A stretch of 64,000 bases of DNA. It comes from a virus. Numbering within the stretch: the stretch's first letter is position 1; every line of letters starts with the position of its first letter. The notes under the pieces were generated by a model, which saw only the letters and a list, made by a program, of their open reading frames with translations, did no database searches and was not told the DNA's origin. The translations under genes and the position numbers were made by a program. The DNA is taken from positions 1 to 64,000 of the IMG/VR virus record IMGVR_UViG_3300033149_006574; one strand, given 5' to 3'. This document shows, piece after piece, positions 1 through 64,000 of this stretch.

Positions 1-3000
1 AGTAACCTCAGGTCTTGCCCCCGCTGGTGTAACTATTTCCTGTCCATGCAAAATTGCAGGAACTTCTTGAGATGGCAAGCCAGGAACTATACCACCACCT
101 TGAAATCGAGGAAGGCTTCTAAAATATGCCGAACTCGGCATAATCCATCCCTCAAACCCATTTCTTATTGCCACAAGATTTCTATTTGCAATTTTTAGTT
201 CCTTATTGGTATCATCATATTTACCAATTATCCACTCCAATCTTTCTTCAATCTCATCAGTACCATCTTCAACTTTATCTCCTATGTCTTCAGTTGTTTC
301 AATCTGCTTTCCTATCAGACCACCCAATAAGCTCCCTACAGCGGTCCAAGCTGCTGATACAGCTGGCCCTATTCCTGGAATAAGTCCTGTTAACGCTCCT
401 GCTAGTGAACCCAACTCTGCACCAGTTTTTGCTTCATTTTTAACAATTGTTTGAGTTCCATCCTGATTGTATTTTATAGTTTCTGCTGTAGATGCCCAAA
501 GAGCATTAATTATATAACTTGCTGCCAAAAGCGAGGTTTCTGCCAATTTACCCGTTTGAGATTTTAATTCATTTTTTATTGCTTCACTATTTTTAACAGA
601 AACATTAACTATTTTTTTATCTCCTTCACTTACCCTGCCCTGTATAGCCAATGGTAATATTCCCCCAGCAATTGTCGCAGTTGTAGGTACATTTGTACCT
701 CTGCCCCCAGTAGCCCAAGTTTCTTGTACGCCCTGAATTAAAGGTGCTAATTTGGTTCTACTTAGTAATTCGTCAATACCACTAAATAACCTGTCCAGTA
801 TCTTTTCTTGCCAGGCGTCACCAATCTTACTAAATACATTTGATATGGTTTCACCAAGTTGTCTCCATTGCTGTTCATGCTTTGACAATCCGCCTTCTGC
901 TACTTCATACCAATCAACTTCAAGGTCAAGTATATCCATCAGCCCCTGTTTAACAGGTCCCTGTATTTCTTCTTTAGCTTTCTCAATTGCTTTTGCATAT
1001 TCCTCTTGATATTCATATAATAATTTTTGTACCTGTAACTTATATTCTAATTCTGTAATTATTCTTCTTTCCCCTCTACTTTCAAGTTCACGACTTGCAA
1101 TTAATTTTTCCCTAAGCTCTGCTAATTTTGTATTTATATCAAATATTTCTTTATTTTTATTAACAATTTCTAGCAAGGCATATTTATGTTCAATTTCAGA
1201 TTTTATCCGGTTAGATGAAAGTGCCGAAAGCTCTTTTTCAACTTTCAACTGCGACTGTATCCATTTAACGATATCTCCTATTACTGCCTTATCCTGTAGG
1301 TCTATTCCCAATTTTTTCAATCGCTCTGATGTAATTTCTTTACCCGATTCCAATAAATTTCTTATTGCATTCAATTCTTTTTTCGTTACATCAGGATATT
1401 TAATAAGAATATCATGAATATTTTTTTCATAATATTCTCTTTCTCTTAAGGCTTTATCCAATGCTGTCTCTTCAATTGCTGTTCGCCTAATAAAATATAA
1501 TTCTTTTTCCCTTTCTCTTACAGCTTTTCTAATTTCTTCAACTGCATATTCCCCCATCTTAGCTATTATTTTCGCCAATTGAAGCTTCTTCAACAACTTA
1601 TCAAGGGCATCGCCCATTAAATTTAATTCTTTCTTACTGATCCCATAATTTTCATATGCAATATTCTCTATTTCTCTGATAATATCCCATCTCTTTTTAT
1701 CTTTATGAAGTAATTCATCAGTTATCTTTCCCTCTCTTACCATATCAGCAATTATTTCTCTTACTGCAACAGTAACTCGGGCTTGATGTGCAAACAATTC
1801 TGGATATTGTTTAATCATTTCTCTAAGCCCTTTTGGCATGGCAGCGAAGATTTTCTCTTGGTCTACACTTAAATCTTTCCCTGTTCTTAGCATCTTTGCT
1901 ATATTACTTAAAATTCCCAATTCCTCTTTTGATATCTGTCCAGTAATGCCCGCTACAATCAAATTGGACCTCATAATCTGAGCACGTTCCTTAATATTCT
2001 TAAGGTCTTCCTCATTTAATTTCATTCCAGTTCTGATAGCTTTTGTAGTATCTACACTTATTATTCCTAGCGAATTTGCAACTCCATTGACTTTTTCAAG
2101 GATGACATTCCATTCTTTAGTTTCAGACAAAGATTTGGCCATCTCTTGCCCTATTTGTTGAATGGCAAAAATAGTATCTGAGAACCATTGTTTCATTAAT
2201 ATTGAAAATTGTCTACTAAAAGTTTTTTCTTGAGCAGTTCTCATTTTTGATGCAGTAAATTCAACACTACCAGTCAATTCTTCAACTGCTTTTTTCCAGG
2301 CCTCATAATGGCCCAGTATCATTGTAATTCCTCTTCCTGCTCTTCTTCCGAAAACCTCGTAAATCCTACCCAATGTCTCAGCAGAATCTATATTGTCCTT
2401 AGTTCTTTCATGTAATTGTTCCATAATATCTATAAAATTAATTGGCCTAGTTGGGTCAAAGGCAATATAAAATTCCCTTCTTAATTTATCACTATCTTTT
2501 GCAAGGCGAACGAAGCTATTGAGGAGAGTTGTACCTGCTCTACTACCACGAATAAGATGTGTATTTAGAAAGCCTATAGTTCCAACCAATTCCTCAAATG
2601 ACATATCCAAAAGACCAGCTGCACCGCCTACATACTTGAAAGCATCTGCAATTTCATTAAGTTCTACTTGATGCTGTGAATAAGCATATGACAAAACATC
2701 AACTATATGGCGAAATCTTTCTGCTTGGAAGAATGTTCCTTCCATTCGGTCGCTAAATAATTTATATGCCCCAGCTACAAGACGAGCGGTAGTTTTTAAA
2801 TCAGACTGTGTAGCAATTGCCAGGTCCAATTCATGTCTAAATCCTGCCATAACATCAGAAGTTTTAAGTCCTATAGTCGCTAGATGATACATTGCATCCG
2901 CCACTTCTTTAAAGCTCATACTAGAAGTTTTACCATAACTATAAACCGCTCTTTCAAGGTCACCAAATTTTCTTTCAAATCCCATTGTTATATTTAAAAC

Positions 3001-3903
3001 TGCATTAACCCTGGCCATTGCTGTTTCTGTTTCTGATGCTTGTTTAAATAATGAAGTAAAAGCCCGTGTTACTGATCTTATTCCTGCATAGGCCATTGTC
3101 CATCCAAAGGCCCAAATAAACATTTTCCTTGCAAATTGTGCTATCATACTGCCAGATTGCTTCAGTTTATGAGCAAACATTTCCATCTTCTCTTTTTGTG
3201 CTTCACTAAGTTCGACGCCCTTTTGTTGAGCTGAAAAGAGCAAATTATATCCTTGACGATAATAATTCATTTTATCGCCAGTTTTTCTATATCTTATTTC
3301 AAGTGCCAATAATTTCTTATTAAGCGTTTCTGCAGTGGGAATTTGGCCTTTAAATTGTTTGGTGAGAAATTGTTGCTGTTTTACTAGTTCTTTTATTCTT
3401 TCAATTTCATCTCTGGATAGGGGTTCCCTCTTATGCATTAAAAGATTTAACTCTTCATTCGTTTCAGCTAATCTTCTTGCAGTTATATCTGTATTAATAT
3501 ACCCTTCAATTAATTCCCTTTTTCTCTGAGCAGTAATTTTTGTAGCCAATTGTTCTTGCTGAAGCCCCTTAACCGCTTTTGCTCTTTCTCTTGTAACTCT
3601 TTTTATCTCCCTCGCAGCTTTTTCACGTTCAGCTATGGTTTTTTCCAGTGCTTTTTTGATCCGCCCGGCTTCTTTTACAGTGGCTCTCTCTTCAGTGGTA
3701 TCTTCTTTAAATGCTTTAATTGCTTCTCTATATTCTTTTGCCTTACGAGTAAGAGTATCTCTTTGACGCTTAAACTTATTTTCTTCTTTTGCTAGGCCAC
3801 TAATCTTTCTTTCTAATTCTTTAATCTGAGCACTGGTTTCACGAAAACCTGTAGGCTCAGCATTTATAATAAGATTAATTAAATCTGTAGATATACTAGC
3901 CAT
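1..3903 (-). CDS. Tail tape measure protein (partial, runs off left edge)
   Basis: The ATG is at 3903-3901 and the frame stays open to position 1, so at least 1301 residues are visible. Tape measure proteins fill the tail tube, set its length and help DNA eject. The N-terminal ~230 residues are charged and helical (coiled-coil-like), followed by hydrophobic, Ala/Met-rich stretches and long Lys/Glu-rich helices. Near the visible end there is a Gly/Ala-rich patch and then a GGGIVPGLPSQEVPAILHGQ-type segment, typical of the C-terminal part of siphovirus tape measures. It follows the frameshifted tail chaperones with an 8-base overlap, the standard order. The true C-terminus is outside the window. 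Confidence 0.93.
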   Translation of the reverse strand, partial: MASISTDLINLIINAEPTGFRETSAQIKELERKISGLAKEENKFKRQRDTLTRKAKEYREAIKAFKEDTTEERATVKEAGRIKKALEKTIAEREKAAREIKRVTRERAKAVKGLQQEQLATKITAQRKRELIEGYINTDITARRLAETNEELNLLMHKREPLSRDEIERIKELVKQQQFLTKQFKGQIPTAETLNKKLLALEIRYRKTGDKMNYYRQGYNLLFSAQQKGVELSEAQKEKMEMFAHKLKQSGSMIAQFARKMFIWAFGWTMAYAGIRSVTRAFTSLFKQASETETAMARVNAVLNITMGFERKFGDLERAVYSYGKTSSMSFKEVADAMYHLATIGLKTSDVMAGFRHELDLAIATQSDLKTTARLVAGAYKLFSDRMEGTFFQAERFRHIVDVLSYAYSQHQVELNEIADAFKYVGGAAGLLDMSFEELVGTIGFLNTHLIRGSRAGTTLLNSFVRLAKDSDKLRREFYIAFDPTRPINFIDIMEQLHERTKDNIDSAETLGRIYEVFGRRAGRGITMILGHYEAWKKAVEELTGSVEFTASKMRTAQEKTFSRQFSILMKQWFSDTIFAIQQIGQEMAKSLSETKEWNVILEKVNGVANSLGIISVDTTKAIRTGMKLNEEDLKNIKERAQIMRSNLIVAGITGQISKEELGILSNIAKMLRTGKDLSVDQEKIFAAMPKGLREMIKQYPELFAHQARVTVAVREIIADMVREGKITDELLHKDKKRWDIIREIENIAYENYGISKKELNLMGDALDKLLKKLQLAKIIAKMGEYAVEEIRKAVREREKELYFIRRTAIEETALDKALREREYYEKNIHDILIKYPDVTKKELNAIRNLLESGKEITSERLKKLGIDLQDKAVIGDIVKWIQSQLKVEKELSALSSNRIKSEIEHKYALLEIVNKNKEIFDINTKLAELREKLIASRELESRGERRIITELEYKLQVQKLLYEYQEEYAKAIEKAKEEIQGPVKQGLMDILDLEVDWYEVAEGGLSKHEQQWRQLGETISNVFSKIGDAWQEKILDRLFSGIDELLSRTKLAPLIQGVQETWATGGRGTNVPTTATIAGGILPLAIQGRVSEGDKKIVNVSVKNSEAIKNELKSQTGKLAETSLLAASYIINALWASTAETIKYNQDGTQTIVKNEAKTGAELGSLAGALTGLIPGIGPAVSAAWTAVGSLLGGLIGKQIETTEDIGDKVEDGTDEIEERLEWIIGKYDDTNKELKIANRNLVAIRNGFEGWIMPSSAYFRSLPRFQGGGIVPGLPSQEVPAILHGQEIVTPAGARPEVT

Positions 3904-4746
3904 TTAATGCCTCATCTGAGAATTTAATTACTTTTGATTTTGCATCCGATTTTAAATTTGTTTTTTTGTTCATTTCATTCATTTCATTTATTTCTGTAAT
4001 TTCATCAAGTAATAATTGCTCATCAGTAAGTCCATATTTTAAGTTTCCTTCAGCAAGTTCTCCCCAGATTTCTCTTCCGAAGGGATTAAGCCCCCACCGC
4101 TTGGCGAAGGCTCTTCGTCTTTTCCAGGCGGGGGCGTTTGCAATTTTTTTATTTCTTCTTCATTTTTTCTTATTTCTATTATATATTTACTTATTATATC
4201 ATTTGCCTCTGCCATAGAAAGAATTTCTCCAACCTGCTGAGGAGAAGAAAAGATTTTTTTATCATGGTTTTCTATATCTCTTAAGGAAAGAAAGATAAGA
4301 ACTGACATATTAGCATTACGCTCAATTTCCTGAAATACATTCCTCTCCTTATAACTTTCATATTCAATAAGTAGATCCCCCTCAGGAGGATCGGGAAAAT
4401 ATAACACACTGGTTATAGGGTCAAAGGTATATTTTTCTTCAGGAACAGTATTATTATCTAACTTAATAGATAATGTATCCTCTTTGGGTGTTCCTTTAAG
4501 GTGATACATTTTACGCTTTCCATCGGCCTTTATTTCATTACTTATTTTTTCCAATGTTATTAGACCAAGCCTTACTGCTTCTTCTAATTTCTTATTGAAA
4601 TATGCTGTAAAATAAACACGACTGTCATAACCAATTCTTGCCCACCATACTTTCCTATTTTTCCCAAGGAAATTTATTTCCATTTCCCCTTCAGGTCTTA
4701 CAACCTCAATAATTTCATTTTCATTTTCGTTTTCTTTTTTAATCAT
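3896..4746 (-). CDS. Tail assembly chaperone, long form made by -1 frameshift (gpGT-like)
   Basis: A -1 shift at the A-AAA-AAA heptamer (4150-4144) leaves the short frame and continues through an open second frame (residues such as RWGLNPFGREIW and GELAEGNLKYG) to a TAG at 3898-3896. That TAG overlaps the tape measure start. The second frame has no credible start of its own and extends the protein by about 84 residues. This matches the lambda gpG/gpGT arrangement, in which a minor fusion binds both tail tube and tape measure protein during tail assembly. The frame and heptamer phase are seen directly; the function is by position and architecture. Confidence 0.85.
4039..4746 (-). CDS. Tail assembly chaperone, short form (gpG-like)
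   Basis: A 235-residue acidic protein made without frameshifting. It starts with a Lys/Glu/Asn-rich stretch, has a central region with FDPITSVLYFPDPPEG, and ends in a flexible Pro/Gly/Ser-rich tail just past the slippery site. It lies between the tail tube gene and the tape measure gene, where the G-type chaperone is found in siphoviruses. Sequence alone would not identify it; the call rests on position and on the -1 frameshift extension. The start is the ATG at 4746, preceded by a GGGAGGAAAG-like Shine-Dalgarno. Confidence 0.8.
   Translation of the reverse strand: MIKKENENENEIIEVVRPEGEMEINFLGKNRKVWWARIGYDSRVYFTAYFNKKLEEAVRLGLITLEKISNEIKADGKRKMYHLKGTPKEDTLSIKLDNNTVPEEKYTFDPITSVLYFPDPPEGDLLIEYESYKERNVFQEIERNANMSVLIFLSLRDIENHDKKIFSSPQQVGEILSMAEANDIISKYIIEIRKNEEEIKKLQTPPPGKDEEPSPSGGGLIPSEEKSGENLLKET
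4144..4150 (-). promoter_or_regulatory. Programmed -1 ribosomal frameshift slippery site
   Basis: On the minus strand this reads A AAA AAA with the zero-frame codons AAA (4149-4147) and AAA (4146-4144) exactly in the X_XXY_YYZ phase. It is followed by a GC-rich stretch (about 4139-4085) that could form a stimulatory structure. The -1 frame downstream is open to the tape measure start. Confidence 0.8.
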
Positions 4747-4863
4747 TTCTCTTTCCTCCCCTATGTCTTTATTAATTTATATAACAAAAAAGGGGGATAC
4801 ATACCAAAAATGATATATATTCCCCCTTTAATATTTTCACCTTATAAAGAAGCCCCCTTTCTT

Positions 4864-5565
4864 TTATGTCTTCTTATGAACTATCCTTACCACATCCCCA
4901 TCATCTGGTGCGGTATTAAATGTGATTTTGGCATTTACTGGCGTTGCCGCTTCTGGATCGCCAGCAATAAATGTATAATCTGTCGATTTAATACCAGCAC
5001 CCTTCTCTACAAAATAAACTTCGTCTTCATCGGTAAGTGGCTCAGTAAGCTCAAATTCTTTAGTCGTGCCATCGCCTTCTTTCTGCGTGACAGTTGCTTC
5101 GCCTTCAACTTGAACATTTATATCCGAACCACCTTCTATCGTATACTCAACCGTAGCTTCAACCGCCTGTGTTCCTGATTTTGTTCTTGCTTTCCATCCA
5201 TTTATGACCTGAGTAAGATTATAATTACCCGTATCGGGATCCCTATATCTTGCACATATATTAACCTTTGTTGAATCTTCTAATGTTAGACTCTTAGATG
5301 TAGTGGGATCAATCCCCCAAAGATATGCAAGTTCAACCAAATCTCTTCCGAGAAGTGTAATAGAAGCACCATAACTCGCAGTTCCATATAATACCTTGGT
5401 AGCTTCAACTCCAAGCTCAGAAACCCTGGTCTCAGTCTGCTCTTCTGTAGGATTGCAGTTCTGCGCCCCCCTCAGAAGATGTTCTGAATTATCTGAGGGT
5501 TTTATAATATAAACCTCTACTTCTTTTCCCTGATAACCTGCAATATCGTGTCCTGTGAAACCCAT
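4864..5565 (-). CDS. Major tail tube protein (probable)
   Basis: A 233-residue protein in the major tail protein position, between the tail terminator-like gene and the chaperones. It is rich in beta-prone Thr/Val/Gly segments. The last ~60 residues (from about 165) look like an added beta domain with alternating hydrophobic and acidic residues, as seen in tail tube proteins with a C-terminal decoration. It starts at the ATG at 5565 after a GGGGGTGAT Shine-Dalgarno. No catalytic motif is present. The call is from gene order and composition. Confidence 0.72.
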   Translation of the reverse strand: MGFTGHDIAGYQGKEVEVYIIKPSDNSEHLLRGAQNCNPTEEQTETRVSELGVEATKVLYGTASYGASITLLGRDLVELAYLWGIDPTTSKSLTLEDSTKVNICARYRDPDTGNYNLTQVINGWKARTKSGTQAVEATVEYTIEGGSDINVQVEGEATVTQKEGDGTTKEFELTEPLTDEDEVYFVEKGAGIKSTDYTFIAGDPEAATPVNAKITFNTAPDDGDVVRIVHKKT

Positions 5566-5596
5566 GTTGTATCACCCCCTTTTTTTAATATTTTTT

Positions 5597-6040
5597 TTAT
5601 TCTATGTGGCTTACTTCAAATGTAATTAAAGCCCTTTCTTTAGCAATATTTTCAAAGACATAAGCATACGAATATTCAATGGATAAATTTTTTATATATA
5701 AAAGACCAATCCGTTCCTCTGGATTTTGGTCATAATCCATCAAAGGAACAGTTCTTTGAGAACTGAAAATATTATGTATTTCGGAACAAATTTTATCTCT
5801 AACAAATTTATCATCAGTAAATAAGTTACATTCAAATCTTATCGGCTTATTATATTTTCCACCCAATTCATATTCATCTGTAGGCATCAAAGAGGATATC
5901 TCCAGCGCCATACATGGTATCTGAAGCTCTTGCTCAGTTTCAGGCCATTTAGGAACAATCGTAAGATCTGTTATTCCAGATTCTTTTAGCTTTGTATCAA
6001 GAAAATTATAGATGGTTTCCTTAATATTTGAAATTTTCAT
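5597..6040 (-). CDS. Tail terminator / tail completion protein (probable)
   Basis: A 147-residue protein immediately upstream of the tail tube gene. It begins with a short helical region (MKISNIKETIYNFLDTKL) and then alternates beta strands, with Pro-rich turns such as IVPKWPETEQELQIPC. Size, position and the beginning, which resembles small tail-completion proteins that cap the tail tube, support the call. No motif proves it. Confidence 0.55.
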   Translation of the reverse strand: MKISNIKETIYNFLDTKLKESGITDLTIVPKWPETEQELQIPCMALEISSLMPTDEYELGGKYNKPIRFECNLFTDDKFVRDKICSEIHNIFSSQRTVPLMDYDQNPEERIGLLYIKNLSIEYSYAYVFENIAKERALITFEVSHIE

Positions 6041-6044
6041 TTTT

Positions 6045-6695
6045 TTATAATTTTACGGGAACCATTCTGCCAGATCCTAATACCTCTTTTAAATGCATAT
6101 CAACTAATGCAGGTACAAGTCTTTTTAATGTTCTACGAAGTTCATAACGACTTCTTCTAATAAAACCAACGCCCTTGTATCCTGGATGCCAAAATGGTCC
6201 GTATCTTAATATGAACCCCGTCTTATCAAATAGCCTCTCATCTGACTTGGTTACTTTACCATAAACTTCTTCAAGACTTCTAAGATGAACTTTCATCAAA
6301 TTTGGAGATTTAATTTCATGCGCTTTAGCTCCACCCTCAACTACTCGCCAATAGGGAAAAGGTTGTTTGCCCATTCTTGCCGTTCTTTTTATACACCAAT
6401 CATCTAATTTTTTCTGGTCAAAAACTCGACCTATAATGCAATATTTTCTTTCTACCCTTTTCGGTCCTTCAAATTTTACCTCTTCTTTTTCAATCCTATC
6501 TACCAACCCATCAGTTTCCCATCCCTGGTAACTACCTCTTAAAATTTCTCCTGCACGACTAGGCAAAAGCCTCAATTCCTTTTCTATAATAGGGCTAAGA
6601 AATTTAAGTAGAGTTTTTCCCTGAGCAAACCCCCTTCCTTTAAAATAGCCCATAACAGCGCTATTAAATTCAATCTTCTGCCTTAGGTAATACAT
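6045..6695 (-). CDS. Neck/tail morphogenesis protein (probable)
   Basis: A basic protein of 216 residues from the ATG at 6695. An upstream ATG at 6722 would add nine residues but lies deeper in the neighbouring gene. The C-terminal region (YGPFWHPGYKGVGFIRRS, then Arg/Leu-rich helix) resembles the end of phage virion morphogenesis or gp10-like neck proteins, where a Gly-His turn precedes a final helix. It overlaps the 3' end of the upstream gene by 26 bases, suggesting translational coupling. Function is inferred from position between connector and tail genes. Confidence 0.5.
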   Translation of the reverse strand: MYYLRQKIEFNSAVMGYFKGRGFAQGKTLLKFLSPIIEKELRLLPSRAGEILRGSYQGWETDGLVDRIEKEEVKFEGPKRVERKYCIIGRVFDQKKLDDWCIKRTARMGKQPFPYWRVVEGGAKAHEIKSPNLMKVHLRSLEEVYGKVTKSDERLFDKTGFILRYGPFWHPGYKGVGFIRRSRYELRRTLKRLVPALVDMHLKEVLGSGRMVPVKL

Positions 6696-6990
6696 TTTCT
6701 TTTTTCTTATCTTTAAATACAATAACAGATTTATTTGGTATTACCCTACTCTGTGACAGGATAATATTTGCAATTTGAATTAAATCATTTCCCTGTCTAA
6801 GAAGAATCTTGCGAATCTTGGCAAAACCCGTTTCTTTTCCTCTTTCGCCTTTGTTAAAAAATTCAGGCTTAATGTCATAATTCTTAGTTTCCTCTTCAAT
6901 CGCTGTCAGAACAGTTTTGAATATCACATTCATTCTGTTCTTAACCATCCATGCAAATCTTTTTTCTGCTGTTTGCTGTTCTTTTTCCAT
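6670..6990 (-). CDS. Hypothetical protein in head-tail connector region
   Basis: A 106-residue, Lys/Glu-rich, mostly helical protein. No family is recognised. It lies four bases after the zinc-containing connector-region gene and overlaps the next gene, so it belongs to the same transcript. It could be a head closure or neck component, but nothing in the sequence shows this. Confidence 0.6.
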   Translation of the reverse strand: MEKEQQTAEKRFAWMVKNRMNVIFKTVLTAIEEETKNYDIKPEFFNKGERGKETGFAKIRKILLRQGNDLIQIANIILSQSRVIPNKSVIVFKDKKKENVLPKAED

Positions 6991-6994
6991 TTTT

Positions 6995-7441
6995 TTAATC
7001 CTCCTTTCTTTTTATACAAACAACTCGAACTTTTGTCCCCAAGCTATTTTCTGTAATATTTTTAATTGTAAATTTTGTATTATCTGGAGACTCAAGAAAT
7101 AAATCATTTTTCTGCACATTTTCCAAATAAGTTGTCTCATCTTTATCAAAATCTATTATTGCATCACCTGATATAAAACTTCCTATTTCAAATTGCTTCC
7201 TAACATCTTCTGTTAGCCAATAAAGAAGCCCCTTTGCTTTTCTAGTTTCAAAGGTCTTAATCCAATATTCGCCCCCACAAGTAGGACAAGAAGGATTTTT
7301 GCTTCTATTATATAATTTATCCAAAGTGCAATCAGGACAAGGGGTAATTGATTTTAAATATTTTATAGTAAAATCAAACCCATAATTATTCCTGATATCA
7401 TTCTCTATTCTTCTGATATATGTTTTATGTTTATCAAGCAT
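6995..7441 (-). CDS. Cys-containing head-tail junction protein (hypothetical)
   Basis: A 148-residue protein with CPDC and CPTC pairs at about residues 34-55, spaced as a zinc finger, in the N-terminal third. The C-terminal half is beta-rich (FTIKNITENSLGTKVRVVCI) like head-closure proteins of the SPP1 gp16/HK97 gp7 type, which sit next to the gp6-like connector. It lies nine bases after that connector gene. The metal-binding pairs are seen directly; the head-closure role is inference. Confidence 0.55.
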   Translation of the reverse strand: MLDKHKTYIRRIENDIRNNYGFDFTIKYLKSITPCPDCTLDKLYNRSKNPSCPTCGGEYWIKTFETRKAKGLLYWLTEDVRKQFEIGSFISGDAIIDFDKDETTYLENVQKNDLFLESPDNTKFTIKNITENSLGTKVRVVCIKRKED

Positions 7442-7449
7442 CTTGAAAC

Positions 7450-8061
7450 CTAAACTATTACAGCTAAGGGTTCCTTAATCCCAATACTTGCTAACAAACG
7501 CTGAAGCTCATTATCAATATCTCTAATCTGGTTACTATATGGCATATCGTCATATCTTAAAGTATACTGATCTAATTTTTCTGATGTAAGCCCCTGACTA
7601 TCATAATTCCCTTTTGCAAAAAGAACTAATCTTGAAGCTATAAGAAAACAAGCCCTTTTAGCAAGTTTCAGAATATTTTCATCAGTAAAGCCCCATTTAT
7701 AAATAATCTTAATGTTTCTTTTGCCCTCTGGGAATAACGCATTATTCTTCAAAACTATTTTTCCAATTTCATTATAGAGATAATAGGAATCACTGTCCTT
7801 TGAGGTAGTATTAATTGTCAAAGAGCTGATTGAGATCACAGGATAATGACGAAGGAAAAGAACGCTCTTTTCATCACCATCATAAATTTCTGTAACCTCA
7901 GTTTCTTCAAATCTTTTATTTGTGGAACTCAGCAAAATGTCCTCAGCATCTGACATATATTGCTGAATTTCATTATCTGTTATAATAACAGGCGTGGCTA
8001 GGTCGCTTTCTACCTTAGTAAATTTTCTAATTTTATCAATGTAACTATTATCCAGTAACAT
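7450..8061 (-). CDS. Head-tail connector protein, gp6-like
   Basis: A 203-residue protein with the features of HK97 gp6/SPP1 gp15 connectors: an N-terminal helical part with a VESDLATPVIITDNEIQQYM region, a central beta insertion (YDGDEKSVLFLRHYPVISIS) and C-terminal helices ending in LQRLLASIG. The conserved hydrophobic-P-hydrophobic strand followed by a G-x-I turn is typical of this family. It is the first gene after the capsid gene, the expected place. The connector forms a ring below the portal. Confidence 0.75.
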   Translation of the reverse strand: MLLDNSYIDKIRKFTKVESDLATPVIITDNEIQQYMSDAEDILLSSTNKRFEETEVTEIYDGDEKSVLFLRHYPVISISSLTINTTSKDSDSYYLYNEIGKIVLKNNALFPEGKRNIKIIYKWGFTDENILKLAKRACFLIASRLVLFAKGNYDSQGLTSEKLDQYTLRYDDMPYSNQIRDIDNELQRLLASIGIKEPLAVIV

Positions 8062-8081
8062 TTAATTCCTTCCTTATTTTA

Positions 8082-8130
8082 CCTGGGGTCTGGAGGGAAG
8101 GCGAGACAAAATTAAAATCCAGACCCCAGG
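8082..8130. other. 13-bp perfect hairpin after the capsid gene
   Basis: The arms 8082-8094 (CCTGGGGTCTGGA) and 8118-8130 are perfectly complementary with a 23-base loop. The hairpin fills the gap between capsid and connector genes. There is no T-run on the downstream side of the minus-strand transcript, so it is not a classical terminator. It may attenuate transcription or protect the capsid mRNA 3' end. Confidence 0.6.
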
Positions 8131-8140
8131 GGAACAATTA

Positions 8141-9043
8141 TTATGTCCCTATATTTTTAATAACACAATGAAGCTTTGATGCACCTTTAACAGCCAGTGC
8201 CTCATATCCATTTATCCTGAATGCCCTAGCATCTGCAGTAACTTTAACTTCCTCATACCCAATTTCTTTTGCTACTGCCATAACCAGTTTCGAACGGTCC
8301 AGCACAAGTGCGTAACTTGCTGAACCTGAAGGCGTAGCACCATTAGCAACATCTGTCGGTACATAAGCTGATACATAAACAGGAATACCCTTATAGGATA
8401 CCAACTTAACCCCAGGCGTTACTTCTACTTTCTCCCATTCATATTTATATTGACCCCTGAAATACTTATCCAAATTCAATTTATCTCTGGCAGAAATCAC
8501 AATTAGAGTAGGTATTCCACCATTATTCACAATCTTAGAAATTGCTTCATCCAGTGCATCCAATCCATCACTGGAGCCAAGAGAGTTACCATAAAGGTTA
8601 ACTTCCTGTGTTATCTGCTTCCTTAATCCATCAAATTCTTTTGAATTACTTGAAGAATCTCCCTGAATAATAAGTTTCTCTTCTAATTGAGCAAGTGCTT
8701 CTGTTGCTCCTTCAATCTCCGAAGCCCACGGATCCAATATATCTCCGCCTACTTTAAGCATAAGGCCAGAAACCTGCCCTTCTGCTTCTATCATCTTTAT
8801 GGATACAGACTTACGTCCATATGTCGACTGAGTTGCCCCAAAGCTATCAGTCTCATCATATGCTTTTGCTGTTGCCAATGCACTTCTTTCATTCCATTCA
8901 TAAGCATTTGTGGACCATTTTACCCTCTTAATAAGAGTTCTCAATGGACAAATCTTATTCGCCAGTTCTATAAGCTCTGGATCAATTTTTTCTGGAATCA
9001 AAGCTGTTGCATCCGTTGTTAACGCTTTTTCAAGATCAAGCAC
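8141..9043 (-). CDS. Major capsid protein (HK97 fold)
   Basis: A 300-residue major capsid protein, similar in size to other HK97-fold capsid subunits. It shows an N-terminal arm, ICPLRTLIKRVKWSTNAYEW strands, a loop region with SFGATQSTYGRKSVSIKM, a central spine helix (WASEIEGATEALAQLEEKL) and a C-terminal P-domain/A-domain pattern ending in FRINGYEALAVKGASKLHC. The start is a GTG at 9043 preceded by a strong GGAGGTGAT. It follows the protease-scaffold gene, so no separate scaffold is needed. It builds the icosahedral head. Confidence 0.88.
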   Translation of the reverse strand: MLDLEKALTTDATALIPEKIDPELIELANKICPLRTLIKRVKWSTNAYEWNERSALATAKAYDETDSFGATQSTYGRKSVSIKMIEAEGQVSGLMLKVGGDILDPWASEIEGATEALAQLEEKLIIQGDSSSNSKEFDGLRKQITQEVNLYGNSLGSSDGLDALDEAISKIVNNGGIPTLIVISARDKLNLDKYFRGQYKYEWEKVEVTPGVKLVSYKGIPVYVSAYVPTDVANGATPSGSASYALVLDRSKLVMAVAKEIGYEEVKVTADARAFRINGYEALAVKGASKLHCVIKNIGT

Positions 9044-9088
9044 CTTATATCACCTCCTTTTTTTCGTTTTTAATTTAAATTAAATTTT

Positions 9089-10204
9089 TTATTTGCTTTC
9101 TATTTGCTTTTTTAATTTTAAGCGAAGCCTTTGTTCCAATGGAAGGCTGTTCCACTCCTTTTGAAATTCTTCTTTATCAATTTCTTCACTATTTACTAAT
9201 TTCTTTTTTTCATTTCCAGGAATTTTTGATAATACCTGAGTTATTGTTTCTTCAATATCTTTTTTTGTTACTATATTCTTCTGAATCTCCTCCAATGCTT
9301 TTTCGACATTACTTTGTTCCTCATCATCAGAAACTTCTTTTTTCTCACCATAACCATAATCCCCATCTTTTCCTTCTTCCAGTTCAGCTATAAGACCCTG
9401 TAAAATATTAATAATCTTCTTTAATTCAGCGGAAACTTTTTTGACATCGGGATATTTGTCTTTATCCTTAGCTTTTTCGGTATTCTCATCTTTTTGTATC
9501 TCATCTTGCTTAGTCTCGTCCTTCGTCTCTTCTTTTACTTCTTGGTTTGTTTTAACTTCTTCCGTTTTCTCTTCATTCTTCGTCTCATCTGTTTCAGTTT
9601 TCACTTCATTCTCTTCGGGCTTTGTCTCATCCACTTCTTTTTTAACGATTTCACCCATGTTAGGTTCACCTCCTTCTTCGTCGTAATTTTCAAGTGCTTT
9701 ATTCATATACCAAGATACGACCTTACATTTAACATTCGCAGGCAAAGCAACTAAGCTTACCTCCCTAAATGTAAAGTCCAATATCTTTGTAACCCAGCGT
9801 TTAATTTTTTCAGAATATTCTTGTACAACCTTTTTTATGCTTCCCCCGAGACTAAATCCATCTAATATTCCTTCTTTTATCTGTTGCCAGATATCTTTAC
9901 GGGTTTGTGAAATTAAAGCCTTAATCCAGATTTTCGCAGGTTGTTCATCTAGAAATTTATGTTCAACAACTCTACCCACCAATATTTCTGGATTATGTCC
10001 ATATAAAAGCTTATCCCTAGTATCTAAACTACGTTCTGCATTCCGTAACGCTTCAGCTGTAAGATACATTGGAGGTTCCGAATCATCTTCTCCTTCGACA
10101 GCTGCGTAACCTTCTACAAACCATTTTTCTTCTTTCTCTTTCTCGCTTTTTTCTGTCCAGAATTTCTGAACTTTTACCGGAAATTCAAATGGGTATTCTT
10201 TCAT
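9089..10204 (-). CDS. Prohead protease fused to scaffold domain
   Basis: A 371-residue protein. The first ~170 residues carry the HK97 prohead protease (S78) pattern: G-H70 in LLYGHNPEILVGRV and S118 in DGFSLGG, and the beta-rich FREVSLVALPAN end. Residues ~185-260 are an extremely acidic Glu/Lys/Thr repeat tract, followed by helical residues to 371. This is the usual form in which the scaffold is the C-terminal part of the protease. It would guide capsid assembly and then cleave capsid N-termini and itself. It lies directly upstream of the capsid gene. Confidence 0.88.
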   Translation of the reverse strand: MKEYPFEFPVKVQKFWTEKSEKEKEEKWFVEGYAAVEGEDDSEPPMYLTAEALRNAERSLDTRDKLLYGHNPEILVGRVVEHKFLDEQPAKIWIKALISQTRKDIWQQIKEGILDGFSLGGSIKKVVQEYSEKIKRWVTKILDFTFREVSLVALPANVKCKVVSWYMNKALENYDEEGGEPNMGEIVKKEVDETKPEENEVKTETDETKNEEKTEEVKTNQEVKEETKDETKQDEIQKDENTEKAKDKDKYPDVKKVSAELKKIINILQGLIAELEEGKDGDYGYGEKKEVSDDEEQSNVEKALEEIQKNIVTKKDIEETITQVLSKIPGNEKKKLVNSEEIDKEEFQKEWNSLPLEQRLRLKLKKQIESK

Positions 10205-10270
10205 TTTTAAAAATCCTCCTAAAAAATAATTTATCCCTTCATTAATTAATTAGGATAATGGCGACGATTT

Positions 10271-12610
10271 TCATTTTGATTTTAATTTCTCCAGGGCCTC
10301 TGGATGCTTTTTATAATACGGTTCTTGATTTTTAGGCTTTGAGAAGACCCATATTCTCTTTCTTTTATCCTTTACTGGAACATATGTTAATATATATCTT
10401 CCATTTAAATATTTACCATGAAAGATGAATTCAAGAAAATGATGTCCATAAGGATAATATTCTACCTGGCTATGTTCTATATCATAAAGATAACCATAAG
10501 TATTAGCAGTTGCACCCACTTCTCCAGGATTTGCAATATATGGAAAATTATTGGGATTTAACCATCCGGGAGGAATTAATTTTTTTAACTCGCATAATGT
10601 TGGCAATCCCTCAAGAACTTTATATTTACTTTTTGGATCTGTATTCCCGGGAGTGTCTAAGGTAAATCCAATCGCAGCTTTCAATGGGGGCATCCAGACC
10701 CTTAGGTCAAGATGAGAAGAATTAGTCTTATCTATAAGTCCTTCAGATTTAATCTTTTGAAAGCTTTTAAAATTAGATGGCTTTCGCTTTTTAAGTACTT
10801 TTATTTCCTCTTCATTCAAACCCCTGATATGTTCCTGCAAAACGAATTTTGTTTTTTTACCTTTACCCAAGAACGTTCTATAGGGATTATCTTCTCCCAC
10901 CATAGCACCACCCTCTTCTCCGGTAAGTGCCTTTTGTAATAGCTCTTCGACAGAAATATCAAGGGTTGAAAAAGAATCAATGGAGTTCACCACTTCTGTA
11001 GAACCCCGTCCGCTTTTAGCAAGTTTTTCAACTTCTCTAATTGAATATGGTTCTTTTTTACCAGGTTCGGTTCCTCTAAATACGGGATTATCCCAGGTAA
11101 TTTTCTTTTTACCATCTTCTTCTTCCAATTTTATTTCTGCTACATAAACTTCAATAATATCACCCACTTTAATGGGTGTTTCTCTAACATTAATGTTATA
11201 TGTTCTGCCAATTTTAACATAATATTTCCCATTATATTCTTCTACATTTTGATACTTTTCTTTCTCCTCATTCTTTAGGGGGCCTATTAAGCCATCACAA
11301 TTTATAATATTTTTCTTTTTAGTTTGATTTATTTTCGAAACAAGAACATTTACAACCTTCCACATCTTGAGCTTTGTCCAAGCAGTAGTCGAGCCGGTCA
11401 AATTATAAACGCTATCTGCCAATTTGAACATTGCCCCTTCGCTATATTTTATATGTGAAACTTCATTAGAGGCCCTCTTAAGAGCCTGTACAGTATTGCA
11501 AATATAATATTTTGTCTGCTTTAGAGGGCCATTTCCTTTTATAATTTGTTTTAAATATTTTTTTCTTTCAAGAAGTGGCATTTGATTCAATGCCTTGCCA
11601 TCAAGGTAAAGAATATCAAAGAAATGAATAAAAACACCTGAATCACTACCAGGATCATTAGAAGTAGCCCACCTGACAAGGTCTTTTCGTGGAACTTGTT
11701 GGTCACCCTTTTTCTCCAGAAGCTCTCCGTCCAAGATAACTTGATTACAGGGAAGACTTTTAAGTGCTTTTACAATTGATGGCAAATATTTGGATCTATC
11801 CTTTTTAGCATCCTCAAAATAAATCAAAACTTTATCGCCATCTCGCTGGCATATTACTCTCAATCCATCGAATTTCTCTTCTACCACAACCCCTATTTTT
11901 AATTTTTCAGGTGTCAGCCACCATTTCATTAATTCATCTAATTCAAAAAATCTGGAGGCATATTCGGAAGGTTTTAATGGTTTGAATTTGGAAAATAATT
12001 TTAATTTTTTCTGAACCTCATCTATCATTTCTGTAACATAATGCCTTCTTAATTCGGGGTATTTAAATAAGCCAAGAGAAAATAATGGAATATAATCATC
12101 ATGTGGCCCTTGAGGATTCCAAATAAAATGCAAATTCTCTCTTATTTCTTTAGGAAACAAACGGGATATCCTAAGTTCCAGTGATTTATCCCTTCGCCAT
12201 TCCTCTGCCCTTATGCAAATATCAATGTCTTCAGGTGCATCCGATTTTACAGATGAACCAACAATACTTATAAAATCTGGAACATAAACAAGCGATCTCA
12301 AATTCTTAACCATTTCAAATAATTCCTTTTTCATCTTACCTTTTTCCTGTGCCTGGCTATGTTTATCCAGATTGTCCATAATACGATGTTTTAATCCTCT
12401 TTTTTTCATTTCCCTTACAACCAACACATGCCATCCTATAACATCCTCTTGAGTATATTTCTCTACATTTTTTCCCCACCATTGATGTAATCTACGATGT
12501 ATATTTAACAATTCTTCGTCAGATATATCAGACAATTTTTGAGGAGTAATTTCAGCAAAAGTCATTTTTATAAAATCTTCCAGCGGTACTTTATTTGTTG
12601 TTACTTTCAT
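10271..12610 (-). CDS. Nucleotidyltransferase, ATP-dependent DNA ligase and LigD-type phosphoesterase fusion
   Basis: A 779-residue multidomain protein. Residues ~20-80 form a helical His/Trp-rich domain. Residues ~105-200 look like a nucleotidyltransferase core (GSS at 118-120, acidic pair D128/D130). Residues ~235-420 are a DNA ligase adenylation domain: motif I K246-F-D-G, FFDILYLDG at 330-338, EGAMFK at 391-396, and KLKMWK at 413-418; an OB-like region follows (~435-500). Residues ~585-765 resemble the LigD 3'-phosphoesterase domain (QEHIRG, HLDLRVWM with H633/D635/R637, and a late LEFIFHGKYLNGRY strand). It overlaps the portal gene by 20 bases and precedes the protease gene, an unusual place for DNA repair. 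It may seal or clean packaged DNA ends; that role is inference. Confidence 0.82.
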   Translation of the reverse strand: MKVTTNKVPLEDFIKMTFAEITPQKLSDISDEELLNIHRRLHQWWGKNVEKYTQEDVIGWHVLVVREMKKRGLKHRIMDNLDKHSQAQEKGKMKKELFEMVKNLRSLVYVPDFISIVGSSVKSDAPEDIDICIRAEEWRRDKSLELRISRLFPKEIRENLHFIWNPQGPHDDYIPLFSLGLFKYPELRRHYVTEMIDEVQKKLKLFSKFKPLKPSEYASRFFELDELMKWWLTPEKLKIGVVVEEKFDGLRVICQRDGDKVLIYFEDAKKDRSKYLPSIVKALKSLPCNQVILDGELLEKKGDQQVPRKDLVRWATSNDPGSDSGVFIHFFDILYLDGKALNQMPLLERKKYLKQIIKGNGPLKQTKYYICNTVQALKRASNEVSHIKYSEGAMFKLADSVYNLTGSTTAWTKLKMWKVVNVLVSKINQTKKKNIINCDGLIGPLKNEEKEKYQNVEEYNGKYYVKIGRTYNINVRETPIKVGDIIEVYVAEIKLEEEDGKKKITWDNPVFRGTEPGKKEPYSIREVEKLAKSGRGSTEVVNSIDSFSTLDISVEELLQKALTGEEGGAMVGEDNPYRTFLGKGKKTKFVLQEHIRGLNEEEIKVLKKRKPSNFKSFQKIKSEGLIDKTNSSHLDLRVWMPPLKAAIGFTLDTPGNTDPKSKYKVLEGLPTLCELKKLIPPGWLNPNNFPYIANPGEVGATANTYGYLYDIEHSQVEYYPYGHHFLEFIFHGKYLNGRYILTYVPVKDKRKRIWVFSKPKNQEPYYKKHPEALEKLKSK

Positions 12611-13901
12611 GCGCTATTTCCTTGAGGCGTTTTGGTGAAAGAACGGCTTCTTCAGCCTTTGAATACGGAATCAAAAGAACATCTCCCCATTCCACTTCAC
12701 TCAAGCCTCTGTCAAGCCTGATCATATTTATGGTTTTAATAAGATTCTTAAGATCGTGTTCTTCAAGCTTAATTTGCTCTGATACATCAAGAGCACCAAG
12801 TGGATTGAATTTTATTTTTGCTTTTGCAGGTTTAAAATATACTTTCAAAAGTTTTCTGTCTATTCTGTTTTTAACGATTCTCTGATATCTTGAAATGACA
12901 AGGGTTCTAAAAAGCGAAATCTGTTGTGATGCATTTTCTTTCGTCCCACCCGAAAGGCCAAGAATAATTGGTTGCATTCTCCAGAGTGCAAAAATCTTTT
13001 CTCTTAAGCCTTCTGCATAAGTCGAAAATTCCATATCTTTATTGGAAAGAGAAACAGGAGTTACTTTAACATTCCCACTGGTAACAAGATTGGCATGTGG
13101 CTTCCCCTTTAATTGAGAATTAAGCAGATCGGTAATTCTTTCAAAATCCTCCTTACTAACATTGCCGACATCTATATGCAATCTTGGAGTAGCATTATTT
13201 TCAAAAAATGCGCCATTATATTGTTCAGCATAAATATCCGATGCTATTACTTTTTGCAATGTTTGAATTGGCGATTTACTATAAATTTCTTCCCCTACTG
13301 ATGGCATTCTGAAATAAATAATTTCATCAGGATCATATTCCTGAGTCACTCTTGCCACTTTTTGAACGAATTTAACAATAGAGCCATTTTTCACTTTAAT
13401 CTTTATTGTTTCAGGTGAAAGGGCATAAATCTTAAAAGGAAATTCAATATCCTGAACTTCTTTCTCAGGGTCTTCAACCTCCTTTACGAATTGAAGGTAT
13501 TTGTTTTTATTAAACGGAACGTACCAATAAGCTACATGATAGAGAGCAAGATTCAAAAATAATTCTTCCAGCAGGTCATCAAAAGTATCTTCTTCATTAG
13601 GCCTTTCCGTGAACTCTTGCAAAACCTCAAGCCAGCGATCATCAATTTTAGTTCCGATTTTGGAAGGAACAAAACGAAAGCCCGCAGCGGTTGCTCCGGA
13701 TGCAATTGCTTCAACCACTGCTCTGACCCAGACATCCTGGTTATAGCATTTCGTAACGGTGGTAAGATTAAATGGAAGTGCTTTCTCTTCAGAGTTTAAA
13801 AAGGAAAATCCTGCAATTGTAGGGACATAAGATTTTTTTATTTCAATTTGTTTTTTTAAATTTTTTGATCCTTTGGGCCGACCTCTTTTCTTTTTAATCA
13901 T
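12591..13901 (-). CDS. Portal protein
   Basis: A 436-residue portal-like protein. It begins with a Lys/Arg-rich segment (KKKRGRPKGSKN), then a typical portal core: VRAVVEAIASGATAAGFRFVP, a wing-like region, the DPDEIIYFRMPS stretch that marks the D/E-I-h-H/Y-F-R pattern of portals, and IYAEQYNGAFFENNATPRLHI, where portals have the F-F-x-N-G/A-x-x-P signature. A C-terminal helical region follows. It is coded between the large terminase and the ligase fusion. The dodecamer forms the DNA entry channel. Confidence 0.9.
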   Translation of the reverse strand: MIKKKRGRPKGSKNLKKQIEIKKSYVPTIAGFSFLNSEEKALPFNLTTVTKCYNQDVWVRAVVEAIASGATAAGFRFVPSKIGTKIDDRWLEVLQEFTERPNEEDTFDDLLEELFLNLALYHVAYWYVPFNKNKYLQFVKEVEDPEKEVQDIEFPFKIYALSPETIKIKVKNGSIVKFVQKVARVTQEYDPDEIIYFRMPSVGEEIYSKSPIQTLQKVIASDIYAEQYNGAFFENNATPRLHIDVGNVSKEDFERITDLLNSQLKGKPHANLVTSGNVKVTPVSLSNKDMEFSTYAEGLREKIFALWRMQPIILGLSGGTKENASQQISLFRTLVISRYQRIVKNRIDRKLLKVYFKPAKAKIKFNPLGALDVSEQIKLEEHDLKNLIKTINMIRLDRGLSEVEWGDVLLIPYSKAEEAVLSPKRLKEIAHESNNK

Positions 13902-13905
13902 ATTT

Positions 13906-15339
13906 TCACACCTCTAACATTTCGAATTGAAAGATACCTCCCTGTTTCTCGAACTGGGGTAATATTTCAGCAACAATAGCACAGCGAAGCATATCCACAT
14001 GATGGTCCTCTTCGTTCGGATAAATTATGGTTCCGTCTTTTGCAGTTGCCCTGGTCGAATTGTGCAATTCATCCAGTAAAGAATAGTCTGAGGAGGGGAC
14101 TTTAATCATATTTTCAATCATTGCTTGCTCAAGTTTCAAAGAGGACCACACTTTGACCCTTTGTGTTATTTTTTTCCCATCTGATGTTTCGCCCAGCTTA
14201 ACATGCTTGCCGAAATTAACTGGAACGAAAGTAAATGGCCCCTCATAATTAATAAGGTCTAAGGCGACAGATTTTCCCGCACCACCCTCATCAATCGCTA
14301 CCCAGCATCCTGGAAAACGATTAATTAAAAATTTAAATAATTCCGTTTGTTGACTATAAATCACGCCATTAAGAATATATTTACCAAATAAATGCAATGC
14401 GCCTTTATCCGTTTTATTCCACAGTCCTATAACGGTGGGACTTGGTGAATAAGCAATATCAGCTGAGATTATTACAGGAGCGGTTTTTGAGATTGGTTCG
14501 GGAACCTCAAGATGTTCGAAATCAATTTTTTGGTCCGCCTGAAAATCCAGATTTACGATTTTGTAATCCTCATACTCAAAATTTGATATAAGATCCAGCG
14601 CTCTTGGTGCAAAGGCTAGATCTCTGAAAGTTTTTGACCATTCTGCAAGCACCTGTGTCCTGTACATAAAGCTCGAGCGACCACCATACATTCTTGCCAG
14701 AAAATCATCCTGCTGTTTGGTATAATCGGGTCGGTCAAATTTAGTAATAGTCTTCTCCTTAAAAAAAGTCTCCTCTTCCAGCGTCCTATAAAGATATGAT
14801 TTTCTCACATCATTTGGCACTCCAAGAACGCGAATTTTTGTATTCGTTTTAAGACAGCCCTGTAATTGTTCCAATGGCTTTGTGGTAAATATCTGTCCCT
14901 CATCTATCCATACGACGTCCGGGTGTAGACCGAAAAAAGTTTTGCCACCCGAAAATCCTGCAACTCTTGAATGTAAAACCGTTTTGTTTTTAAATTGTAT
15001 CAAATAATCGGGGGCTCTTAAAACCCTTTCAACCTGAGTCTTTAAAAAGCTATCGTTTTCAATCCTCAGGATTATTCTGTCCATTGTTGGAGAAAGATGA
15101 GCTTTGTTGGGAGTAGTAAAAAGAAGTTCCCTCTCTTTTTTCTCTGAGTTATCAAGGCATTCCCTTATAATATCAGCTTCCAGTGTTTTTGTTTTACCCA
15201 CGCCCCTTGCGGCGGAAACATGATAAAATTGAAATGCTTTATAACGAATTGATATCCTTTTTTGGTAGTCAAAAGGATCCATCTGATTCCAGAACCAGAA
15301 CCACGAAACAGGATTTTTCACAAGCCAGGCAAGTTTCAT
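13906..15339 (-). CDS. terL: Terminase large subunit (packaging ATPase-nuclease)
   Basis: A 477-residue terminase. The ATPase half has Walker A ARGVGKT (44-50) and Walker B VVWIDEGQ (D146/E147). The nuclease half has ISADIAYS (D294), WVAIDEGGAGKS (D350) and DHHVDMLRCA (D449), matching the three acidic clusters of the RNase H-like nuclease. It cuts concatemeric DNA and pumps it through the portal. It overlaps the zinc-containing upstream gene by four bases and ends five bases before the portal gene. Confidence 0.93.
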   Translation of the reverse strand: MKLAWLVKNPVSWFWFWNQMDPFDYQKRISIRYKAFQFYHVSAARGVGKTKTLEADIIRECLDNSEKKERELLFTTPNKAHLSPTMDRIILRIENDSFLKTQVERVLRAPDYLIQFKNKTVLHSRVAGFSGGKTFFGLHPDVVWIDEGQIFTTKPLEQLQGCLKTNTKIRVLGVPNDVRKSYLYRTLEEETFFKEKTITKFDRPDYTKQQDDFLARMYGGRSSFMYRTQVLAEWSKTFRDLAFAPRALDLISNFEYEDYKIVNLDFQADQKIDFEHLEVPEPISKTAPVIISADIAYSPSPTVIGLWNKTDKGALHLFGKYILNGVIYSQQTELFKFLINRFPGCWVAIDEGGAGKSVALDLINYEGPFTFVPVNFGKHVKLGETSDGKKITQRVKVWSSLKLEQAMIENMIKVPSSDYSLLDELHNSTRATAKDGTIIYPNEEDHHVDMLRCAIVAEILPQFEKQGGIFQFEMLEV

Positions 15340-16055
15340 ATTTTAGGGATTGGGGTAGCGGTAAACCCCTGTAATTCGGGTAAATAATTTAACACTTCTA
15401 TCTCCTGCCCGCAATAAGGACATTTTAAAACATACATTTCTGGATGCAATCTGGACCATTTTTCATATTTTTGAAGCACATCGGCAATAGTATCTTCCAG
15501 CGTCATGGCCTGAGAGTCAGACTTTTGCTTTTCCTCAAGCCTCTGACTTCTCAAAAGAGATAAATCCTTTTGTAGCATCCTGAGCTCTTCCGTAATTTTT
15601 ATAAGTGATTGGTGCAAATAATATTTGTCTTTTGCCGAAGAAGTTGTGGTAAGTGAATAATCAATTCTTTTGGATTCAAGCTCAAGCATAAGCAATCTTG
15701 TCAAAAGCGCCAGATCCGCTGTTTCATAGATCGAGGTATCTTTTAAATATTCGTCTCTTCTTTTGACCCAGAACATTTTTTCCTGCTCATTTTTCAAAAA
15801 TACCACGGACTTATCTGGTGCAGTTTCAATAAAAATATCTTCTTGTTTTTTAGAATCCTTTTCCTTACTCTTTTGCTGAAAAGCTTTAAACTGTTTAAGT
15901 TTCGGGATCACGGACCTGCAGGTCGGACAGAGAGTGGGCAATTGTTTGCCGGGATAGTGAAGGACCCTGAACTTTCTCTTACACTGCTGGCATATCTGCA
16001 CCTTAATCTCGCCTGTGGCTTTTTTCTCAAATTTCTTAATCAAATCTTCAGTCAT
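15336..16055 (-). CDS. Zinc-ribbon protein, candidate terminase small subunit
   Basis: A 239-residue protein with two Cys4-type units: CQQC with CPTC near residues 22-46, and CPYCGQEIEVLNYL near residue 213. Between them is a long helical region (YETADLALLTRLLMLELESKRID, then a coiled coil). The central helices and the position directly before terL fit a small terminase subunit that binds pac/cos DNA. The zinc units are unusual for that family, so it could instead be a separate DNA-binding accessory. Start ATG at 16055 follows GGGGAG. Confidence 0.55.
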   Translation of the reverse strand: MTEDLIKKFEKKATGEIKVQICQQCKRKFRVLHYPGKQLPTLCPTCRSVIPKLKQFKAFQQKSKEKDSKKQEDIFIETAPDKSVVFLKNEQEKMFWVKRRDEYLKDTSIYETADLALLTRLLMLELESKRIDYSLTTTSSAKDKYYLHQSLIKITEELRMLQKDLSLLRSQRLEEKQKSDSQAMTLEDTIADVLQKYEKWSRLHPEMYVLKCPYCGQEIEVLNYLPELQGFTATPIPKI

Positions 16056-16067
16056 TTTCTCCCCTTT

Positions 16068-16259
16068 TTATGTAAGCTTGTTTGTGGACAGAACGCGGGT
16101 CTCGATATTTATAGCATCAAAATATTCTGAAGGTATAAGAACCCTTCTGCCAAAATGAATTGCGGGAATATTCCCTGCTTTAATATGCCTCTGTATCGTT
16201 CTAGAAGAACATTTTAAGATTCTCGCAGTCTCTCTGATTGTTAAAAATTTATCGTTCAT
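16068..16259 (-). CDS. Excisionase-like helix-turn-helix protein
   Basis: A 63-residue protein of the MerR/excisionase (HTH_17) type: LTIRETARILKCSSRTIQRHI is the helix-turn-helix and IPAIHFGRRVLIPSEYF the wing. Such proteins bend DNA as excisionases or act as small regulators. It is transcribed just before the terminase genes, so it may also contribute to packaging-site recognition. A tyrosine recombinase is encoded 14 kb away at 30294-31097, which could be its partner. Confidence 0.75.
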   Translation of the reverse strand: MNDKFLTIRETARILKCSSRTIQRHIKAGNIPAIHFGRRVLIPSEYFDAINIETRVLSTNKLT

Positions 16260-16488
16260 TATCGAATCTGATAAGCGGAATCTTTTTTCTATCCTCCCAT
16301 TCCTGCGCCCCTATTCCAACAAATTCCCCATCGACAGAAAAAAATTCAAGGGATATGCCCATTTTCCTGGACATAATCATCTCAAGCACAGCTTTGCGCT
16401 TAAAAAATTCATCTTCTGCTTTTTGAAATCTCCTCCAGTATGGTTTTAACTTCCTGACCCAAACATCTTTTTTAAATTTTACTTGCAT
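16249..16488 (-). CDS. Hypothetical basic protein
   Basis: A 79-residue protein with Trp/Arg/Lys-rich N-terminal half (VWVRKLKPYWRRFQKAEDEFFKRK). No family recognised. It is the first gene of the leftward late unit, with GAGGGGG before its ATG at 16488 and an 11-base overlap with the excisionase-like gene. Confidence 0.55.
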   Translation of the reverse strand: MQVKFKKDVWVRKLKPYWRRFQKAEDEFFKRKAVLEMIMSRKMGISLEFFSVDGEFVGIGAQEWEDRKKIPLIRFDNER

Positions 16489-17544
16489 CTTACCCCCTCA
16501 CTATTATATATGACATATGGCGACATAAAACGACAAAAAATGAAAAAATCGCACAAAAATTAAAAATTCAAAAAAATAAAAAAATTCTTTAAATTCTTTC
16601 TCATGATCATCCCAGTACCGGTACTAGATACTCAGGTATAATAATATAATATATATAAATATATGCTAATCAAATATTTAATACCGGTTTATGCTATATA
16701 TACCGGAGAGCAACTAAGTATCTATTTGAGCTAAGTTTATTCTAGATCTATTACAATTAAGCTATAAAGTTACATAAAGTCTATTCATGTTAATACCGGC
16801 TTTGCATAAATATAGCGACAAATATGATTTTATGTCACAGATGTTCCGGCACCTTTCTTAAAGAAAATGAATAAAAAAGAAAAAAATATTGTTAAAAAAA
16901 GAAAAAAATTTGCTTTCCTCTGCTTTCTAGCTGAAATTGCCAGTCCAGCCCTGCTATAGGAATGCCACCAGAACAATTCTTTGCCCTAAATTTTCGATTT
17001 TCTTGCCCCGAGCCTACCTGACCTATCTCCCAGGAGCATCTAAGCCCCAAAATCGCCAAATTTTTGCTCACAGAGATATGTCCTGCTCTAGAGAAAGAGA
17101 AAAAAAAGAAGAGGAACTAAATAGAAAAAATCCGGAAAGCACAATTTGAGGCCTCAGTGTTATAGCTAATTTCGCACCAGAGCAACGGAAAGGGGGATTT
17201 CAGGCGAGATTTTTAAAAACACGTGTAATTGTATCAGAATAGACAGTTCGTGGCTTAAATCGCAAAATTTGACTGTCAAGTCCCCCTCAGATTCCATTAC
17301 TAATGGGAAATCGAGAGCGAGTGGAATTTTTAAAAATGGTGGGGTCAAATGAGAGGCACTATCCCACAACCCCTTGCCACGCCTTGATTTTTTTACTTCC
17401 CCCCGCTTTTGAATTATCTTTATGGTTATTAGCATTCCAGTGGTTTGGTAAAGCGATACTTTACTTCACATAATAACACTTGTGTCAAGTAGTTGTTACC
17501 ACTTCACTTGTCATTAGCAAGATTGAAGTTTGAAGCGTAAGTAG
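16489..17544. other. Gene-poor divergent intergenic region with repeats
   Basis: About 1.1 kb between the leftward and rightward gene blocks with no convincing gene. The first ~400 bases are very AT-rich and hold TACCGG at 16617, 16682, 16701 and 16794, including the 12-base palindrome AGTACCGGTACT (16614-16625) and two similar AATACCGG-TT-TGC copies (16680, 16792). Further right are a near-palindrome around CCATTACTAATGG (17294-17306), GTAAAG/CTTTAC (17448-17464) and ACTTG/CAAGT (17478-17490), placed like operators before the promoter. It could hold a replication origin or switch region; this is inference. Confidence 0.5.
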
Positions 17545-17574
17545 TTGACTTTTCCACTCCATATATGGTATAAC
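17545..17574 (+). promoter_or_regulatory. Rightward early promoter (sigma-70 type)
   Basis: TTGACT (17545-17550), an 18-base spacer, and TATAAC (17569-17574). The first rightward gene starts at 17610. Two small inverted repeats lie within 100 bases upstream and may bind a regulator. Confidence 0.65.
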
Positions 17575-17609
17575 ATTAGTAGAATTGAAAATGAGAGGAG
17601 ATTGAAAGA

Positions 17610-17774
17610 ATGACAAACTTGCAAGGTTTTATAGTTATGGAAAATTTAACAAAACAACAAGCGAAAAGATTAGTAAGGATTCTTACACACGCAAACTTTG
17701 GAATTTCCAATAGAAACGAAAAATATTCAGTGTATGGATTAGTAGACAAAGAATACTTTGACATAGTGAAATAG
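17610..17774 (+). CDS. Small hypothetical protein, first early gene
   Basis: A 54-residue protein (starting MTNLQGFIVMENLTKQQ) that fills the space after the promoter. GAGAGGAG lies 10 bases before the ATG. The sequence NLTKQQAKRLVRILTHANFG is helical. No family recognised; the good Shine-Dalgarno and promoter make it a likely gene. Confidence 0.6.
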   Translation: MTNLQGFIVMENLTKQQAKRLVRILTHANFGISNRNEKYSVYGLVDKEYFDIVK

Positions 17775-17779
17775 TGAAA

Positions 17780-17983
17780 ATGAATACTTGGGACAAGTTG
17801 CAAGTATATAGTAAGCCGCAAAAGAGATATTATCGCAAGCGGCGTAAATTATTTACGAAGACAAACGCTACAAGTTTATGCGATAGTTGCGGCAATTATC
17901 AATGCAAGTTTAAGAATAGACAGGTAACAATTTTAAGTTGCAACAATTATATACCTTGTTTCAAAGCAGTAAGTAAATTGTAA
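17780..17983 (+). CDS. Small Cys-rich (zinc-binding) protein
   Basis: About 67 residues. A basic N-terminal half (YYRKRRKLFTK) precedes CDSCGNYQC and two further Cys in SCNNYIPC, spaced as a zinc site. A GTG at 17774, overlapping the previous stop, is an alternative start. A similar Cys pattern recurs in the protein at 18427-18591. Confidence 0.6.
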   Translation: MNTWDKLQVYSKPQKRYYRKRRKLFTKTNATSLCDSCGNYQCKFKNRQVTILSCNNYIPCFKAVSKL

Positions 17984-18002
17984 GGAAGGGGGGTGAATTT
18001 AG

Positions 18003-18266
18003 ATGATTAAAGCCAAACAGATGGAAGTGACTCCATCTACAAGCGGGAAGATAAAGTATATATCGATCCCGACTCCACGATGGAGCAAGGTAAGTAAAGC
18101 ATTCACTCCGACTGGTAACGCTTCACCGACTGATGTTGCTGCTTCACTACTTGCCAACATCTTCTACGATAATCCGACACCAGAGCAATTCGCCGCATTC
18201 AAGGAAGAGATTAAGGCAGCCAGAAAAGCAGCAGCGGAAGAAGCAGAGGAAGAAGCAGAGGAGTAG
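18003..18266 (+). CDS. Hypothetical protein with acidic Ala/Glu tail
   Basis: An 87-residue protein with a strong GGAAGGGGGGTGA Shine-Dalgarno. The N-terminal half is Thr/Pro/Ser-rich, the C-terminal ~30 residues are Ala/Glu/Lys helix ending in a run of glutamates. No family recognised. It is the last gene before a terminator, so it belongs to a short immediate-early transcript of three genes. Confidence 0.65.
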   Translation: MIKAKQMEVTPSTSGKIKYISIPTPRWSKVSKAFTPTGNASPTDVAASLLANIFYDNPTPEQFAAFKEEIKAARKAAAEEAEEEAEE

Positions 18267-18277
18267 AGCCCGTAAAT

Positions 18278-18332
18278 TGCGGAGTGTGTGGCAGTTTGTT
18301 AGATTGCTTTCACACTCCGCAGTATTTTTTTT
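18278..18332 (+). terminator. Rho-independent terminator
   Basis: Arms TGCGGAGTGTG (18278-18288) and CACACTCCGCA (18311-18321) give an 11-bp perfect stem, followed by GTA and eight T residues (18325-18332). It ends the first short early unit. Confidence 0.85.
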
Positions 18333-18426
18333 GTTCAAAAATTTTTTTTGGTCTCATAAAATTATATTTATAAATTGAATAGAATCATATTCGCAAATTA
18401 AAAATATTTCCGGGAGGAATTATCCG

Positions 18427-18591
18427 ATAGAATATCCTGATGAATATCAGGAAAATAGGGTTAAACTGTGCGATATTTGCGCAAGGCGTAAATACTGCAC
18501 ACGAAGGCATAATGTATACAACATTTATCAGTGTAAAGCGTGGTCTCCAAGAATTACAATAACAAGAGCAATTGCAGCGGGGGAAAAATAA
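18427..18591 (+). CDS. Small Cys-rich protein without a standard start codon
   Basis: An open frame coding about 54 residues with CDICARRKYC and a later QCKAW, spaced as a zinc site and resembling the Cys protein at 17780-17983. No ATG, GTG or TTG lies in the frame upstream of the Cys motif. GGGAGG (18412-18417) is well placed for the ATA at 18427. Either it uses ATA, or the start has been lost. It ends two bases before the metallopeptidase ATG. Confidence 0.4.
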   Translation: MEYPDEYQENRVKLCDICARRKYCTRRHNVYNIYQCKAWSPRITITRAIAAGEK

Positions 18592-18592
18592 A

Positions 18593-19045
18593 ATGATTTC
18601 AGGAATTAAGAAAATAAATATATATGGTGACGGAATATTAAAGATAGATAATAGAACCTCTGATAATAATATCAGGCAGTTATTAGAAAACATTTATCAG
18701 AGGATTATCTCCGTTGTGCCAATGACAGCACAGCGGAAAGAAGATTTAGACAATTTATTAATTATATTGAAAGATGGGCATTGTTCCAAAAGATTCTATG
18801 GTCAATGCTTCTATAGCGAGAAGAAAATTACATTATATTATAATGATTCTGCACAAATACAGAGAACATTTGCGCATGAATTATGTCACTATTTGTTCCA
18901 AGATGCAAGAAGAAGAACGGGCCTGAATTTTTCTATATATTCTAACAGTCGCAAAGTTAGAGAATATCTAGCAAACACGTTCGCCAAATATATAATAGAA
19001 AATGCACAGGACAAATTGAAAGCATTTTGTGCATTATACAAATAA
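18593..19045 (+). CDS. HExxH metallopeptidase-like protein (ImmA/IrrE-like)
   Basis: A 150-residue protein with H95-E-L-C-H99 (FAHELCHYLF), the zinc-binding HExxH helix, followed by Arg-rich and a hydrophobic AREYLANTFAKY-like helix. The size and the helix-HExxH-helix pattern recall ImmA/IrrE-type peptidases, which cleave repressors or sense stress. The start chosen is the ATG at 18593 after GCGGGGGA; a TTG seven codons upstream is possible. The substrate is unknown. Confidence 0.65.
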   Translation: MISGIKKINIYGDGILKIDNRTSDNNIRQLLENIYQRIISVVPMTAQRKEDLDNLLIILKDGHCSKRFYGQCFYSEKKITLYYNDSAQIQRTFAHELCHYLFQDARRRTGLNFSIYSNSRKVREYLANTFAKYIIENAQDKLKAFCALYK

Positions 19046-19148
19046 TAAAAAAACAATATAAAAAAAGGGAAAATTTTTTCGGGCATTTTTGGCTGAAAAG
19101 TTATCAGCATTTTTGAAGGATTCCGGGGGGGAAGGAGGTGATAAAATA

Positions 19149-19346
19149 ATGTTGGTAGCGCATTATCGGACAAAAAAGGATTTAAAAAATAGCATCGGGA
19201 AAGAATTAAGATTCAGCGAAACATCAATGTTTGGACCAGAATATGGTCCAAATAAAACACTAACAGTTGTTGGACCGGATGCATATCAGCGTAAATGGTT
19301 TGCAATGGTCCAGATGAAGGATGGAATAATAAAATCTGTAAAATAA
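19149..19346 (+). CDS. Small hypothetical protein
   Basis: A 66-residue protein starting at the ATG at 19149, chosen because GGAGGTGAT lies just upstream; the longer frame from 19089 has no ribosome site. The C-terminal part (TLTVVGPDAYQRKWFAMVQM) is beta-like. No family recognised. Confidence 0.6.
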   Translation: MLVAHYRTKKDLKNSIGKELRFSETSMFGPEYGPNKTLTVVGPDAYQRKWFAMVQMKDGIIKSVK

Positions 19347-19379
19347 ATTTTTGAGCTGGCGGGCAGGCGGGCGAAGCCG

Positions 19380-19547
19380 GTTCTTCCGCACCGGAACAGT
19401 TTCCGGAATAATCTCGAGATGGCACGGGATTAGCGGATAGCATTCAGGTGATCAAGCCATCTAAGCCGGATGCGACAAGAATGAGGCACTGGATGTAAAA
19501 TTTCATCCACTGTACCAGAGCGGGTTCGAATCCCGTCGTCAGCATCC
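19380..19547 (+). ncRNA. GC-rich structured element with tRNA-like T-arm
   Basis: A GC-rich patch in AT-rich DNA with several stems: CCGGAA/TTCCGG (19391-19406), AGATGGC/GCCATCT (19417-19423 with 19456-19462), GGATGC (19468-19473) with GCATCC (19542-19547), GGATG/CATCC around 19490-19508, and a T-arm GCGGG-TTCGAAT-CCCGT. The last 80 bases (19468-19547) have the outline of a tRNA, but the acceptor has a bulge, the anticodon loop is eight bases and the D-arm is poor. It is either a decayed tRNA or another structured RNA. Confidence 0.4.
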
Positions 19548-19564
19548 TTTTTGGGGAGAAAAAA

Positions 19565-19711
19565 ATGAAAAAGCCAAATAGATTACCGGTAGTGAATATC
19601 AAATTTTTTCTGGACAAAAGGTTAAAAGAACTGAGAATGGTTAATAATCCGCATATACGAATTCATTTAGATGAACAGGAAGGAGAGGAAAAATGTTATT
19701 TACAATCTTAG
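19565..19711 (+). CDS. Small hypothetical protein
   Basis: A 48-residue basic protein after TTGGGGAG. Its end overlaps the start of the following membrane peptide by 19 bases. No family recognised. Confidence 0.5.
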   Translation: MKKPNRLPVVNIKFFLDKRLKELRMVNNPHIRIHLDEQEGEEKCYLQS

Positions 19712-19773
19712 AAAAACTGGCGATAATTTTTGGGCTAATATTCATTGCCTGGGTCACAAAATTTTTGAGATAA
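19693..19773 (+). CDS. 26-residue single-span membrane peptide
   Basis: Almost the whole peptide (residues 3-23, FTILEKLAIIFGLIFIAWVT) is one hydrophobic span ending in a basic KFLR. AGGAGAGG precedes the ATG at 19693. Several such peptides occur in this early region. Confidence 0.5.
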   Translation: MLFTILEKLAIIFGLIFIAWVTKFLR

Positions 19774-19783
19774 GGAAAATTAT

Positions 19784-19933
19784 ATGATTTGGATATTATT
19801 TGTTGCAGTGATTGTTATAGGCATTGGGTTAACAATTGAAGATATTTACAGAATAAGGAAGAAAATAAAGAAAAAGAACAATGACAAAAAAAAGAATTTA
19901 GAATGTAGAAAATATCCGGATTCACAAAACTGA
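19784..19933 (+). CDS. Small single-span membrane protein
   Basis: A 49-residue protein with an N-terminal span (MIWILFVAVIVIGIGLTI) followed by a highly basic cytoplasmic tail. AAGGAAAA precedes the ATG. Function unknown. Confidence 0.5.
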   Translation: MIWILFVAVIVIGIGLTIEDIYRIRKKIKKKNNDKKKNLECRKYPDSQN

Positions 19934-19961
19934 GCAAATATCTATAAAAAAGGAGGGTAAG

Positions 19962-20426
19962 ATGCCAAACCATTGTGAGAATGTGCTATTTGTCTCGTGC
20001 AAAGAAAAAGACAAGGATGAACTTCTTAGGTTCAGGGAATTTGCGAAAGGTGAATGTCCCTGGAAAGAAAAAGATGAAGAACCGATTAAAGAAGAATTTT
20101 GTTGTAACAAATTTGTTCCAGTTCCAAAGAAAGTAATTAGACAGGGTTTTGATAAAGCCGGTTATGATTGGTGTGTTGCAAATTGGGGTACAAAATGGGG
20201 AGCATATGATATACAAGTATTCGTTTCCCCATTTATTTTAAAATATATGTTTTCTACCGCCTGGGGTCCATTCTCAGAAGACTTTATGATTAAAATGAGC
20301 AAAAAATTTCCCGCATTGGAATTTGTGCTTATGTATAGAGAACCTGGAGTAGGTTTTAGTGGATCAATGTTCGTAAAGACCGGAGAAATGATTGATAGCC
20401 ATTTTCGTGATTGGGTGAACAGTTGA
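19962..20426 (+). CDS. Api92/YubB-type ferredoxin-fold protein
   Basis: A 154-residue protein beginning MPNHCENVLFVS and containing ANWGTKWGAYD and TAWGPFSEDF. These are the hallmark segments of the Api92/YubB family found on phages and plasmids (ferredoxin-like fold, function unknown). AGGAGGGTAAG precedes the ATG. The family is often encoded among early hypothetical genes, as here. Confidence 0.8.
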   Translation: MPNHCENVLFVSCKEKDKDELLRFREFAKGECPWKEKDEEPIKEEFCCNKFVPVPKKVIRQGFDKAGYDWCVANWGTKWGAYDIQVFVSPFILKYMFSTAWGPFSEDFMIKMSKKFPALEFVLMYREPGVGFSGSMFVKTGEMIDSHFRDWVNS

Positions 20427-20466
20427 AAAAAAGGAAACAGTTGAAGAAAAGGAGGTGATCAAAAAA

Positions 20467-20694
20467 ATGGAATCTATGCTAAAGGATCAAAAGAAATCTA
20501 TATTAAAAAGTACTTTTATTAACATTCTTATGAAAGCATCTTTTGTATTGAAAACACCATTAGAGCTTTTACAACTAGAAGTAAAATACGATTACGACAC
20601 TGATAAAATGGAATATACATTTTATGATAATACGACCAATCAGATGCTCTTGCACATTCACGGGTTAGAAGAATTAGAAAAAGCGGAGGCGTAA
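20467..20694 (+). CDS. Hypothetical protein
   Basis: A 75-residue protein; the ATG at 20467 is used because AGGAGGTGATC lies just upstream. It has a helical N-terminal half and a beta-like second half (VKYDYDTDKMEYTFYDN). No family recognised. Confidence 0.6.
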   Translation: MESMLKDQKKSILKSTFINILMKASFVLKTPLELLQLEVKYDYDTDKMEYTFYDNTTNQMLLHIHGLEELEKAEA

Positions 20695-20695
20695 A

Positions 20696-20860
20696 ATGAA
20701 ATCCGAAAAGATTGAAGTTTCCACCGCCGGAATGTTGAAATTAGCAATGTATAACGAAAAAGAATTTGATAGATTCAACTCTCTCATAGACCAGGGAAAA
20801 ATTACCGAAGCAGTAAATCTGATAAATTCCCTTTATCCTGAGCCTGATCCTATAAAATAA
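20696..20860 (+). CDS. Small hypothetical protein
   Basis: A 54-residue helical protein (starting MKSEKIEVSTAGMLK), one base after the previous stop with AGCGGAGG upstream. No family recognised. Confidence 0.55.
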   Translation: MKSEKIEVSTAGMLKLAMYNEKEFDRFNSLIDQGKITEAVNLINSLYPEPDPIK

Positions 20861-20862
20861 CT

Positions 20863-21048
20863 ATGAAAAAAATACAGAATAAAAATAATTGGCATTTCGT
20901 GAGAATTCCAGGAGGTTATCAGCCATTTCGTGCAAAACGGGTCCTTTTTTGGATTTTCCTATCAAATGGTGAGAATAAAATAATATTTGCTCCATTTAAA
21001 AAATCTTTTCGGAAAGTGGGAGAACATAGTGAAGTAATTTACATTTGA
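20863..21048 (+). CDS. Small basic hypothetical protein
   Basis: A 61-residue basic protein, two bases after the previous stop. No clear Shine-Dalgarno, so translation would rely on coupling. No family recognised. Confidence 0.4.
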   Translation: MKKIQNKNNWHFVRIPGGYQPFRAKRVLFWIFLSNGENKIIFAPFKKSFRKVGEHSEVIYI

Positions 21049-21082
21049 GAAAAAGGGACTGAAATAGAATAGGAGGCTGAAA

Positions 21083-21407
21083 ATGAGCTATGATATTTAT
21101 TTGAAAGATAAAGATGGAAATAATTTTGCCTTAGAAGTTCCCTTGGAAGAGGGCGGAATTCAGCTAGTGGGTGGAAACATTGATACCTGGCTCACAATAT
21201 CTGGATAAAAAGAAGGGAATCCGGTGGTTATATGGGAGAAAGGCAAAAGATTGTATTAAAAGATTGGAAAAAGCAATTGAACCGTTTAAAGATGCTCCGA
21301 CTTATAAGGACTATTGGGCGCCAACCCCTGGAAATTGCGTTAAACCTTTAAAAATTTTCTTAGAATGGTGTAAAAAATATCCCGAAGGGGTTTTTACAGG
21401 AGATTGA
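21083..21407 (+). pseudogene. Frameshifted conserved phage protein (MSYDIYL family)
   Basis: The first frame starts at ATG 21083 after AGGAGG and reads MSYDIYLKDKDG to a stop at 21206. The second frame (+1) reads IRWLYGRKAKDCIKRLEKAI, then YWAPTPGNCVKPL and EGVFTGD to 21407. From memory of a widespread phage family, the beginning MSYDIYL and the ending GI-R-LYG, YW-PT-GN and P-G-F-GD belong to one protein. A one- or two-base indel near 21170-21205 would explain the split. It could be real decay, a sequencing error or, less likely, programmed shifting. Confidence 0.6.
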
Positions 21408-21482
21408 GAAAAAAAGGAATCCTTAGATTAACATTTCGCTTATCAAAAAATTTTCTGGATTTCTAAGAAAAAGGAGAGCAAA

Positions 21483-21773
21483 ATGAAAAGAACAATCAGA
21501 GAATGGATGAAAAGAAAGCCATCGCAAAAGGAAATTAAAAAAAATGAAAGATTCATTGAGGATATCAGGAACACTGTTCAGGCTTTTCTGCCTGAAAGTG
21601 AACAATGGAAGATGTCGGCCTTCAAAAATCAGGCTGGATTCCTTGACTACGAAGGGAATCCAGAACTTGATTGGGAAAATTGCACTCTCAACAATTGGCA
21701 ATTGCTTTGGGCTGCTGGTATAGAGGATGATGACAATTATATCTTGAGCGAAAATGAAGGATATCTAATTTGA
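21483..21773 (+). CDS. Hypothetical protein
   Basis: A 96-residue protein with a basic N-terminus and acidic C-terminus. AAGGAGAG precedes the ATG. The end overlaps the Shine-Dalgarno region of the next gene. No family recognised. Confidence 0.6.
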   Translation: MKRTIREWMKRKPSQKEIKKNERFIEDIRNTVQAFLPESEQWKMSAFKNQAGFLDYEGNPELDWENCTLNNWQLLWAAGIEDDDNYILSENEGYLI

Positions 21774-21790
21774 GAAAAAGGAGGAGAAAA

Positions 21791-22138
21791 ATGACAAAAA
21801 CGTGTGAAGAAAGAATCGATGAAGAGTTAGAATCTAGGCTTAAGGATTTTAAATTAGCATTGGACGGGAAATATGGGGAGGCGCTTGGTGATAAAGATAT
21901 GGAGATTGAAGATTTTCTTGATTTTATCAATAATTATGCACTTGCCTATGACGATGATGCTCATTATCGGGCAAAGAGACTGGAACTGTCCTGGGGCGGA
22001 CCACAGGATTATTTCTTATTCTTTGAAGATGGGATAATCGAATATCATTTCTTGCACTGGTTCGATGGAGCAAAAAGAACGCTAGAAGGAGAGAATTATA
22101 AAATTATGGCGGAAGTCAGGGACCGCCTTTCGTTTTAA
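21791..22138 (+). CDS. Conserved hypothetical protein of phages and plasmids
   Basis: A 115-residue acidic protein. The segment ELSWGGPQDYFLFFEDG and then YHFLHWFDGAKRTLEGE matches a recurrent accessory-gene family known only as hypothetical. The ATG at 21791 follows GGAGGAGAAAA; a TTG seven codons upstream is unlikely. Confidence 0.65.
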   Translation: MTKTCEERIDEELESRLKDFKLALDGKYGEALGDKDMEIEDFLDFINNYALAYDDDAHYRAKRLELSWGGPQDYFLFFEDGIIEYHFLHWFDGAKRTLEGENYKIMAEVRDRLSF

Positions 22139-22141
22139 ATT

Positions 22142-22234
22142 ATGGCTGGTTGTGGCAAAGACCAAATGTATGTGCCAATTAGAACGAATGGCAGATGCGA
22201 TGCCAATAATCCTGCTGGCGAAAGCGCCGAGTAG
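22142..22234 (+). CDS. Possible 30-residue peptide
   Basis: An ATG three bases after the previous stop opens a 30-residue frame with two Cys. The stretch AATCCTGC-GGC occurs in it and again 70 bases later in another frame, suggesting a small duplication. It may be non-coding. Confidence 0.25.
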   Translation: MAGCGKDQMYVPIRTNGRCDANNPAGESAE

Positions 22235-22314
22235 GTGAGGATGTAGCAATTCGTTTAGTGGGTGAAAATCCTGCCGGCCAGCCCACAAAATTTTAAAAAA
22301 AGGAGGTTAAAGGG

Positions 22315-22854
22315 ATGAATAATTATCTGAAAATTAATATGAAATCTAAGATTTTGCCGGAATATGCGGAAAAACTTGAGGATGAATTATTAAAGTTCTT
22401 CACTGAGAAGGATATAATAGTTGATATATTTGATAGTGTAACCGGTAATAATACACAAAATTACAACAAAGCCAGAAATAAAAGAGCGCAATTTACAACG
22501 GGGTATATTGAAAAATGGCTTGGAACAAGATTTACAAGCTCCTATTATTCAACGAAACAGTGGGAATCTTTCCTCAAAGATTTTAAACATGCCATAAAAA
22601 ATTCCCTTCCCGAAGGTTCCCGCCTGGTTAACTGGTTAAAAGGACATTTTGAGGTATCTGGTTTCATTGTCCGGAATAATAAATATGTCTATTTTTCAAT
22701 ATCAGATGTAAGATACTGGCAAGATGAATGGTATCATAAAATTTTAATCCGCACTGCAAGCGGACCAGAAGATTATATGGGTGGTTCAAATAATTATACC
22801 GACCTTCCGCATTTTAAAGGGAATGTGGAAAAATTATTAGAGAGGGGTGAATAA
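22315..22854 (+). CDS. Hypothetical protein
   Basis: A 179-residue mixed helix/strand protein with strong AAGGAGGTTAAAGGG before the ATG. It contains EKWLGTRFTSSYYSTKQW and FEVSGFIVRNNKYVYFSISDVR. No family recognised. Confidence 0.65.
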   Translation: MNNYLKINMKSKILPEYAEKLEDELLKFFTEKDIIVDIFDSVTGNNTQNYNKARNKRAQFTTGYIEKWLGTRFTSSYYSTKQWESFLKDFKHAIKNSLPEGSRLVNWLKGHFEVSGFIVRNNKYVYFSISDVRYWQDEWYHKILIRTASGPEDYMGGSNNYTDLPHFKGNVEKLLERGE

Positions 22855-22857
22855 AAA

Positions 22858-23025
22858 ATGAGAGAATGTAATTACATTATAGGTTTTGAAAACGATGGGA
22901 GAGCCATTTATGGTAATGATGGGTTTAATTGGATATGTTCATTTACTCTTGCTCAGGCAAAACAAAAAATAAAAGAGATTCCCCGTAAAGATGTGAAAAT
23001 TTATAAACTTGTAGAGGTAAAATAA
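22858..23025 (+). CDS. Small protein, paralogue of 46915-47094
   Basis: A 55-residue protein. Its ending TLAQAKQKIKEI then KIYKLVEVK closely matches TLSQAKQKLKIF then KIYKLVEVK of the protein encoded at 46915-47094. Both begin with a Tyr-Ile/Leu-Ile-Gly strand. GAGAGGGGTGA precedes the ATG. Function unknown. Confidence 0.6.
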   Translation: MRECNYIIGFENDGRAIYGNDGFNWICSFTLAQAKQKIKEIPRKDVKIYKLVEVK

Positions 23026-23056
23026 TTTAGATTTGATGACAATAAAGGGAGGAATA

Positions 23057-23155
23057 ATGAAGAGAATGACAAAGATATGGTTTAAAATTATAAATGTCCT
23101 TATTTATATTTTAGTTTTTGCGGGAGTACTTTTAATATTTTTACTAGCATTTTGA
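23057..23155 (+). CDS. 32-residue membrane peptide
   Basis: One hydrophobic span (INVLIYILVFAGVLLIFLL) after a short basic start. GGGAGG precedes the ATG. Confidence 0.5.
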   Translation: MKRMTKIWFKIINVLIYILVFAGVLLIFLLAF

Positions 23156-23177
23156 ACTCTGAGGAGGATTTAAAAAA

Positions 23178-23504
23178 ATGACCAAACAAGAAGCAATTGA
23201 CAGGAGCATCGCCCACTGGGAAAGAATGATAAGATGGGTAGAAAAACAACCGAAAAAAGAAGAAGTAGATATTTATTCGATGGTAGATGAAATTGATGAA
23301 GGCACAGGATCAATGGACTGCCCGCTTTGTAAAAAATATCAATGTAAATGTGATAAATGTCCGCTTGGGAAAGAATTTGGTTATTGCATTGACCAAGAAT
23401 CAGTTAATGCTTATTATGAAACATATCTCTCAGAAACTTGGGATGAATGGCTTAGAAATGCAAGAATTTTATTAAAGCAATTAAAATCGTTACGGGAGGA
23501 ATAA
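23178..23504 (+). CDS. Cys-rich zinc-binding protein
   Basis: A 108-residue protein. Helical ends flank a cluster CPLCKKYQCKCDKCPLG then C, from residue ~48 to ~70, spaced as one or two zinc sites. This type is common among phage early genes with unknown role. GAGGAGG precedes the ATG. Confidence 0.65.
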   Translation: MTKQEAIDRSIAHWERMIRWVEKQPKKEEVDIYSMVDEIDEGTGSMDCPLCKKYQCKCDKCPLGKEFGYCIDQESVNAYYETYLSETWDEWLRNARILLKQLKSLREE

Positions 23505-23507
23505 AAA

Positions 23508-23669
23508 ATGTTTACCCTGACAAAAGAACAATGTTTATCAAGATTTAGAGTTATTTGGCAGAATTATTCGCAAGAAGAACAGAAAAAAATATTGATTGAA
23601 GATTTAATTGAGCTAGCTTATAAATCAGGATACCATGACGGATGGTATGACGCCTCTAAAAATAAATGA
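23508..23669 (+). CDS. Small hypothetical protein
   Basis: A 53-residue helical protein ending in SGYHDGWYDASKNK. ACGGGAGGAAT precedes the ATG, and the stop overlaps the next ATG (ATGA), indicating coupling. Confidence 0.55.
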   Translation: MFTLTKEQCLSRFRVIWQNYSQEEQKKILIEDLIELAYKSGYHDGWYDASKNK

Positions 23670-23923
23670 AAGCATATTTAACCTCAATAACAAATGGAAC
23701 AATTTTAATAGGGAACACGCTTTATTGTCTGCCCCTTCGCACTCAATGTCCAGGAAAAAGAGAAGGGCTAAGAAGATATCCCTGGGTAGCGGTAAAGGAG
23801 AACAGTTGGGCATCCGCCTGGAAGGCAAAAGAAAAATTGATAGAAAAATATAAGTGCATATTGGGAAGAAAATTTAAATTATCAGATTTATGGAAGGAGG
23901 TGAAGGAAAATGAAGGTCATTAA
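23666..23923 (+). CDS. Hypothetical basic protein
   Basis: An 85-residue basic protein coupled by ATGA to the previous gene. It has a PWVAVKENSWASAWKAKEKLIEKY helix. No family recognised. The other long frame here (from 23635) lacks a ribosome site. Confidence 0.45.
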   Translation: MKAYLTSITNGTILIGNTLYCLPLRTQCPGKREGLRRYPWVAVKENSWASAWKAKEKLIEKYKCILGRKFKLSDLWKEVKENEGH

Positions 23924-24152
23924 GTTTTGCGCCATTGGTTCTAATTGGTCTTTAGGCCAACAACTAGGACTTGGTCGGCAAGAGAGATGTTGGGCAGTGG
24001 AAATTGAATCCCCCTCACCGGGAGCATTAGAAATAACGGAAAAGAAGCCTGGGGTCTATGGGCTTATCAGAAAATATTATCGGCGTTTTGATTCTTATCA
24101 AGATGCTGAAAAGTTCTGCAAGGAGGAGAATAAAAAAGATGAACAAAAATGA
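23910..24152 (+). CDS. Hypothetical protein
   Basis: An 80-residue protein with GGAGGTGAAGGAA before the ATG, overlapping the previous gene by 14 bases. Its sequence holds a GLGRQERCWAVEIESPSPG strand pair. No family recognised. Confidence 0.55.
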   Translation: MKVIKFCAIGSNWSLGQQLGLGRQERCWAVEIESPSPGALEITEKKPGVYGLIRKYYRRFDSYQDAEKFCKEENKKDEQK

Positions 24153-24558
24153 GGACTTAGTTAGAGAATTTCAAGAAATGGCGGAAGGAATAAAGCACCA
24201 GAATAGAGACATAGAACACGCCATTAAATATGGCATTGCACTCTGCATTGATAAGGTGCAAAATAAAAATGGAAAGGGGGTGAATAAGATGAACGAAGGA
24301 ATCAGGTATATCCCGGGAACAGAAGAGGGACATCACTATCTGGTAGTCTTCGACAATGGTTCTTATACCATAGGGATAAGAGCATTGGGAGGCCCGGATT
24401 ACAGAGTAAGAATTATTGCGAATGAGGATGGCGAAGGGAATGTTGCAGACCTCTCCTGCATCGGCGATTTCACTCTTAAGGGGGATCATATTTCAGCTGT
24501 GTGTAGTGATGTAGTTCGAGGGATTGAAACTGCAGCGGAGATCATTGGTGCAAAATAA
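24139..24558 (+). CDS. Hypothetical protein
   Basis: A 139-residue protein. The ATG at 24139 follows AAGGAGGAG. A second good start (ATG at 24289 with AAAGGGGGTGA) would give only the beta-rich C-terminal part (YLVVFDNGSYTIGIRALGG), so two products are possible. No family recognised. Confidence 0.55.
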   Translation: MNKNEDLVREFQEMAEGIKHQNRDIEHAIKYGIALCIDKVQNKNGKGVNKMNEGIRYIPGTEEGHHYLVVFDNGSYTIGIRALGGPDYRVRIIANEDGEGNVADLSCIGDFTLKGDHISAVCSDVVRGIETAAEIIGAK

Positions 24559-24593
24559 ACATCAGAGATGATAACAATCAGATGGGAAAAAAT

Positions 24594-24634
24594 CCGGAGG
24601 CAGTGGGATTTAAAAAAGTCCTCTCTGCCTCCGG
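24594..24634 (+). promoter_or_regulatory. 10-bp hairpin just before the 453-residue gene
   Basis: CCGGAGGCAG (24594-24603) pairs perfectly with CTGCCTCCGG (24625-24634), loop 21 bases. A ribosome site TGGAGG follows at 24635-24640, and the ATG is at 24650. No T-run follows. The left arm itself contains GGAGG, so it may act in translation control or as a processing site. Confidence 0.5.
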
Positions 24635-24649
24635 TGGAGGTTTTAGAAA

Positions 24650-26011
24650 ATGGAAACAGGTCGAAAATTAGTAAAAATAGCGAATTTGATCCTCACATAT
24701 GAGGAATTTCGAATACCTAAGAAAATAGTTGCAGAAAATTTCATTATAAAGAAAAAGGACTTTGGGTGCATTGTTTACAAATTAAATGGTAGAAAACCTT
24801 TTATCGATATAATCATAAGTAGGACTAAGATACCGGAAGGATTTAAAGCAATAATAAAAGGTTATTTGAATTCAAAAAGTTCTGCTTATAAGGAATTTCT
24901 CGTAAAGCAATATCTTTTCGGTCTTAAAAAGAACAGTCCTCTTTTTAATCCAACAGCAGAAGTTCTTCTAAGTAAGCCCTTTTCAGAAATACTAGAAAAA
25001 GAATTTATTTTTTATGTAGTACAAAGAAAGCCGTGCCTTCTTGCCAAAAAGCCCCTTCTGAGGATTAAAAATTCAGCTCGTCCTGCCTGGATATTTTATC
25101 CCTCATCAAGAATATATATTAAATGGCCACCAATTAGCATTCAGAAATTGGCAAGAATGAAATATTTCCCATCGATAAAAATAGCAGGTTCAATGGTAGC
25201 AGTTCCTATAGGAATGGGAATAAAACTTTTAAAAGATAAAAGTATTCATATTGAGGAGAAGAAAGGAGAATTTTATCTTGTACCCGAAGATATTTTTAAA
25301 AGAATGGAAAATAATGATTCCTTTAAGACAATTTTAAATTTGCTTAAAGAATCTAGAACGGTAGACTTAACTTTCCTATGTGCAAAATACTATTTACTCG
25401 ATTATATTTTAACGATAGCAGATAGATTTGACATTGATACATTTGAAGAAAGGGCTGAATTTGGGGAACTACAGAATTTTTTATTAGACCTTTTTATAGA
25501 ATATATAGCATTTGCTTGTTATAGTGAATTAAAGCACAGCAGAAAAAAAATAGCAGAATCCTGGAGGATAAAACAAATACTAAATAAAAAAGAGTTAAAA
25601 TTATTTAATTGTATACCGATAGATGATGTGCCATCTCAGCGTTCTTTTAGGCTTATTAAATTATTAATAAATTTCCCTGTTGATAATAAAATACCCGATA
25701 TTTTGAAAATGGCTAAGAAATTGTTCTCTTTGCGCTGGGAGAGAGGTTATGGTGGAGAAAAATGGAAAATAATTGCAGATATAGGTTTAAAATATGTTAA
25801 TGAGGACATTAATAAATCTGTTTTTATAGATACCGTATGGAACATTCAGCATAATAACGGAACATTTTTCGATAAGGGAAGGGAATTTTTATACTATGGT
25901 CATGTACGTGATATATTAGATGCGAAAAATGAGGGTGAATGGGAAATATTATTATCGAAATGTCCGCAACTTGCAAAAAAATTATGGGAGGTAAAAAGAT
26001 ATGACAGATAA
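24650..26011 (+). CDS. 453-residue phage protein of unknown function
   Basis: The N-terminal ~220 residues are basic, mixed helix/strand; the middle is helical; the C-terminal ~90 residues carry a recognisable pattern: YGGEKWKIIADIGLKYV, then FIDTVWNIQHNNGTFFDKG and DILDAKNEGE. The W-x-x-x-QHN-G-x-FDK pattern recurs in other phage proteins without known function (from memory). It overlaps the phosphatase gene by 11 bases, so the two are translated together. Confidence 0.6.
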   Translation: METGRKLVKIANLILTYEEFRIPKKIVAENFIIKKKDFGCIVYKLNGRKPFIDIIISRTKIPEGFKAIIKGYLNSKSSAYKEFLVKQYLFGLKKNSPLFNPTAEVLLSKPFSEILEKEFIFYVVQRKPCLLAKKPLLRIKNSARPAWIFYPSSRIYIKWPPISIQKLARMKYFPSIKIAGSMVAVPIGMGIKLLKDKSIHIEEKKGEFYLVPEDIFKRMENNDSFKTILNLLKESRTVDLTFLCAKYYLLDYILTIADRFDIDTFEERAEFGELQNFLLDLFIEYIAFACYSELKHSRKKIAESWRIKQILNKKELKLFNCIPIDDVPSQRSFRLIKLLINFPVDNKIPDILKMAKKLFSLRWERGYGGEKWKIIADIGLKYVNEDINKSVFIDTVWNIQHNNGTFFDKGREFLYYGHVRDILDAKNEGEWEILLSKCPQLAKKLWEVKRYDR

Positions 26012-26795
26012 ACAGAATGAAAAGAAGACAGAAAAAACAGAAAAAATATCAAACAGCAATTTTTATACCGGAGGCTTTTATAATATTGGAAGGTTCTGTG
26101 ACCATAAGCCATTATTAGATGGTTTATTGTTTTGTGGCAGTAAAGCAGAAGCTGAGGAATATTATCGGAAAAATCAGGATGTTAAATTATGGGTTTCATT
26201 AAATGAAAATCCTCAGAAAAATTTACCTTTTGATTCTGAAAATAAATTATTTGCACAAAGAGCTAGAATAATTTACTATCCTATAGAGGATAGAGGGGTT
26301 CCTGTTTATGAAGGATTCTCTTCCTTAATAGATTTGATTTTGGAATATTTAAATAATAAGAAAAAAGTAATAATAAATTGTTTTGGAGGTCATGGGAGGA
26401 CAGGGCTTGTCTTGTGCTGTGTAATGGGCAAACTTAAGCCCGAAATATCAGATATTATAAAATATTGTAGAGACATTTATTGTAAACAAATTATTGAATC
26501 ACTTAAACAGGCAGAATTTGTGTTCAAATTCTTAAACAAGAAGTTACCACAAAAATATGTTGAGGAATTTGATATATCCTGGCCACCAAAAACAAAGCAG
26601 ACCTTTTTTCTTACCGAAAAAGATAAAAAGCAAAAAGAGGATACTATTTCCGAAAATGAGCAAGATGATGAGTATTTCCCTTATTTGAATTGTGGAATCT
26701 GTGGGCGCAGGGGAAATCTTAAGTATGAGCCTAGTCTCCAGATGTATCTATGTAGAAAATGTAGAAGGAGATATTATGCTACAGGGAAAATATAA
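26001..26795 (+). CDS. Dual-specificity/tyrosine phosphatase with zinc ribbon
   Basis: A 264-residue protein. The phosphatase loop C127-F-G-G-H-G-R133-T-G fits CX5R, with a likely general acid D97 in YYPIEDRG about 30 residues before, as in the PTP/DSP fold. The C-terminal ~50 residues hold CGICGRRG and CRKCRRR, a four-Cys zinc ribbon, joined by a Lys/Glu linker. It would remove phosphate from Tyr/Ser/Thr of a host or phage protein, or possibly from RNA. It is coupled to the unknown 453-residue protein. Confidence 0.75.
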   Translation: MTDKQNEKKTEKTEKISNSNFYTGGFYNIGRFCDHKPLLDGLLFCGSKAEAEEYYRKNQDVKLWVSLNENPQKNLPFDSENKLFAQRARIIYYPIEDRGVPVYEGFSSLIDLILEYLNNKKKVIINCFGGHGRTGLVLCCVMGKLKPEISDIIKYCRDIYCKQIIESLKQAEFVFKFLNKKLPQKYVEEFDISWPPKTKQTFFLTEKDKKQKEDTISENEQDDEYFPYLNCGICGRRGNLKYEPSLQMYLCRKCRRRYYATGKI

Positions 26796-26817
26796 AAAGG
26801 AAAGGCGGTGAAAAGGA

Positions 26818-27051
26818 ATGGATGGTGATGTTAAATCGATTGAAAAAACTTGCATCAGAGAATTTTATTCCGTTGAGATTGAAAACGGAAATGATAATGC
26901 TGAAATAGTAGTGGAATGTTGGGCAGTTGCTGAGGATAATTGGCTCCCGGAATGGGAGATTGACTATCTGGATTGCCCGGAAGATTTAAAACAAAAAATA
27001 GATAAAGATAAAGTAATAGACCTGGTAAAAGACTGGCGTGGGGAGAAATAA
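26818..27051 (+). CDS. Small acidic hypothetical protein
   Basis: A 77-residue acidic protein (Asp/Glu-rich) with AAGGCGGTG before the ATG. No family recognised. Confidence 0.55.
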   Translation: MDGDVKSIEKTCIREFYSVEIENGNDNAEIVVECWAVAEDNWLPEWEIDYLDCPEDLKQKIDKDKVIDLVKDWRGEK

Positions 27052-27053
27052 GA

Positions 27054-27242
27054 ATGAATAGAGCGTGGTGTGATAAATGTATTAACATGACAGGTGGTCT
27101 ACGAAGGGTGCAATTTCGTAGATTAGGCAAATCAAATGGCTCTTATTTTTACAAAACGGTACAGCGTATTTGCAAACGTTGCAGAAAAAAATATTTTGGA
27201 TCTTGGAGGTATGCAAGAGAAGATGAAAGGAGGCAAAAATGA
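27054..27242 (+). CDS. Zinc-finger-like small protein
   Basis: A 62-residue basic protein with WCDKC at the start and CKRCRKKYFG near residue 40, a Cys4 zinc pattern. Its end overlaps the next ATG. Likely nucleic-acid binding by charge; function unknown. Confidence 0.6.
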   Translation: MNRAWCDKCINMTGGLRRVQFRRLGKSNGSYFYKTVQRICKRCRKKYFGSWRYAREDERRQK

Positions 27243-27832
27243 GCACAAGAGGATGTGTAGCAATCAAAAAAGGGGAAGGCTTTTGTGGAGTTTACAATCA
27301 TTTCGACTCATATCCTACCGGATTAGGATATGAACTTTGGCAAAAGTTGCAGGAGTTGAAAAAGAATGGGACATTGAATCAATTTCCACAAAATCTACTA
27401 GCATTTGATGACTGGAAAAATTATTTAAATGGTGGAATATGCCCATATTGTGGGAAAAAGGGATTTGGACAAGCCCATTCCATTGATGGTAAATTATTTG
27501 GGGATTTAGATAAAGAAATTCTGAATAATGTAAAAAGAACGGGTTTTCCTGATCCTGATTCAAAGTATCATTCTCATGGAGAATTAACAGATAAAATAAC
27601 ATCAGAGAATTGCGATCCATTATTTATAGAATGGGTATATGTAGTGGAAGTTAAAAAACATCGAATGGACATCTTATGCTCTACTAGGGATACAGGTTGG
27701 CATGAAGAGGATCTGGGAAATGGCCAAACATTTAGAACACCTAATTATAAGCATGTATTGGTCACTACAATAGATTTGAATGGAAAGGAACCTAATTGGA
27801 AAAAGATAGAAGAAATGAGAGCAAAACTATAA
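27239..27832 (+). CDS. Conserved phage protein beginning MSTRGCVAI
   Basis: A 197-residue protein of a family recognised by MSTRGCVAI and GVYNHFDSYPTGLG. The beginning and the N-H-x-D-S-Y-P-T-G-L-G turn suggest an enzyme-like core, but no activity is known to me. It contains a CPYCGKKG pair. AAGGAGG precedes the ATG, coupled to the previous gene. Confidence 0.65.
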   Translation: MSTRGCVAIKKGEGFCGVYNHFDSYPTGLGYELWQKLQELKKNGTLNQFPQNLLAFDDWKNYLNGGICPYCGKKGFGQAHSIDGKLFGDLDKEILNNVKRTGFPDPDSKYHSHGELTDKITSENCDPLFIEWVYVVEVKKHRMDILCSTRDTGWHEEDLGNGQTFRTPNYKHVLVTTIDLNGKEPNWKKIEEMRAKL

Positions 27833-27863
27833 AAACATTTTTCTTAAAAAAAGGGAGGGCAAA

Positions 27864-28406
27864 ATGCACATATTGATTAGAGCAATTGTCTACGGGAAAG
27901 ATAAAGAGGAAGGACTTGAACAGGCGAGAAGTATATTTGAGGGATTGTGTGAATATCAGCACCCATTTGATTATTATTCAATGTTCGACGAAGAAAATTT
28001 TGGTAAATGGGCAAAAGGCCGATGGGGAAATTTACCAGCGATTACTTTAGCCAAAAGTAAAAAAGGGAAGGAATTAATCCGGGAAGGAATGAATTTAACT
28101 AAAAAATTTTTTATGCAGTATATTAAAAAAGTAAGAAAAATATTAGATGAATGCAAAAACGATGAGGAGCTATTTGAACAGAGATATGTAAATATAGATA
28201 AAGATATCAGATGGAATTGTTATCCATTAGGAGAAAACCGGGGGCCATTTACATATCTTTATGATAATGATGGGGAAGGAATAAAAACTCCATCCCATTT
28301 GAGAGATGTATTGAATAAATGGAAAAGCATATATGAGGGAAAAGGAAAAAGCAATCCATATAAGGACAAAAAGATATGGGTTGTTCCGGCTGACATGCAT
28401 TTTTAG
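27864..28406 (+). CDS. Conserved hypothetical protein
   Basis: A 180-residue protein beginning MHILIRAIVYGKDKEEGLEQA, a strand followed by an acidic helix, then PFDYYSMFDEE and a final region WVVPADMHF. It resembles early-region phage proteins of unknown function. GGGAGGGC precedes the ATG. Confidence 0.6.
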   Translation: MHILIRAIVYGKDKEEGLEQARSIFEGLCEYQHPFDYYSMFDEENFGKWAKGRWGNLPAITLAKSKKGKELIREGMNLTKKFFMQYIKKVRKILDECKNDEELFEQRYVNIDKDIRWNCYPLGENRGPFTYLYDNDGEGIKTPSHLRDVLNKWKSIYEGKGKSNPYKDKKIWVVPADMHF

Positions 28407-28415
28407 AGGGGAGGG

Positions 28416-28754
28416 ATGGAGCAGGCGCTATGTGATGAATCATGCGGAGCAGGGCTGACGCACATAAACCGATGCAAAACATGCCTCCCCGATTATAAAA
28501 AAGGAGGAACCGTGGAAAAGAAAAACGAATATCGGGAGCTAATGGTAAAATTCTTAGGAGATTTATTTAAGATATTTAATAGTCAATCTCCTAAGAATGA
28601 AGAAGAATCAAAAAAAGCAATTATGGAATATCTCCGTTCTCTTGAAGTAATGCTTCTATTAGCCTTACCTCATTCAGATATGATAAGAATGCTAATAGAG
28701 GATCTGCGAATAATAATTGAAAGCAGGGAAAAAGATAAGAAAAAAATTAATTAA
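28416..28754 (+). CDS. Hypothetical protein with Cys cluster
   Basis: A 112-residue frame from the ATG at 28416 (GGGGAGGG upstream). The first 30 residues hold CDESC and CKTC, a possible zinc site. A GTG at 28512 with AAGGAGGAACC upstream could start a shorter, helical form. Confidence 0.5.
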   Translation: MEQALCDESCGAGLTHINRCKTCLPDYKKGGTVEKKNEYRELMVKFLGDLFKIFNSQSPKNEEESKKAIMEYLRSLEVMLLLALPHSDMIRMLIEDLRIIIESREKDKKKIN

Positions 28755-28773
28755 ATAAGGAGCTTATAGGAAG

Positions 28774-29097
28774 ATGAATAAATGGATAATGATGGGAGAA
28801 GTAAAATGGTTTTTAATGTGGAATGAAATTTTATCTAGTAATCCGCATCTAATAAACCAAAAAGAAAGATTAGAGAAAATGCTGTTACAGATTAAAAATA
28901 TTAGAAAGGAAATGGTATTCATTATATCCTCTCTCCCAAAAGAAAATGGATATAAGATATTATTATCAATAATTATGAGCATTTGTGTAGCATTTATTTC
29001 AATTTTACCCCCAAGCACAGAAAGAACTAACCTAATAACTGGGATAATCAAACTCTTGGACAAAATAGATAGACCGGAAGATGGAGAAGATGAATGA
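28774..29097 (+). CDS. Hypothetical protein with one membrane span
   Basis: A 107-residue protein. A helical Lys-rich first half is followed by ILLSIIMSICVAFISILP (about residues 62-80), a likely span or signal. It is coupled (ATGA) to the next gene. Confidence 0.5.
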   Translation: MNKWIMMGEVKWFLMWNEILSSNPHLINQKERLEKMLLQIKNIRKEMVFIISSLPKENGYKILLSIIMSICVAFISILPPSTERTNLITGIIKLLDKIDRPEDGEDE

Positions 29098-29360
29098 CTA
29101 AAGCTGCAGTAATAAAAATGGCTCTAGAATGTTTTGTAAGAAGAGCTAATTTGCATAATTCTATAAGATTTAAATGCAAATTTTCAAATTTAGAAGTAGC
29201 ATTTACAAAAGATGTCCCTGAAGATATAAAGAGGGATGTTTATAGTTTATTCAACGAAATTGTTCTTTCGATTGGTGAAGAAGATAAATATGGGAAAATT
29301 AAATTAATTGAATCTCCCATGTCTGTAGTATCAAGAGATAAAAGCCTATGGGATAAGTAA
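29094..29360 (+). CDS. Hypothetical protein
   Basis: An 88-residue protein coupled to the previous gene by ATGA. It is a mix of helix and strand with no recognised family. Confidence 0.5.
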   Translation: MTKAAVIKMALECFVRRANLHNSIRFKCKFSNLEVAFTKDVPEDIKRDVYSLFNEIVLSIGEEDKYGKIKLIESPMSVVSRDKSLWDK

Positions 29361-29375
29361 AAAAGGAGGAAAAAA

Positions 29376-29558
29376 ATGATATATACTGCGAAATGTCCAA
29401 ATTGTGGAAAAATTATTGAGGTTTGTCAATCGGATTATCTAGGTTATCCGGTATTTGACGAAAACTCACGCATTGATACATTTTCCTGCCCTAAATGTGG
29501 AACGAGATTGATTACAGAAGTTAATATTAAATTAAAGGAGGTGGGGAAAGAATGTTGA
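29376..29558 (+). CDS. Zinc-ribbon protein
   Basis: A 60-residue protein with CPNCGK near residue 8 and CPKCGTR near residue 38, a typical zinc ribbon. AAGGAGG precedes the ATG. Such ribbons bind nucleic acid or protein partners. Confidence 0.7.
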   Translation: MIYTAKCPNCGKIIEVCQSDYLGYPVFDENSRIDTFSCPKCGTRLITEVNIKLKEVGKEC

Positions 29559-29821
29559 TATTTGGTGTTTATTCTAATGGCGAAGAGTTTGGAATATCAG
29601 ATGGGAAGAACATATTTTGGTTGTTTGAAGGCCAAAATTTTCTGGATGAGGATGTAGATCTGAATCAGGGAAAATCTTTTTTAACACCATTTGTTGTGTC
29701 AACGCACGGCAAAGATAAAGTAAGAGTTAAAGATGGCAAGAAGATAATTGCAGAATATAATGTAGCCCCAGATGTTGTTAATTCGTTGATTAAAATGAAA
29801 AAGAAGTTGACGGGCATTTAA
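29552..29821 (+). CDS. Hypothetical beta-rich protein
   Basis: An 89-residue protein after AAGGAGGTGGGG, overlapping the zinc ribbon gene by seven bases. It begins with strands around a Gly turn (FGVYSNGEEFGISDG). No family recognised. Confidence 0.5.
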   Translation: MLIFGVYSNGEEFGISDGKNIFWLFEGQNFLDEDVDLNQGKSFLTPFVVSTHGKDKVRVKDGKKIIAEYNVAPDVVNSLIKMKKKLTGI

Positions 29822-29826
29822 AAGAA

Positions 29827-30297
29827 ATGAATCAGGGTTGCTCTTGTGAAAAATGTGTAGCTGCTTGCTGGCATACCCCAGGTTGGTTTGGCTCGATTGA
29901 AGAAATTGAAGGGGCTGCTAGACTGATGGGAATGCCGGTAAAAGATTTTGTTAAAGAATTTCTTATCCAGGAATATTGGGTAGGGGAAGAAGAAGATATT
30001 ATTGTTCCTTCTCCACGCAGAAATTTTGATAGATATAAAGGACCAAAAGAAACAGATTATTCAGAGATTTTTAAAGAAGAAAATGGCAAAGGCTTTGTTC
30101 TAGCTAGTTGGGGACATAATCTCATAAGAGGATATGCTTGCATTTTTTTAGATGAGAATAATAGGTGTTTAATCCATCAGAGTAAGCCCAGAGAATGCAG
30201 AGAATGTTTTGTATGTAAGGGCCAATTTATTGATAGAAGCGATTTATTACCATATTGGAAAGAACATCAGGATTGGATAGGGGAAATGGAGAGATGA
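29827..30297 (+). CDS. YkgJ-type cysteine cluster protein
   Basis: A 156-residue protein with CSCEKCVAACW near the N-terminus and, after ~100 residues, CIFLDENNRCLIHQSKPRECREC. This C-x2-C-x3-C followed by C-x8-C-x-IH-x2-KP-x2-C pattern is the YkgJ/putative Fe or Zn chelating family. Function in phages is unknown. Its stop overlaps the recombinase ATG. Confidence 0.75.
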   Translation: MNQGCSCEKCVAACWHTPGWFGSIEEIEGAARLMGMPVKDFVKEFLIQEYWVGEEEDIIVPSPRRNFDRYKGPKETDYSEIFKEENGKGFVLASWGHNLIRGYACIFLDENNRCLIHQSKPRECRECFVCKGQFIDRSDLLPYWKEHQDWIGEMER

Positions 30298-31097
30298 CAA
30301 TAACGAAAGATAAGATAAAAGAATTTTTAACTATGGCCAAATTATCTGGTCATTCAAATAATACGATAGCAGGATATGAGGGAGATTTAAATCAATTTTT
30401 CAATTATTCACGGGACTTAACTAAATCAAAAATAAATTCATGGATCGTAGATTTATACAATAAAAAAAGAAAATCAGCAACAATTCAGAGGAAAGTATAT
30501 GCACTAAAATCATTTGCTAAATTTTTGGGAAAAGAAAAAGAAATACCATCAATCAAATTCCAAACCAAGAAGCTATTACCGAAATATTTAAAACAGAAAG
30601 AAATTGAGATAGTATTGAGTAAAATTAAAAGCTTAAGGGACAAAGCAATATTTAATATTCTTCTATGCACTGGATTAAGAATCAGTGAATTAATTTCTAT
30701 AAATAGGGACGATATTTCTGATAACAAAATTAAAATAAAAGGCAAGGGGAATAAAGAGAGGATAGTTATTTTATCCAAGCAAGCCCTTAATATTTTAAAA
30801 AAGTATTTGGAAACTAGAAATGATGAGAATCCTGCATTATTTTTAGGTAATAAAAAGCAGAGGATAACCAGAGGTGGTTGTTATTTCTTAATAAAACATT
30901 GGTTACAATATTGCAATATTAATGGGAGCCCACATTGGTTAAGGCATACTTTTGCAACAAAACTTATTAAATCTGGCATGAGTATTTATGCATTATCAAA
31001 ATTATTAGGGCATTCATCTCCAACAATAACTCAGCGTTATGCTCATTTAGAAACCGCAGATTTGGAACAGGAATATGCAAAATACTGGAGGGATTGA
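30294..31097 (+). CDS. Tyrosine recombinase (integrase/XerC-like)
   Basis: A 267-residue recombinase. An N-terminal SAM-like core-binding region (1-90) is followed by the catalytic domain with R129 (TGLRISEL), Lys in KGKGNKER (~151), H214-x-x-R217 (HWLRHTF), H240 (LGHSS) and nucleophile Y249 (TQRYAH). All active residues are present. It is XerC/D-sized with no extra arm-binding domain, so it may act as integrase, or resolve phage dimers. The ATG at 30294 overlaps the preceding TGA. No repressor gene was seen, so lysogeny is unproven. Confidence 0.9.
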   Translation: MTITKDKIKEFLTMAKLSGHSNNTIAGYEGDLNQFFNYSRDLTKSKINSWIVDLYNKKRKSATIQRKVYALKSFAKFLGKEKEIPSIKFQTKKLLPKYLKQKEIEIVLSKIKSLRDKAIFNILLCTGLRISELISINRDDISDNKIKIKGKGNKERIVILSKQALNILKKYLETRNDENPALFLGNKKQRITRGGCYFLIKHWLQYCNINGSPHWLRHTFATKLIKSGMSIYALSKLLGHSSPTITQRYAHLETADLEQEYAKYWRD

Positions 31098-31357
31098 TGA
31101 AAATTGAAGATTTGATAAGCAAAGGAAAAATACCATTCCCTATTTGGCTTAAGCATACAGGATTTCTTAATTATTCATATGATGAAAACGGGGATATTAT
31201 AGATATTTGTTTTGACCATTTGCCCTATCTTGGCAAGAAAGCTAAATTTTGGTCTTCTATTTATTTATATAATGACTATTGGATTATAGATACAAGAGAT
31301 GGTTCAGCAAGACTTATTGATTTTGATAAATGGTTCGAAGATAGATATGGAAGATAG
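31097..31357 (+). CDS. Hypothetical protein
   Basis: An 87-residue protein (ATG at 31097 overlaps the recombinase stop). It is aromatic- and Asp-rich (DICFDHLPYLGKKAKFWSS). No family recognised. Confidence 0.5.
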   Translation: MKIEDLISKGKIPFPIWLKHTGFLNYSYDENGDIIDICFDHLPYLGKKAKFWSSIYLYNDYWIIDTRDGSARLIDFDKWFEDRYGR

Positions 31358-31361
31358 GTAG

Positions 31362-32150
31362 ATGGAAAATAAAATCAATTCAATTATTTGTGGTGATTCG
31401 TTAGAAGAACTTAAAAAGATAAAAAGTAGGTCTATTGATTTAATTATTACATCGCCCCCATACAATACGGGAATTTCGTATGATAAACATGATGACAGAC
31501 AGGATTATAAAGTATATCTAAATAATATGGCAAAAATATTTGAACAATGTTATCGGATATTGGTTAAAGGCGGTCGCATAGCACTAAATAGTCCCTCAAT
31601 GATTATGCAGCATACAGGTTCAAGAGTAGCATATCTTAGCATTGATTTTTTATTAGCATTGAGAAAAGTTGGGTTTCAAGACCGCGAAATGATAATTTGG
31701 ATTAAGTCAAAGCCATCTAAAATTGGAAATGAATGGGCTATTCTTCCATCAGGGCATAGTACAAGTTGGGGCAGTTGGAAATCAGCTTCTAACCCTAGTA
31801 TAAGGGATGCAAGTGAATTTATAATTGTTATGCATAAGGAAACGCCAAAATTACAAACAAAAGGAATATCAGATATTACAAGAGATCAATTTTTGGCATG
31901 GACGACCAACGCCTTTTATTTTCCACCAGAGACATCTATGCGCAGATTTCATCCAGCTCCATTTCCTTTGGAATTGCCAAGGCGTCTTATTCTATTATAT
32001 TCATGCAAAAATGCGATAATTTTAGATCCATTTTGTGGAATAGGCACCACATGTCTGGCTGCGAAAAGATTAGGTAGAAGATATATTGGGATTGATATTT
32101 CTCCAACATATTGCAGAATTGCTAGAGATAGATTGAACGAGTTGCTTTAA
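31362..32150 (+). CDS. DNA methyltransferase (SPPY type, N4-cytosine or N6-adenine)
   Basis: A 262-residue methyltransferase. The catalytic motif TSPPYN is near the N-terminus (about residue 30) and the AdoMet motif DPFCGIGTT near residue 225, the beta-class order. SPPY is usual for N4-cytosine enzymes. No restriction partner is adjacent. It probably protects phage DNA from host enzymes or marks it; target unknown. Confidence 0.85.
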   Translation: MENKINSIICGDSLEELKKIKSRSIDLIITSPPYNTGISYDKHDDRQDYKVYLNNMAKIFEQCYRILVKGGRIALNSPSMIMQHTGSRVAYLSIDFLLALRKVGFQDREMIIWIKSKPSKIGNEWAILPSGHSTSWGSWKSASNPSIRDASEFIIVMHKETPKLQTKGISDITRDQFLAWTTNAFYFPPETSMRRFHPAPFPLELPRRLILLYSCKNAIILDPFCGIGTTCLAAKRLGRRYIGIDISPTYCRIARDRLNELL

Positions 32151-32154
32151 TTAC

Positions 32155-32189
32155 CCCCTCAGAGCCTCAAATTTGCGATTTAAGAGGGG
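32155..32189. other. Hairpin between methyltransferase and RuvB-like gene
   Basis: CCCCTC (32155-32160) pairs with GAGGGG (32184-32189), with an inner AAAT/ATTT. No T-run follows, so it is at best a weak terminator or processing site. Confidence 0.3.
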
Positions 32190-32230
32190 AAATAGGAAAG
32201 GGAATAGGTAAATAAGAGAGAAGAGAAAAA

Positions 32231-33280
32231 ATGGAAGATAAACAGGAATTAGGGAAGCGATTATTAGATATCGTATTAGATAGAGAGCCAGATTATAATC
32301 CACCAATACTTTTAGGAAAAGATAATTTAAGACCTCAGAGCTTTTCAGATTTCATAGGGCAGGAAAAGGTTAAGGCTCAACTTAAAATTGCGGTAGAAGC
32401 ATCTCAAAAATTATCTACTTCAATAGACCATATTCTTTTAACTTCTTTTTTACCTGGAACGGGAAAAACAACATTAGCTAATATAGTGGCAAAAGAAAGA
32501 AAGGTAAAATTTTATATGGCTAATGCGGGAAGCATAGAGAAATATGTAGATTTATTTTGTTTATTAGGACAAGCCAGAAAGGATAAAAATCCAATTATAT
32601 TCATAGATGAGATACATAATTTAAAAACAGCATTAGCGGAAAGTATTTACAATGTTATGGAAGATCCTAATATGGAATTAACATATGAAGAATCTAACTG
32701 GGGAACAATTAGTTTTAAAATGCCACCATTTACTTTAATAGGTGCAACTGCAGGAAATCAAGGAATGTTACCCTCTCCATTTTTAGATAGATTTGGAATT
32801 AAAATAACATTGGAAGCTTATACAATTGAGGATATTATAAAGTTAATTAAGAAGAATATTAAAAAATTTCATATCAATTTAAATCAAAATGTTATAGAGG
32901 CTTTAGCCCAGATGTCTTGTTACACTCCTCGTCTGGCTAATAATTTACTGAAGCAATTATATAATTATTGTATTGTTAAAAAGATTAAAAATATAACAAT
33001 GAAAGATTTTTCTGCATTTAAGAAATTATATGATTTAGATGATTTAGGGTTAGATATGCCATCCCGTATGATTATTAAGGCATTAGCTGAAAGTCCTAAG
33101 GGTGCATTGGGAATCGATTCCCTTGCCAGAAAAACCCGAATAAATAAAAATACTATGATTCAGATTTATGAACCTAAATTGCTTGCATTGAAATTGATTG
33201 ATTATATGCCACGTGGTCGTGTATTAACACAAATTGGAAAGAGGTATTTTATTGAGAAAATGGATAAAAAGGAGAAATAA
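32231..33280 (+). CDS. RuvB-like Holliday junction ATPase
   Basis: A 349-residue AAA+ ATPase with the RuvB layout: RPQSFSDFIGQEKVKAQL, Walker A P75-G-T-G-K79-T, Walker B IIFIDEIH (D126/E127), sensor LIGATAGNQGMLPSPFLDRFG, and a C-terminal winged helix (ALGIDSLARKTRINKNTMIQIYEPKLLALKLI). Length and the final PRGRVLTQIGKRYF match bacterial RuvB. It drives branch migration of Holliday junctions. No RuvA or RuvC gene is nearby; a PD-(D/E)XK candidate resolvase lies at 50728. Confidence 0.88.
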   Translation: MEDKQELGKRLLDIVLDREPDYNPPILLGKDNLRPQSFSDFIGQEKVKAQLKIAVEASQKLSTSIDHILLTSFLPGTGKTTLANIVAKERKVKFYMANAGSIEKYVDLFCLLGQARKDKNPIIFIDEIHNLKTALAESIYNVMEDPNMELTYEESNWGTISFKMPPFTLIGATAGNQGMLPSPFLDRFGIKITLEAYTIEDIIKLIKKNIKKFHINLNQNVIEALAQMSCYTPRLANNLLKQLYNYCIVKKIKNITMKDFSAFKKLYDLDDLGLDMPSRMIIKALAESPKGALGIDSLARKTRINKNTMIQIYEPKLLALKLIDYMPRGRVLTQIGKRYFIEKMDKKEK

Positions 33281-33317
33281 TAGCCTCTAATTTAAATTAT
33301 ATGGCTATTTTGACCCC

Positions 33318-33346
33318 TTGACAACTGTCCATTTGTGAAATATAAT
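33318..33346 (+). promoter_or_regulatory. Perfect consensus sigma-70 promoter
   Basis: TTGACA (33318-33323), a 17-base spacer, and TATAAT (33341-33346): an exact match to the bacterial consensus. The HTH gene at 33372 starts 26 bases after the -10 box. Confidence 0.85.
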
Positions 33347-33371
33347 CAAGAAAAAAGGGAGAAAAAAGTAA

Positions 33372-33809
33372 ATGGAAAGTAGAGAAAAAGCACGAGAAAG
33401 ATCTAGACTTTGGTATTTGGCTAATAAAGAGCGTCATAAGGAATATAATAAGAAATATTATTCTCTCAATAAAGAAAGGGTTAGAGAGTATCAAAGAAAA
33501 TATCGTAGGGAACATAAGGATTGGTATAAAAATTATTATTTAGCTAATAGGGAGAGAATTTTACAAAAACAAAGAGAATGGCGTATATCCCATTTTAAGG
33601 TTAAAAAGAAATTGGTTCCTGACAATTGGATAACAACGCAACAGGTCTGCCAAATGCTGAATGTTTCCAGGGAAAGAGTGCGTCAATTAAGAAATGAAAG
33701 AAGGATTCCATATCTTGAATTAAGTTCTCATATTCTTATCTATCCTAAAGATGAAATAGAGAAAAAGAGGAGGATGAGAGATGTCAAAACCAGCAAGATT
33801 ATTAGTTAA
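33372..33809 (+). CDS. Basic HTH protein under a consensus promoter
   Basis: A 145-residue protein. The first ~80 residues are repeated basic/aromatic units (Y-x-x-N-x-E-R-x-x-E-Y type), and residues ~88-130 a MerR/excisionase-type helix-turn-helix (WITTQQVCQMLNVSRERVRQL, then a wing with ILIYPKDEI). It is the first gene after the strong promoter, so it may be an early regulator. It overlaps the HU-like gene by 29 bases. Confidence 0.7.
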   Translation: MESREKARERSRLWYLANKERHKEYNKKYYSLNKERVREYQRKYRREHKDWYKNYYLANRERILQKQREWRISHFKVKKKLVPDNWITTQQVCQMLNVSRERVRQLRNERRIPYLELSSHILIYPKDEIEKKRRMRDVKTSKIIS

Positions 33810-34125
33810 AGAAGTGGCAAGGATAATGGATACTTCAAATGTATATGCTCAGAGAATGATTAATGCTGTGATTGCGGGTATTTTAAGAGAAATTATAGAA
33901 AAAGGAGAATGTTCTATTTTTAATTTTGGTTTATTTTATACCCATCGAAGAAAATCATACGTAGCTCCATTCGATAAGAATGTTATTATTCCCCCAAAAA
34001 TTCAAATTTCTTTTCGTCCATCTAAAAGTGTAAAAAAGCTGATCAACTCTAAAAGCCAGGAGGAACAAAGTGGAGAACAAAGTGAAGATGAGGACAGGGA
34101 GTTTGGACAGCATTCCGATACCTGA
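33781..34125 (+). CDS. HU/IHF-like DNA-binding protein
   Basis: A 114-residue protein. It has an N-terminal helical pair (VKEVARIMDTSNVYAQRMINAVIAGIL), then CSIFNFGLFYTHRRKSY in place of the HU F-G-x-F strand, the arm region, and a PKIQISFRPSKSVKKLIN end. This is the HU/IHF fold, which bends DNA. An acidic tail follows. It shares the strong promoter with the HTH gene. Confidence 0.75.
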   Translation: MSKPARLLVKEVARIMDTSNVYAQRMINAVIAGILREIIEKGECSIFNFGLFYTHRRKSYVAPFDKNVIIPPKIQISFRPSKSVKKLINSKSQEEQSGEQSEDEDREFGQHSDT

Positions 34126-34306
34126 GTTAAATAATTTTCATAATAAGCTTGTAGGGAAATTGGCAGAAGGAATAATTCAAAGTGTTGAGTTATATGTCAG
34201 GATCCATATTCAGCCAAAACCTAAGTGGTTACCAAAATGGCTCTGGTATAAAATTTTAAAGAGATTATTGGTTTTACAAAGATTTTCGGACTTCAACCAT
34301 GAATAA
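34070..34306 (+). CDS. Hypothetical protein
   Basis: A 78-residue protein; GTG start at 34070 is well placed after AGGAGG (an ATG at 34088 is alternative). It contains a Trp/Pro/Lys segment (KPKWLPKWLWYKILKRLL) that may bind membrane. No family recognised. Confidence 0.45.
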   Translation: MENKVKMRTGSLDSIPIPELNNFHNKLVGKLAEGIIQSVELYVRIHIQPKPKWLPKWLWYKILKRLLVLQRFSDFNHE

Positions 34307-34442
34307 AATCTATGCTATGCACATTACAATAGAAATTAAAGCCAGAAGCTTAGAAAGTGCATTAAAAAAATTGGAACCATTAAAAAATCGCAAAAAATAT
34401 AAAGTAGTTAAAATAGAATATGCGAATGCATATAGAAAGTAG
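34299..34442 (+). CDS. Small hypothetical protein
   Basis: A 47-residue basic protein overlapping the previous stop (ATG at 34299). It has a strand-helix-strand pattern. No family recognised. Confidence 0.45.
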   Translation: MNKIYAMHITIEIKARSLESALKKLEPLKNRKKYKVVKIEYANAYRK

Positions 34443-34454
34443 GGGTTTATTAAA

Positions 34455-34967
34455 ATGCAATTTGATCTAAAAAGGGTTAAAGAAGCTGAGGAATATCTGA
34501 GGGATTATAATAAGGGCCAAGATATATTTGAAAGGGTTTATCGGTCATATCATGGTAGCTATAAAATTATTTGGGCAAGGTATGATGCAATTTATTTTCT
34601 GTATCTATCACTCTACATATTGAAACTGGTTAATAAGACCGAAAATGATGAAGAGAAGCTTATTAAAGTTATTAAACCATGTATTAGAAAGTCATCCCTT
34701 ACACAAAAGATCTTTAGCGAAATGGTTAAAAATGATTTCATGAAAGTAAAAAAAGCTTGGTACGACATTGAAGACCATATAATTCCATACTTAGGTTATT
34801 TAATCTTTTTCAAAACTATTCTGGAATGTCTTATTGAGTATGCCCATAAAAGAACTGGAAATGAACCATATGGAAGATTCATAGAATATTTTGAAGGAAC
34901 TGCTGAATATTTTATAGGAGATTTATATGTATCAGAAAAGAAAAAAGATAAAATATCCAACCGATAA
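34455..34967 (+). CDS. Hypothetical helical protein
   Basis: A 170-residue helical protein with aromatic segments (YDAIYFLYLSLYILKLV and IPYLGYLIFFKTILECL). They could be membrane-associated helices, but charged residues interrupt them. No family recognised. Confidence 0.5.
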   Translation: MQFDLKRVKEAEEYLRDYNKGQDIFERVYRSYHGSYKIIWARYDAIYFLYLSLYILKLVNKTENDEEKLIKVIKPCIRKSSLTQKIFSEMVKNDFMKVKKAWYDIEDHIIPYLGYLIFFKTILECLIEYAHKRTGNEPYGRFIEYFEGTAEYFIGDLYVSEKKKDKISNR

Positions 34968-35160
34968 AAATGTTTTAAGAATTATTAAAAAATTTCTACA
35001 TGATTATCAGGTAGTTGGTGTTCTACGTACAACTCCAGTTCAAGAATTTTGGATAGCAGGAATGCCACGTATAGAACATACCGGTGCTTGTAGAATTACT
35101 TTAGAGGGATATAAGTTACGGAAATGGGAATTAAAAAAAAAGAATAAGAAAGGAGGGTAA
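34927..35160 (+). CDS. Small basic hypothetical protein
   Basis: A 77-residue Lys-rich protein overlapping the previous gene by 41 bases. It contains IPRI-like PRIEHTGACRITLEGYKL strands. No family recognised. Confidence 0.45.
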   Translation: MYQKRKKIKYPTDKNVLRIIKKFLHDYQVVGVLRTTPVQEFWIAGMPRIEHTGACRITLEGYKLRKWELKKKNKKGG

Positions 35161-35165
35161 TTAAA

Positions 35166-35234
35166 ATGACAGATGTTAAAGATTTCGATGAAAATTCAAT
35201 TGAAATACATGAGGGGGTAACGGATGAAAGGTAA
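35166..35234 (+). CDS. 22-residue acidic peptide
   Basis: A short frame after AAAGGAGGG. Its end carries the Shine-Dalgarno of the next gene, so it may be a leader peptide for coupling. Confidence 0.35.
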   Translation: MTDVKDFDENSIEIHEGVTDER

Positions 35235-35514
35235 TTTTAAAAACTTTCCATATTTGAAAGAAGTATTATGCAAGATGTGTTCAATGGTTGGAGCTGATTT
35301 TAATAAAATAGATTTTAAGGAAAGATATTGGTTTCGAAAATATTCTTGGACACAGGAAAAAGAAAAAGAATTTTCTGAATGGCTTTTCAATTATTTAAAA
35401 ACTAATAGAAAAGCAAGAAATGAATTAATGGAAGTTCCTTTAAATAATAACAAAGCTATAAAAAATTTTATTCAAATGTTTCTTCTCTCTTATGGTTGGA
35501 CTTACACAGAATGA
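35224..35514 (+). CDS. Hypothetical protein
   Basis: A 96-residue helical, basic and aromatic protein with GAGGGGG before its ATG. No family recognised. Confidence 0.5.
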   Translation: MKGNFKNFPYLKEVLCKMCSMVGADFNKIDFKERYWFRKYSWTQEKEKEFSEWLFNYLKTNRKARNELMEVPLNNNKAIKNFIQMFLLSYGWTYTE

Positions 35515-35527
35515 AAGGAGGCTCAAA

Positions 35528-35707
35528 ATGTTTAAATTTTTTGCTTGGGTAGTTATGGTAACTATAGTTTTAAAGTTATTGATCACCCCGTATTATGCTG
35601 GACAAAAAAAAGAAAAAGGGCATTTTGATATATCAGATATTATTGCGACAATAGTTGAAGCAACGATATTGGTGCCTTTATGTTTAAGAGTTCTGGAAAT
35701 AATTTAA
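35528..35707 (+). CDS. Two-span small membrane protein
   Basis: A 59-residue protein from the ATG at 35528 (AAAGGAGG upstream). Spans near residues 3-20 and 36-57 (IIATIVEATILVPLCLRVLEII) flank a charged loop. Function unknown. Confidence 0.5.
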   Translation: MFKFFAWVVMVTIVLKLLITPYYAGQKKEKGHFDISDIIATIVEATILVPLCLRVLEII

Positions 35708-35917
35708 ATGGAAAAATTGGAAGTTAAAATTTTGGGATATATGGTAAGAGGCATTAAACTCGAATTAATATACTTACCGCAAATGTCCTCTAAATATTCC
35801 ATTAGAACCGGAAGGACTATGCTTGATTCTTTCGATAATGAGGAAAAGGCAACAATATATTTCAATGGGGTAAAAGAAGGAATAGAAATAGGCTATAACC
35901 AGAAAGGGGGTGAATAA
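35708..35917 (+). CDS. Hypothetical protein
   Basis: A 69-residue protein directly following the previous stop. It is beta-rich with YLPQMSSKYSIRTGRTML. No family recognised. Confidence 0.45.
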   Translation: MEKLEVKILGYMVRGIKLELIYLPQMSSKYSIRTGRTMLDSFDNEEKATIYFNGVKEGIEIGYNQKGGE

Positions 35918-35918
35918 G

Positions 35919-36167
35919 ATGAACCGGGAAGACTGGAAAGATTTTTGCACATTTGTTCTCGTTATTGCAATCATTATAAGTATTTCATTTGCCATTGTTA
36001 GTGTTCCGCTTTTGATTAGCTCATCTAAACGGGCTAGAGTGATTAATGAAGAATTCGGAACACAATATACAACTTGGGATATGTTTTTGGCAGGAAAAAC
36101 AATTGAAAGAGTATTGATAGGGCAGAAACATCATATTGAAATTAATGAGGAGGTGATTGGTAAATGA
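35919..36167 (+). CDS. Single-span membrane protein
   Basis: An 82-residue protein from the ATG at 35919 (AAAGGGGGTGA upstream). Residues ~10-35 are a strong span (FVLVIAIIISISFAIVSVPL); the rest is soluble. Function unknown. Confidence 0.5.
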   Translation: MNREDWKDFCTFVLVIAIIISISFAIVSVPLLISSSKRARVINEEFGTQYTTWDMFLAGKTIERVLIGQKHHIEINEEVIGK

Positions 36168-36415
36168 TCACATTAGGAAAAAAAGTAAAAGATAGAATAA
36201 CAGGCTTCGTAGGAATTGCAACTGGCAGGGCAGTATATTTGAATGATTGTGTTCGCGTTCAGGTTACACCTTCGAAACTCAAAAATCCAAAAGCTGAACC
36301 CGAATGGTTCGATGAAGAGGATTTAAAAGAAATTGGACCAGGAATACTTACTAAGCCCAAAAAGCCAACGGGTGGTCCACGTAGATATGAACCAAAAAAG
36401 AGGAGGATAAAATGA
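36164..36415 (+). CDS. Hypothetical protein
   Basis: An 83-residue basic protein. It begins MITLGKKVKDRITGFVGIATGRAVYLNDCVRVQV and has the appearance of a small beta-barrel (KOW/SH3-like) common in phages. It overlaps the next ATG by four bases (ATGA). Confidence 0.55.
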   Translation: MITLGKKVKDRITGFVGIATGRAVYLNDCVRVQVTPSKLKNPKAEPEWFDEEDLKEIGPGILTKPKKPTGGPRRYEPKKRRIK

Positions 36416-37407
36416 AAGAAAAGGAACAGGAAGAATTCGTGAATGGAGAGAAAACATTAGTACCAACAGAAATAATCTCTCCGCTAGAGGCAATTACAAA
36501 AGGGGAGATTGATACGCAGATTGCAACAGCAAAGCGTTATCCACGCTCAATTGATGCATTCTATAAGAATGCTCTTTCAATGGCAACTGGTAATAAGGAT
36601 ATCGCCCAGAGATGTTTTTATCGCTTAGAGAGAACGGATAAAAATGGGAAAAAGGTAATAATTGAAGGGCCTAGTATTCGTTTAGCAGAAATATGTGCTA
36701 ACTCATGGGGAAATTTTAGATATGGTGCTAGAATTGTAGGTGAGAACGATAAAACAGTGGTAGCACAGGGCGTTGCTTTTGACCTGGAAAGAAATGTTTC
36801 CTCTTCTATTGAAGTCTCTCGCCGAATAACGACAAAAACAGGACAAAAATTTTCCGATGATATGATACAGGTTACTAAGAATGCAGCCTGTTCAATTGCA
36901 CTAAGAAATGCTATTAATAAGGTAATACCCTATGCTTACATACAGGGTATATATGAACAGGCAAAACAAGTCGCAGTGGGAACAAAGAAAACATTGAAAA
37001 CTCGAAAGAAAGAACTCTTGGAAATGTATAAAGAATTGGGAATAACGGAAAAACAACTTTTAGAGAAATTAGAAAAACCAAGTATGGCAGATATTACACT
37101 TACGGACATTGAAAGAGGGTTAGGCCTTTACACTGCGATAAAAGATGGCGATACGACAATTTCTGAACAATTTGGCCCAAAGTCCACTAAGCCAGAAGTA
37201 GAAATGCCACAAGCAAAAAAGCCAGGAAGGCCCTCTAGCTTTCTTCTCGAAATTAAACCTCTAGTAGATAAAGTAAAAGATTCTAATAGTTACGAAAATC
37301 TATTAAATAACTTTGGCGTATCTTCGCCACTTGAAATTCCGAAAGAACAACAAGAGGAATTTCTAATACAATTAAAAGAAATAGCAAATGCAGAATCTTC
37401 AAGCTAA
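36412..37407 (+). CDS. Conserved phage recombination-region protein
   Basis: A 331-residue protein of a family I recognise by sequence style: DTQIATAKRYPRSI, IEGPSIRLAEICANSWGN, and VTKNAACSIALRNAINKVIP. Family members are hypothetical and usually encoded beside a PD-(D/E)XK exonuclease and a coiled-coil protein, exactly as here. The arrangement suggests a role in homologous recombination or single-strand annealing, but no activity is proven. Confidence 0.7.
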   Translation: MKEKEQEEFVNGEKTLVPTEIISPLEAITKGEIDTQIATAKRYPRSIDAFYKNALSMATGNKDIAQRCFYRLERTDKNGKKVIIEGPSIRLAEICANSWGNFRYGARIVGENDKTVVAQGVAFDLERNVSSSIEVSRRITTKTGQKFSDDMIQVTKNAACSIALRNAINKVIPYAYIQGIYEQAKQVAVGTKKTLKTRKKELLEMYKELGITEKQLLEKLEKPSMADITLTDIERGLGLYTAIKDGDTTISEQFGPKSTKPEVEMPQAKKPGRPSSFLLEIKPLVDKVKDSNSYENLLNNFGVSSPLEIPKEQQEEFLIQLKEIANAESSS

Positions 37408-37963
37408 GATAAAAGATTGGCCACATGTAACTGAAATTCTCAAGGCAGAAAGCTTTATTGATTATTCATCTATTAATGAAGACATCTTGTCTGCTAATCA
37501 GCGTTTTGGAACAGCAGTGCATAAAGCCACAGAGCTTTCTGACCTTGAGATATTAGATATAACAACTCTATCAAAGTCACTTATCCCTTATCTTAATGCT
37601 TGGGAAAAAGCAAAAAAAGAACTTGGATTAAAAGTATTAAAACAGTATGTAGAAAAATTAGTCTGGTCAAATCGATGGAAATTCAGAGGAACGCTTGACC
37701 GGATTATGGAAAGAAGGGGGAAATTAGCCCTGATAGAAATAAAAGCAACAGCTTCAATTTTACCGGCTAATTGTCTTCAAACTGCTTTCTATCAAATTGC
37801 TTTTGAGGAAATGACCAGGAAAAAGATAAAAGAACGGTGGGTCATACGATTAAAACCTGATGGTTATGAGGCAAAACTTTGTAAAGAAATGTCTGATAAA
37901 GATGTTTGTATCGGTATGGTGCAATCATATTATTGGAAAAGAATGCATTTGAAAAGGGGGTAA
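37388..37963 (+). CDS. PD-(D/E)XK exonuclease (Cas4/RecB-like)
   Basis: A 191-residue nuclease: GTAVHKATEL (H residue motif), FRGTLDRI (Asp), LIEIKAT (E-x-K) and QTAFYQIAFEE (late Q/Y motif). These residues match RecB/Cas4-like exonucleases. It overlaps the preceding gene by 20 bases and probably works with it in end processing for recombination. Confidence 0.8.
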   Translation: MQNLQAKIKDWPHVTEILKAESFIDYSSINEDILSANQRFGTAVHKATELSDLEILDITTLSKSLIPYLNAWEKAKKELGLKVLKQYVEKLVWSNRWKFRGTLDRIMERRGKLALIEIKATASILPANCLQTAFYQIAFEEMTRKKIKERWVIRLKPDGYEAKLCKEMSDKDVCIGMVQSYYWKRMHLKRG

Positions 37964-37965
37964 TC

Positions 37966-38643
37966 ATGCCAACGAAATTAATCCCAAAAGAGGCAGAAGA
38001 ATTTGTAGGTAATACTCTTCAGGAACTCCAGAGGATTACAGAAGTAAATATTACTAGTAAAGAAGATTATATAAGAGCAAATGATATATTGAAACAGATA
38101 AAGAAAAAAGAAAAAGAATTACTGAATATCCGTTTATCAATAACCCGTCCTTTGGATGATAGTAAAGCAAAAATAATAGATTTTTTTAGACCAACACAAG
38201 AAAATTTAGCAAGAGTAAAGAATATATATAATAATGCTATGATAAAATGGCATCAGGAACAAGAAAATAAACGTATAGCTGAAGAAAAACGTTTGCAAGA
38301 GCTGGCAAAAAAAGAAGAGGAAAAAAAGCGTCAATCCTTATTAAAAAGAGCAGAAAAGCAAAGAGAAAAAGGTAATATAGAAAAGGCAGAAGAACTAAAA
38401 GAAAAAGCAGAGGATATATATATCCCTTCCCCTGTTGTTATATCAGATGAACCAAAACCAAAAGGAACTTATATAATTAAAACTTGGAAATATAAAGTAA
38501 TCGATATTTCGAAAGTAGACCGGAAATGGTTAATACCAAATGATAAAATGCTTACAGATTTTGCAAGGGCAACAAAAGGACAAGTGCCGATAGAAGGCAT
38601 AGAGTTTTATTGCATAGAAACTATTGCTAATAGAGAAACGTGA
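37966..38643 (+). CDS. Coiled-coil recombination-associated phage protein
   Basis: A 225-residue protein from the ATG at 37966 (AAGGGGG upstream). The central part is a long Lys/Glu coiled coil (residues ~65-150). The C-terminal ~60 residues (TWKYKVIDISKVDRKWLIPND) form a compact domain. This family commonly follows the exonuclease in phage early regions. Function unknown. Confidence 0.65.
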   Translation: MPTKLIPKEAEEFVGNTLQELQRITEVNITSKEDYIRANDILKQIKKKEKELLNIRLSITRPLDDSKAKIIDFFRPTQENLARVKNIYNNAMIKWHQEQENKRIAEEKRLQELAKKEEEKKRQSLLKRAEKQREKGNIEKAEELKEKAEDIYIPSPVVISDEPKPKGTYIIKTWKYKVIDISKVDRKWLIPNDKMLTDFARATKGQVPIEGIEFYCIETIANRET

Positions 38644-38782
38644 AAAAAGATGAAGAAAATTTTTAAATATCAAATACCTTTTGAACATCAGTATTTTGAC
38701 CTTGCTTTACCAAAAGGTTCACGAATTTTAACTTTACAATTGCAGGATGGTATTCCTTATTTATCTATTCCGGGCAAGAAGA

Positions 38783-38802
38783 CCCCATCCGCAAGGGTGG
38801 GG
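38783..38802 (+). other. Left-end hairpin of the TnpB element
   Basis: CCCCATCC and GGGTGGGG form an 8-bp stem (one G-T pair) closed by a GCAA tetraloop. IS605 elements carry such hairpins near the ends for single-strand recognition by TnpA. Confidence 0.6.
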
Positions 38803-38851
38803 ATGAATTGCCTCTCTTGATTTTTAGGCAGAAGTAATATATCACATAAAT

Positions 38852-39964
38852 ATGAGATTAACATACAAATACAGACTTTTTCCCGCAAAGAAACACGAGA
38901 CAATTCTTGACAAGACATTGGAAGAATGTCGCTGGCTCTATAATCATTTCCTTAAAGAACGCAAAATTTCCTGGGAAAAGAATAAAAAATCTCTTAATTA
39001 TCATTCTCAAGCAGTATCCATTCCTAAACTTAAAAAGCAAAGACCATCTCTTAATTCCATATATTCTCAGGTCCTGCAGAACGTTGCTATTCGTGTTGAC
39101 CTTGCATTTAAGGCATTCTTCCGCAGAGTTAAATCTGGTGAAAAACCAGGTTATCCTCGCTTCAGAGGACAGGGTAGATATGATTCGTTTTGTTATCCTC
39201 AAACAGGATTCAAGATAATTAAGAATAAACTTAATCTTTCTAAAGTAGGTTCTATTGAAATCAAAATAAAAGGAATTATTAAGAACCTTACTATCAGAAA
39301 ACAGAGAGATAAATGGTATGCCTGTTTTTCCTGTGAAGTTAAGAGTAAACCTCTTAAAGAATCTAAACATGCTATTGGTATAGATATGGGACTTGAAACT
39401 TTTGCCACATTTTCTAATGGCCAAAAGATAGAAAATCCTCGCTTTTTCAAGACAGACCAAAAGGCACTTGCCAGAGCCCAAAGAAAATTGTCTAAACAGA
39501 AAAAAGGTTCTCTTGAAAGAAAGAAAGCTAAAAAGATTGTTGCTCGTATTCACGAAAGAATCTCTAATAGACGAAATAACTTTTGCCATCAGGAAGCAAG
39601 AAAGATTATCAATCGCTTTGGTATAATTTGTATTGAAGATTTGTCTATCAATCAAATGCAAAGAGACAACTTCAGAAGTATTAACAGGAGCATTGACGAT
39701 GTAGCGTGGGGACAATTTGCTCAATATCTCTCCTACAAAGCAGAATACGCTGGTAGGCAATTGATAAGAGTAAATCCTGCTTATACATCGCAAACTTGTT
39801 CTCGGTGCGGACAAAGACAAAAACTTAAATTGTCTGAACGTGTATATCATTGCAACTCCTGTGGTTTTTCGCTTGACCGAGATATAAATGCTTCTCTAAA
39901 CATTTTGAGATTGGGAACACAATCTCTTGGTATCCAATCCATAGAAGCCCCTTCCGTCAGGTAG
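38852..39964 (+). CDS. tnpB: TnpB RNA-guided nuclease
   Basis: A 370-residue TnpB. The RuvC-like active site is complete: D178 (GIDMG), E262 (CIEDLS) and D344 (DRDINAS). The zinc finger has C316/C319 (CSRCG) and C334/C337 (CNSCG). The N-terminal KYRLFPAKKHETILDKTLEECRWLYN is the usual start. TnpB cuts DNA matched by an RNA from the element's right end, next to a short TAM, and helps keep the element. All key residues are intact, so it is probably active. Confidence 0.95.
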   Translation: MRLTYKYRLFPAKKHETILDKTLEECRWLYNHFLKERKISWEKNKKSLNYHSQAVSIPKLKKQRPSLNSIYSQVLQNVAIRVDLAFKAFFRRVKSGEKPGYPRFRGQGRYDSFCYPQTGFKIIKNKLNLSKVGSIEIKIKGIIKNLTIRKQRDKWYACFSCEVKSKPLKESKHAIGIDMGLETFATFSNGQKIENPRFFKTDQKALARAQRKLSKQKKGSLERKKAKKIVARIHERISNRRNNFCHQEARKIINRFGIICIEDLSINQMQRDNFRSINRSIDDVAWGQFAQYLSYKAEYAGRQLIRVNPAYTSQTCSRCGQRQKLKLSERVYHCNSCGFSLDRDINASLNILRLGTQSLGIQSIEAPSVR

Positions 39965-39976
39965 GGGAATGTTCAC
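39940..39976 (+). ncRNA. Right end and likely 3' scaffold of the TnpB guide RNA
   Basis: The end of tnpB and ~12 bases beyond form a hairpin (CCCCT 39948-39952 with AGGGG 39963-39967), followed by AATGTTCAC. In studied TnpB systems the right end is the RNA scaffold and the guide is the next ~16-20 bases outside. Here the guide would begin at 39977 (GATGATTCGTCAG). A second copy of this end occurs at 55984-56010. Confidence 0.65.
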
Positions 39977-40062
39977 GATGATTCGTCAGTTCAATTTATT
40001 GGAATGTTTCAAAGGGTGGGATATGTATTCCATTTGTTTGAACTTTTTATAGGAGGGGAAAA

Positions 40063-40305
40063 ATGTTGAAAAAAGATGTAATTGGTTTAATTTTACTCTG
40101 TATTGGGTTAGCTTTAGGTGCATGGCTGGGAGCTAAGATAATGTTAATTGACGGGATAATTCAGATAATCGAATCAATAAAAGCTCATCCAACAATTACC
40201 TCAGGAGTTACTTGCGGAATTGTTCGTGTTTTATTTTCGGGTGTGATTGCTTGGTCAATTTGGGCTATAACTATTGCAATATGGAAATCTTTCTTTTCTG
40301 ATTGA
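40063..40305 (+). CDS. Two-span membrane protein
   Basis: An 80-residue protein with spans near residues 6-28 (IGLILLCIGLALGAWLGAKI) and 50-75. GGAGGGG precedes the ATG. Holin-like in size, but it lies in the early region, so the role is open. Confidence 0.55.
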   Translation: MLKKDVIGLILLCIGLALGAWLGAKIMLIDGIIQIIESIKAHPTITSGVTCGIVRVLFSGVIAWSIWAITIAIWKSFFSD

Positions 40306-40306
40306 C

Positions 40307-40483
40307 ATGAAAATGCCTAAAAACATCAAAAAACTTCGTTCGGTTTGTTGCAATGCAAGAATAAATGTATCTAAATTCTTCCCTGATTTTTTGAGGGATG
40401 ATCCTAAAACAATGAAGCAGGGAACAAGCTATTTCATTTGTGTAAAGTGTGGTAAGCCATGTAATGTAAAAATAGAAAAATGA
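40307..40483 (+). CDS. Small zinc-binding protein
   Basis: A 58-residue protein from the ATG at 40307. It has SVCCNARI and CVKCGKPC, a Cys4 pattern. It overlaps the exonuclease ATG by four bases (ATGA). Confidence 0.6.
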   Translation: MKMPKNIKKLRSVCCNARINVSKFFPDFLRDDPKTMKQGTSYFICVKCGKPCNVKIEK

Positions 40484-41061
40484 AATTTGGAAAAGATTTA
40501 ATCATATTTGATTTAGAATGCACAGGTAGTGATAAAGAGCTTTATTCAATTTGCGAAATTGGTGCTGTTCGGGTATGCAGAGTTTCGCTTATAATTATAG
40601 ATGAATTTCAATCACTAGTTAAACCCTATATTAATAATTTTGAACCAGAAGCAATGGCGGTTCATAAGATACCTATTGAGATGCTTCAAAAAGCACCTGA
40701 TATAAATATAGTTCTTGATAAATTTGAAAATTGGATTGCTAAGGGTAATAATTCAAAATTGGAATCAAATGAACTTGCCTGTCGTAAGGTTACACTTGCT
40801 GGCTGGGGTGCTTCATATTTCGATGTGCCATTTTTACAAGAGGCATATAAAATCATTAATCGCCCCTGGCCATTTGATTATAAGGTAATCGATGTAAAAA
40901 CAATTGTTCGTTGGGAGTTTGCAAAGCAAAATAAACCCTTTAGAGGGGGGTTAGATAAATGTAGTAGACGATTAAATTTTACAATGGAAGGAACACATCA
41001 TCGTGCTATCGATGACGCTAAAACAACAGCTAGAATTTTGAGTGCAATTTCTTATTGGTAG
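40480..41061 (+). CDS. DnaQ-like 3'-5' exonuclease (DEDDh)
   Basis: A 193-residue exonuclease. FDLECTG gives D11/E13 (Exo I), GWGASYFDVPFL the Exo II Asp, and HHRAIDDAKTTA the Exo III His and Asp of the DEDDh class. It degrades or proofreads DNA or RNA 3' ends. No DNA polymerase gene is seen in the window, so it would act with the host polymerase or alone. Confidence 0.85.
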   Translation: MKFGKDLIIFDLECTGSDKELYSICEIGAVRVCRVSLIIIDEFQSLVKPYINNFEPEAMAVHKIPIEMLQKAPDINIVLDKFENWIAKGNNSKLESNELACRKVTLAGWGASYFDVPFLQEAYKIINRPWPFDYKVIDVKTIVRWEFAKQNKPFRGGLDKCSRRLNFTMEGTHHRAIDDAKTTARILSAISYW

Positions 41062-41070
41062 ACAAAACCA

Positions 41071-41409
41071 GTGCGAAAAATAAGATATTTATATAATAGA
41101 GAGACAGAAAGAACCTTAGAATATCTTAAACAACGATTACATAAAGTTAGGGTTGTTCTTGCAGGACCACAGACTATTGATAAAGAGCATTTAGGCGAAT
41201 GCTATAGGGACAATGGTAGAATAAAGATTAGAATTAAAGCAAATACCAGGAGCATAAAAAAAGTTCTTTTACATGAGATATTAGAGGCAATAGCGATGAT
41301 TCTCTATAAAACGAATCAGGTCATAGATGTCAATAAAAATACCAATATAGAAATATTTGACCACGCCAATATAGATAGAACAGTAAAAAAAATATTAAAA
41401 CAAAAATGA
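41071..41409 (+). CDS. Hypothetical protein with HEILE motif
   Basis: A 112-residue basic protein. Start GTG at 41071. A helix KKVLLHEILEAIAMIL holds H-E-x-x-E, as in small phage proteins that look like stripped-down metallopeptidases, but no second zinc region is evident. It is coupled to the HAD gene (ATGA). Confidence 0.5.
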   Translation: MRKIRYLYNRETERTLEYLKQRLHKVRVVLAGPQTIDKEHLGECYRDNGRIKIRIKANTRSIKKVLLHEILEAIAMILYKTNQVIDVNKNTNIEIFDHANIDRTVKKILKQK

Positions 41410-41792
41410 GCTATCAAAAAATAAGAAAGCCGGTAATTTGTATTGATTTTGATGGTGTAATAGCAAATTATGATGAGGGCTGGAGGGGAGAAAATGTCTT
41501 TGGCGATCCCATACCATTTGCCTCAGAAACAATTCAAAAATTAAAAAGTGATGGCTGGTATATAGTCATTTTTACTACTCGGCAGGAAACAAAAGAATTG
41601 CGTGAGTATTTATCAAAAAATAATATACCTTATGATGCTATAAATTCAATAGAGCATAATCCTCCGAATACTTCTATCAAACCGTTCTTTGATATGATTC
41701 TTGACGATAGAACGCCACATACTTATGGTAAAAAATGGAACTGGAAAAAGATTTATAAATTAATAAGAAAACATTATCCACCATGGTTTTAA
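41406..41792 (+). CDS. HAD-superfamily phosphatase
   Basis: A 128-residue protein with CIDFDGVIA (D14 nucleophile, D16), VIFTTRQ (motif II Thr), and DMILDDRTPH (motif IV acids). This is a small HAD phosphatase without a large cap, close in size to polynucleotide 3'-phosphatase or 5'-nucleotidase types. It could act on nucleotides or on RNA/DNA ends, perhaps with the RNA ligase at 50081. Confidence 0.8.
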   Translation: MSYQKIRKPVICIDFDGVIANYDEGWRGENVFGDPIPFASETIQKLKSDGWYIVIFTTRQETKELREYLSKNNIPYDAINSIEHNPPNTSIKPFFDMILDDRTPHTYGKKWNWKKIYKLIRKHYPPWF

Positions 41793-41797
41793 TCTAA

Positions 41798-42568
41798 ATG
41801 CTTGCAATAAAAAATACAATACTCTGTGATGATTGCTTGAAAATTTTACCCCAAATTCCTGATAGTTCAATTGATCTTGTGTTTACTGACCCGCCATACA
41901 ATGAAAAATATAAATATAGGGGTACGGGTTTTATAGATTATAGGGAAGATTATTATGAATTTCTGGAAAAAGTTTTGATAGAATTGAAAAGAGTGCTTAA
42001 AAATACAGGTTCTTTATATATAAAACATTCTTCACGACAAATAAACAAATTAATACCATTATTAAATAAGTATTTTATATATAGAAATCTAATCGTCTGG
42101 ATATCAAATTCTCAAGCTCACCCAAAGAAAAATTATGATAGTTTCTATGAGCCAATTTATTTTTATACTAAAACAGATAATTATATTTTTAATAAAAGGG
42201 CTGAATTTAGAGCTAAACCACCAAATTATTGGTCAGGTTGTGGTAAAGAATTTGTAGGACTTCTAAATAATTGTTTCTATGATATAAAAAAGATACAAGC
42301 GGGCTGTTTAAAAAAAGTAGAGGGTGATACCATAGGTCATGAAAAATTGCATCCTTGTTCAATGCCAATACGATTAGCAGAAAGAATAATTAAGGTGTCA
42401 AGCAATGAAGGAGATATTGTAATGGATCCATTTGCTGGCTCCTGCACCACAGCAGTTGCAGCTATAAGAACAAAAAGGAATTTTATTTGCATAGAAAAAG
42501 AAAAAATGTATGCTGATTATGGGAAGCAAAGAATTAAAAACATCCAATATCAAAAATTATTGCTATAA
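41798..42568 (+). CDS. DNA methyltransferase (DPPY type)
   Basis: A 256-residue beta-class amino-methyltransferase with TDPPYN near residue 33 and MDPFAGSCTT near residue 210. DPPY is typical of N6-adenine enzymes. The target-recognition part lies between. No restriction partner is adjacent. Confidence 0.85.
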   Translation: MLAIKNTILCDDCLKILPQIPDSSIDLVFTDPPYNEKYKYRGTGFIDYREDYYEFLEKVLIELKRVLKNTGSLYIKHSSRQINKLIPLLNKYFIYRNLIVWISNSQAHPKKNYDSFYEPIYFYTKTDNYIFNKRAEFRAKPPNYWSGCGKEFVGLLNNCFYDIKKIQAGCLKKVEGDTIGHEKLHPCSMPIRLAERIIKVSSNEGDIVMDPFAGSCTTAVAAIRTKRNFICIEKEKMYADYGKQRIKNIQYQKLLL

Positions 42569-42599
42569 ATAATTTCTAAGATTTGAAGGAGGAAAACTT

Positions 42600-43115
42600 A
42601 TGGACAAAAAGGAATCATCAGAAAAAAAGAACATAGCGGGCGAAAAAGTAAAGGTGGAAGTTGAAATTAATTATTATGATTATAAAGTATTGGAGGAACT
42701 TGCTAAAAAAGAGGGGAAATCGCATGGAAAACAGATAACTGTTTCGGATTTAATTAGAAAAATCGTTTACAAAGAATTAAGCTTTTTATCCTCAACGGTA
42801 AAAGAACAAAGAGAGATTTTCGACTATTGGAACAGTAAAGAGGTTATAAAGCATAAAAACTTTACTAGATGTCGTAGACATATTTCGTCAGCACTCAGGG
42901 TATACAAGGTTGAGGAGATTAAGCAAGCAATTGACAATTATGTAACTGTTTTAAATGATGAGCGAAGTTATTGGAATTATAAATGGGATTTAATAAGTTT
43001 TCTTTTAAGGGGTGTAGATAGGTTCTTAACTTGTAATAAACCGCTTCAGTCTTTTCGTAAGTTTACCGGTTCTAAGAAAGATGAAATGCCAATTAAATAT
43101 AATAAATTAACCTAA
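42600..43115 (+). CDS. Replication initiation / helicase-loader-like protein
   Basis: A 171-residue protein directly before the DnaB helicase gene. The C-terminal ~95 residues (IFDYWNSKEVIKH, then EIKQAIDNYVTVL and WDLISFLLRGVDRFL) resemble the C-terminal domain of phage replisome organisers and DnaD/DnaT-like proteins that bring in the helicase. AAGGAGG precedes the ATG. Confidence 0.65.
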   Translation: MDKKESSEKKNIAGEKVKVEVEINYYDYKVLEELAKKEGKSHGKQITVSDLIRKIVYKELSFLSSTVKEQREIFDYWNSKEVIKHKNFTRCRRHISSALRVYKVEEIKQAIDNYVTVLNDERSYWNYKWDLISFLLRGVDRFLTCNKPLQSFRKFTGSKKDEMPIKYNKLT

Positions 43116-43118
43116 AAA

Positions 43119-44441
43119 ATGGCTTCCAAAGAAATATTTCAGGATAAAGAAGCTGAAGAAGCTTTACTTGGTTGTTTCCTAATAGATAACAATATTTTAG
43201 ACCTTGCTCTTAGTTATTTAAAAAAGGAAGATTTTTATTTTAAAAAAAATCAATTTCTCTTTGAGCAAATGCTCAAAGTATATAAAAAGCAAGGTGCATT
43301 TGATTATGTTATATTATATCCATTAGTAAAACAACAAATATCCTCACAAGAACTTCTTGATTTAATGGAAAAGCCATCGACAGTTCAGATGGCAAATGCT
43401 TATCTAAAGCGTATAAAAATCCTCTCCTGTGAAAGACAAATACAGAATCTTGTTTTAAAATTACAAGGACAAAGTCAGTCAATAGATAACGTTCAGCTAA
43501 CAGAAAAAATAGGATTATTAAAAACAGAACTTAATAAAATAGAAAATGAATTAAATCTAGAAGAAGAATTTAATTTTCAAAAGGATTTAACCGAAACGCT
43601 GGAAATAACTGAAGAATTAACAAAAAAAGAATCATTAGCATTTCCAACAAATATACATATCTTTGACAAACATTTTGGAGGATTTCATAGACAAAGAATC
43701 TATATTCTTGGTGCAAGACCGGGGCATGGTAAAACCTCTTTCTTAGCATGGTTTACTGCTAATATTAGTAAATATGGATATAAAGTACTTTATATCAGTC
43801 CAGAAATGGCTAAAAAAGACCTTATTTTAAGAATGCTCTGTAGTCAGTCAAATATTGAGAATCGGATACTGGAGAATCCTAAACTATTAACAGAAGAAAA
43901 TTGGAAAGTTATAACAAATACTGCGGCTAAGATGTATGATTATAAAATAGCCATTTATGATAAAAAATGTTCCATTCAACATGTAAATTTTCTTGCCCAA
44001 AAAATAAAACCAGATATTTTAATTATTGATTACATACAGCATATGCAATTTAAAAGTATGGAATTTCGTGCTATAGAGATTAATAATATTATGAATGAGC
44101 TTAAAAATATAGCTAAAGAAAATAATTGCAGTGTTATTATAGCTAGTCAGATAAGCAGACAGATAGAGGAAAGGCAATCTAAACTACCAATGTCAAGTGA
44201 TTATAAAAGCTCTGGGAGTATAGAAGAAGGTGGAGATATGGCTATGTTTTTATTATGGCCATATAAATTTAATTTAAGAAATAATCCTAAAACACATTCT
44301 CCCTGGCAGGAAGAAGATAAACATATAATCACGATAGTTATATCGAAAAATAGATTTGGTCCGACAGGAGATTTTGAGTTAAGATTCAATTATGAGAATT
44401 ATTCTTTTGAAAATTTACAATTACTAAAAGGAGGAAGTTAA
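43119..44441 (+). CDS. Replicative DNA helicase (DnaB family)
   Basis: A 440-residue DnaB-like helicase. The N-terminal helical domain (DKEAEEALLGCFLID) is followed by the RecA-like domain: Walker A GARPGHGKT (198-206), YISPEMAKKDLILRM, Walker B PDILIIDYIQ, SVIIASQISR, and a late arginine-type KNRFGPTG segment. It unwinds DNA at the phage fork. The loader-like gene is immediately upstream. Confidence 0.92.
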   Translation: MASKEIFQDKEAEEALLGCFLIDNNILDLALSYLKKEDFYFKKNQFLFEQMLKVYKKQGAFDYVILYPLVKQQISSQELLDLMEKPSTVQMANAYLKRIKILSCERQIQNLVLKLQGQSQSIDNVQLTEKIGLLKTELNKIENELNLEEEFNFQKDLTETLEITEELTKKESLAFPTNIHIFDKHFGGFHRQRIYILGARPGHGKTSFLAWFTANISKYGYKVLYISPEMAKKDLILRMLCSQSNIENRILENPKLLTEENWKVITNTAAKMYDYKIAIYDKKCSIQHVNFLAQKIKPDILIIDYIQHMQFKSMEFRAIEINNIMNELKNIAKENNCSVIIASQISRQIEERQSKLPMSSDYKSSGSIEEGGDMAMFLLWPYKFNLRNNPKTHSPWQEEDKHIITIVISKNRFGPTGDFELRFNYENYSFENLQLLKGGS

Positions 44442-44443
44442 AA

Positions 44444-44692
44444 ATGGGGTATGATTTAGAAAGGCGAGTAGAAGATTATCAGAGGACAACGGAAAAATTA
44501 GTAACAGAAGTAAGAGAGTGTTTCAATAAAAATAAAGAAAGGACGGGAGAGGCAAAGGGACAGGAAGTTTTACTCTTTTTAGCATGCATTCTAACCTTTA
44601 TCCGTGCTGTTATGCCACCTGAAATGAGAAAAATGTTTATGGAAATGGCAAGAAAAATGGAAGATGAAAAAATATCGAACAATACTTATTGA
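44444..44692 (+). CDS. Hypothetical helical protein
   Basis: An 82-residue protein with a hydrophobic helix LLFLACILTFIRAVMP. AAGGAGG precedes the ATG. It overlaps the MT-A70 gene by 29 bases. Confidence 0.5.
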   Translation: MGYDLERRVEDYQRTTEKLVTEVRECFNKNKERTGEAKGQEVLLFLACILTFIRAVMPPEMRKMFMEMARKMEDEKISNNTY

Positions 44693-45218
44693 TCCACCCT
44701 GGCAATTAAAATTGACAGGACTATATCGAACAAGAAAATTACGTCCTGCGAAATTAGTATATCCAACAATGACGATAGAGGAAATAAAAAAAATACCGAT
44801 AAATGAACTTGCTGATATTGGCTGTCATTTATGGTTATGGGTTACCAATCAAACATTACCATTGGGGTTTGAATTAATTAATCATTGGGGTTTTAAATAT
44901 CATGCCCCAATTACTTGGGTCAAACCCTCTGGTTGTGGAAATTATTTTGTGCATAGAACACAACATATCCTGTTTGCTTACAAACAAAAATGCCAATTTA
45001 ATAAAGCACGGTATAAACCAACAGTATTCTTTACCTCTATTCCTAAGCGACATTCAGAAAAACCAGAAGAAAGTCATCAATTGATAGAGAGCATATCTGA
45101 TGAACCAAGATTAGAACTTTTTGCACGTAAGAAACGAAATGGATGGGACTGTATTGGTAAGGATATAGATGGCAAGGACATTTTAAATTACTTTTTTTGG
45201 GCTTTTCATAAACCATAG
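44664..45218 (+). CDS. MT-A70-family adenine methyltransferase
   Basis: A 184-residue enzyme with ILIDPPW at residues 8-14, the catalytic motif of the MT-A70 family, then LWLWVTNQTL and a C-terminal RLELFARKKRNGWDCIG. The family methylates N6 of adenine in DNA or RNA. A second family member is at 52227. Start ATG 44664 lies within the preceding gene. Confidence 0.85.
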   Translation: MKKYRTILIDPPWQLKLTGLYRTRKLRPAKLVYPTMTIEEIKKIPINELADIGCHLWLWVTNQTLPLGFELINHWGFKYHAPITWVKPSGCGNYFVHRTQHILFAYKQKCQFNKARYKPTVFFTSIPKRHSEKPEESHQLIESISDEPRLELFARKKRNGWDCIGKDIDGKDILNYFFWAFHKP

Positions 45219-45231
45219 AAGGAGGTAAACT

Positions 45232-45390
45232 ATGAAAAAGCGAATTGAAATCACCAAAGTTAAGAATGGTTATATTGTTGAGTGTGAGGATTCCAATAAT
45301 ACTACAAAAATTTATGAAGCTGATGATAAAGACCCAGTTATTAGAATGTTATATGATATATTGAAATATTTTGATGAAATGAGTTCTTAG
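45232..45390 (+). CDS. Small hypothetical protein
   Basis: A 52-residue protein with AGGAGGTAAAC before the ATG. Two strands (KRIEITKVKNGYIVECED) and an acidic helix. No family recognised. Confidence 0.5.
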   Translation: MKKRIEITKVKNGYIVECEDSNNTTKIYEADDKDPVIRMLYDILKYFDEMSS

Positions 45391-45430
45391 ATATGATTTA
45401 AGAAAGATTGAGGATTGAGGAGGAGAACCA

Positions 45431-45679
45431 ATGAGAAAAGACGCAGTTATCGGTGAAGTTTATGGTGAACCTGCAGAGTCAAAAGAGATATTTGCAAAGT
45501 ATAAGCAAGAACGCCACGCTAAAAATGTGTGGAAAGCAAGGTTTATCGTGGTAGCAATACTATGGATTTGGTCTGCTATCTATGCTATGAATTTAGAACA
45601 GAAATTGCGGATAGCACAAAGTCAACTGGAGATAGCAAGGCAGGGAGTAGTAAATTTGGCTGAACAGGAGGAGAGATGA
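45431..45679 (+). CDS. Single-span membrane protein
   Basis: An 82-residue protein. A span (FIVVAILWIWSAIYAM, about residues 38-54) is followed by a helix of coiled-coil type. TGAGGAGGAGAA precedes the ATG. It is coupled to the next gene. Confidence 0.55.
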   Translation: MRKDAVIGEVYGEPAESKEIFAKYKQERHAKNVWKARFIVVAILWIWSAIYAMNLEQKLRIAQSQLEIARQGVVNLAEQEER

Positions 45680-46044
45680 AAAATCTGATGAGAAATCTGA
45701 TGGAAGAAGCAAACAATGCAGTAAGATGGCAAAGGCAAGTAGCCCGTGATGTGTATGAGCTTTCGCAAAAATGGGCAAGAAATGCCATAGATAATGAGAT
45801 ACCTTATGGTATTTTATCTTTTGCGATTGCTGAACCTCAAATTGCTGTAACAATAACTGCATTAACATCAACATTTAAGGACGAAGATATTCCAACTATG
45901 TTCTTTATTCCTGCAATGGTACAGAACTTAGCTAAAAAAATAGATAAATCTCAAATGCAAGGAATAAAAAAACTTGCTGAAATATTAGTTAAATTGACAG
46001 AAGAAATTGAGAAGAAAGGAGAGGTAACTGATGGACAGGATTGA
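45676..46044 (+). CDS. Hypothetical helical protein
   Basis: A 122-residue protein, helical, coupled to the preceding membrane protein by ATGA. A central hydrophobic part (ITALTSTFKDEDIPTMFFIPAMV) is present. No family recognised. Confidence 0.5.
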   Translation: MKNLMRNLMEEANNAVRWQRQVARDVYELSQKWARNAIDNEIPYGILSFAIAEPQIAVTITALTSTFKDEDIPTMFFIPAMVQNLAKKIDKSQMQGIKKLAEILVKLTEEIEKKGEVTDGQD

Positions 46045-46237
46045 CGGAATGCAAAAAGATGAAAAGTATTATCATGCAGATATTACGCTTCATTTACAAT
46101 ACCCGCTGGAAAATGTAGACCACCCGGAGGAAATAATAAGAGGATTGCTTGAAATGCCCCTTGAAGACCTTATCAAGAAATGCGGGGGCAGAAAAGTAGT
46201 ATCCTGCGAAGGGTGGACTGCGGAAGAGGAGATTTGA
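46031..46237 (+). CDS. Small acidic hypothetical protein
   Basis: A 68-residue acidic protein overlapping the previous gene by 14 bases. It starts after GAGAGGTAACTG. No family recognised. Confidence 0.5.
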   Translation: MDRIDGMQKDEKYYHADITLHLQYPLENVDHPEEIIRGLLEMPLEDLIKKCGGRKVVSCEGWTAEEEI

Positions 46238-46241
46238 ATTA

Positions 46242-46331
46242 TCGGACAGTAAATCCCGACAGGACGCCACTTGTGTTCCTCTCCATCGGGTGAGCAAAAG
46301 CAAGGGCTATATCCCTGTCGGGTATGTCCGA
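46242..46331 (+). ncRNA. Long-range structured element before the HNH gene
   Basis: TCGGACA (46242-46248) pairs with TGTCCGA (46325-46331), and CCCGACAGG (46255-46263) with CCTGTCGGG (46314-46322). These give two stacked stems of 7 and 9 bp around a ~50-base loop. Such nested complementarity in an otherwise non-coding 160-base gap suggests a structured leader RNA or an intron-like or mobile-element remnant. Confidence 0.5.
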
Positions 46332-46335
46332 AAAC

Positions 46336-46382
46336 GGGGGCTGGTTTCCTTTTAGTGGTTGTTGTGGTTGACCAGCTTCCCC
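46336..46382 (+). other. Second hairpin in the HNH leader
   Basis: GCTGGT (46340-46345) pairs with ACCAGC (46371-46376), extended by GGGG/CCCC (46336-46339 with 46379-46382) across a two-base bulge. It runs into the repeated leader sequence. Confidence 0.45.
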
Positions 46383-46393
46383 AGAAAGCGAGG
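46372..46393 (+). repeat. Repeated leader, copy 1
   Basis: CCAGCTTCCCCAGAAAGCGAGG lies directly before the HNH gene. Copy 2 (46707-46728) differs at two positions. Confidence 0.75.
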
Positions 46394-46398
46394 TCACT

Positions 46399-46692
46399 AT
46401 GCCAATAGATAAGAATGATTACCCGGAAAACTGGAAGGAAATTTCCTTAGCAATTCGTGAGCGTTATGGGCATCGCTGTCAGCGGTGCCATACCGTATCA
46501 AAACCCAAACATGTATTAACGGTTCATCATTTAGATATGGACCCGAAAAACAATTCACTTTCAAATCTGGTGCTTCTCTGTCAGAAGTGCCACCTGCATA
46601 TTCAGGCAAAGGGTAAGATGGACATGAACAGGTTTTATGACATTTTGAATGCGGAGAAGAACTTTGACAAAAGACAGGGGAAGCTGTTATGA
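46399..46692 (+). CDS. HNH endonuclease
   Basis: A 97-residue HNH nuclease. CQRCHTV, LTVHHLDMDPKNNSLSNLVLLCQKCH give the Cys pairs, the HH catalytic segment and the Asn. It is the short, free-standing kind, found as homing endonucleases or near phage terminases. It is flanked by copies 1 and 2 of a 22-base leader repeat, which suggests it arrived as a mobile insertion. Confidence 0.85.
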   Translation: MPIDKNDYPENWKEISLAIRERYGHRCQRCHTVSKPKHVLTVHHLDMDPKNNSLSNLVLLCQKCHLHIQAKGKMDMNRFYDILNAEKNFDKRQGKLL

Positions 46693-46706
46693 GCTGTTTC
46701 TATCAG

Positions 46707-46728
46707 CCAGCCCCCCCAGAAAGCGAGG
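46707..46728 (+). repeat. Repeated leader, copy 2
   Basis: CCAGC, a C-run, then CCAGAAAGCGAGG, seven bases before the ATG at 46735; 20 of 22 bases match copy 1. Confidence 0.75.
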
Positions 46729-46734
46729 CAAGAA

Positions 46735-46911
46735 ATGAATGGATTAAAAGTTGGTGATAAAGTAAAGATAATAACGAAAGGTTATTTGAAGGGGCAAATT
46801 GGCAAGGTTATTAACACAATCAAATTTCCAAGGGAATTTTATATGGTTCAGCTTAAAGGGAGTATTCAGGAATATCTCTTTTTAAGAAGTGAATTACAGA
46901 AAGCGAGGTAA
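46735..46911 (+). CDS. KOW/SH3-like small protein
   Basis: A 58-residue protein reading LKVGDKVKIITKGYLKGQIGKVINTI, the KOW-type pattern (G-D-x-V-x-I, then G-x-x-G-x-V). KOW domains bind RNA or ribosomal proteins. Its last codons include the third partial copy of the leader repeat. Confidence 0.65.
   Translation: MNGLKVGDKVKIITKGYLKGQIGKVINTIKFPREFYMVQLKGSIQEYLFLRSELQKAR
46897..46909 (+). repeat. Repeated leader, partial copy 3
   Basis: CAGAAAGCGAGGT, identical to part of copy 1, six bases before the ATG at 46915. Here it also codes the end of the KOW protein. Confidence 0.65.
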
Positions 46912-46914
46912 AAA

Positions 46915-47094
46915 ATGAGAAAGCATAATTATCTTATAGGATATAAAGATGGAAAGAATGGTATTTTTGATAACGAGTATTTTTTCATAGAGTTACTTAC
47001 TTTGTCGCAAGCAAAACAAAAGCTTAAAATCTTTTCTGATAACCCGAACCTGAAAATCTACAAACTTGTGGAGGTAAAAAATGACAAAACTTGA
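46915..47094 (+). CDS. Small protein, paralogue of 22858-23025
   Basis: A 59-residue protein with the same strand-loop-helix-strand plan as 22858-23025 (TLSQAKQKL and KIYKLVEVK). It overlaps the next gene by 14 bases. Confidence 0.6.
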   Translation: MRKHNYLIGYKDGKNGIFDNEYFFIELLTLSQAKQKLKIFSDNPNLKIYKLVEVKNDKT

Positions 47095-47326
47095 AAAGAA
47101 AATTATTTCTATTCTCGTCCCATTATCGGCAAATGCGCACAAAAGTGAAATAACAGATGACCAAAGGATGGATGATATAGAAAATGCAACGCAAAAAATT
47201 ATTACCCTCATCAAAGACCTTCTGCCTTGCCCTGTTACACTTCCTACAGCCACATATTATCGTGAGAATGCTGAAGGTTGGAATGCTTATTTTGCAGAGA
47301 TTTTACGCAGGATAGAGGAGGAGTAA
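47081..47326 (+). CDS. Hypothetical protein
   Basis: An 81-residue protein with TGGAGG upstream. It is helical with a PCPVTLPTATYYRENAEGWN turn. No family recognised. Confidence 0.5.
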   Translation: MTKLEKKIISILVPLSANAHKSEITDDQRMDDIENATQKIITLIKDLLPCPVTLPTATYYRENAEGWNAYFAEILRRIEEE

Positions 47327-47506
47327 ATGAATGATATAAATAATAATTACCCACCGGGAATGACAGATATGGATTATCGTTATGTAGGCGAAAAACCTGC
47401 ATATTATTGCAAGAAATGCCATCGTTGGCTATGGTTCCCTTGTAAAAATTGTCCTAATCCTGAAGAATGTTTTTGCGATGGCAAATATAACAAAAAGGAC
47501 GACTAA
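47327..47506 (+). CDS. Small Cys-rich protein
   Basis: A 59-residue protein with CKKCH, CKNC, C-x-C (ECFCDG): six Cys and one His, at least one zinc site. GAGGAGG precedes the ATG. Its stop overlaps the next ATG by one base. Confidence 0.6.
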   Translation: MNDINNNYPPGMTDMDYRYVGEKPAYYCKKCHRWLWFPCKNCPNPEECFCDGKYNKKDD

Positions 47507-47736
47507 TGGCTATCCGAAAGAAAACGGTTTGGGTTGCAAAATGTAACGGTCTATGCGGTAAAAGCATAATAAAAGATATTAATTTTATCTCGTTCTACTA
47601 CAAATCCGACCTGATTGCAGAACTAAAAAGGCAGGGATGGCATATAGAGAAATACGACAAGGTCTATTGCCCTTCTTGCTACAAAAAGAGACAGAGGGCA
47701 AAGGCACAAGTGAAAAAGAACAGGAGGAAGCCTTGA
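47506..47736 (+). CDS. Basic zinc-binding protein
   Basis: A 76-residue protein with CNGLC and CPSC pairs and a highly basic C-terminus (KKRQRAKAQVKKNRRK). It probably binds nucleic acid. The stop overlaps the start of the methyltransferase frame. Confidence 0.6.
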   Translation: MAIRKKTVWVAKCNGLCGKSIIKDINFISFYYKSDLIAELKRQGWHIEKYDKVYCPSCYKKRQRAKAQVKKNRRKP

Positions 47737-48524
47737 CCTTCTTGAGCGTAATGTCTGGTTGCGGTGGAATGGATTTAGGAATAGAAAGGAGCGGATTCAA
47801 ATGCAAAGGACAAATAGAGATAATGCCATATGCTTTGAAAATCTTGAAGAAGCATTGGCCAAAAGTCCCGAAACATACGGACATCTTGACCTTTTGTGTG
47901 CGGGATGGCCTTGTCAGGACAATTCAATCGCAGGTAAAAGAAAGGGTATGCAGGGTAAAAGAAGCAGTTTATGGAGTGAAGTTAGAAGACTCATCGGAAT
48001 ATTCTACCCTAAATGGCTTATGCTCGAAAATGTTCCCGGACTTTTCTCTGTCAACAATGGCAAGGACTTCTGGCAAATCATATCCGACCTCGATTCGCTC
48101 GGGTATTGTGTGGCGTGGGATGTGCTGGACTCACAAAACTTTGGAGTGGCACAACGAAGAAAAAGAGTGTTCATTATCGGAAGTTTTGGAAACATCGGTG
48201 CATCCAAAATATTATTTGAGCCGAAAGGCAGTAGCAGGAATGATAAGGCGAAGCAAAAAATGGGGGCGAGGGGGTTATGTATTTCTACAAGAGATGGAGA
48301 AAGGAATGACCCGACGAATGAAACTATTATCGCTTCAACAATTGGAACAAGCACTAACCCCGACCCCAACTACGGAACACACTTCATCGCACAAACAATC
48401 GGAGCATCCCCAAGAGGTAATACTTCCTTTGTATGGCAAGACACTTATATTGCGGAAACTAACTCCCATAGAAAAAGAGAGATTACAGGGATTACCAGAC
48501 AATTGGACTCTCGTAGAGGAATAG
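47733..48524 (+). CDS. Cytosine-5 DNA methyltransferase, frame A (motif I and motif IX)
   Basis: A TTG at 47733 after GGAGG overlaps the previous stop. The frame reads FLSVMSGCGGMDLGIE (AdoMet motif I), then GQIEIMPYALKILKKHWP (motif II), and near its end LTPIEKERLQGLPDNWT (motif IX). It lacks the PCQ and ENV motifs, which lie in frame B of the same DNA. A whole enzyme would therefore need A-to-B and other frame changes. The frame nevertheless stays open for 263 codons. Confidence 0.6.
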   Translation: MTFLSVMSGCGGMDLGIERSGFKCKGQIEIMPYALKILKKHWPKVPKHTDILTFCVRDGLVRTIQSQVKERVCRVKEAVYGVKLEDSSEYSTLNGLCSKMFPDFSLSTMARTSGKSYPTSIRSGIVWRGMCWTHKTLEWHNEEKECSLSEVLETSVHPKYYLSRKAVAGMIRRSKKWGRGGYVFLQEMEKGMTRRMKLLSLQQLEQALTPTPTTEHTSSHKQSEHPQEVILPLYGKTLILRKLTPIEKERLQGLPDNWTLVEE

Positions 48525-48604
48525 TTATTGGCAATGCTGTTACTGTTCAGGTTGCACAATGGTTAGCGAAAAGAATTATAGATTATGAAAGAGGACTTTT
48601 ATGA
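47801..48604 (+). CDS. Cytosine-5 DNA methyltransferase, frame B (PCQ, ENV, QRR, GNAV motifs)
   Basis: In the frame one base behind A, this reads GWPCQDNSIAGKRKG (motif IV, catalytic Cys), LMLENVPGLFS (motif VI), FGVAQRRKRVFIIG (motif VIII) and GNAVTVQVAQWLA (motif X). The ATG at 47801 has AAGGAG nine bases upstream, so B could be started on its own, but it lacks motif I and motif IX. The frame is open from 47759 to 48604. It ends overlapping the transglycosylase ATG. Confidence 0.65.
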   Translation: MQRTNRDNAICFENLEEALAKSPETYGHLDLLCAGWPCQDNSIAGKRKGMQGKRSSLWSEVRRLIGIFYPKWLMLENVPGLFSVNNGKDFWQIISDLDSLGYCVAWDVLDSQNFGVAQRRKRVFIIGSFGNIGASKILFEPKGSSRNDKAKQKMGARGLCISTRDGERNDPTNETIIASTIGTSTNPDPNYGTHFIAQTIGASPRGNTSFVWQDTYIAETNSHRKREITGITRQLDSRRGIVIGNAVTVQVAQWLAKRIIDYERGLL

Positions 48605-49125
48605 CCAATTATCATAAAAACAGATTTGGCAGACGCTACACAGACCGTCTCACACACAAAATTTCTTATGTAATTGCGATATTCTTGCTTCTGACATACT
48701 TTTGTATGACAACCATAAAAATATCGCCTCAAAACGAAAATATGAGCCTCAAGAGCGATAATAAACAGGAGATAGAGGCAATCATTTCAGAGTTAGCTCC
48801 TCAATATGACCTTGACCCTGAATTGGTAAAAGCAATGGTTCAAGTAGAAAGTCAGTGGAAAGCAACCGCAAGAAGCAAGAAGGGCGCAATAGGTCTTATG
48901 CAGGTTATGCCAGAAGTATGCCAATTGTATGTGAAACCCCTGAATTTGAGCGCAGAGGAGGCAAGAAAGTTATTGTATCTAAAGAGGTTCAATCTCCATA
49001 TCGGAATGGCACACCTGAGGGCTTTGCAGGCAAGATGGGGTGATAAGGCATTGGACATATATTCTGGCGGTGCAAGGGATTATGTGAGCAAGATAAGATT
49101 GGCGATGAGGAAGGAGGAACGATGA
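48601..49125 (+). CDS. Lytic transglycosylase (SLT) with membrane anchor
   Basis: A 174-residue protein. Residues ~20-37 form a membrane span or signal anchor. Residues ~65-160 are an SLT domain: ELVKAMVQVESQW (catalytic E83), GAIGLMQVMPEV and DKALDIYSGG. It cleaves peptidoglycan glycan strands, either in lysis or in DNA entry. Its place among early rightward genes is unusual for a lysis enzyme. Confidence 0.85.
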   Translation: MTNYHKNRFGRRYTDRLTHKISYVIAIFLLLTYFCMTTIKISPQNENMSLKSDNKQEIEAIISELAPQYDLDPELVKAMVQVESQWKATARSKKGAIGLMQVMPEVCQLYVKPLNLSAEEARKLLYLKRFNLHIGMAHLRALQARWGDKALDIYSGGARDYVSKIRLAMRKEER

Positions 49126-49304
49126 AAAAGTGTAAAGTTGACGGTTTATTCCATCTGTGGAATTTGGAAAAAGGAATAAATGATTTGTTCGCAGAATATC
49201 CTATTCAAGAAATCAGAATATTCCCCCAGAAATTTGAAGGTGACCAAATGAAAGAAGAATTATTGTTTGCTGTTATCGGATTTTATGAAGAGGAGGAAGA
49301 ATGA
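49122..49304 (+). CDS. Small acidic hypothetical protein
   Basis: A 60-residue protein coupled to the transglycosylase by ATGA, ending in a run of Glu. No family recognised. Confidence 0.5.
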   Translation: MKKCKVDGLFHLWNLEKGINDLFAEYPIQEIRIFPQKFEGDQMKEELLFAVIGFYEEEEE

Positions 49305-49498
49305 AAAAACTGACAGAAAACGAAAAAGTTAAGTATGAGGTTTCCAAAGATGGAACGGGATTACTGGCTTATTTTGAAGACGGTAATTTTTACCACATCC
49401 ATAGTGATGAATTAACGAAATTGGAGAAGTGGATATTAGAAATGTTGAAAGGAATAGAAAAACTTGCTGATATAATAGCCGAATTTGTTGGCAGGTAA
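49301..49498 (+). CDS. Small hypothetical protein
   Basis: A 65-residue protein coupled by ATGA, GAGGAGGAAG upstream. Strand pair followed by a helix. No family recognised. Confidence 0.5.
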   Translation: MKKLTENEKVKYEVSKDGTGLLAYFEDGNFYHIHSDELTKLEKWILEMLKGIEKLADIIAEFVGR

Positions 49499-49504
49499 AA
49501 GCAA

Positions 49505-49726
49505 ATGAATGATGTTAAATCCTTAAAAGAAAGTTTAAGAATGATTGAATTTTTATGTTACCTTTCCGCAGACCCAGCAAATGATACAAGCGAGCAAAAA
49601 CAAAAACTCATAGATACAATTTATGAAATAGCGCATTTACATTCTGGCTGTAAAAACAAGCATATAGAGTGGAGAAAGAATAGACAAAAACTAAAAAAAG
49701 AATTCAAAAAATGTGGATGGATTTGA
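49505..49726 (+). CDS. Hypothetical helical protein
   Basis: A 73-residue helical protein, seven bases after the previous stop. Basic C-terminus. No family recognised. Confidence 0.45.
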   Translation: MNDVKSLKESLRMIEFLCYLSADPANDTSEQKQKLIDTIYEIAHLHSGCKNKHIEWRKNRQKLKKEFKKCGWI

Positions 49727-49779
49727 GAAACAAGAGGTTCGCAAAACTCAACGGGATAAAACATTGGAAATGGGCTTAA

Positions 49780-50067
49780 ATGATGGACTACCCAATAATG
49801 GAACAATTAAATAAAATAGAAAAGTGGCCTATTAATTCCACAGATGACATAAAAAATTTAATTGATTATATAAGGCGACTATGGTGGTATTCAGAGACAG
49901 GTTTTGTTCTGAAAGGAAAACAGGTCTTACGATTAGAATTACATACATATGGCTGGAGCGGTAATGAAGATATAATAAGAGCATTAAGAAAAAATGATTT
50001 TTGGCTACTTTTCTGGGAAAAAAGCACAAGGGGCGGACATTATTGGTTTAAGATACCTTTATTTTGA
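49780..50067 (+). CDS. Hypothetical protein
   Basis: A 95-residue protein. The second half reads LELHTYGWSGNEDIIRAL and GHYWFKI, resembling a small domain common in phages with a H-T-x-G-W-S-G-N-E pattern. The start could be 49780 or 49783. Function unknown. Confidence 0.55.
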   Translation: MMDYPIMEQLNKIEKWPINSTDDIKNLIDYIRRLWWYSETGFVLKGKQVLRLELHTYGWSGNEDIIRALRKNDFWLLFWEKSTRGGHYWFKIPLF

Positions 50068-50080
50068 TTGGAGGTGGGAA

Positions 50081-50731
50081 ATGGAATATCCAAAAATCCA
50101 AACAATTTTCAAAAGAGATATGACCAAGAATGGCAAGATAATGGTTGACCATTATTCTATGCCAGAATTTGAATATCTGAAGGATAACAAATGGATATTT
50201 ACAGAGAAAGTAGATGGGACGAATATCAGGATAGAATGGAATGGCGAAATTGTAACAATAAAAGGAAAAACCGATAGAGCGTTAATACCAACCTTCCTTT
50301 TTATTCGCCTTCAAGAATTATTTGTTGAAAAAGATAGAACAAATATATTTAGAGAAGTATTTAGACCAAAAGATGATACAGAAAAAATAGATGTGTGTTT
50401 ATATGGTGAAGGATATGGCGCACGAATTCAAAAAGGCGGTGGAAATTATAAACCCGATGGGGTAGATTTTGTTTTAATAGACGTCAGAATTGGTTATTGG
50501 TGGCTTAAACGTGAAGATGTAGAAGATATTGCGAATAAGTTTGGAATAGAAGTTGTCCCAATAGTAGGAGAAGGAACATTGCAAGATATGGTAGAGAAGG
50601 TAAAAAATGGATTTAATTCTAAATGGGGCAATTTTTTGGCAGAAGGCATTGTAGCCAGACCAGAAATAGAATTAAAAGACAGAAAAGGCAGAAGGATAAT
50701 TACAAAACTGAAATATAAGGATTTCAAATGA
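50081..50731 (+). CDS. RNA ligase (Rnl2-like nucleotidyltransferase)
   Basis: A 216-residue ligase from the ATG at 50081 (GGAGGTGGGAA upstream). Motif I is E42-K43-V-D-G (TEKVDGTNIR), motif III LYGEGYGARIQKGGG, IIIa FVLIDVRI, IV AEGIVARP and V ITKLKYKDF. This is the Rnl2-type RNA ligase set; the small size leaves no large C-terminal domain. It seals RNA nicks, for example after a host tRNA-cutting defence. The HAD phosphatase at 41406 could supply end repair. Confidence 0.82.
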   Translation: MEYPKIQTIFKRDMTKNGKIMVDHYSMPEFEYLKDNKWIFTEKVDGTNIRIEWNGEIVTIKGKTDRALIPTFLFIRLQELFVEKDRTNIFREVFRPKDDTEKIDVCLYGEGYGARIQKGGGNYKPDGVDFVLIDVRIGYWWLKREDVEDIANKFGIEVVPIVGEGTLQDMVEKVKNGFNSKWGNFLAEGIVARPEIELKDRKGRRIITKLKYKDFK

Positions 50732-51075
50732 TGAAAACCACTCGCCAAAAAGGTAATTATTATCGCCTGAAGACCAAGCACTGGCTTGAAGCGCACGGGT
50801 GGACGGTGCAGGTCAGCGAGCGAAAAAAGATAAACTACTTCAGGGATAGGAAAACGGGAGAGTTGAAGCAGTTTTATGCACCGATAGATTTATTCGGTGC
50901 TGACCTTGTGGCAATGAACGGGCAGAACATCGTTTTTGTGCAGGTTAAGGCAGGAAAGAAAAATATCGCACAGGCACGGGCGGAGTTCTTATCATATCCG
51001 TTCCCAAAATGCGTCTGGCGATGGATTGTAAGTTGGAAGCCCAAAGCAAGAGAGCCAGAGGTAGAGGAAATCTAA
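50728..51075 (+). CDS. PD-(D/E)XK nuclease, resolvase-like
   Basis: A 115-residue protein: LKTKHWLEAHGW at the start, APIDLFGADLVAMNG (Asp motif) and IVFVQVKAG (the x-V-K end of the core). It resembles small Hjc/VRR-type endonucleases. With the RuvB-like protein at 32231 it could process Holliday junctions; this is inference. It is coupled to the RNA ligase gene (ATGA). Confidence 0.65.
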   Translation: MMKTTRQKGNYYRLKTKHWLEAHGWTVQVSERKKINYFRDRKTGELKQFYAPIDLFGADLVAMNGQNIVFVQVKAGKKNIAQARAEFLSYPFPKCVWRWIVSWKPKAREPEVEEI

Positions 51076-51113
51076 ATACTAATTAAATACTAATATCTAC
51101 TAAATTAGTATTT
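51073..51113. repeat. Tandem and inverted 11-base repeat, operator-like
   Basis: TAAATACTAAT occurs twice in tandem (51073-51083, 51084-51094). The second copy forms a 10-bp stem with ATTAGTATTT (51104-51113). It lies in the 85-base gap before the next gene and overlaps the previous stop. Confidence 0.6.
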
Positions 51114-51159
51114 AGCAAGGAAATGAAAAAGAAGGGACATTTTGAAAAGGGGGTAAAAA

Positions 51160-51474
51160 ATGAGATTAGAAGGAGAGAAGGAACGGATTCATCTCTATGA
51201 TAAAGCGGAAGATGCAGTTTTGAAGCTATCAGATGGAAATCCTGGTGCATTAATAGTTCTAATAGACTTACTAAAACAACCATCAGGCTTATTGAGAATA
51301 TTAAGATTAGATGCTTTTGGTATATATGGACAATGGATATGGATAGCGTATAAAGATATTTGCAAAGGAAATATAGATCTTTTAATAGAAAAATTGATTA
51401 AGAATGGAGATGAACTGATAAAAGAAATTAAGGAAACGCAAGATTGGAAATACTATCATTCTACAACAGGGTGA
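51160..51474 (+). CDS. Conserved hypothetical protein
   Basis: A 104-residue helical protein reading KLSDGNPGALIVLIDLLKQ, then LDAFGIYGQWIWIAYKDICKGN. The pattern of G-N-P-G-A and G-I-Y-G-x-x-I recurs in phage proteins of unknown role. AAAAGGGGG precedes the ATG. Confidence 0.6.
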   Translation: MRLEGEKERIHLYDKAEDAVLKLSDGNPGALIVLIDLLKQPSGLLRILRLDAFGIYGQWIWIAYKDICKGNIDLLIEKLIKNGDELIKEIKETQDWKYYHSTTG

Positions 51475-51480
51475 TAAAAA

Positions 51481-52230
51481 ATGATTAAACCATATTACGA
51501 AGACGGAAATTCAGGGATTACGATATATAATAATGATTGTTCTGATATATTACCACAAATAGAAGAAAATAGTATTGATTTGGTTCTAACTGATCCGCCT
51601 TACGAGTTAGATTGGCGACAGAGTATAAATTTCAAAAATAGAAAATCAATGTTTCATCATAGAGAGGAAACACAAAAATGGGATAAGGACATAAGAACAA
51701 TATATAAGATAATCTTTAAAGAATTTGATCGGATAGTAAAATATACAGGTTCAGTAATTATGTTTGTGCGTTCTGAATATATTTCTTGGGCAATAGAAGA
51801 AGCAAAGAAAAATAATTTTGATAATAAAGCAACAATTGTTTGGCATAAAAAAAATCCGGTAATACAAGTGAGAAAAAAGAACTATTTATCTTCTATCGAA
51901 ACTATCTTATGGGTTGCCAGATGGGCAGAAAAATGCCCTTTTACTTTTAATTTTAAAACTCAAAATGAAATGCATAATTTTATTGAAATACCATTATGTG
52001 GAGGTAACGAACGAACGTGCCATCCAACACAAAAACCCTTAAAATTGATTAAACATTTATTGGAAATACATAGTAATGAAAATGATTTAATTCTTGACCC
52101 CTTTCTCGGTTCTGGCACAACCGCTGTTGCTTGCAAGCAATTAGGACGTAGATGTATCGGGATAGAGGTGTCAGGAAAGTATTGTGACATAGCAACTAAA
52201 CGTCTTTCACAAGAGTATTTGAAATTATGA
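51481..52230 (+). CDS. DNA methyltransferase (DPPY type)
   Basis: A 249-residue beta-class enzyme with LTDPPYELDW near residue 36, HPTQKPLKLI near residue 180 and DPFLGSGTT near residue 203. The HPTQKP segment is typical of N6-adenine or N4-cytosine enzymes of this class. It overlaps the next methyltransferase gene by four bases. Confidence 0.88.
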   Translation: MIKPYYEDGNSGITIYNNDCSDILPQIEENSIDLVLTDPPYELDWRQSINFKNRKSMFHHREETQKWDKDIRTIYKIIFKEFDRIVKYTGSVIMFVRSEYISWAIEEAKKNNFDNKATIVWHKKNPVIQVRKKNYLSSIETILWVARWAEKCPFTFNFKTQNEMHNFIEIPLCGGNERTCHPTQKPLKLIKHLLEIHSNENDLILDPFLGSGTTAVACKQLGRRCIGIEVSGKYCDIATKRLSQEYLKL

Positions 52231-52817
52231 AAAAATATCAAATAATTTATTGTGATCCTCCATGGGAATTCAAAGGAAACTATGGGAAAATAGGAAATAG
52301 CAAATTAAGCGGTTATGGGGCAGAATTAAGATATCCTTTAATGAAAGATAAAGATATTCTTGAATTACCAATTCAAAGAATTATTGATAATGATTGTGCT
52401 TTATTTTTATGGGTAGTTAATTCAAAACTTGATTTCGGAATTGAAGTATTAAAAAAATGGGGATTTCAATATAAACAAATTGCATTTTGTTGGATAAAAA
52501 CCTCGCAGAAAGGAATCCCAAATTGTAGATTAGGTTATTGGACATTAGGGGGAGCGGAATTATGTCTTTTGGGGATTAGAGGACATATGGGCAATAAAAG
52601 AAAAGTCAAAAACATTAGACAAGTTTTATTATATCCAAGGATTGGACATTCTAAAAAGCCACCTCAGATAAGAAAAAATATAGAATTATTATTTGGAGAT
52701 TTGCCCCGTATAGAATTATTTGCCAATGAAAGGGTAGAAGGATGGGATACAATAGGATATGGGATAGATGGGAAAGATATTAAACAAAGCCTTGAAGAGT
52801 TGGATGGTAAATCATGA
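52227..52817 (+). CDS. MT-A70-family adenine methyltransferase, second copy
   Basis: A 196-residue enzyme with IYCDPPWEF at residues 7-15 and the family end RIELFANERVEGWDTIG. It is related to the 44664-45218 enzyme but diverged. It is coupled on both sides by 4-base overlaps. Confidence 0.87.
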   Translation: MKKYQIIYCDPPWEFKGNYGKIGNSKLSGYGAELRYPLMKDKDILELPIQRIIDNDCALFLWVVNSKLDFGIEVLKKWGFQYKQIAFCWIKTSQKGIPNCRLGYWTLGGAELCLLGIRGHMGNKRKVKNIRQVLLYPRIGHSKKPPQIRKNIELLFGDLPRIELFANERVEGWDTIGYGIDGKDIKQSLEELDGKS

Positions 52818-53140
52818 GCAAAGAAATTACAGATATTGATTTTAAAAAGGAAGTTATAGATTCCGATAAAATTATATTAATAGATTTCTGGGCTCCTTGG
52901 TGCGTTCCATGCTTGCAACAAAAATCAATTCTTGAGAAACTTGAAAAAGAATATAAGGGAAAAATAAGATTTTTAAATATTAATATTGATAAGAATCAGG
53001 TATTTGCCAGTAGGTATTTAATAATGAACATCCCTAATTGCCTAATATTTAAGGACGGAAAACCAATTGAACAAATTGTAGGGCTTGTTTCTACGAATAA
53101 ATTAAGAGAAGCCCTTGATAGGATATTAATGGAGGGATAA
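52814..53140 (+). CDS. Thioredoxin
   Basis: A 108-residue thioredoxin with active site W29-C-V-P-C33 instead of the usual WCGPC, and a following cis-Pro segment (MNIPNCLIFKDGK). Phage thioredoxins can serve as reductants or polymerase clamps (as with T7 and host thioredoxin). No polymerase gene is visible, so the role here is open. Confidence 0.88.
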   Translation: MSKEITDIDFKKEVIDSDKIILIDFWAPWCVPCLQQKSILEKLEKEYKGKIRFLNINIDKNQVFASRYLIMNIPNCLIFKDGKPIEQIVGLVSTNKLREALDRILMEG

Positions 53141-53141
53141 A

Positions 53142-54635
53142 ATGAAAAAGCTCTTTAATGCTGAACAGGAATCATGGGTCTTACAAGAAATAGAAAAACA
53201 TTCATTTTTTGAGGATATTCTAAAGGGATTGGAAGATACTTGGAAATTAAAGGTAACTCCAACACAGTTCCGTAATTGGTGCGGGAACAAAAGAATAAAT
53301 TATCCTCCACATAAGAATGCCCCTGGTTATTCACCAGAGGAAATAGCATGGTTAAGGAAAAAGGCAGAGGAATATCAACCATATCCTATAAAGATGTGGG
53401 AAGTATTACAAGAATTTAATAAGAAATTTAGTCAACGCTCAAGGGCAGGATTACTTTCTAAATTAGAAGATTTGGGATATACTAATTTTGCATGGACTGA
53501 AAGCGGATATGAAAGAAAAGCAAAAAAAATGGGTTTGGTTGAAAAACAAGAGATGCCCCTCTCCTTTGAAATACTAGAGGCAAAATATCTAAGGGCATTA
53601 AATCTCCAAAAAAAGAAAAATAGGGAGCTTATAAGAAGAATAGCAGAACAAGAGACAATAAAAGAAGCAATAATTTCTCATATAGAGGCTTTACCACCAG
53701 CGCCGATTCCAACATTTCATCTTGAGGCAACAAAAAAATCTCATTTTCTACCAGTTGCATTACTTGGAGATTTACATGCAGGACAGATTGTAGTAAAGGA
53801 AGAAGTTGCGGGATTTGGTGAATATAATTGGTCAGTATTTGTAGCAAGATTTGAACATTGGGTAAATATGTTAATTCGTTTATGTATGGGAGATTTAAAA
53901 GAAAATTATGAAATGAATGAACTAGGAATATTAATGCTCGGAGATTTCGTTAGCGGTGAAATTCATGATGAATTAAAAGCTTCACAAAATATGGGTATGA
54001 TAGAGCAAGTAGTTATGACTGCTTTCGTATTAGCACAGGGACTAAGAGAATTAGCTCATTGGTTTGAAAGAATTGATATTGGTTGTGTTGTTGGAAATCA
54101 TGGAAGAATAACGCAAAAGCCAACATTCTCAAGAAATTGGCAAAGTTATGACTGGCTTGTTTATTTTATCGCAATGATAATGCTTAAAGAGCAGAAAAAT
54201 ATAATATGGAAATTACCAATGTCTTTCTTTGATCTAAAGGAATTTAATGGGCAACATTTTTGTTACATGCACGGGGACAACATACGAATGTATCAACAGA
54301 TCCCCCACTATTCGATAGAGCGAGCAATTGGTCGTATCACACAACTTTTAAATTCCAGGCGCCAATTTGCTGACTATTTCATATTTGGACATTTTCATAA
54401 TTCAGCTGATATTCAACAATGTACGGGCAGAAGGATAATAAATGGTGGCTTTGCAGGAGCAGATCCGTTCTCTTTAAAGGCAATGCTTGTTAGTGCGGAT
54501 CCGGAGCAATTAGTTTTAGGGGTTCATAGAGAAAAGGGTATTCCCTGGGAACGTAGAATAATGCTTAAATATGCTAAGCCTAAACCAGAAAAATATATCT
54601 ATCAAGTTCCTGAAATGGAAAACGCAGTTCTGTAA
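53142..54635 (+). CDS. Calcineurin-like metallophosphoesterase with N-terminal DNA-binding-like region
   Basis: A 497-residue protein. Residues 1-120 are helical with repeated W/F patterns like SANT/HTH folds. The phosphoesterase core (from ~200) has GDLHAG (D210/H212), LGDFVSG (D268), VVGNHGR (N319/H320), YMHGDN and FGHFHN, the complete metal set. It is probably a nuclease or phosphatase acting on DNA or nucleotides, as SbcD-like phage proteins are. Confidence 0.8.
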   Translation: MKKLFNAEQESWVLQEIEKHSFFEDILKGLEDTWKLKVTPTQFRNWCGNKRINYPPHKNAPGYSPEEIAWLRKKAEEYQPYPIKMWEVLQEFNKKFSQRSRAGLLSKLEDLGYTNFAWTESGYERKAKKMGLVEKQEMPLSFEILEAKYLRALNLQKKKNRELIRRIAEQETIKEAIISHIEALPPAPIPTFHLEATKKSHFLPVALLGDLHAGQIVVKEEVAGFGEYNWSVFVARFEHWVNMLIRLCMGDLKENYEMNELGILMLGDFVSGEIHDELKASQNMGMIEQVVMTAFVLAQGLRELAHWFERIDIGCVVGNHGRITQKPTFSRNWQSYDWLVYFIAMIMLKEQKNIIWKLPMSFFDLKEFNGQHFCYMHGDNIRMYQQIPHYSIERAIGRITQLLNSRRQFADYFIFGHFHNSADIQQCTGRRIINGGFAGADPFSLKAMLVSADPEQLVLGVHREKGIPWERRIMLKYAKPKPEKYIYQVPEMENAVL

Positions 54636-54656
54636 AAAGGAAAAGGAGAGAGCAAA

Positions 54657-55010
54657 ATGGAGAAAATTAGATACGCTTCAGGAATTAGATTAAAATTAAC
54701 TCACCCACGCTTGCCAGAAGAAGAGCCAAATCATAAAAAAAGAGTGGAAATTCCATTAACTCAGAGGGATTGGTACGAAATATATTGTGGCAATTGTATG
54801 CATAATGGTGGACCAAAATTTATAGAGCAAAATCCAGATTGGTTTCTTTGTCCTGCAATATGGCGAGTATCCAGGCCACCCTGTCTTAAAAAAATAAGAG
54901 ATATGATACCACCAGAATTAGAAGAAAGAGCTAAGGAATGGTTAAGAGAAGCAAAAAAAGAGATTACACGTAAAAAACCTCCAGATGGCGAAGAGAAGAT
55001 ATCCTCGTAA
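54657..55010 (+). CDS. Hypothetical protein with Cys cluster
   Basis: A 117-residue protein. CGNCMHNGGP, CPAIW and PPCLKK give four Cys that could bind a metal. Helical basic end. AAGGAGAGAGC precedes the ATG. Confidence 0.55.
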   Translation: MEKIRYASGIRLKLTHPRLPEEEPNHKKRVEIPLTQRDWYEIYCGNCMHNGGPKFIEQNPDWFLCPAIWRVSRPPCLKKIRDMIPPELEERAKEWLREAKKEITRKKPPDGEEKISS

Positions 55011-55284
55011 ATTAAAACTAATTTTTTTTGATCCCCAAATTCTTGATAAATTTTGGGCGTATCAACCAAAAGAACCGTTAACCAAAGAACGATATCTTCT
55101 TTACAAAAAATTAAATAAAGGAATTAAAAAACTAACCCATAGGCAAAGGAGCTGTCTTAAATTAAGATTCTGGAAACAATATTCAACAACAAAAATAGCA
55201 AATAAATTAAAAATTAGTCGTAGAACCGTTAGAGTGCATATCGAAAGGGCAATAAATAAATTAAGAAAATTTTTAGTCATTTAA
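54985..55284 (+). CDS. Sigma-70 region 4-like HTH protein
   Basis: A 99-residue protein. The C-terminal ~55 residues read LTHRQRSCLKLRFWKQYSTT, then IANKLKISRRTVRVHIERAI and LRKF, the region 4/LuxR helix-turn-helix. Phage proteins of this kind steer late transcription or help packaging. It overlaps the previous gene by 26 bases. Confidence 0.7.
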   Translation: MAKRRYPRKLKLIFFDPQILDKFWAYQPKEPLTKERYLLYKKLNKGIKKLTHRQRSCLKLRFWKQYSTTKIANKLKISRRTVRVHIERAINKLRKFLVI

Positions 55285-55285
55285 A

Positions 55286-55987
55286 ATGGAAAGAATTTGC
55301 ATTGGCTCCATTATTAGGGATAGAGAATGGATTCTACCCGCCTTTTTCAATCATATATTAAACATAGAATATCCAAAGGAAAAAATAGATTTAATATTTC
55401 TCTTTAATGATATATCTGATAATTCACTAGATTGCGTTCCATTGGCTTCTTTGAGAGATTATCATTCATTAAATTTGTTTAACCTATATTTTGGTGCTCA
55501 ACCAGATCGAAGGGATGGAAAAAGAAGACAAAGATTCAAGCATTTCGCATTCTTGAGAAATACTTTAAAAGATTATTTCCTTTTACTTACTAAAGCTAAA
55601 TATCTCCTCAGTATAGATAGCGATATATTAGTTTATCCCAAAGCGCTAGAAATATTATTATCACAACAAAAAGATATTATCTCGGCATTAATCACTAATG
55701 ATTATGGAAGGGGAAAATATACAAATGCATTAATGCAAATAGATATTGGAAAGTATAAACATTTAGATTTTGAACAACCTATTTTGCAATGCATCCCTTG
55801 CGATGTAACCGGTGCCTGTTGTCTTATAAAAAGAGAAGTATTTGAAAAAGGTGTTCATTGGGACTATGATTCCTGGGGAGAGGATATTTATTTTTCTAAT
55901 CAAGCAAGGGAAATGGGATTTAATTTATTTACCATAAAAGGGATAGCAAGACATATCATGGGACCAGAAATGCTAGCCCAGAAGTGA
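55286..55987 (+). CDS. Glycosyltransferase (GT-A fold)
   Basis: A 233-residue protein. It opens IGSIIRDREWILPAFFNHIL, has D111-S-D113 (the metal-binding DxD) and CDVTGACCLIKREVF, then WGEDIYFSNQAREMG, the acceptor-side E-D pattern. This is a family 2-like glycosyltransferase. It may modify phage DNA bases, cell surface or virion proteins. Its TGA stop falls inside the inverted repeat at 55984-56021. Confidence 0.75.
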   Translation: MERICIGSIIRDREWILPAFFNHILNIEYPKEKIDLIFLFNDISDNSLDCVPLASLRDYHSLNLFNLYFGAQPDRRDGKRRQRFKHFAFLRNTLKDYFLLLTKAKYLLSIDSDILVYPKALEILLSQQKDIISALITNDYGRGKYTNALMQIDIGKYKHLDFEQPILQCIPCDVTGACCLIKREVFEKGVHWDYDSWGEDIYFSNQAREMGFNLFTIKGIARHIMGPEMLAQK

Positions 55988-56021
55988 ACACCCCTCTACC
56001 TAACGGAAAGAGAGTGTTCAC
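55984..56021 (-). repeat. Solo copy of the TnpB right end in an inverted repeat between convergent genes
   Basis: On the minus strand, 56010-55984 matches the right end of the TnpB element (39950-39976) at 22 of 27 bases, including TTCCGT-AGGTAG and TGTTCAC. The stem differs by a paired change (C-G to T-A). GTGAACAC arms form a stem around it, and the TGA stops of both flanking genes lie in the arms. No tnpB is beside it. It may be a remnant, a solo guide-RNA scaffold or a bidirectional terminator. Confidence 0.6.
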
Positions 56022-56536
56022 GTAGGTTTCACTACTTGACGCCATCCCAAGTTATATCTGACATAATTTCTCAATGCGGCTGGGGTAGATTGGGCAGAAA
56101 TCCCCAAAAGTAATCCCTGCATTTGTAGTCCTGAAATTACTGCCTCTGAACAATAGTATGCCCAGGGCAATTGTTTGAAAAATTTACAGATTTTCGCAAA
56201 AACGCCAAGCCCATCATATATCGTTTTTCCATCCTGACCAACATACCACCACCCAAGAGCAATTACTTTCTGCTTTGGCAATGGTATCTCGTAGAACTCG
56301 TAAGTATCGTTTTTCCATCTGTCAGGATTATCCTGATGTGGCAGAAATTGCTCACTTCTCATTCTTGGCCAGCCCATTTCATACAACCTGCCAGCGAAAG
56401 GATATTTACAGGTATCGTTTATATCCTCTTCCTGTTCACCGAATATATCAAATGTATGAGACCAACCAGGAGAGAATAACCTTATCAGCCGAGATACCCA
56501 AGTATCAGATCGTGAGAAACCAATGTATGTTTTCAT
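56018..56536 (-). CDS. Papain-like (NlpC/P60 or YiiX-type) protein
   Basis: A 172-residue protein from the ATG at 56536 (AAGGAAG upstream; an earlier ATG at 56593 is less likely). FSRSDTWVSRLIRLFSPGWSHTFDIF holds the His region and YYCSEAVISGLQ the Cys. STPAALRNYV follows. This matches permuted papain-fold proteins of the YiiX/LRAT type, which act as amidases, peptidases or acyltransferases. It may aid lysis or modify envelope lipids. Confidence 0.6.
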   Translation of the reverse strand: MKTYIGFSRSDTWVSRLIRLFSPGWSHTFDIFGEQEEDINDTCKYPFAGRLYEMGWPRMRSEQFLPHQDNPDRWKNDTYEFYEIPLPKQKVIALGWWYVGQDGKTIYDGLGVFAKICKFFKQLPWAYYCSEAVISGLQMQGLLLGISAQSTPAALRNYVRYNLGWRQVVKPT

Positions 56537-56639
56537 TTTTTTTGACTTCCTTTTTGTCACTATTTTTGTCAAGAATTTATCCTTATTTTTCAATCAGATT
56601 CAAAGATTATCCACAAATTTTTGTCAATTATTTTGTCAA

Positions 56640-56789
56640 TTACCCTAGTCGCCCTGCACCCTTACCTTTTCCAGCGCCTCTGCCATAGCCAGATCCTCCA
56701 CTGCGACAGCCCCCTGTGTTCTGATTCCTATGTCCACCCCCACTTCTACCCCGGCCTTTTCCGCTTCCATTTTTTGCACCGTAAGCCAT
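56640..56789 (-). CDS. Glycine-rich basic small protein
   Basis: A 49-residue protein with AAAGGAGG before its ATG at 56789. More than a third is Gly, with Arg/Lys repeats (GKGRGRSGGG, RGAGKGKGAG). Similar Gly-rich peptides are found near phage lysis or tail genes; role unknown. The other minus-strand frame here is a shadow. Confidence 0.6.
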   Translation of the reverse strand: MAYGAKNGSGKGRGRSGGGHRNQNTGGCRSGGSGYGRGAGKGKGAGRLG

Positions 56790-56896
56790 TTTAACCTCCT
56801 TTTTTCAAAGAGCGGGGGGTCTTTTACCGTCAAAAATCTCTCAACAGCCCGTCCGTATCAGTTAGAGATTTTGAGAGCAAAAGGGATTAACTTTAA

Positions 56897-57088
56897 TTAT
56901 TTCCCCGCTCCCTTATCTTCTTCAATCTTTTTCTTTGTTCTTAGCCCTGCGTAACCAAGAACAAGCCCAATAAGCTCTACGCATTCAACATTCGTAAGCC
57001 CAAGATTGAGCTTTTTGTTTAAGATGATTAACAGTAGTGCAAGCCCAACAAGCAAAAATTCCGATGTTTTAAAACCAGATTTTTTCAT
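56897..57088 (-). CDS. Small membrane protein, holin-like
   Basis: A 63-residue protein with spans near residues 9-26 (EFLLVGLALLLIILNKKL) and 36-50, and a charged C-terminus. Size, topology and position beside other lysis-region genes fit a holin. It overlaps the next gene by four bases. Confidence 0.5.
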   Translation of the reverse strand: MKKSGFKTSEFLLVGLALLLIILNKKLNLGLTNVECVELIGLVLGYAGLRTKKKIEEDKGAGK

Positions 57089-57240
57089 TGAAAACCTCCC
57101 AGTTTTTTCAAATCATATTCAAAATCAGAAAATGCCCTTTGAATGGCTTTTCTGACCTTGCCAGACGCAAAATATTGCGATTCAAGCCCCCTAAAATTCT
57201 TTTTAGGTATATTATCCTGTCTGGGAATTTTTATCCACAT
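57085..57240 (-). CDS. Small basic hypothetical protein
   Basis: A 51-residue protein from the ATG at 57240, inside the end of the zinc-ribbon gene. No family recognised. A longer frame from 57300 exists but lacks a ribosome site. Confidence 0.4.
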   Translation of the reverse strand: MWIKIPRQDNIPKKNFRGLESQYFASGKVRKAIQRAFSDFEYDLKKLGGFQ

Positions 57241-57430
57241 ATAATAATCCACAATAAGGGCAAAAAGCCTGTTCAAGGTCGCCATAAAAAACACAGCCAC
57301 AGAAAGGACAGGTATATCTCACTAAATAATCCCTTCTATATTCTCCCGTCCTATCATCGTGATATGTTTCTCTTACAAATCCAATCATTTTTAATGTTGG
57401 GGCTGACGGATTTACGACCTGCCTAAACAT
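57212..57430 (-). CDS. Zinc-ribbon protein
   Basis: A 72-residue protein with CPFCGC and CPYCGL, a zinc ribbon, preceded by a charged beta region. It overlaps the following small gene. Function unknown. Confidence 0.6.
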   Translation of the reverse strand: MFRQVVNPSAPTLKMIGFVRETYHDDRTGEYRRDYLVRYTCPFCGCVFYGDLEQAFCPYCGLLYVDKNSQTG

Positions 57431-57532
57431 AAATCCGCTACTTTATCATTGCTCTTGGTCACCAAAAGAGCAACCTCTCGGCAAGAAGTCCCCAGTTTCC
57501 TGCCGCACCCCGCTTACAGGCCAAACAGGGTG

Positions 57533-58063
57533 TTAGAACCTATATCCATAATTCGTCTTGACTATCCAAGCGGGTCTTGAACCTGTTACCGCATTGACCC
57601 TTATTTCAGGTTCGGCAAAGAACTTATCCCCGAACTTCTTTGATATCCTTACGCCGAATATATTTCTTTCAAGATTAGTTTTCAAGGATACATCAAAATA
57701 CTTGTCTTTATAGCCAAGCGATATTAAGAACCTTGGGTTTTTCCATTCAAGCAACGAAAATGTTGTCCCGTAATACAGGCGCTCTCCTCTTGTTATGCTT
57801 GCTTCCTGTGAGTTTATCTTCCCTGCACCATCATATACCCACTTTGCATCTACCTTGTAATCAGCCACAAAGTCAAATCTACCACAGGATAGGGTATGAA
57901 AGTAACAAGTGTTACCTTCGCTCCTCTGAACCCCGAATTCAGCCACTGCTTTTGGCTTCTCAAACTTTTGAGATATACCCCAGTTAAATGGTAGCCCCTC
58001 GCCCTGCGGACTTCCAAACATTATACTGCCTGAAATTATCAATCCTGTTAGGAATTCCCACAT
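57533..58063 (-). CDS. Exported beta-barrel-like protein
   Basis: A 176-residue protein. The N-terminus (MWEFLTGLIISGSIMFGSPQ) is a likely signal sequence. The rest alternates short beta strands with Tyr/Phe ends, and the C-terminus is GYRF, a terminal aromatic as in outer-membrane beta-barrels. It could be a phage-encoded outer membrane protein, which would imply a Gram-negative host, or a secreted virion-associated protein. Confidence 0.5.
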   Translation of the reverse strand: MWEFLTGLIISGSIMFGSPQGEGLPFNWGISQKFEKPKAVAEFGVQRSEGNTCYFHTLSCGRFDFVADYKVDAKWVYDGAGKINSQEASITRGERLYYGTTFSLLEWKNPRFLISLGYKDKYFDVSLKTNLERNIFGVRISKKFGDKFFAEPEIRVNAVTGSRPAWIVKTNYGYRF

Positions 58064-58064
58064 T

Positions 58065-58334
58065 TTATCCTCCGAATTTTATTATCGCTCCCATATATCC
58101 GATAATTGCAGAAAGCGTGCCGATGATTAAAGTAACTACCCAATGCGGTCTCTGATATGTCTGGACGATTAAATTGACCATCTGCTTCTGTAATCCTTCT
58201 ATCTGACCACGCAAATGCTCAATATGATTATCTTTCAAATCCCGAATATCATCACGAAGTTCGTAAACCTTCTGCTCTAATTTCGCTAATCTCTCTCCAG
58301 TAGAATATACTTTGCTATTATTATTTTCACCCAT
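58065..58334 (-). CDS. Coiled-coil membrane protein (XhlA-like)
   Basis: An 89-residue protein. Residues ~14-60 are a coiled coil (RLAKLEQKVYELRDDIRDLK), and residues ~65-86 a span (HWVVTLIIGTLSAIIGYMGAII). This is the plan of XhlA-type proteins that act with holins in lysis. Its ATG overlaps the upstream stop (TGATG). Confidence 0.65.
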   Translation of the reverse strand: MGENNNSKVYSTGERLAKLEQKVYELRDDIRDLKDNHIEHLRGQIEGLQKQMVNLIVQTYQRPHWVVTLIIGTLSAIIGYMGAIIKFGG

Positions 58335-58501
58335 CAGAGTATCTCCTTATGTTTGTTATCTGGCATTTGCTTAATAAACTTCGGCAACTGCTTTGATATT
58401 TTCAACAACGACTCCTTATCCCACGCCGACTGAACTCCTATAATCTTGCCCGTCGGTGGGTCTACAATAAGTATCGTATATTTCTTTGACAATTCACTCA
58501 T
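58334..58501 (-). CDS. Small hypothetical protein
   Basis: A 55-residue protein coupled to both neighbours (four-base overlap upstream, TGATG downstream). It reads YTILIVDPPTGKIIGVQSAW, a strand-turn-strand, then a basic helix. No family recognised. Confidence 0.5.
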   Translation of the reverse strand: MSELSKKYTILIVDPPTGKIIGVQSAWDKESLLKISKQLPKFIKQMPDNKHKEIL

Positions 58502-60339
58502 AGTCCCTGCGGTATAATGATATAATTTGGTCTCCTTGTCGGTGCTGGCGGTGGTGCTTCCGATGTTTCCTCTGAACCAAAAGATACGAAGTTATCAAAC
58601 AGAGATAAGTATGTTGCTTTTATCCAATCAGGACTTCTTGCTATATCTGAAATCCTGATTTCATCAATTATTCCATCAAAACGATATGTCCCATTACTAT
58701 CGTGAATAGAACCAATATAAACAGGGCAAGGAGTATCGGCTATATTAGTATTCTCATTTCCAGTATTTGCAATGTCTGCTATCTCACCATTCAAATAAAT
58801 ATCAGTCCCAGAATGGGAATCTCCACTTCCGTCATAAGTCCCAACAGCATAAAACCAAGTATCAGTTGTAATTTCATCACCAGTGTTTCGTCCAGCATAT
58901 CCTGTATGCATAATAAAATTGATATTGTTATTCGCACTCGCAATACCAAACTGCCATTCCATCCATCCATCTGCAATACTTCTTTTTGAGATAATACTCT
59001 GAAAAGTTGTTATGCTGTTTATCTTGAATATTACCTCAAGAGTAAATGGGTCATCATCATAAGTATTTCCGAAAGCAAATCCATCTGAATAAGTATCATC
59101 CCCACAATCTATTTCATCATCAGTTGCGTCAAAATCCAATGCACCATCTACTTTTCCTATAACTTGGTCACTTGATGTCATTGAGCCAGCGGATGTTCCA
59201 TCGTGGTCAAAAGAAGTTGAGTCAATCATCTGCGGTGCAGAACCAGATGGGTCTTCCTGCAGGTGCTGAACCATAACAAAATTGCTATCCCACACCGCTT
59301 CTGGATTAGAGGCATTATCAACATCTGAAGCACCGTAATACATATAAAAATAATCTGTGCTTGCCTGCGATTGAATTGCTGGTATCTCCACGTGAATATC
59401 AGCAGTTCCAGTTGTAGTTGACAGCGACCAATATTCTATCTCAAAATCGCAAGCGGTGCTATCATCAGCATCTATGAATCTGACGGTATTTGAGTCGGTA
59501 GAAAAGTCAAAATGTGTTCCACAGTTTGCGGTTGAAATATGAACTAAAACTGGAAAGTTATTTAATGTTTCATTGGAGGCAGAATTGTCTATAGTAATTT
59601 TTTGTCTGTAAGGCCAAGAATCGTCAAACCACGACGAATGTTTGGTATCCTTAAACTCATCATTATCAACTTTCAGGGTCAATAATCCTTTGCCACCCCA
59701 ACCGTCCTTATACTTCTGCACAGGATAACGGATTATCACCTCATAATATCTTACCTCATTTGCTGGTATCCTGTGATTTCCGATATACTGATATTTCTTT
59801 TGCTTGTAAATTGCCTCGTCAATTTTGTTTGCCTTAATCCATCTTGCAGGCGCAAGAGTATGTGTCCAGCGCTTGATTTCAATTTCGGCGTCCTTGAGGT
59901 CAAAATTAGTATCAGAGAGAATTGCTCGTATGTCAGCGTATTTCGTAGAGTATCCAGTATTCTTGATTGTAATGCCAAAGCGTTGCTCACAGGGACTTGA
60001 AAAGATATGTTTGATTTCCACTCTTGCGTTATTCTTTTCAATCGGAGTTGCAGGGATAGATTTTGACACCCAGCGAGGCGGTTTCCATACTGGCGGTGCA
60101 GGTTCAGGGGGAACATAAGGAGTAGTATCTACTATAACCACATAGGTATCGTTTGAAACGGTATAAGTAGATGCTTCAACGACCCAATGATTACAAGTAG
60201 TATGAGTTACAATGCGAGTAATCCAATTGTCAAAAGAGTTTCCTATTTTTCTCCAAATGTATTGACCACCCGAGACAAAAGCAGAAGCAATAATTAGAGT
60301 AACAATAAAAAATTTAACGCATTTTAAGAAATCATTCAT
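58498..60339 (-). CDS. Membrane-anchored DUF2341/LamG adhesin-like protein
   Basis: A 613-residue protein. Residues ~9-25 are a membrane span or signal. A Pro-rich linker (~75-92) leads to a beta domain, then from ~250 SWPYRQKITIDNSA, the start of a DUF2341 domain, and from ~370 a LamG/concanavalin-like domain (ALDFDATDDEIDCGDD, FTLEVIFKINS, RFDGIIDEIRISDIARS). These domains bind sugars on receptors or surfaces. It is placed among fibre genes but looks exported, so it may be a host-surface protein. Confidence 0.7.
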   Translation of the reverse strand: MNDFLKCVKFFIVTLIIASAFVSGGQYIWRKIGNSFDNWITRIVTHTTCNHWVVEASTYTVSNDTYVVIVDTTPYVPPEPAPPVWKPPRWVSKSIPATPIEKNNARVEIKHIFSSPCEQRFGITIKNTGYSTKYADIRAILSDTNFDLKDAEIEIKRWTHTLAPARWIKANKIDEAIYKQKKYQYIGNHRIPANEVRYYEVIIRYPVQKYKDGWGGKGLLTLKVDNDEFKDTKHSSWFDDSWPYRQKITIDNSASNETLNNFPVLVHISTANCGTHFDFSTDSNTVRFIDADDSTACDFEIEYWSLSTTTGTADIHVEIPAIQSQASTDYFYMYYGASDVDNASNPEAVWDSNFVMVQHLQEDPSGSAPQMIDSTSFDHDGTSAGSMTSSDQVIGKVDGALDFDATDDEIDCGDDTYSDGFAFGNTYDDDPFTLEVIFKINSITTFQSIISKRSIADGWMEWQFGIASANNNINFIMHTGYAGRNTGDEITTDTWFYAVGTYDGSGDSHSGTDIYLNGEIADIANTGNENTNIADTPCPVYIGSIHDSNGTYRFDGIIDEIRISDIARSPDWIKATYLSLFDNFVSFGSEETSEAPPPAPTRRPNYIIIPQGL

Positions 60340-60626
60340 TATGGTATCTCATACTCTACGTGAAATTGTGCTGGCTTTGAACCTACTGCCGAAACATAGA
60401 TATACAAACTTTTATACGCTGGAATATCGGTTACAATAAACGATGACGCACCTGCACGTGTAGTTCCTGCTGTTATCGTTCCAGTCAAAACATCGGTTGA
60501 AGTGCTTGCACCCCAAGGGTCGCCATAATCAGCGTAATAAAAATCAAGTGTCCAGTTAGAACCGCCCGATTGCGTAATTCCATTTCTTGGTGCGTAGAGG
60601 TTCAAAATAATCGGAAGTATGTCCAC
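60339..60626 (-). CDS. C-terminal fibre piece or small beta protein
   Basis: A 95-residue frame with only a GTG start. The last ~75 residues are beta-rich (WTLDFYYADYGDPWG, SLYIYVSAVGS). The frame overlaps the end of the 471-residue gene by 71 bases and appears to continue it: DYF in that frame followed by NLYAPRNGITQ here gives a natural reading across a +1 shift near 60590. It may be a split end of that gene. Confidence 0.45.
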   Translation of the reverse strand: MDILPIILNLYAPRNGITQSGGSNWTLDFYYADYGDPWGASTSTDVLTGTITAGTTRAGASSFIVTDIPAYKSLYIYVSAVGSKPAQFHVEYEIP

Positions 60627-61971
60627 CTAACTTTTCTGCATTATCCACAACCCCATCATTATCGGTATCATAATCTGCCTTGAACATATCTCCGCCGACA
60701 AACTCTCCGCCAGCACCACCGCCAGTTAATTCAAAACCTCTCAAATCCTGATAATACGACCCGTCTGGAAATGTCTGCAAAGTCCACGTATCAGTTGGCG
60801 AACCAGTGCATTTCACGATAACACGACAAATTAAAAATCCCACTTCGTGATATACGGAAGGAATTGTGTAATTAGATATTCCGTAAACATCTGCTATGGC
60901 ATCGCTTTTCTTGTTATATTCCGTAGAATTATCTGCTGGAAGGTTAATCATCAAATGACAGTATTTAGTCGTATCGGATAGCATTCCCCAGATAACACAG
61001 GGAACGTATTTGTTATTCCCTATAGATGAACCGTCGTGATAGACGGTAAATGACGAAATCTGCGGTAATTCCGTCCACGATGATGAGGAAATTCTGTATT
61101 TTATCGTATCGCCAGAGGAAGTATCCAGAGCAGGAAACGTCCAGGCGTGCATCTGGTAAATCGTGCCTTCGGTTACTGAAATATCATTACCAGTTATAGT
61201 TGGCTGACACCCTGAATCCCAGGTGGCACGCAGACGAATTCTGTCTGCGGTGAATCTCATATACTCGTCAATTTTTTCCTCTTGTGAATTCATAAGATAT
61301 ACCGTGACACTACTGCCAGAGCAAGAACCGATTAGTGCATTTCCTATCTGCGCATAATCACCTGAAATCGGATATGAAGTTCCTGTGGTAATATTTACTG
61401 AATCTCCATCAGGTGTAAGCCAGATATATGTCCAGACAGGTGCTGAATCTGTCCCGACCGCAAGCGTAACTGACGAATTCGGAACTACATAATTTTTGCC
61501 AGAGATATGAAACTCCGTGTATGTTGAACCCCCAACATCGTAGAAATACCATTGTGGAGTCCCATCTATTGCTGTAATCTGATGATTTAAGCCAAGGTGA
61601 GATAAACCTTCCGATAGTATATTGATATGTTCTCCTGCCTCATCAAGGGCGTCCTCTACATCGTTTGATTCACCCCAACGATTATTAGTGTCAGAGACAG
61701 AAACATCAGAGGCAGAAACACCTACAAAATTATCCGCCTGTATCGTAGTGCCAACAATCAATCCATCCCAACCCAATATGCTCTTTGCTGTAGTAGTGGA
61801 AGGTCCAATTCGCATATCTCCTCGAAGATAAAGGGTCGCTTTCTCATCAGTTGTGCTAATCTCAATTCCATAATATTTCCCCACTGCATATACGTTACCG
61901 ACAGCAAACAACAGAAATACAGCTGAGAGAGACAGAATTGCCCTTTTTTGCCATTTTTTTCTATTTAACAT
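60556..61971 (-). CDS. Fibre-like protein with signal peptide
   Basis: A 471-residue protein from the ATG at 61971 (AAGGGGG upstream). The first ~23 residues are a classical signal peptide (basic start, LSLSAVFLLFAVGNVYA). The rest is beta-rich with repeated Thr/Ser/Gly, as in tail fibres, and ends in a KLGGHTSDYF motif, common near fibre C-termini. A signal peptide on a fibre is odd. A frameshift near the end may truncate it. Confidence 0.6.
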   Translation of the reverse strand: MLNRKKWQKRAILSLSAVFLLFAVGNVYAVGKYYGIEISTTDEKATLYLRGDMRIGPSTTTAKSILGWDGLIVGTTIQADNFVGVSASDVSVSDTNNRWGESNDVEDALDEAGEHINILSEGLSHLGLNHQITAIDGTPQWYFYDVGGSTYTEFHISGKNYVVPNSSVTLAVGTDSAPVWTYIWLTPDGDSVNITTGTSYPISGDYAQIGNALIGSCSGSSVTVYLMNSQEEKIDEYMRFTADRIRLRATWDSGCQPTITGNDISVTEGTIYQMHAWTFPALDTSSGDTIKYRISSSSWTELPQISSFTVYHDGSSIGNNKYVPCVIWGMLSDTTKYCHLMINLPADNSTEYNKKSDAIADVYGISNYTIPSVYHEVGFLICRVIVKCTGSPTDTWTLQTFPDGSYYQDLRGFELTGGGAGGEFVGGDMFKADYDTDNDGVVDNAEKLGGHTSDYFEPLRTKKWNYAIGRF

Positions 61972-62008
61972 ATTATCCCCCTTAAAATCGCAAAAGAAAA
62001 TTGATATA

Positions 62009-63160
62009 TTATCCAATAATGCGAACCTCACTGCCAATTAATAGCTCTAGTTGCCCTATGTCAATATTGTAGCCAATTTTAATAATCCCGCTTTCGTAAG
62101 GCCTCGTATCCGTTGTCCACTTTCGTAAATTAGTTATTGATGCAGAACTGGCAATATAATTTTTATCTTCATAATCAACCTTGAAAAGGTGATTGTGAAC
62201 GAAATAATCCTCTCTCGCTGAGGCAGAGGAGTTACCACGAATGAACACATCCCCTAAATAGAACTCATCTCCATCATTGGGAATTGTCGCATATACATAT
62301 CCGCTATAATAGCACCAGCACCATCTTTGATTTATTGCATCATCTGTGTTAATCTTTAATAATGTCGGAACCGAAGTACCAGGTAAAATACTATACGGTT
62401 TTGCAACAACAACCGGGGAAGATAATGTTGAAATTCTAATCCAATATTTTTCTTCTCCGTTCACTGTTGTTTTTATCCAATCATCTATTGAATCCCAATA
62501 TATTCGTCCACCAGAAACAAAATTATCTGTATCATCGGTTACTGTGCTTACAGGGGTTATGCCTGAAGCAATTTCTGTCCATATTGGTGTGGCCCCTTCC
62601 TGATAATACTCAAATTTTAATCCATAACCTGACCCAAGAGTATGAAAATCAAATGTGATAGAAGTAAATTTATTATCAGAGCCGATATAAAGATAATCTT
62701 CGGTAGTCCTTAAAATCTCTTGCTCAGTTTCACCCTCTTGAGACATATCGCTTGTAATATCGTTATAACAGGGCGTAGATAACGAACCTTGGTAATCAAA
62801 TATTTTATCAAACGCTGTAATCGTTTCATTATCAGCTTCACCTCTATATGTAAGCAATTTATCATCAAAATACATCTGATTTTTTGTATTATGAGCAAAA
62901 TCAGATAAGGGATATTTCCAGATAGAATAACCACCTTCCGCCCTTAGATGCGTCCAATTAGCAAATGTTGAAGAAGTATGTCCAAGCTCAACATTACGCT
63001 TGAATTTTCTGTTTAAGGATAAATCTGAATAAAGCTGGTCTATTTCATTTAAATCAAATGCTTTTTGCTCAATTCGGCCTTCTAATTCCTGGTCGTTATC
63101 AGAAAGCCTGTCTTGAGCATCTTTTAATGACTGATTAGGTTGTGTTCGCTTTATTGTCAT
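62009..63160 (-). CDS. Tail fibre/baseplate-like protein
   Basis: A 383-residue protein. It starts with a helical trimer-like region (MTIKRTQPNQSLKDAQDRLSD), then beta-rich sequence with FVSGGRIYWDSIDDWIKTTV and YWIRISTLSSPVV, like Hsp33-type or receptor-binding structural modules in phage tails. It lies in the leftward fibre cluster. No enzyme motif seen. Confidence 0.55.
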   Translation of the reverse strand: MTIKRTQPNQSLKDAQDRLSDNDQELEGRIEQKAFDLNEIDQLYSDLSLNRKFKRNVELGHTSSTFANWTHLRAEGGYSIWKYPLSDFAHNTKNQMYFDDKLLTYRGEADNETITAFDKIFDYQGSLSTPCYNDITSDMSQEGETEQEILRTTEDYLYIGSDNKFTSITFDFHTLGSGYGLKFEYYQEGATPIWTEIASGITPVSTVTDDTDNFVSGGRIYWDSIDDWIKTTVNGEEKYWIRISTLSSPVVVAKPYSILPGTSVPTLLKINTDDAINQRWCWCYYSGYVYATIPNDGDEFYLGDVFIRGNSSASAREDYFVHNHLFKVDYEDKNYIASSASITNLRKWTTDTRPYESGIIKIGYNIDIGQLELLIGSEVRIIG

Positions 63161-63169
63161 GATATTCCT

Positions 63170-64000
63170 TTATACAAATTGTATCTCTCGCCATCCAGGC
63201 GTTGCCTGCAAGGCATCATATATATAGAATTTTTTATTAACTGTATCTCGCCAAAACATACCATCTAATGGTGTAGCCACCTGAGTGTCCGAACATTCCA
63301 TTCGCATTTTTAGCCCTTGATAACCATTAAAATCAATATCTCCCCCCAATATTGGATGATAAAGAGAAATCTTTAGGTTATCCTCTTCTGAAATATGTAT
63401 TGTTGCACCATCCAATTCTTCAGAATTTATGTAAGGATTTTTGTTAAAATTACAATTCTTAATATAAAAATATCCATTTCCTGATCTAACAGCTAAAAAT
63501 ATTTTATCATCTGATTCGAAAGTGCTTGATATTATATTCCAAGTGATAGAATGATCATAAAATAATTCGGCAATTAAACAATAATTAGTACCTTTTACAA
63601 TTGAATCTTGTATAATATTTGTATTATACCATGCTTTAATTTCACCACGGATATTAGAAGATCTAATAATAAAGCTTCGAGCCTCTAATGAACCATCCGT
63701 CCCTATCCAATCATTCGATAAAAAATTAAAAATATTTAATATTACATTATTAATATTAGCAAAAAAGATTTTAGGTTTAAGGCTAGTAGGATTTATACCT
63801 ACCACGGGATCTTCAAAACCAAAGTCCAAATCCGAAAAATAACAAGTAGTTATATTAGAAGCATTAAATTGAAGAAAAATAGGACGATAAGTACTCATTG
63901 CTATTTGTATATCGGGGGAATAAATTTTTAAAGTAAAACTTGATAATTCACAATTTTCATTACAAACAAAAATACCATCCCGATTTTCATTTGGAAAATC
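63170..64000 (-). CDS. Tail fibre or beta-helix protein (partial, runs off right edge)
   Basis: The frame is open to position 64000, so the Met at 63898 is internal and the true start lies outside. The visible part has strands with Asn/Ser turns (SSTFESDDKIFLAVRSGNGYF, IKNCNFNKNPYI), as in right-handed beta-helices. The end reads MFWRDTVNKKFYIYDALQATPGW, a pattern often seen near fibre C-termini. It is the first visible gene of the leftward fibre cluster. Confidence 0.6.
   Translation of the reverse strand, partial: DFPNENRDGIFVCNENCELSSFTLKIYSPDIQIAMSTYRPIFLQFNASNITTCYFSDLDFGFEDPVVGINPTSLKPKIFFANINNVILNIFNFLSNDWIGTDGSLEARSFIIRSSNIRGEIKAWYNTNIIQDSIVKGTNYCLIAELFYDHSITWNIISSTFESDDKIFLAVRSGNGYFYIKNCNFNKNPYINSEELDGATIHISEEDNLKISLYHPILGGDIDFNGYQGLKMRMECSDTQVATPLDGMFWRDTVNKKFYIYDALQATPGWREIQFV

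Follow-up and report, generated by a model that had tools for sequence, protein, structure and literature searches.

The window analysed in this study is a stretch of 64,000 nucleotides (positions 1 to 64,000) of the viral record IMGVR_UViG_3300033149_006574 in IMG/VR, a record of 76.6 kb. A single open frame of 779 codons, starting with ATG at 12610 and stopping at 10271 on the minus strand, encodes the protein P0001. The initial annotation had recognised this 779-residue frame at 10271-12610 and had left out its strand; a plus-strand reading of 10271-12610 was ruled out by many stops in the span. The gene lies among head genes, which are arranged as follows.

8141..9043, minus strand, major capsid protein (P0004; phrog_212 6.5e-22, PF17236 2.9e-13)
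9089..10204, minus strand, head maturation protease with an acidic, coiled, scaffold-like C-terminal part (P0003; phrog_9427 3.2e-15; 34% identity to the protease of relative L003)
10271..12610, minus strand, fusion protein of nucleotidyltransferase-like, ATP-dependent DNA ligase and LigD-phosphoesterase-like parts (P0001, 779 aa)
12591..12610, minus strand, overlap of the portal 3' end with the fusion-gene 5' end, 20 nt
12591..13901, minus strand, portal protein (P0002; PF04860 1.2e-37, phrog_12 1.4e-44)
13906..15339, minus strand, terminase large subunit-like protein (P0005; 34% identity to the TerL-like ORF next to the portal gene in L003)
15336..16055, minus strand, zinc-ribbon protein (Zn_ribbon_8 3e-4, below cut-off)

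All these genes share one direction, and the fusion gene is followed immediately by those of the head maturation protease and the major capsid protein. Its overlap with the portal gene, proposed earlier, was confirmed at 20 nt, with the portal ORF ending at 12591 and the fusion ATG at 12610. The ribosome-binding-like sequence AAGGAAAT precedes the fusion-gene ATG, and the protease gene has an AGGAGG of its own. P0005 by itself gave no significant match to Pfam or PHROG profiles, and P0001 had no matching family in PHROGs. Judged by its position, the zinc-ribbon protein may be a small terminase or packaging partner.

P0001 was divided into the following segments, all on the minus strand.

12329..12553, minus strand, N-terminal helical region (residues 20-94), present too in L003, L006 and L008
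12011..12328, minus strand, minimal Pol-beta-type nucleotidyltransferase-like (NT) segment (residues 95-200; G118-S119...D128-I-D130; third acid replaced by Ser; matches weak, consistent)
11336..11938, minus strand, ligase adenylation domain (residues 225-425; K246 in motif I, E296, D332 in motif III, E391 in motif IV, K413/K415 in motif V)
11051..11323, minus strand, probable ligase OB-fold part (residues 430-520; motif VI just partly recognisable)
10334..10888, minus strand, LigD 3'-phosphoesterase-like (PE) domain (residues 575-759; Q592, H594, H633, D635 and R637 kept; LigD His84 replaced by I679 and Tyr88 by W683)

Judged from its sequence, the middle of P0001 is a DNA ligase which retains the catalytic residues and is probably related to the ligase domain of LigD in non-homologous end joining (NHEJ). 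Residues 240-415 matched PF01068 above its cut-off (3.3e-25). The top NCBIfam models were DNA ligase D (TIGR02776, 2e-23) and the NHEJ ligase domain (TIGR02779, 2.4e-23), both with scores of 83 bits, far under the curated cut-offs of 373 and 228, respectively. The closest PDB sequence was the archaeal DNA ligase 3gde (1e-15). The AlphaFold model of P0001 has a mean pLDDT of 76.6, mostly 80-95 in the ligase part, and a Foldseek search with it returned DNA ligases throughout the matches listed (3rr5, 1.7e-20). Among 56 aligned members, K246, D248 and G249 (the motif I lysine and KxDG) are present in all, E296, E391, G392 and K396 in 55 (the remaining one is a gap), K413 in 54 (two gaps) and D332 in 54; the residues of motifs II, IV and V are kept in every member that has the position. 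A beta-rich domain is predicted at residues 430-520, where the basic residues of motif VI are variable and poorly conserved across the 56 members. The ligase proposed initially from K246-F-D-G and later motifs is thus borne out by the PF01068 match, the fold match and the essentially invariant motif residues.

The C-terminal part required a profile built from the corresponding domains of eight relatives, which matched the LigD 3'-phosphoesterase structures 3p4h (1.2e-9) and 3p43 (2.2e-8), with 3n9b and 2lj6 at about 2e-3. The gathering score of PF13298 was exceeded by relative L007, while the window copy alone stayed below it. In LigD, His42, His48 and Asp50 coordinate Mn, while Arg52, His84 and Tyr88 bind the phosphate (PMC8656161). 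The P0001 counterparts of His42, His48, Asp50 and Arg52 are H594, H633, D635 and R637, respectively; the first three are found in all of 33 PE domains and R637 in 32. The His84 counterpart is Gln, Glu, Ile or another residue, and that of Tyr88 is Trp in 32 of the 33. We therefore read the PE domain as a branch of the superfamily in which the metal site is intact and the phosphate-binding side changed. Since both the His84 and Tyr88 counterparts are replaced, 3'-phosphatase activity may be lost or altered. The earlier assignment of a LigD-type phosphoesterase accordingly stands at the superfamily level, with its HxDxR motif and profile matches, and fails against LigD itself, where His84 (Q/E/I) and Tyr88 (W) are not kept. 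The distinct branch has the signature QxH-xRG...HxDxR...PxxW...PGxVGAT and may be a useful enzyme. In the marine members the domain is a degenerate remnant in which HxDxR is absent. The PE alignment by itself was too variable for a collection scan.

The NT segment is probably a minimal nucleotidyltransferase fold, and we claim the domain at the motif level only. The G of G[GS] and the DxD are invariant in 26 relatives; the third acid is Ser in the window, L003, L062 and L086, Arg or Lys in another clade and Asp in most others. Sequence matches (TdT, minimal NTases, NTP_transf_2) were consistent and below significance. The modelled segment (pLDDT 82.8) retrieved minimal NTases as its top Foldseek matches, MntA-type first, with E >= 0.066, which is not significant. 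Catalysis by the window copy is doubtful on these residues. The initial description of P0001 as a three-enzyme fusion was right about three domains, while the NT segment of the window has no third acidic residue, so that the protein may comprise two enzymes.

The replaced His84 and Tyr88 counterparts, the lost third acid of NT and the degenerate marine PE would suit a non-catalytic assembly factor or scaffold made from repurposed enzyme folds. We give this reading the smallest chance of all those weighed here, as the ligase catalytic residues are essentially invariant (56 members), the PE metal ligands are invariant (33 domains), and inteins are inserted beside ligase motif I and within NT. 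One intein (L056:2-4786) lies directly before ligase motif I (GIV/C...HN/CQKKYDG) and the other (L060:283-4293) inside the nucleotidyltransferase domain; both have LAGLIDADG and weak intein-splicing matches. Inteins typically occupy conserved catalytic sites. In the one close pair tested (L006/L035), the NT, ligase and PE domains had dN/dS values of 0.05-0.08, as under purifying selection. Because homologues exist and dN/dS is this low, the P0001 ORF is not a chance frame.

Relatives were collected by scans of IMG/VR and of bacterial and archaeal genomes, and ANMV-1 was added. The module was found at 55 further virus loci (including ANMV-1), in both bacterial-looking and archaeal viruses; once the window is counted, the collection contains 49 ligases that are below 95% identity, and 22 that are below 60%. 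Among the loci, L030-L033 come from genome bins of ANME archaea. The methane-seep archaeal virus ANMV-1 encodes the same three-domain protein directly after the portal; its two genes are labelled 'ATP-dependent DNA ligase' and 'MutT-like phage hydrolase' in GenBank. A scan limited to the closest pair returned L004 alone, which is the contig of L003, and no nearer relative of the window in IMG/VR. The plasmid matches were rejected as module members, being generic cellular LigD-type ligases, mostly with the ligase part alone. In one ANME-bin contig (L031:647-6919) the ligase ORF ends early and the PE domain is found in another ORF, some 3.5 kb further downstream and separated from the first by several ORFs of unassigned function; this is a rearranged copy, and L030 of the same bin is intact.

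The placement between portal and protease, noted initially for the window, proved to be conserved across very divergent viruses: 50 of the 55 relatives have a head gene (terminase, portal, MuF, protease or capsid) at most five ORFs from the ligase, or in the same ORF, counted with gene-map seeds derived partly from the same loci. The head-gene calls of the neighbours agreed with independent PHROG models in the samples compared. Among the control viral ligases without NT or PE that were tested, three had no clear head neighbour and a fourth family (L027) was beside TerL and portal; the controls support the head-position pattern, though not cleanly. The ligase of L026-L029, which include L027, is an unrelated viral enzyme of 585 aa with no NT or PE, encoded directly upstream of TerL and portal.

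An ordinary replicative or repair ligase whose gene came by chance into a structural operon would agree with the single ligase (PF01068) gene of the 76.6 kb window record and of most other records, and the magroviral ligase is listed in a replication block (PMC10160649). With one ligase in its record, the window virus may use P0001 in replication. We consider the chance-placement reading improbable, because the same position and fusions are met again in head modules that differ widely and because PE and NT domains are foreign to replicative ligases. Moreover, three marine archaeal-type virus contigs of 64-94 kb (L014, L017 and L020) encode an ordinary ligase of 513-515 aa elsewhere, away from the head module, in addition to the head-module ligase of 975-1005 aa; thus the latter is not simply replicative. 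The size and gene content of these contigs resemble magroviruses (PMC10160649), and related marine members have haloarchaeal-virus-like capsids.

The relation to the head is closest where the genes are joined. In 18 of the 55 relatives (for example L005, L006, L038, L039, L041, L042 and L077) the ligase-PE protein is continuous, in one reading frame, with a head maturation protease of XkdF type; where tested, the Pfam XkdF match was between 2e-22 and 4e-32. When the ligase domain was placed on a quick maximum-likelihood tree, at least three changes between the fused and separate states were needed, the long branches leaving deep nodes unsure; L005, which is fused, is the sister of the pair formed by the window and L003. 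The conserved head placement together with the in-frame protease fusion supports incorporation of the protein in the particle. Further domains are carried by several members: a D12 adenine methyltransferase is co-fused in L007, L041 and L042, a C5 cytosine methylase in L039, a metallo-beta-lactamase (MBL) hydrolase in L005, L046 and L053, and a 2H domain in L038 and L039. ASCH-like domains were named by eye in L003, L046 and L053; such a domain forms the C-terminus of the portal protein in L033, and the N-terminus of the ligase protein in L032 and L003. In the isolated halovirus HVTV-1, the corresponding slot, flanked by the head-assembly and prohead protease genes, is filled by gp115 (L048:2623-6564), 1313 aa, annotated as zeta toxin; inspection by eye found no ligase or PE domain in gp115 or gp119. 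The N-terminal part of about 310 aa in L038:5927-9832, which is fused to ligase, PE and head protease, looked tRNA-guanine transglycosylase/DpdA-like by eye and had no family match.

LigD-type PE acts on 3' ends including ribonucleotide and phosphate ends. A device in which NT, ligase and phosphoesterase repair RNA ends, such as those of tRNAs cut by host anticodon nucleases, would fit this activity as well as the 2H (LigT-like) or tRNA-guanine-transglycosylase-like domains of some members and an RNA_ligase match of 5e-7 in the marine group. It is nevertheless very improbable in our estimate, since sequence and fold indicate DNA ligases of archaeal Lig1 and LigD type and DNA methyltransferases are co-fused. 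With a DNA-ligase-type ligase and DNA methyltransferases on the same polypeptide, DNA is the likelier substrate; the D12 and C5 enzymes point to a DNA substrate and to protection of incoming DNA.

The main rival places the enzyme in the producing cell, as a late-acting ligase which, while DNA is being packaged or earlier, seals nicks and repairs concatemer ends at the motor, and which need not leave with the genome. Nicked DNA obstructs some packaging motors, and the 20-nt portal overlap and the adjacency of portal and terminase would fit such a role. We consider it unlikely on balance, as it leaves both the in-frame maturation-protease fusion and the co-fused methyltransferase, MBL, 2H and transglycosylase-like domains unexplained.

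In tailed viruses, the maturation protease works inside the procapsid. A polypeptide which ends in this protease should therefore enter the procapsid, so that encapsidation is the most economical reading. We propose that P0001 is a multidomain DNA-repair protein of the 'polyvalent' type, which would be assembled into the virion and enter the cell along with the genome, whose ends it would protect, repair or join; the chances for and against this proposal seem to us evenly balanced. The protein would be drawn into the procapsid together with portal and maturation protease, as covalent cargo where they form one polypeptide. Action of the protease during maturation would then free the ligase-PE protein inside the head, and the released protein would leave the head with the DNA. 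Injection with DNA is suggested by the logic of polyvalent proteins (PMC5512222). In the new cell, where no Ku would take part, PE would clean blocked 3' ends and the ligase would seal nicks, gaps or genome ends in the viral DNA that has arrived. The methyltransferase, transglycosylase-like, MBL, 2H or ASCH modules of other members would add protection against host defences.

A wider form of this proposal is somewhat less probable in our view, though a serious candidate. It holds that a Ku-independent kit for end repair and joining is widespread in the heads of archaeal and bacterial tailed viruses, in which ligase-PE would be cargo of the maturation protease, released by it and mending or circularising the genome on entry, while methyltransferase, transglycosylase-like and MBL modules would be swapped to match host defences. 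Ku was not found in the window record or in the records of 13 relatives, all of which may be incomplete.

Packaging and injection are likely for the polyvalent proteins of portal-terminase phages, which carry assemblin-like peptidases at their C-termini (PMC5512222, Iyer et al. 2017). Like them, the P0001 family combines at least two disparate domains in portal-terminase viruses and is encoded with virion genes. The likeness extends to large multidomain proteins encoded among head genes, to Pol-beta NTase, DNA methylase and 2H domains, and to a C-terminal head-type peptidase in some members (PMC5512222). In contrast, the main text of PMC5512222 does not mention a DNA ligase or LigD-PE and describes such proteins as scarce in archaea, whereas ligase and PE are the constant core here and archaeal viruses are well represented. 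The MuF-fused virion effectors and HVTV-1 gp115 offer a further parallel, as enzymes whose delivery relies on being fused to portal, MuF and protease genes or encoded next to them (PMC5512222, PMC9503650), but belong to other enzyme classes (ARTs, zeta-toxin kinase, RNases).

Compared with bacterial LigD, the ligase domain of P0001 has LigD ligase models as its nearest, at scores below their cut-offs, and its PE belongs to the LigD 3'-phosphoesterase superfamily, both on one polypeptide. The differences are a Pol-beta-like NT in place of the archaeo-eukaryotic primase (AEP)-type POL, of which Pfam gave no match in P0001, the replaced His84 and Tyr88 of PE, and the viral head context. The stand-alone PE proteins of archaea and others (3p4h, 3p43, 2lj6) are the best structural relatives of PE by sequence, but are cellular and have the His84-type site, as seen in the 3p4h and 3p43 alignments. 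The mycobacteriophages Omega and Corndog bring Ku and borrow the host LigD for end joining of incoming genome ends, whereas here the virus brings ligase and PE, and no Ku was found.

The literature covered on portal or protease genes with ligase or LigD, with subscription papers mostly outside its scope, described no ligase-PE-protease module. The initial remark that no phage system of this form had been described therefore holds for the ligase/PE theme, which was not found in PMC5512222, and does not hold for virion-injected polyvalent proteins with a C-terminal head-type protease, which are known. Virion-associated multidomain enzyme proteins are likewise known; within this incomplete literature scope, no description was found of the ligase-PE core, the recurrent protease fusion, the spread in archaeal viruses or the variant PE site. 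The theme of injected multidomain proteins would be extended to archaeal viruses. DNA entering cells has been squeezed, ejected and exposed to nucleases, and the co-carriage of repair enzymes by viruses has seen little testing. The fusion of a ligase and an end-healing domain to a head protease in many lineages makes the question of repair cargo directly testable.

Several other genes of the window were observed. At 31362-33280 (plus strand), an N6/N4 DNA methylase adjoins a Holliday-junction helicase of RuvB type in which the three RuvB domains are all present, and a DnaB-like helicase is encoded at 43119-44441; together these genes suggest a bacterial host. An IS605 OrfB/TnpB-type gene (38852-39964, plus strand; PF01385, PF07282) has a 330-aa ORF on the opposite strand. 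A dual-specificity/PTP-type phosphatase gene lies at 26001-26795 (plus strand; PF22785 2.3e-8), and an Anp1-family glycosyltransferase-like gene at 55286-55987 (plus strand; PF03452 3.9e-13).
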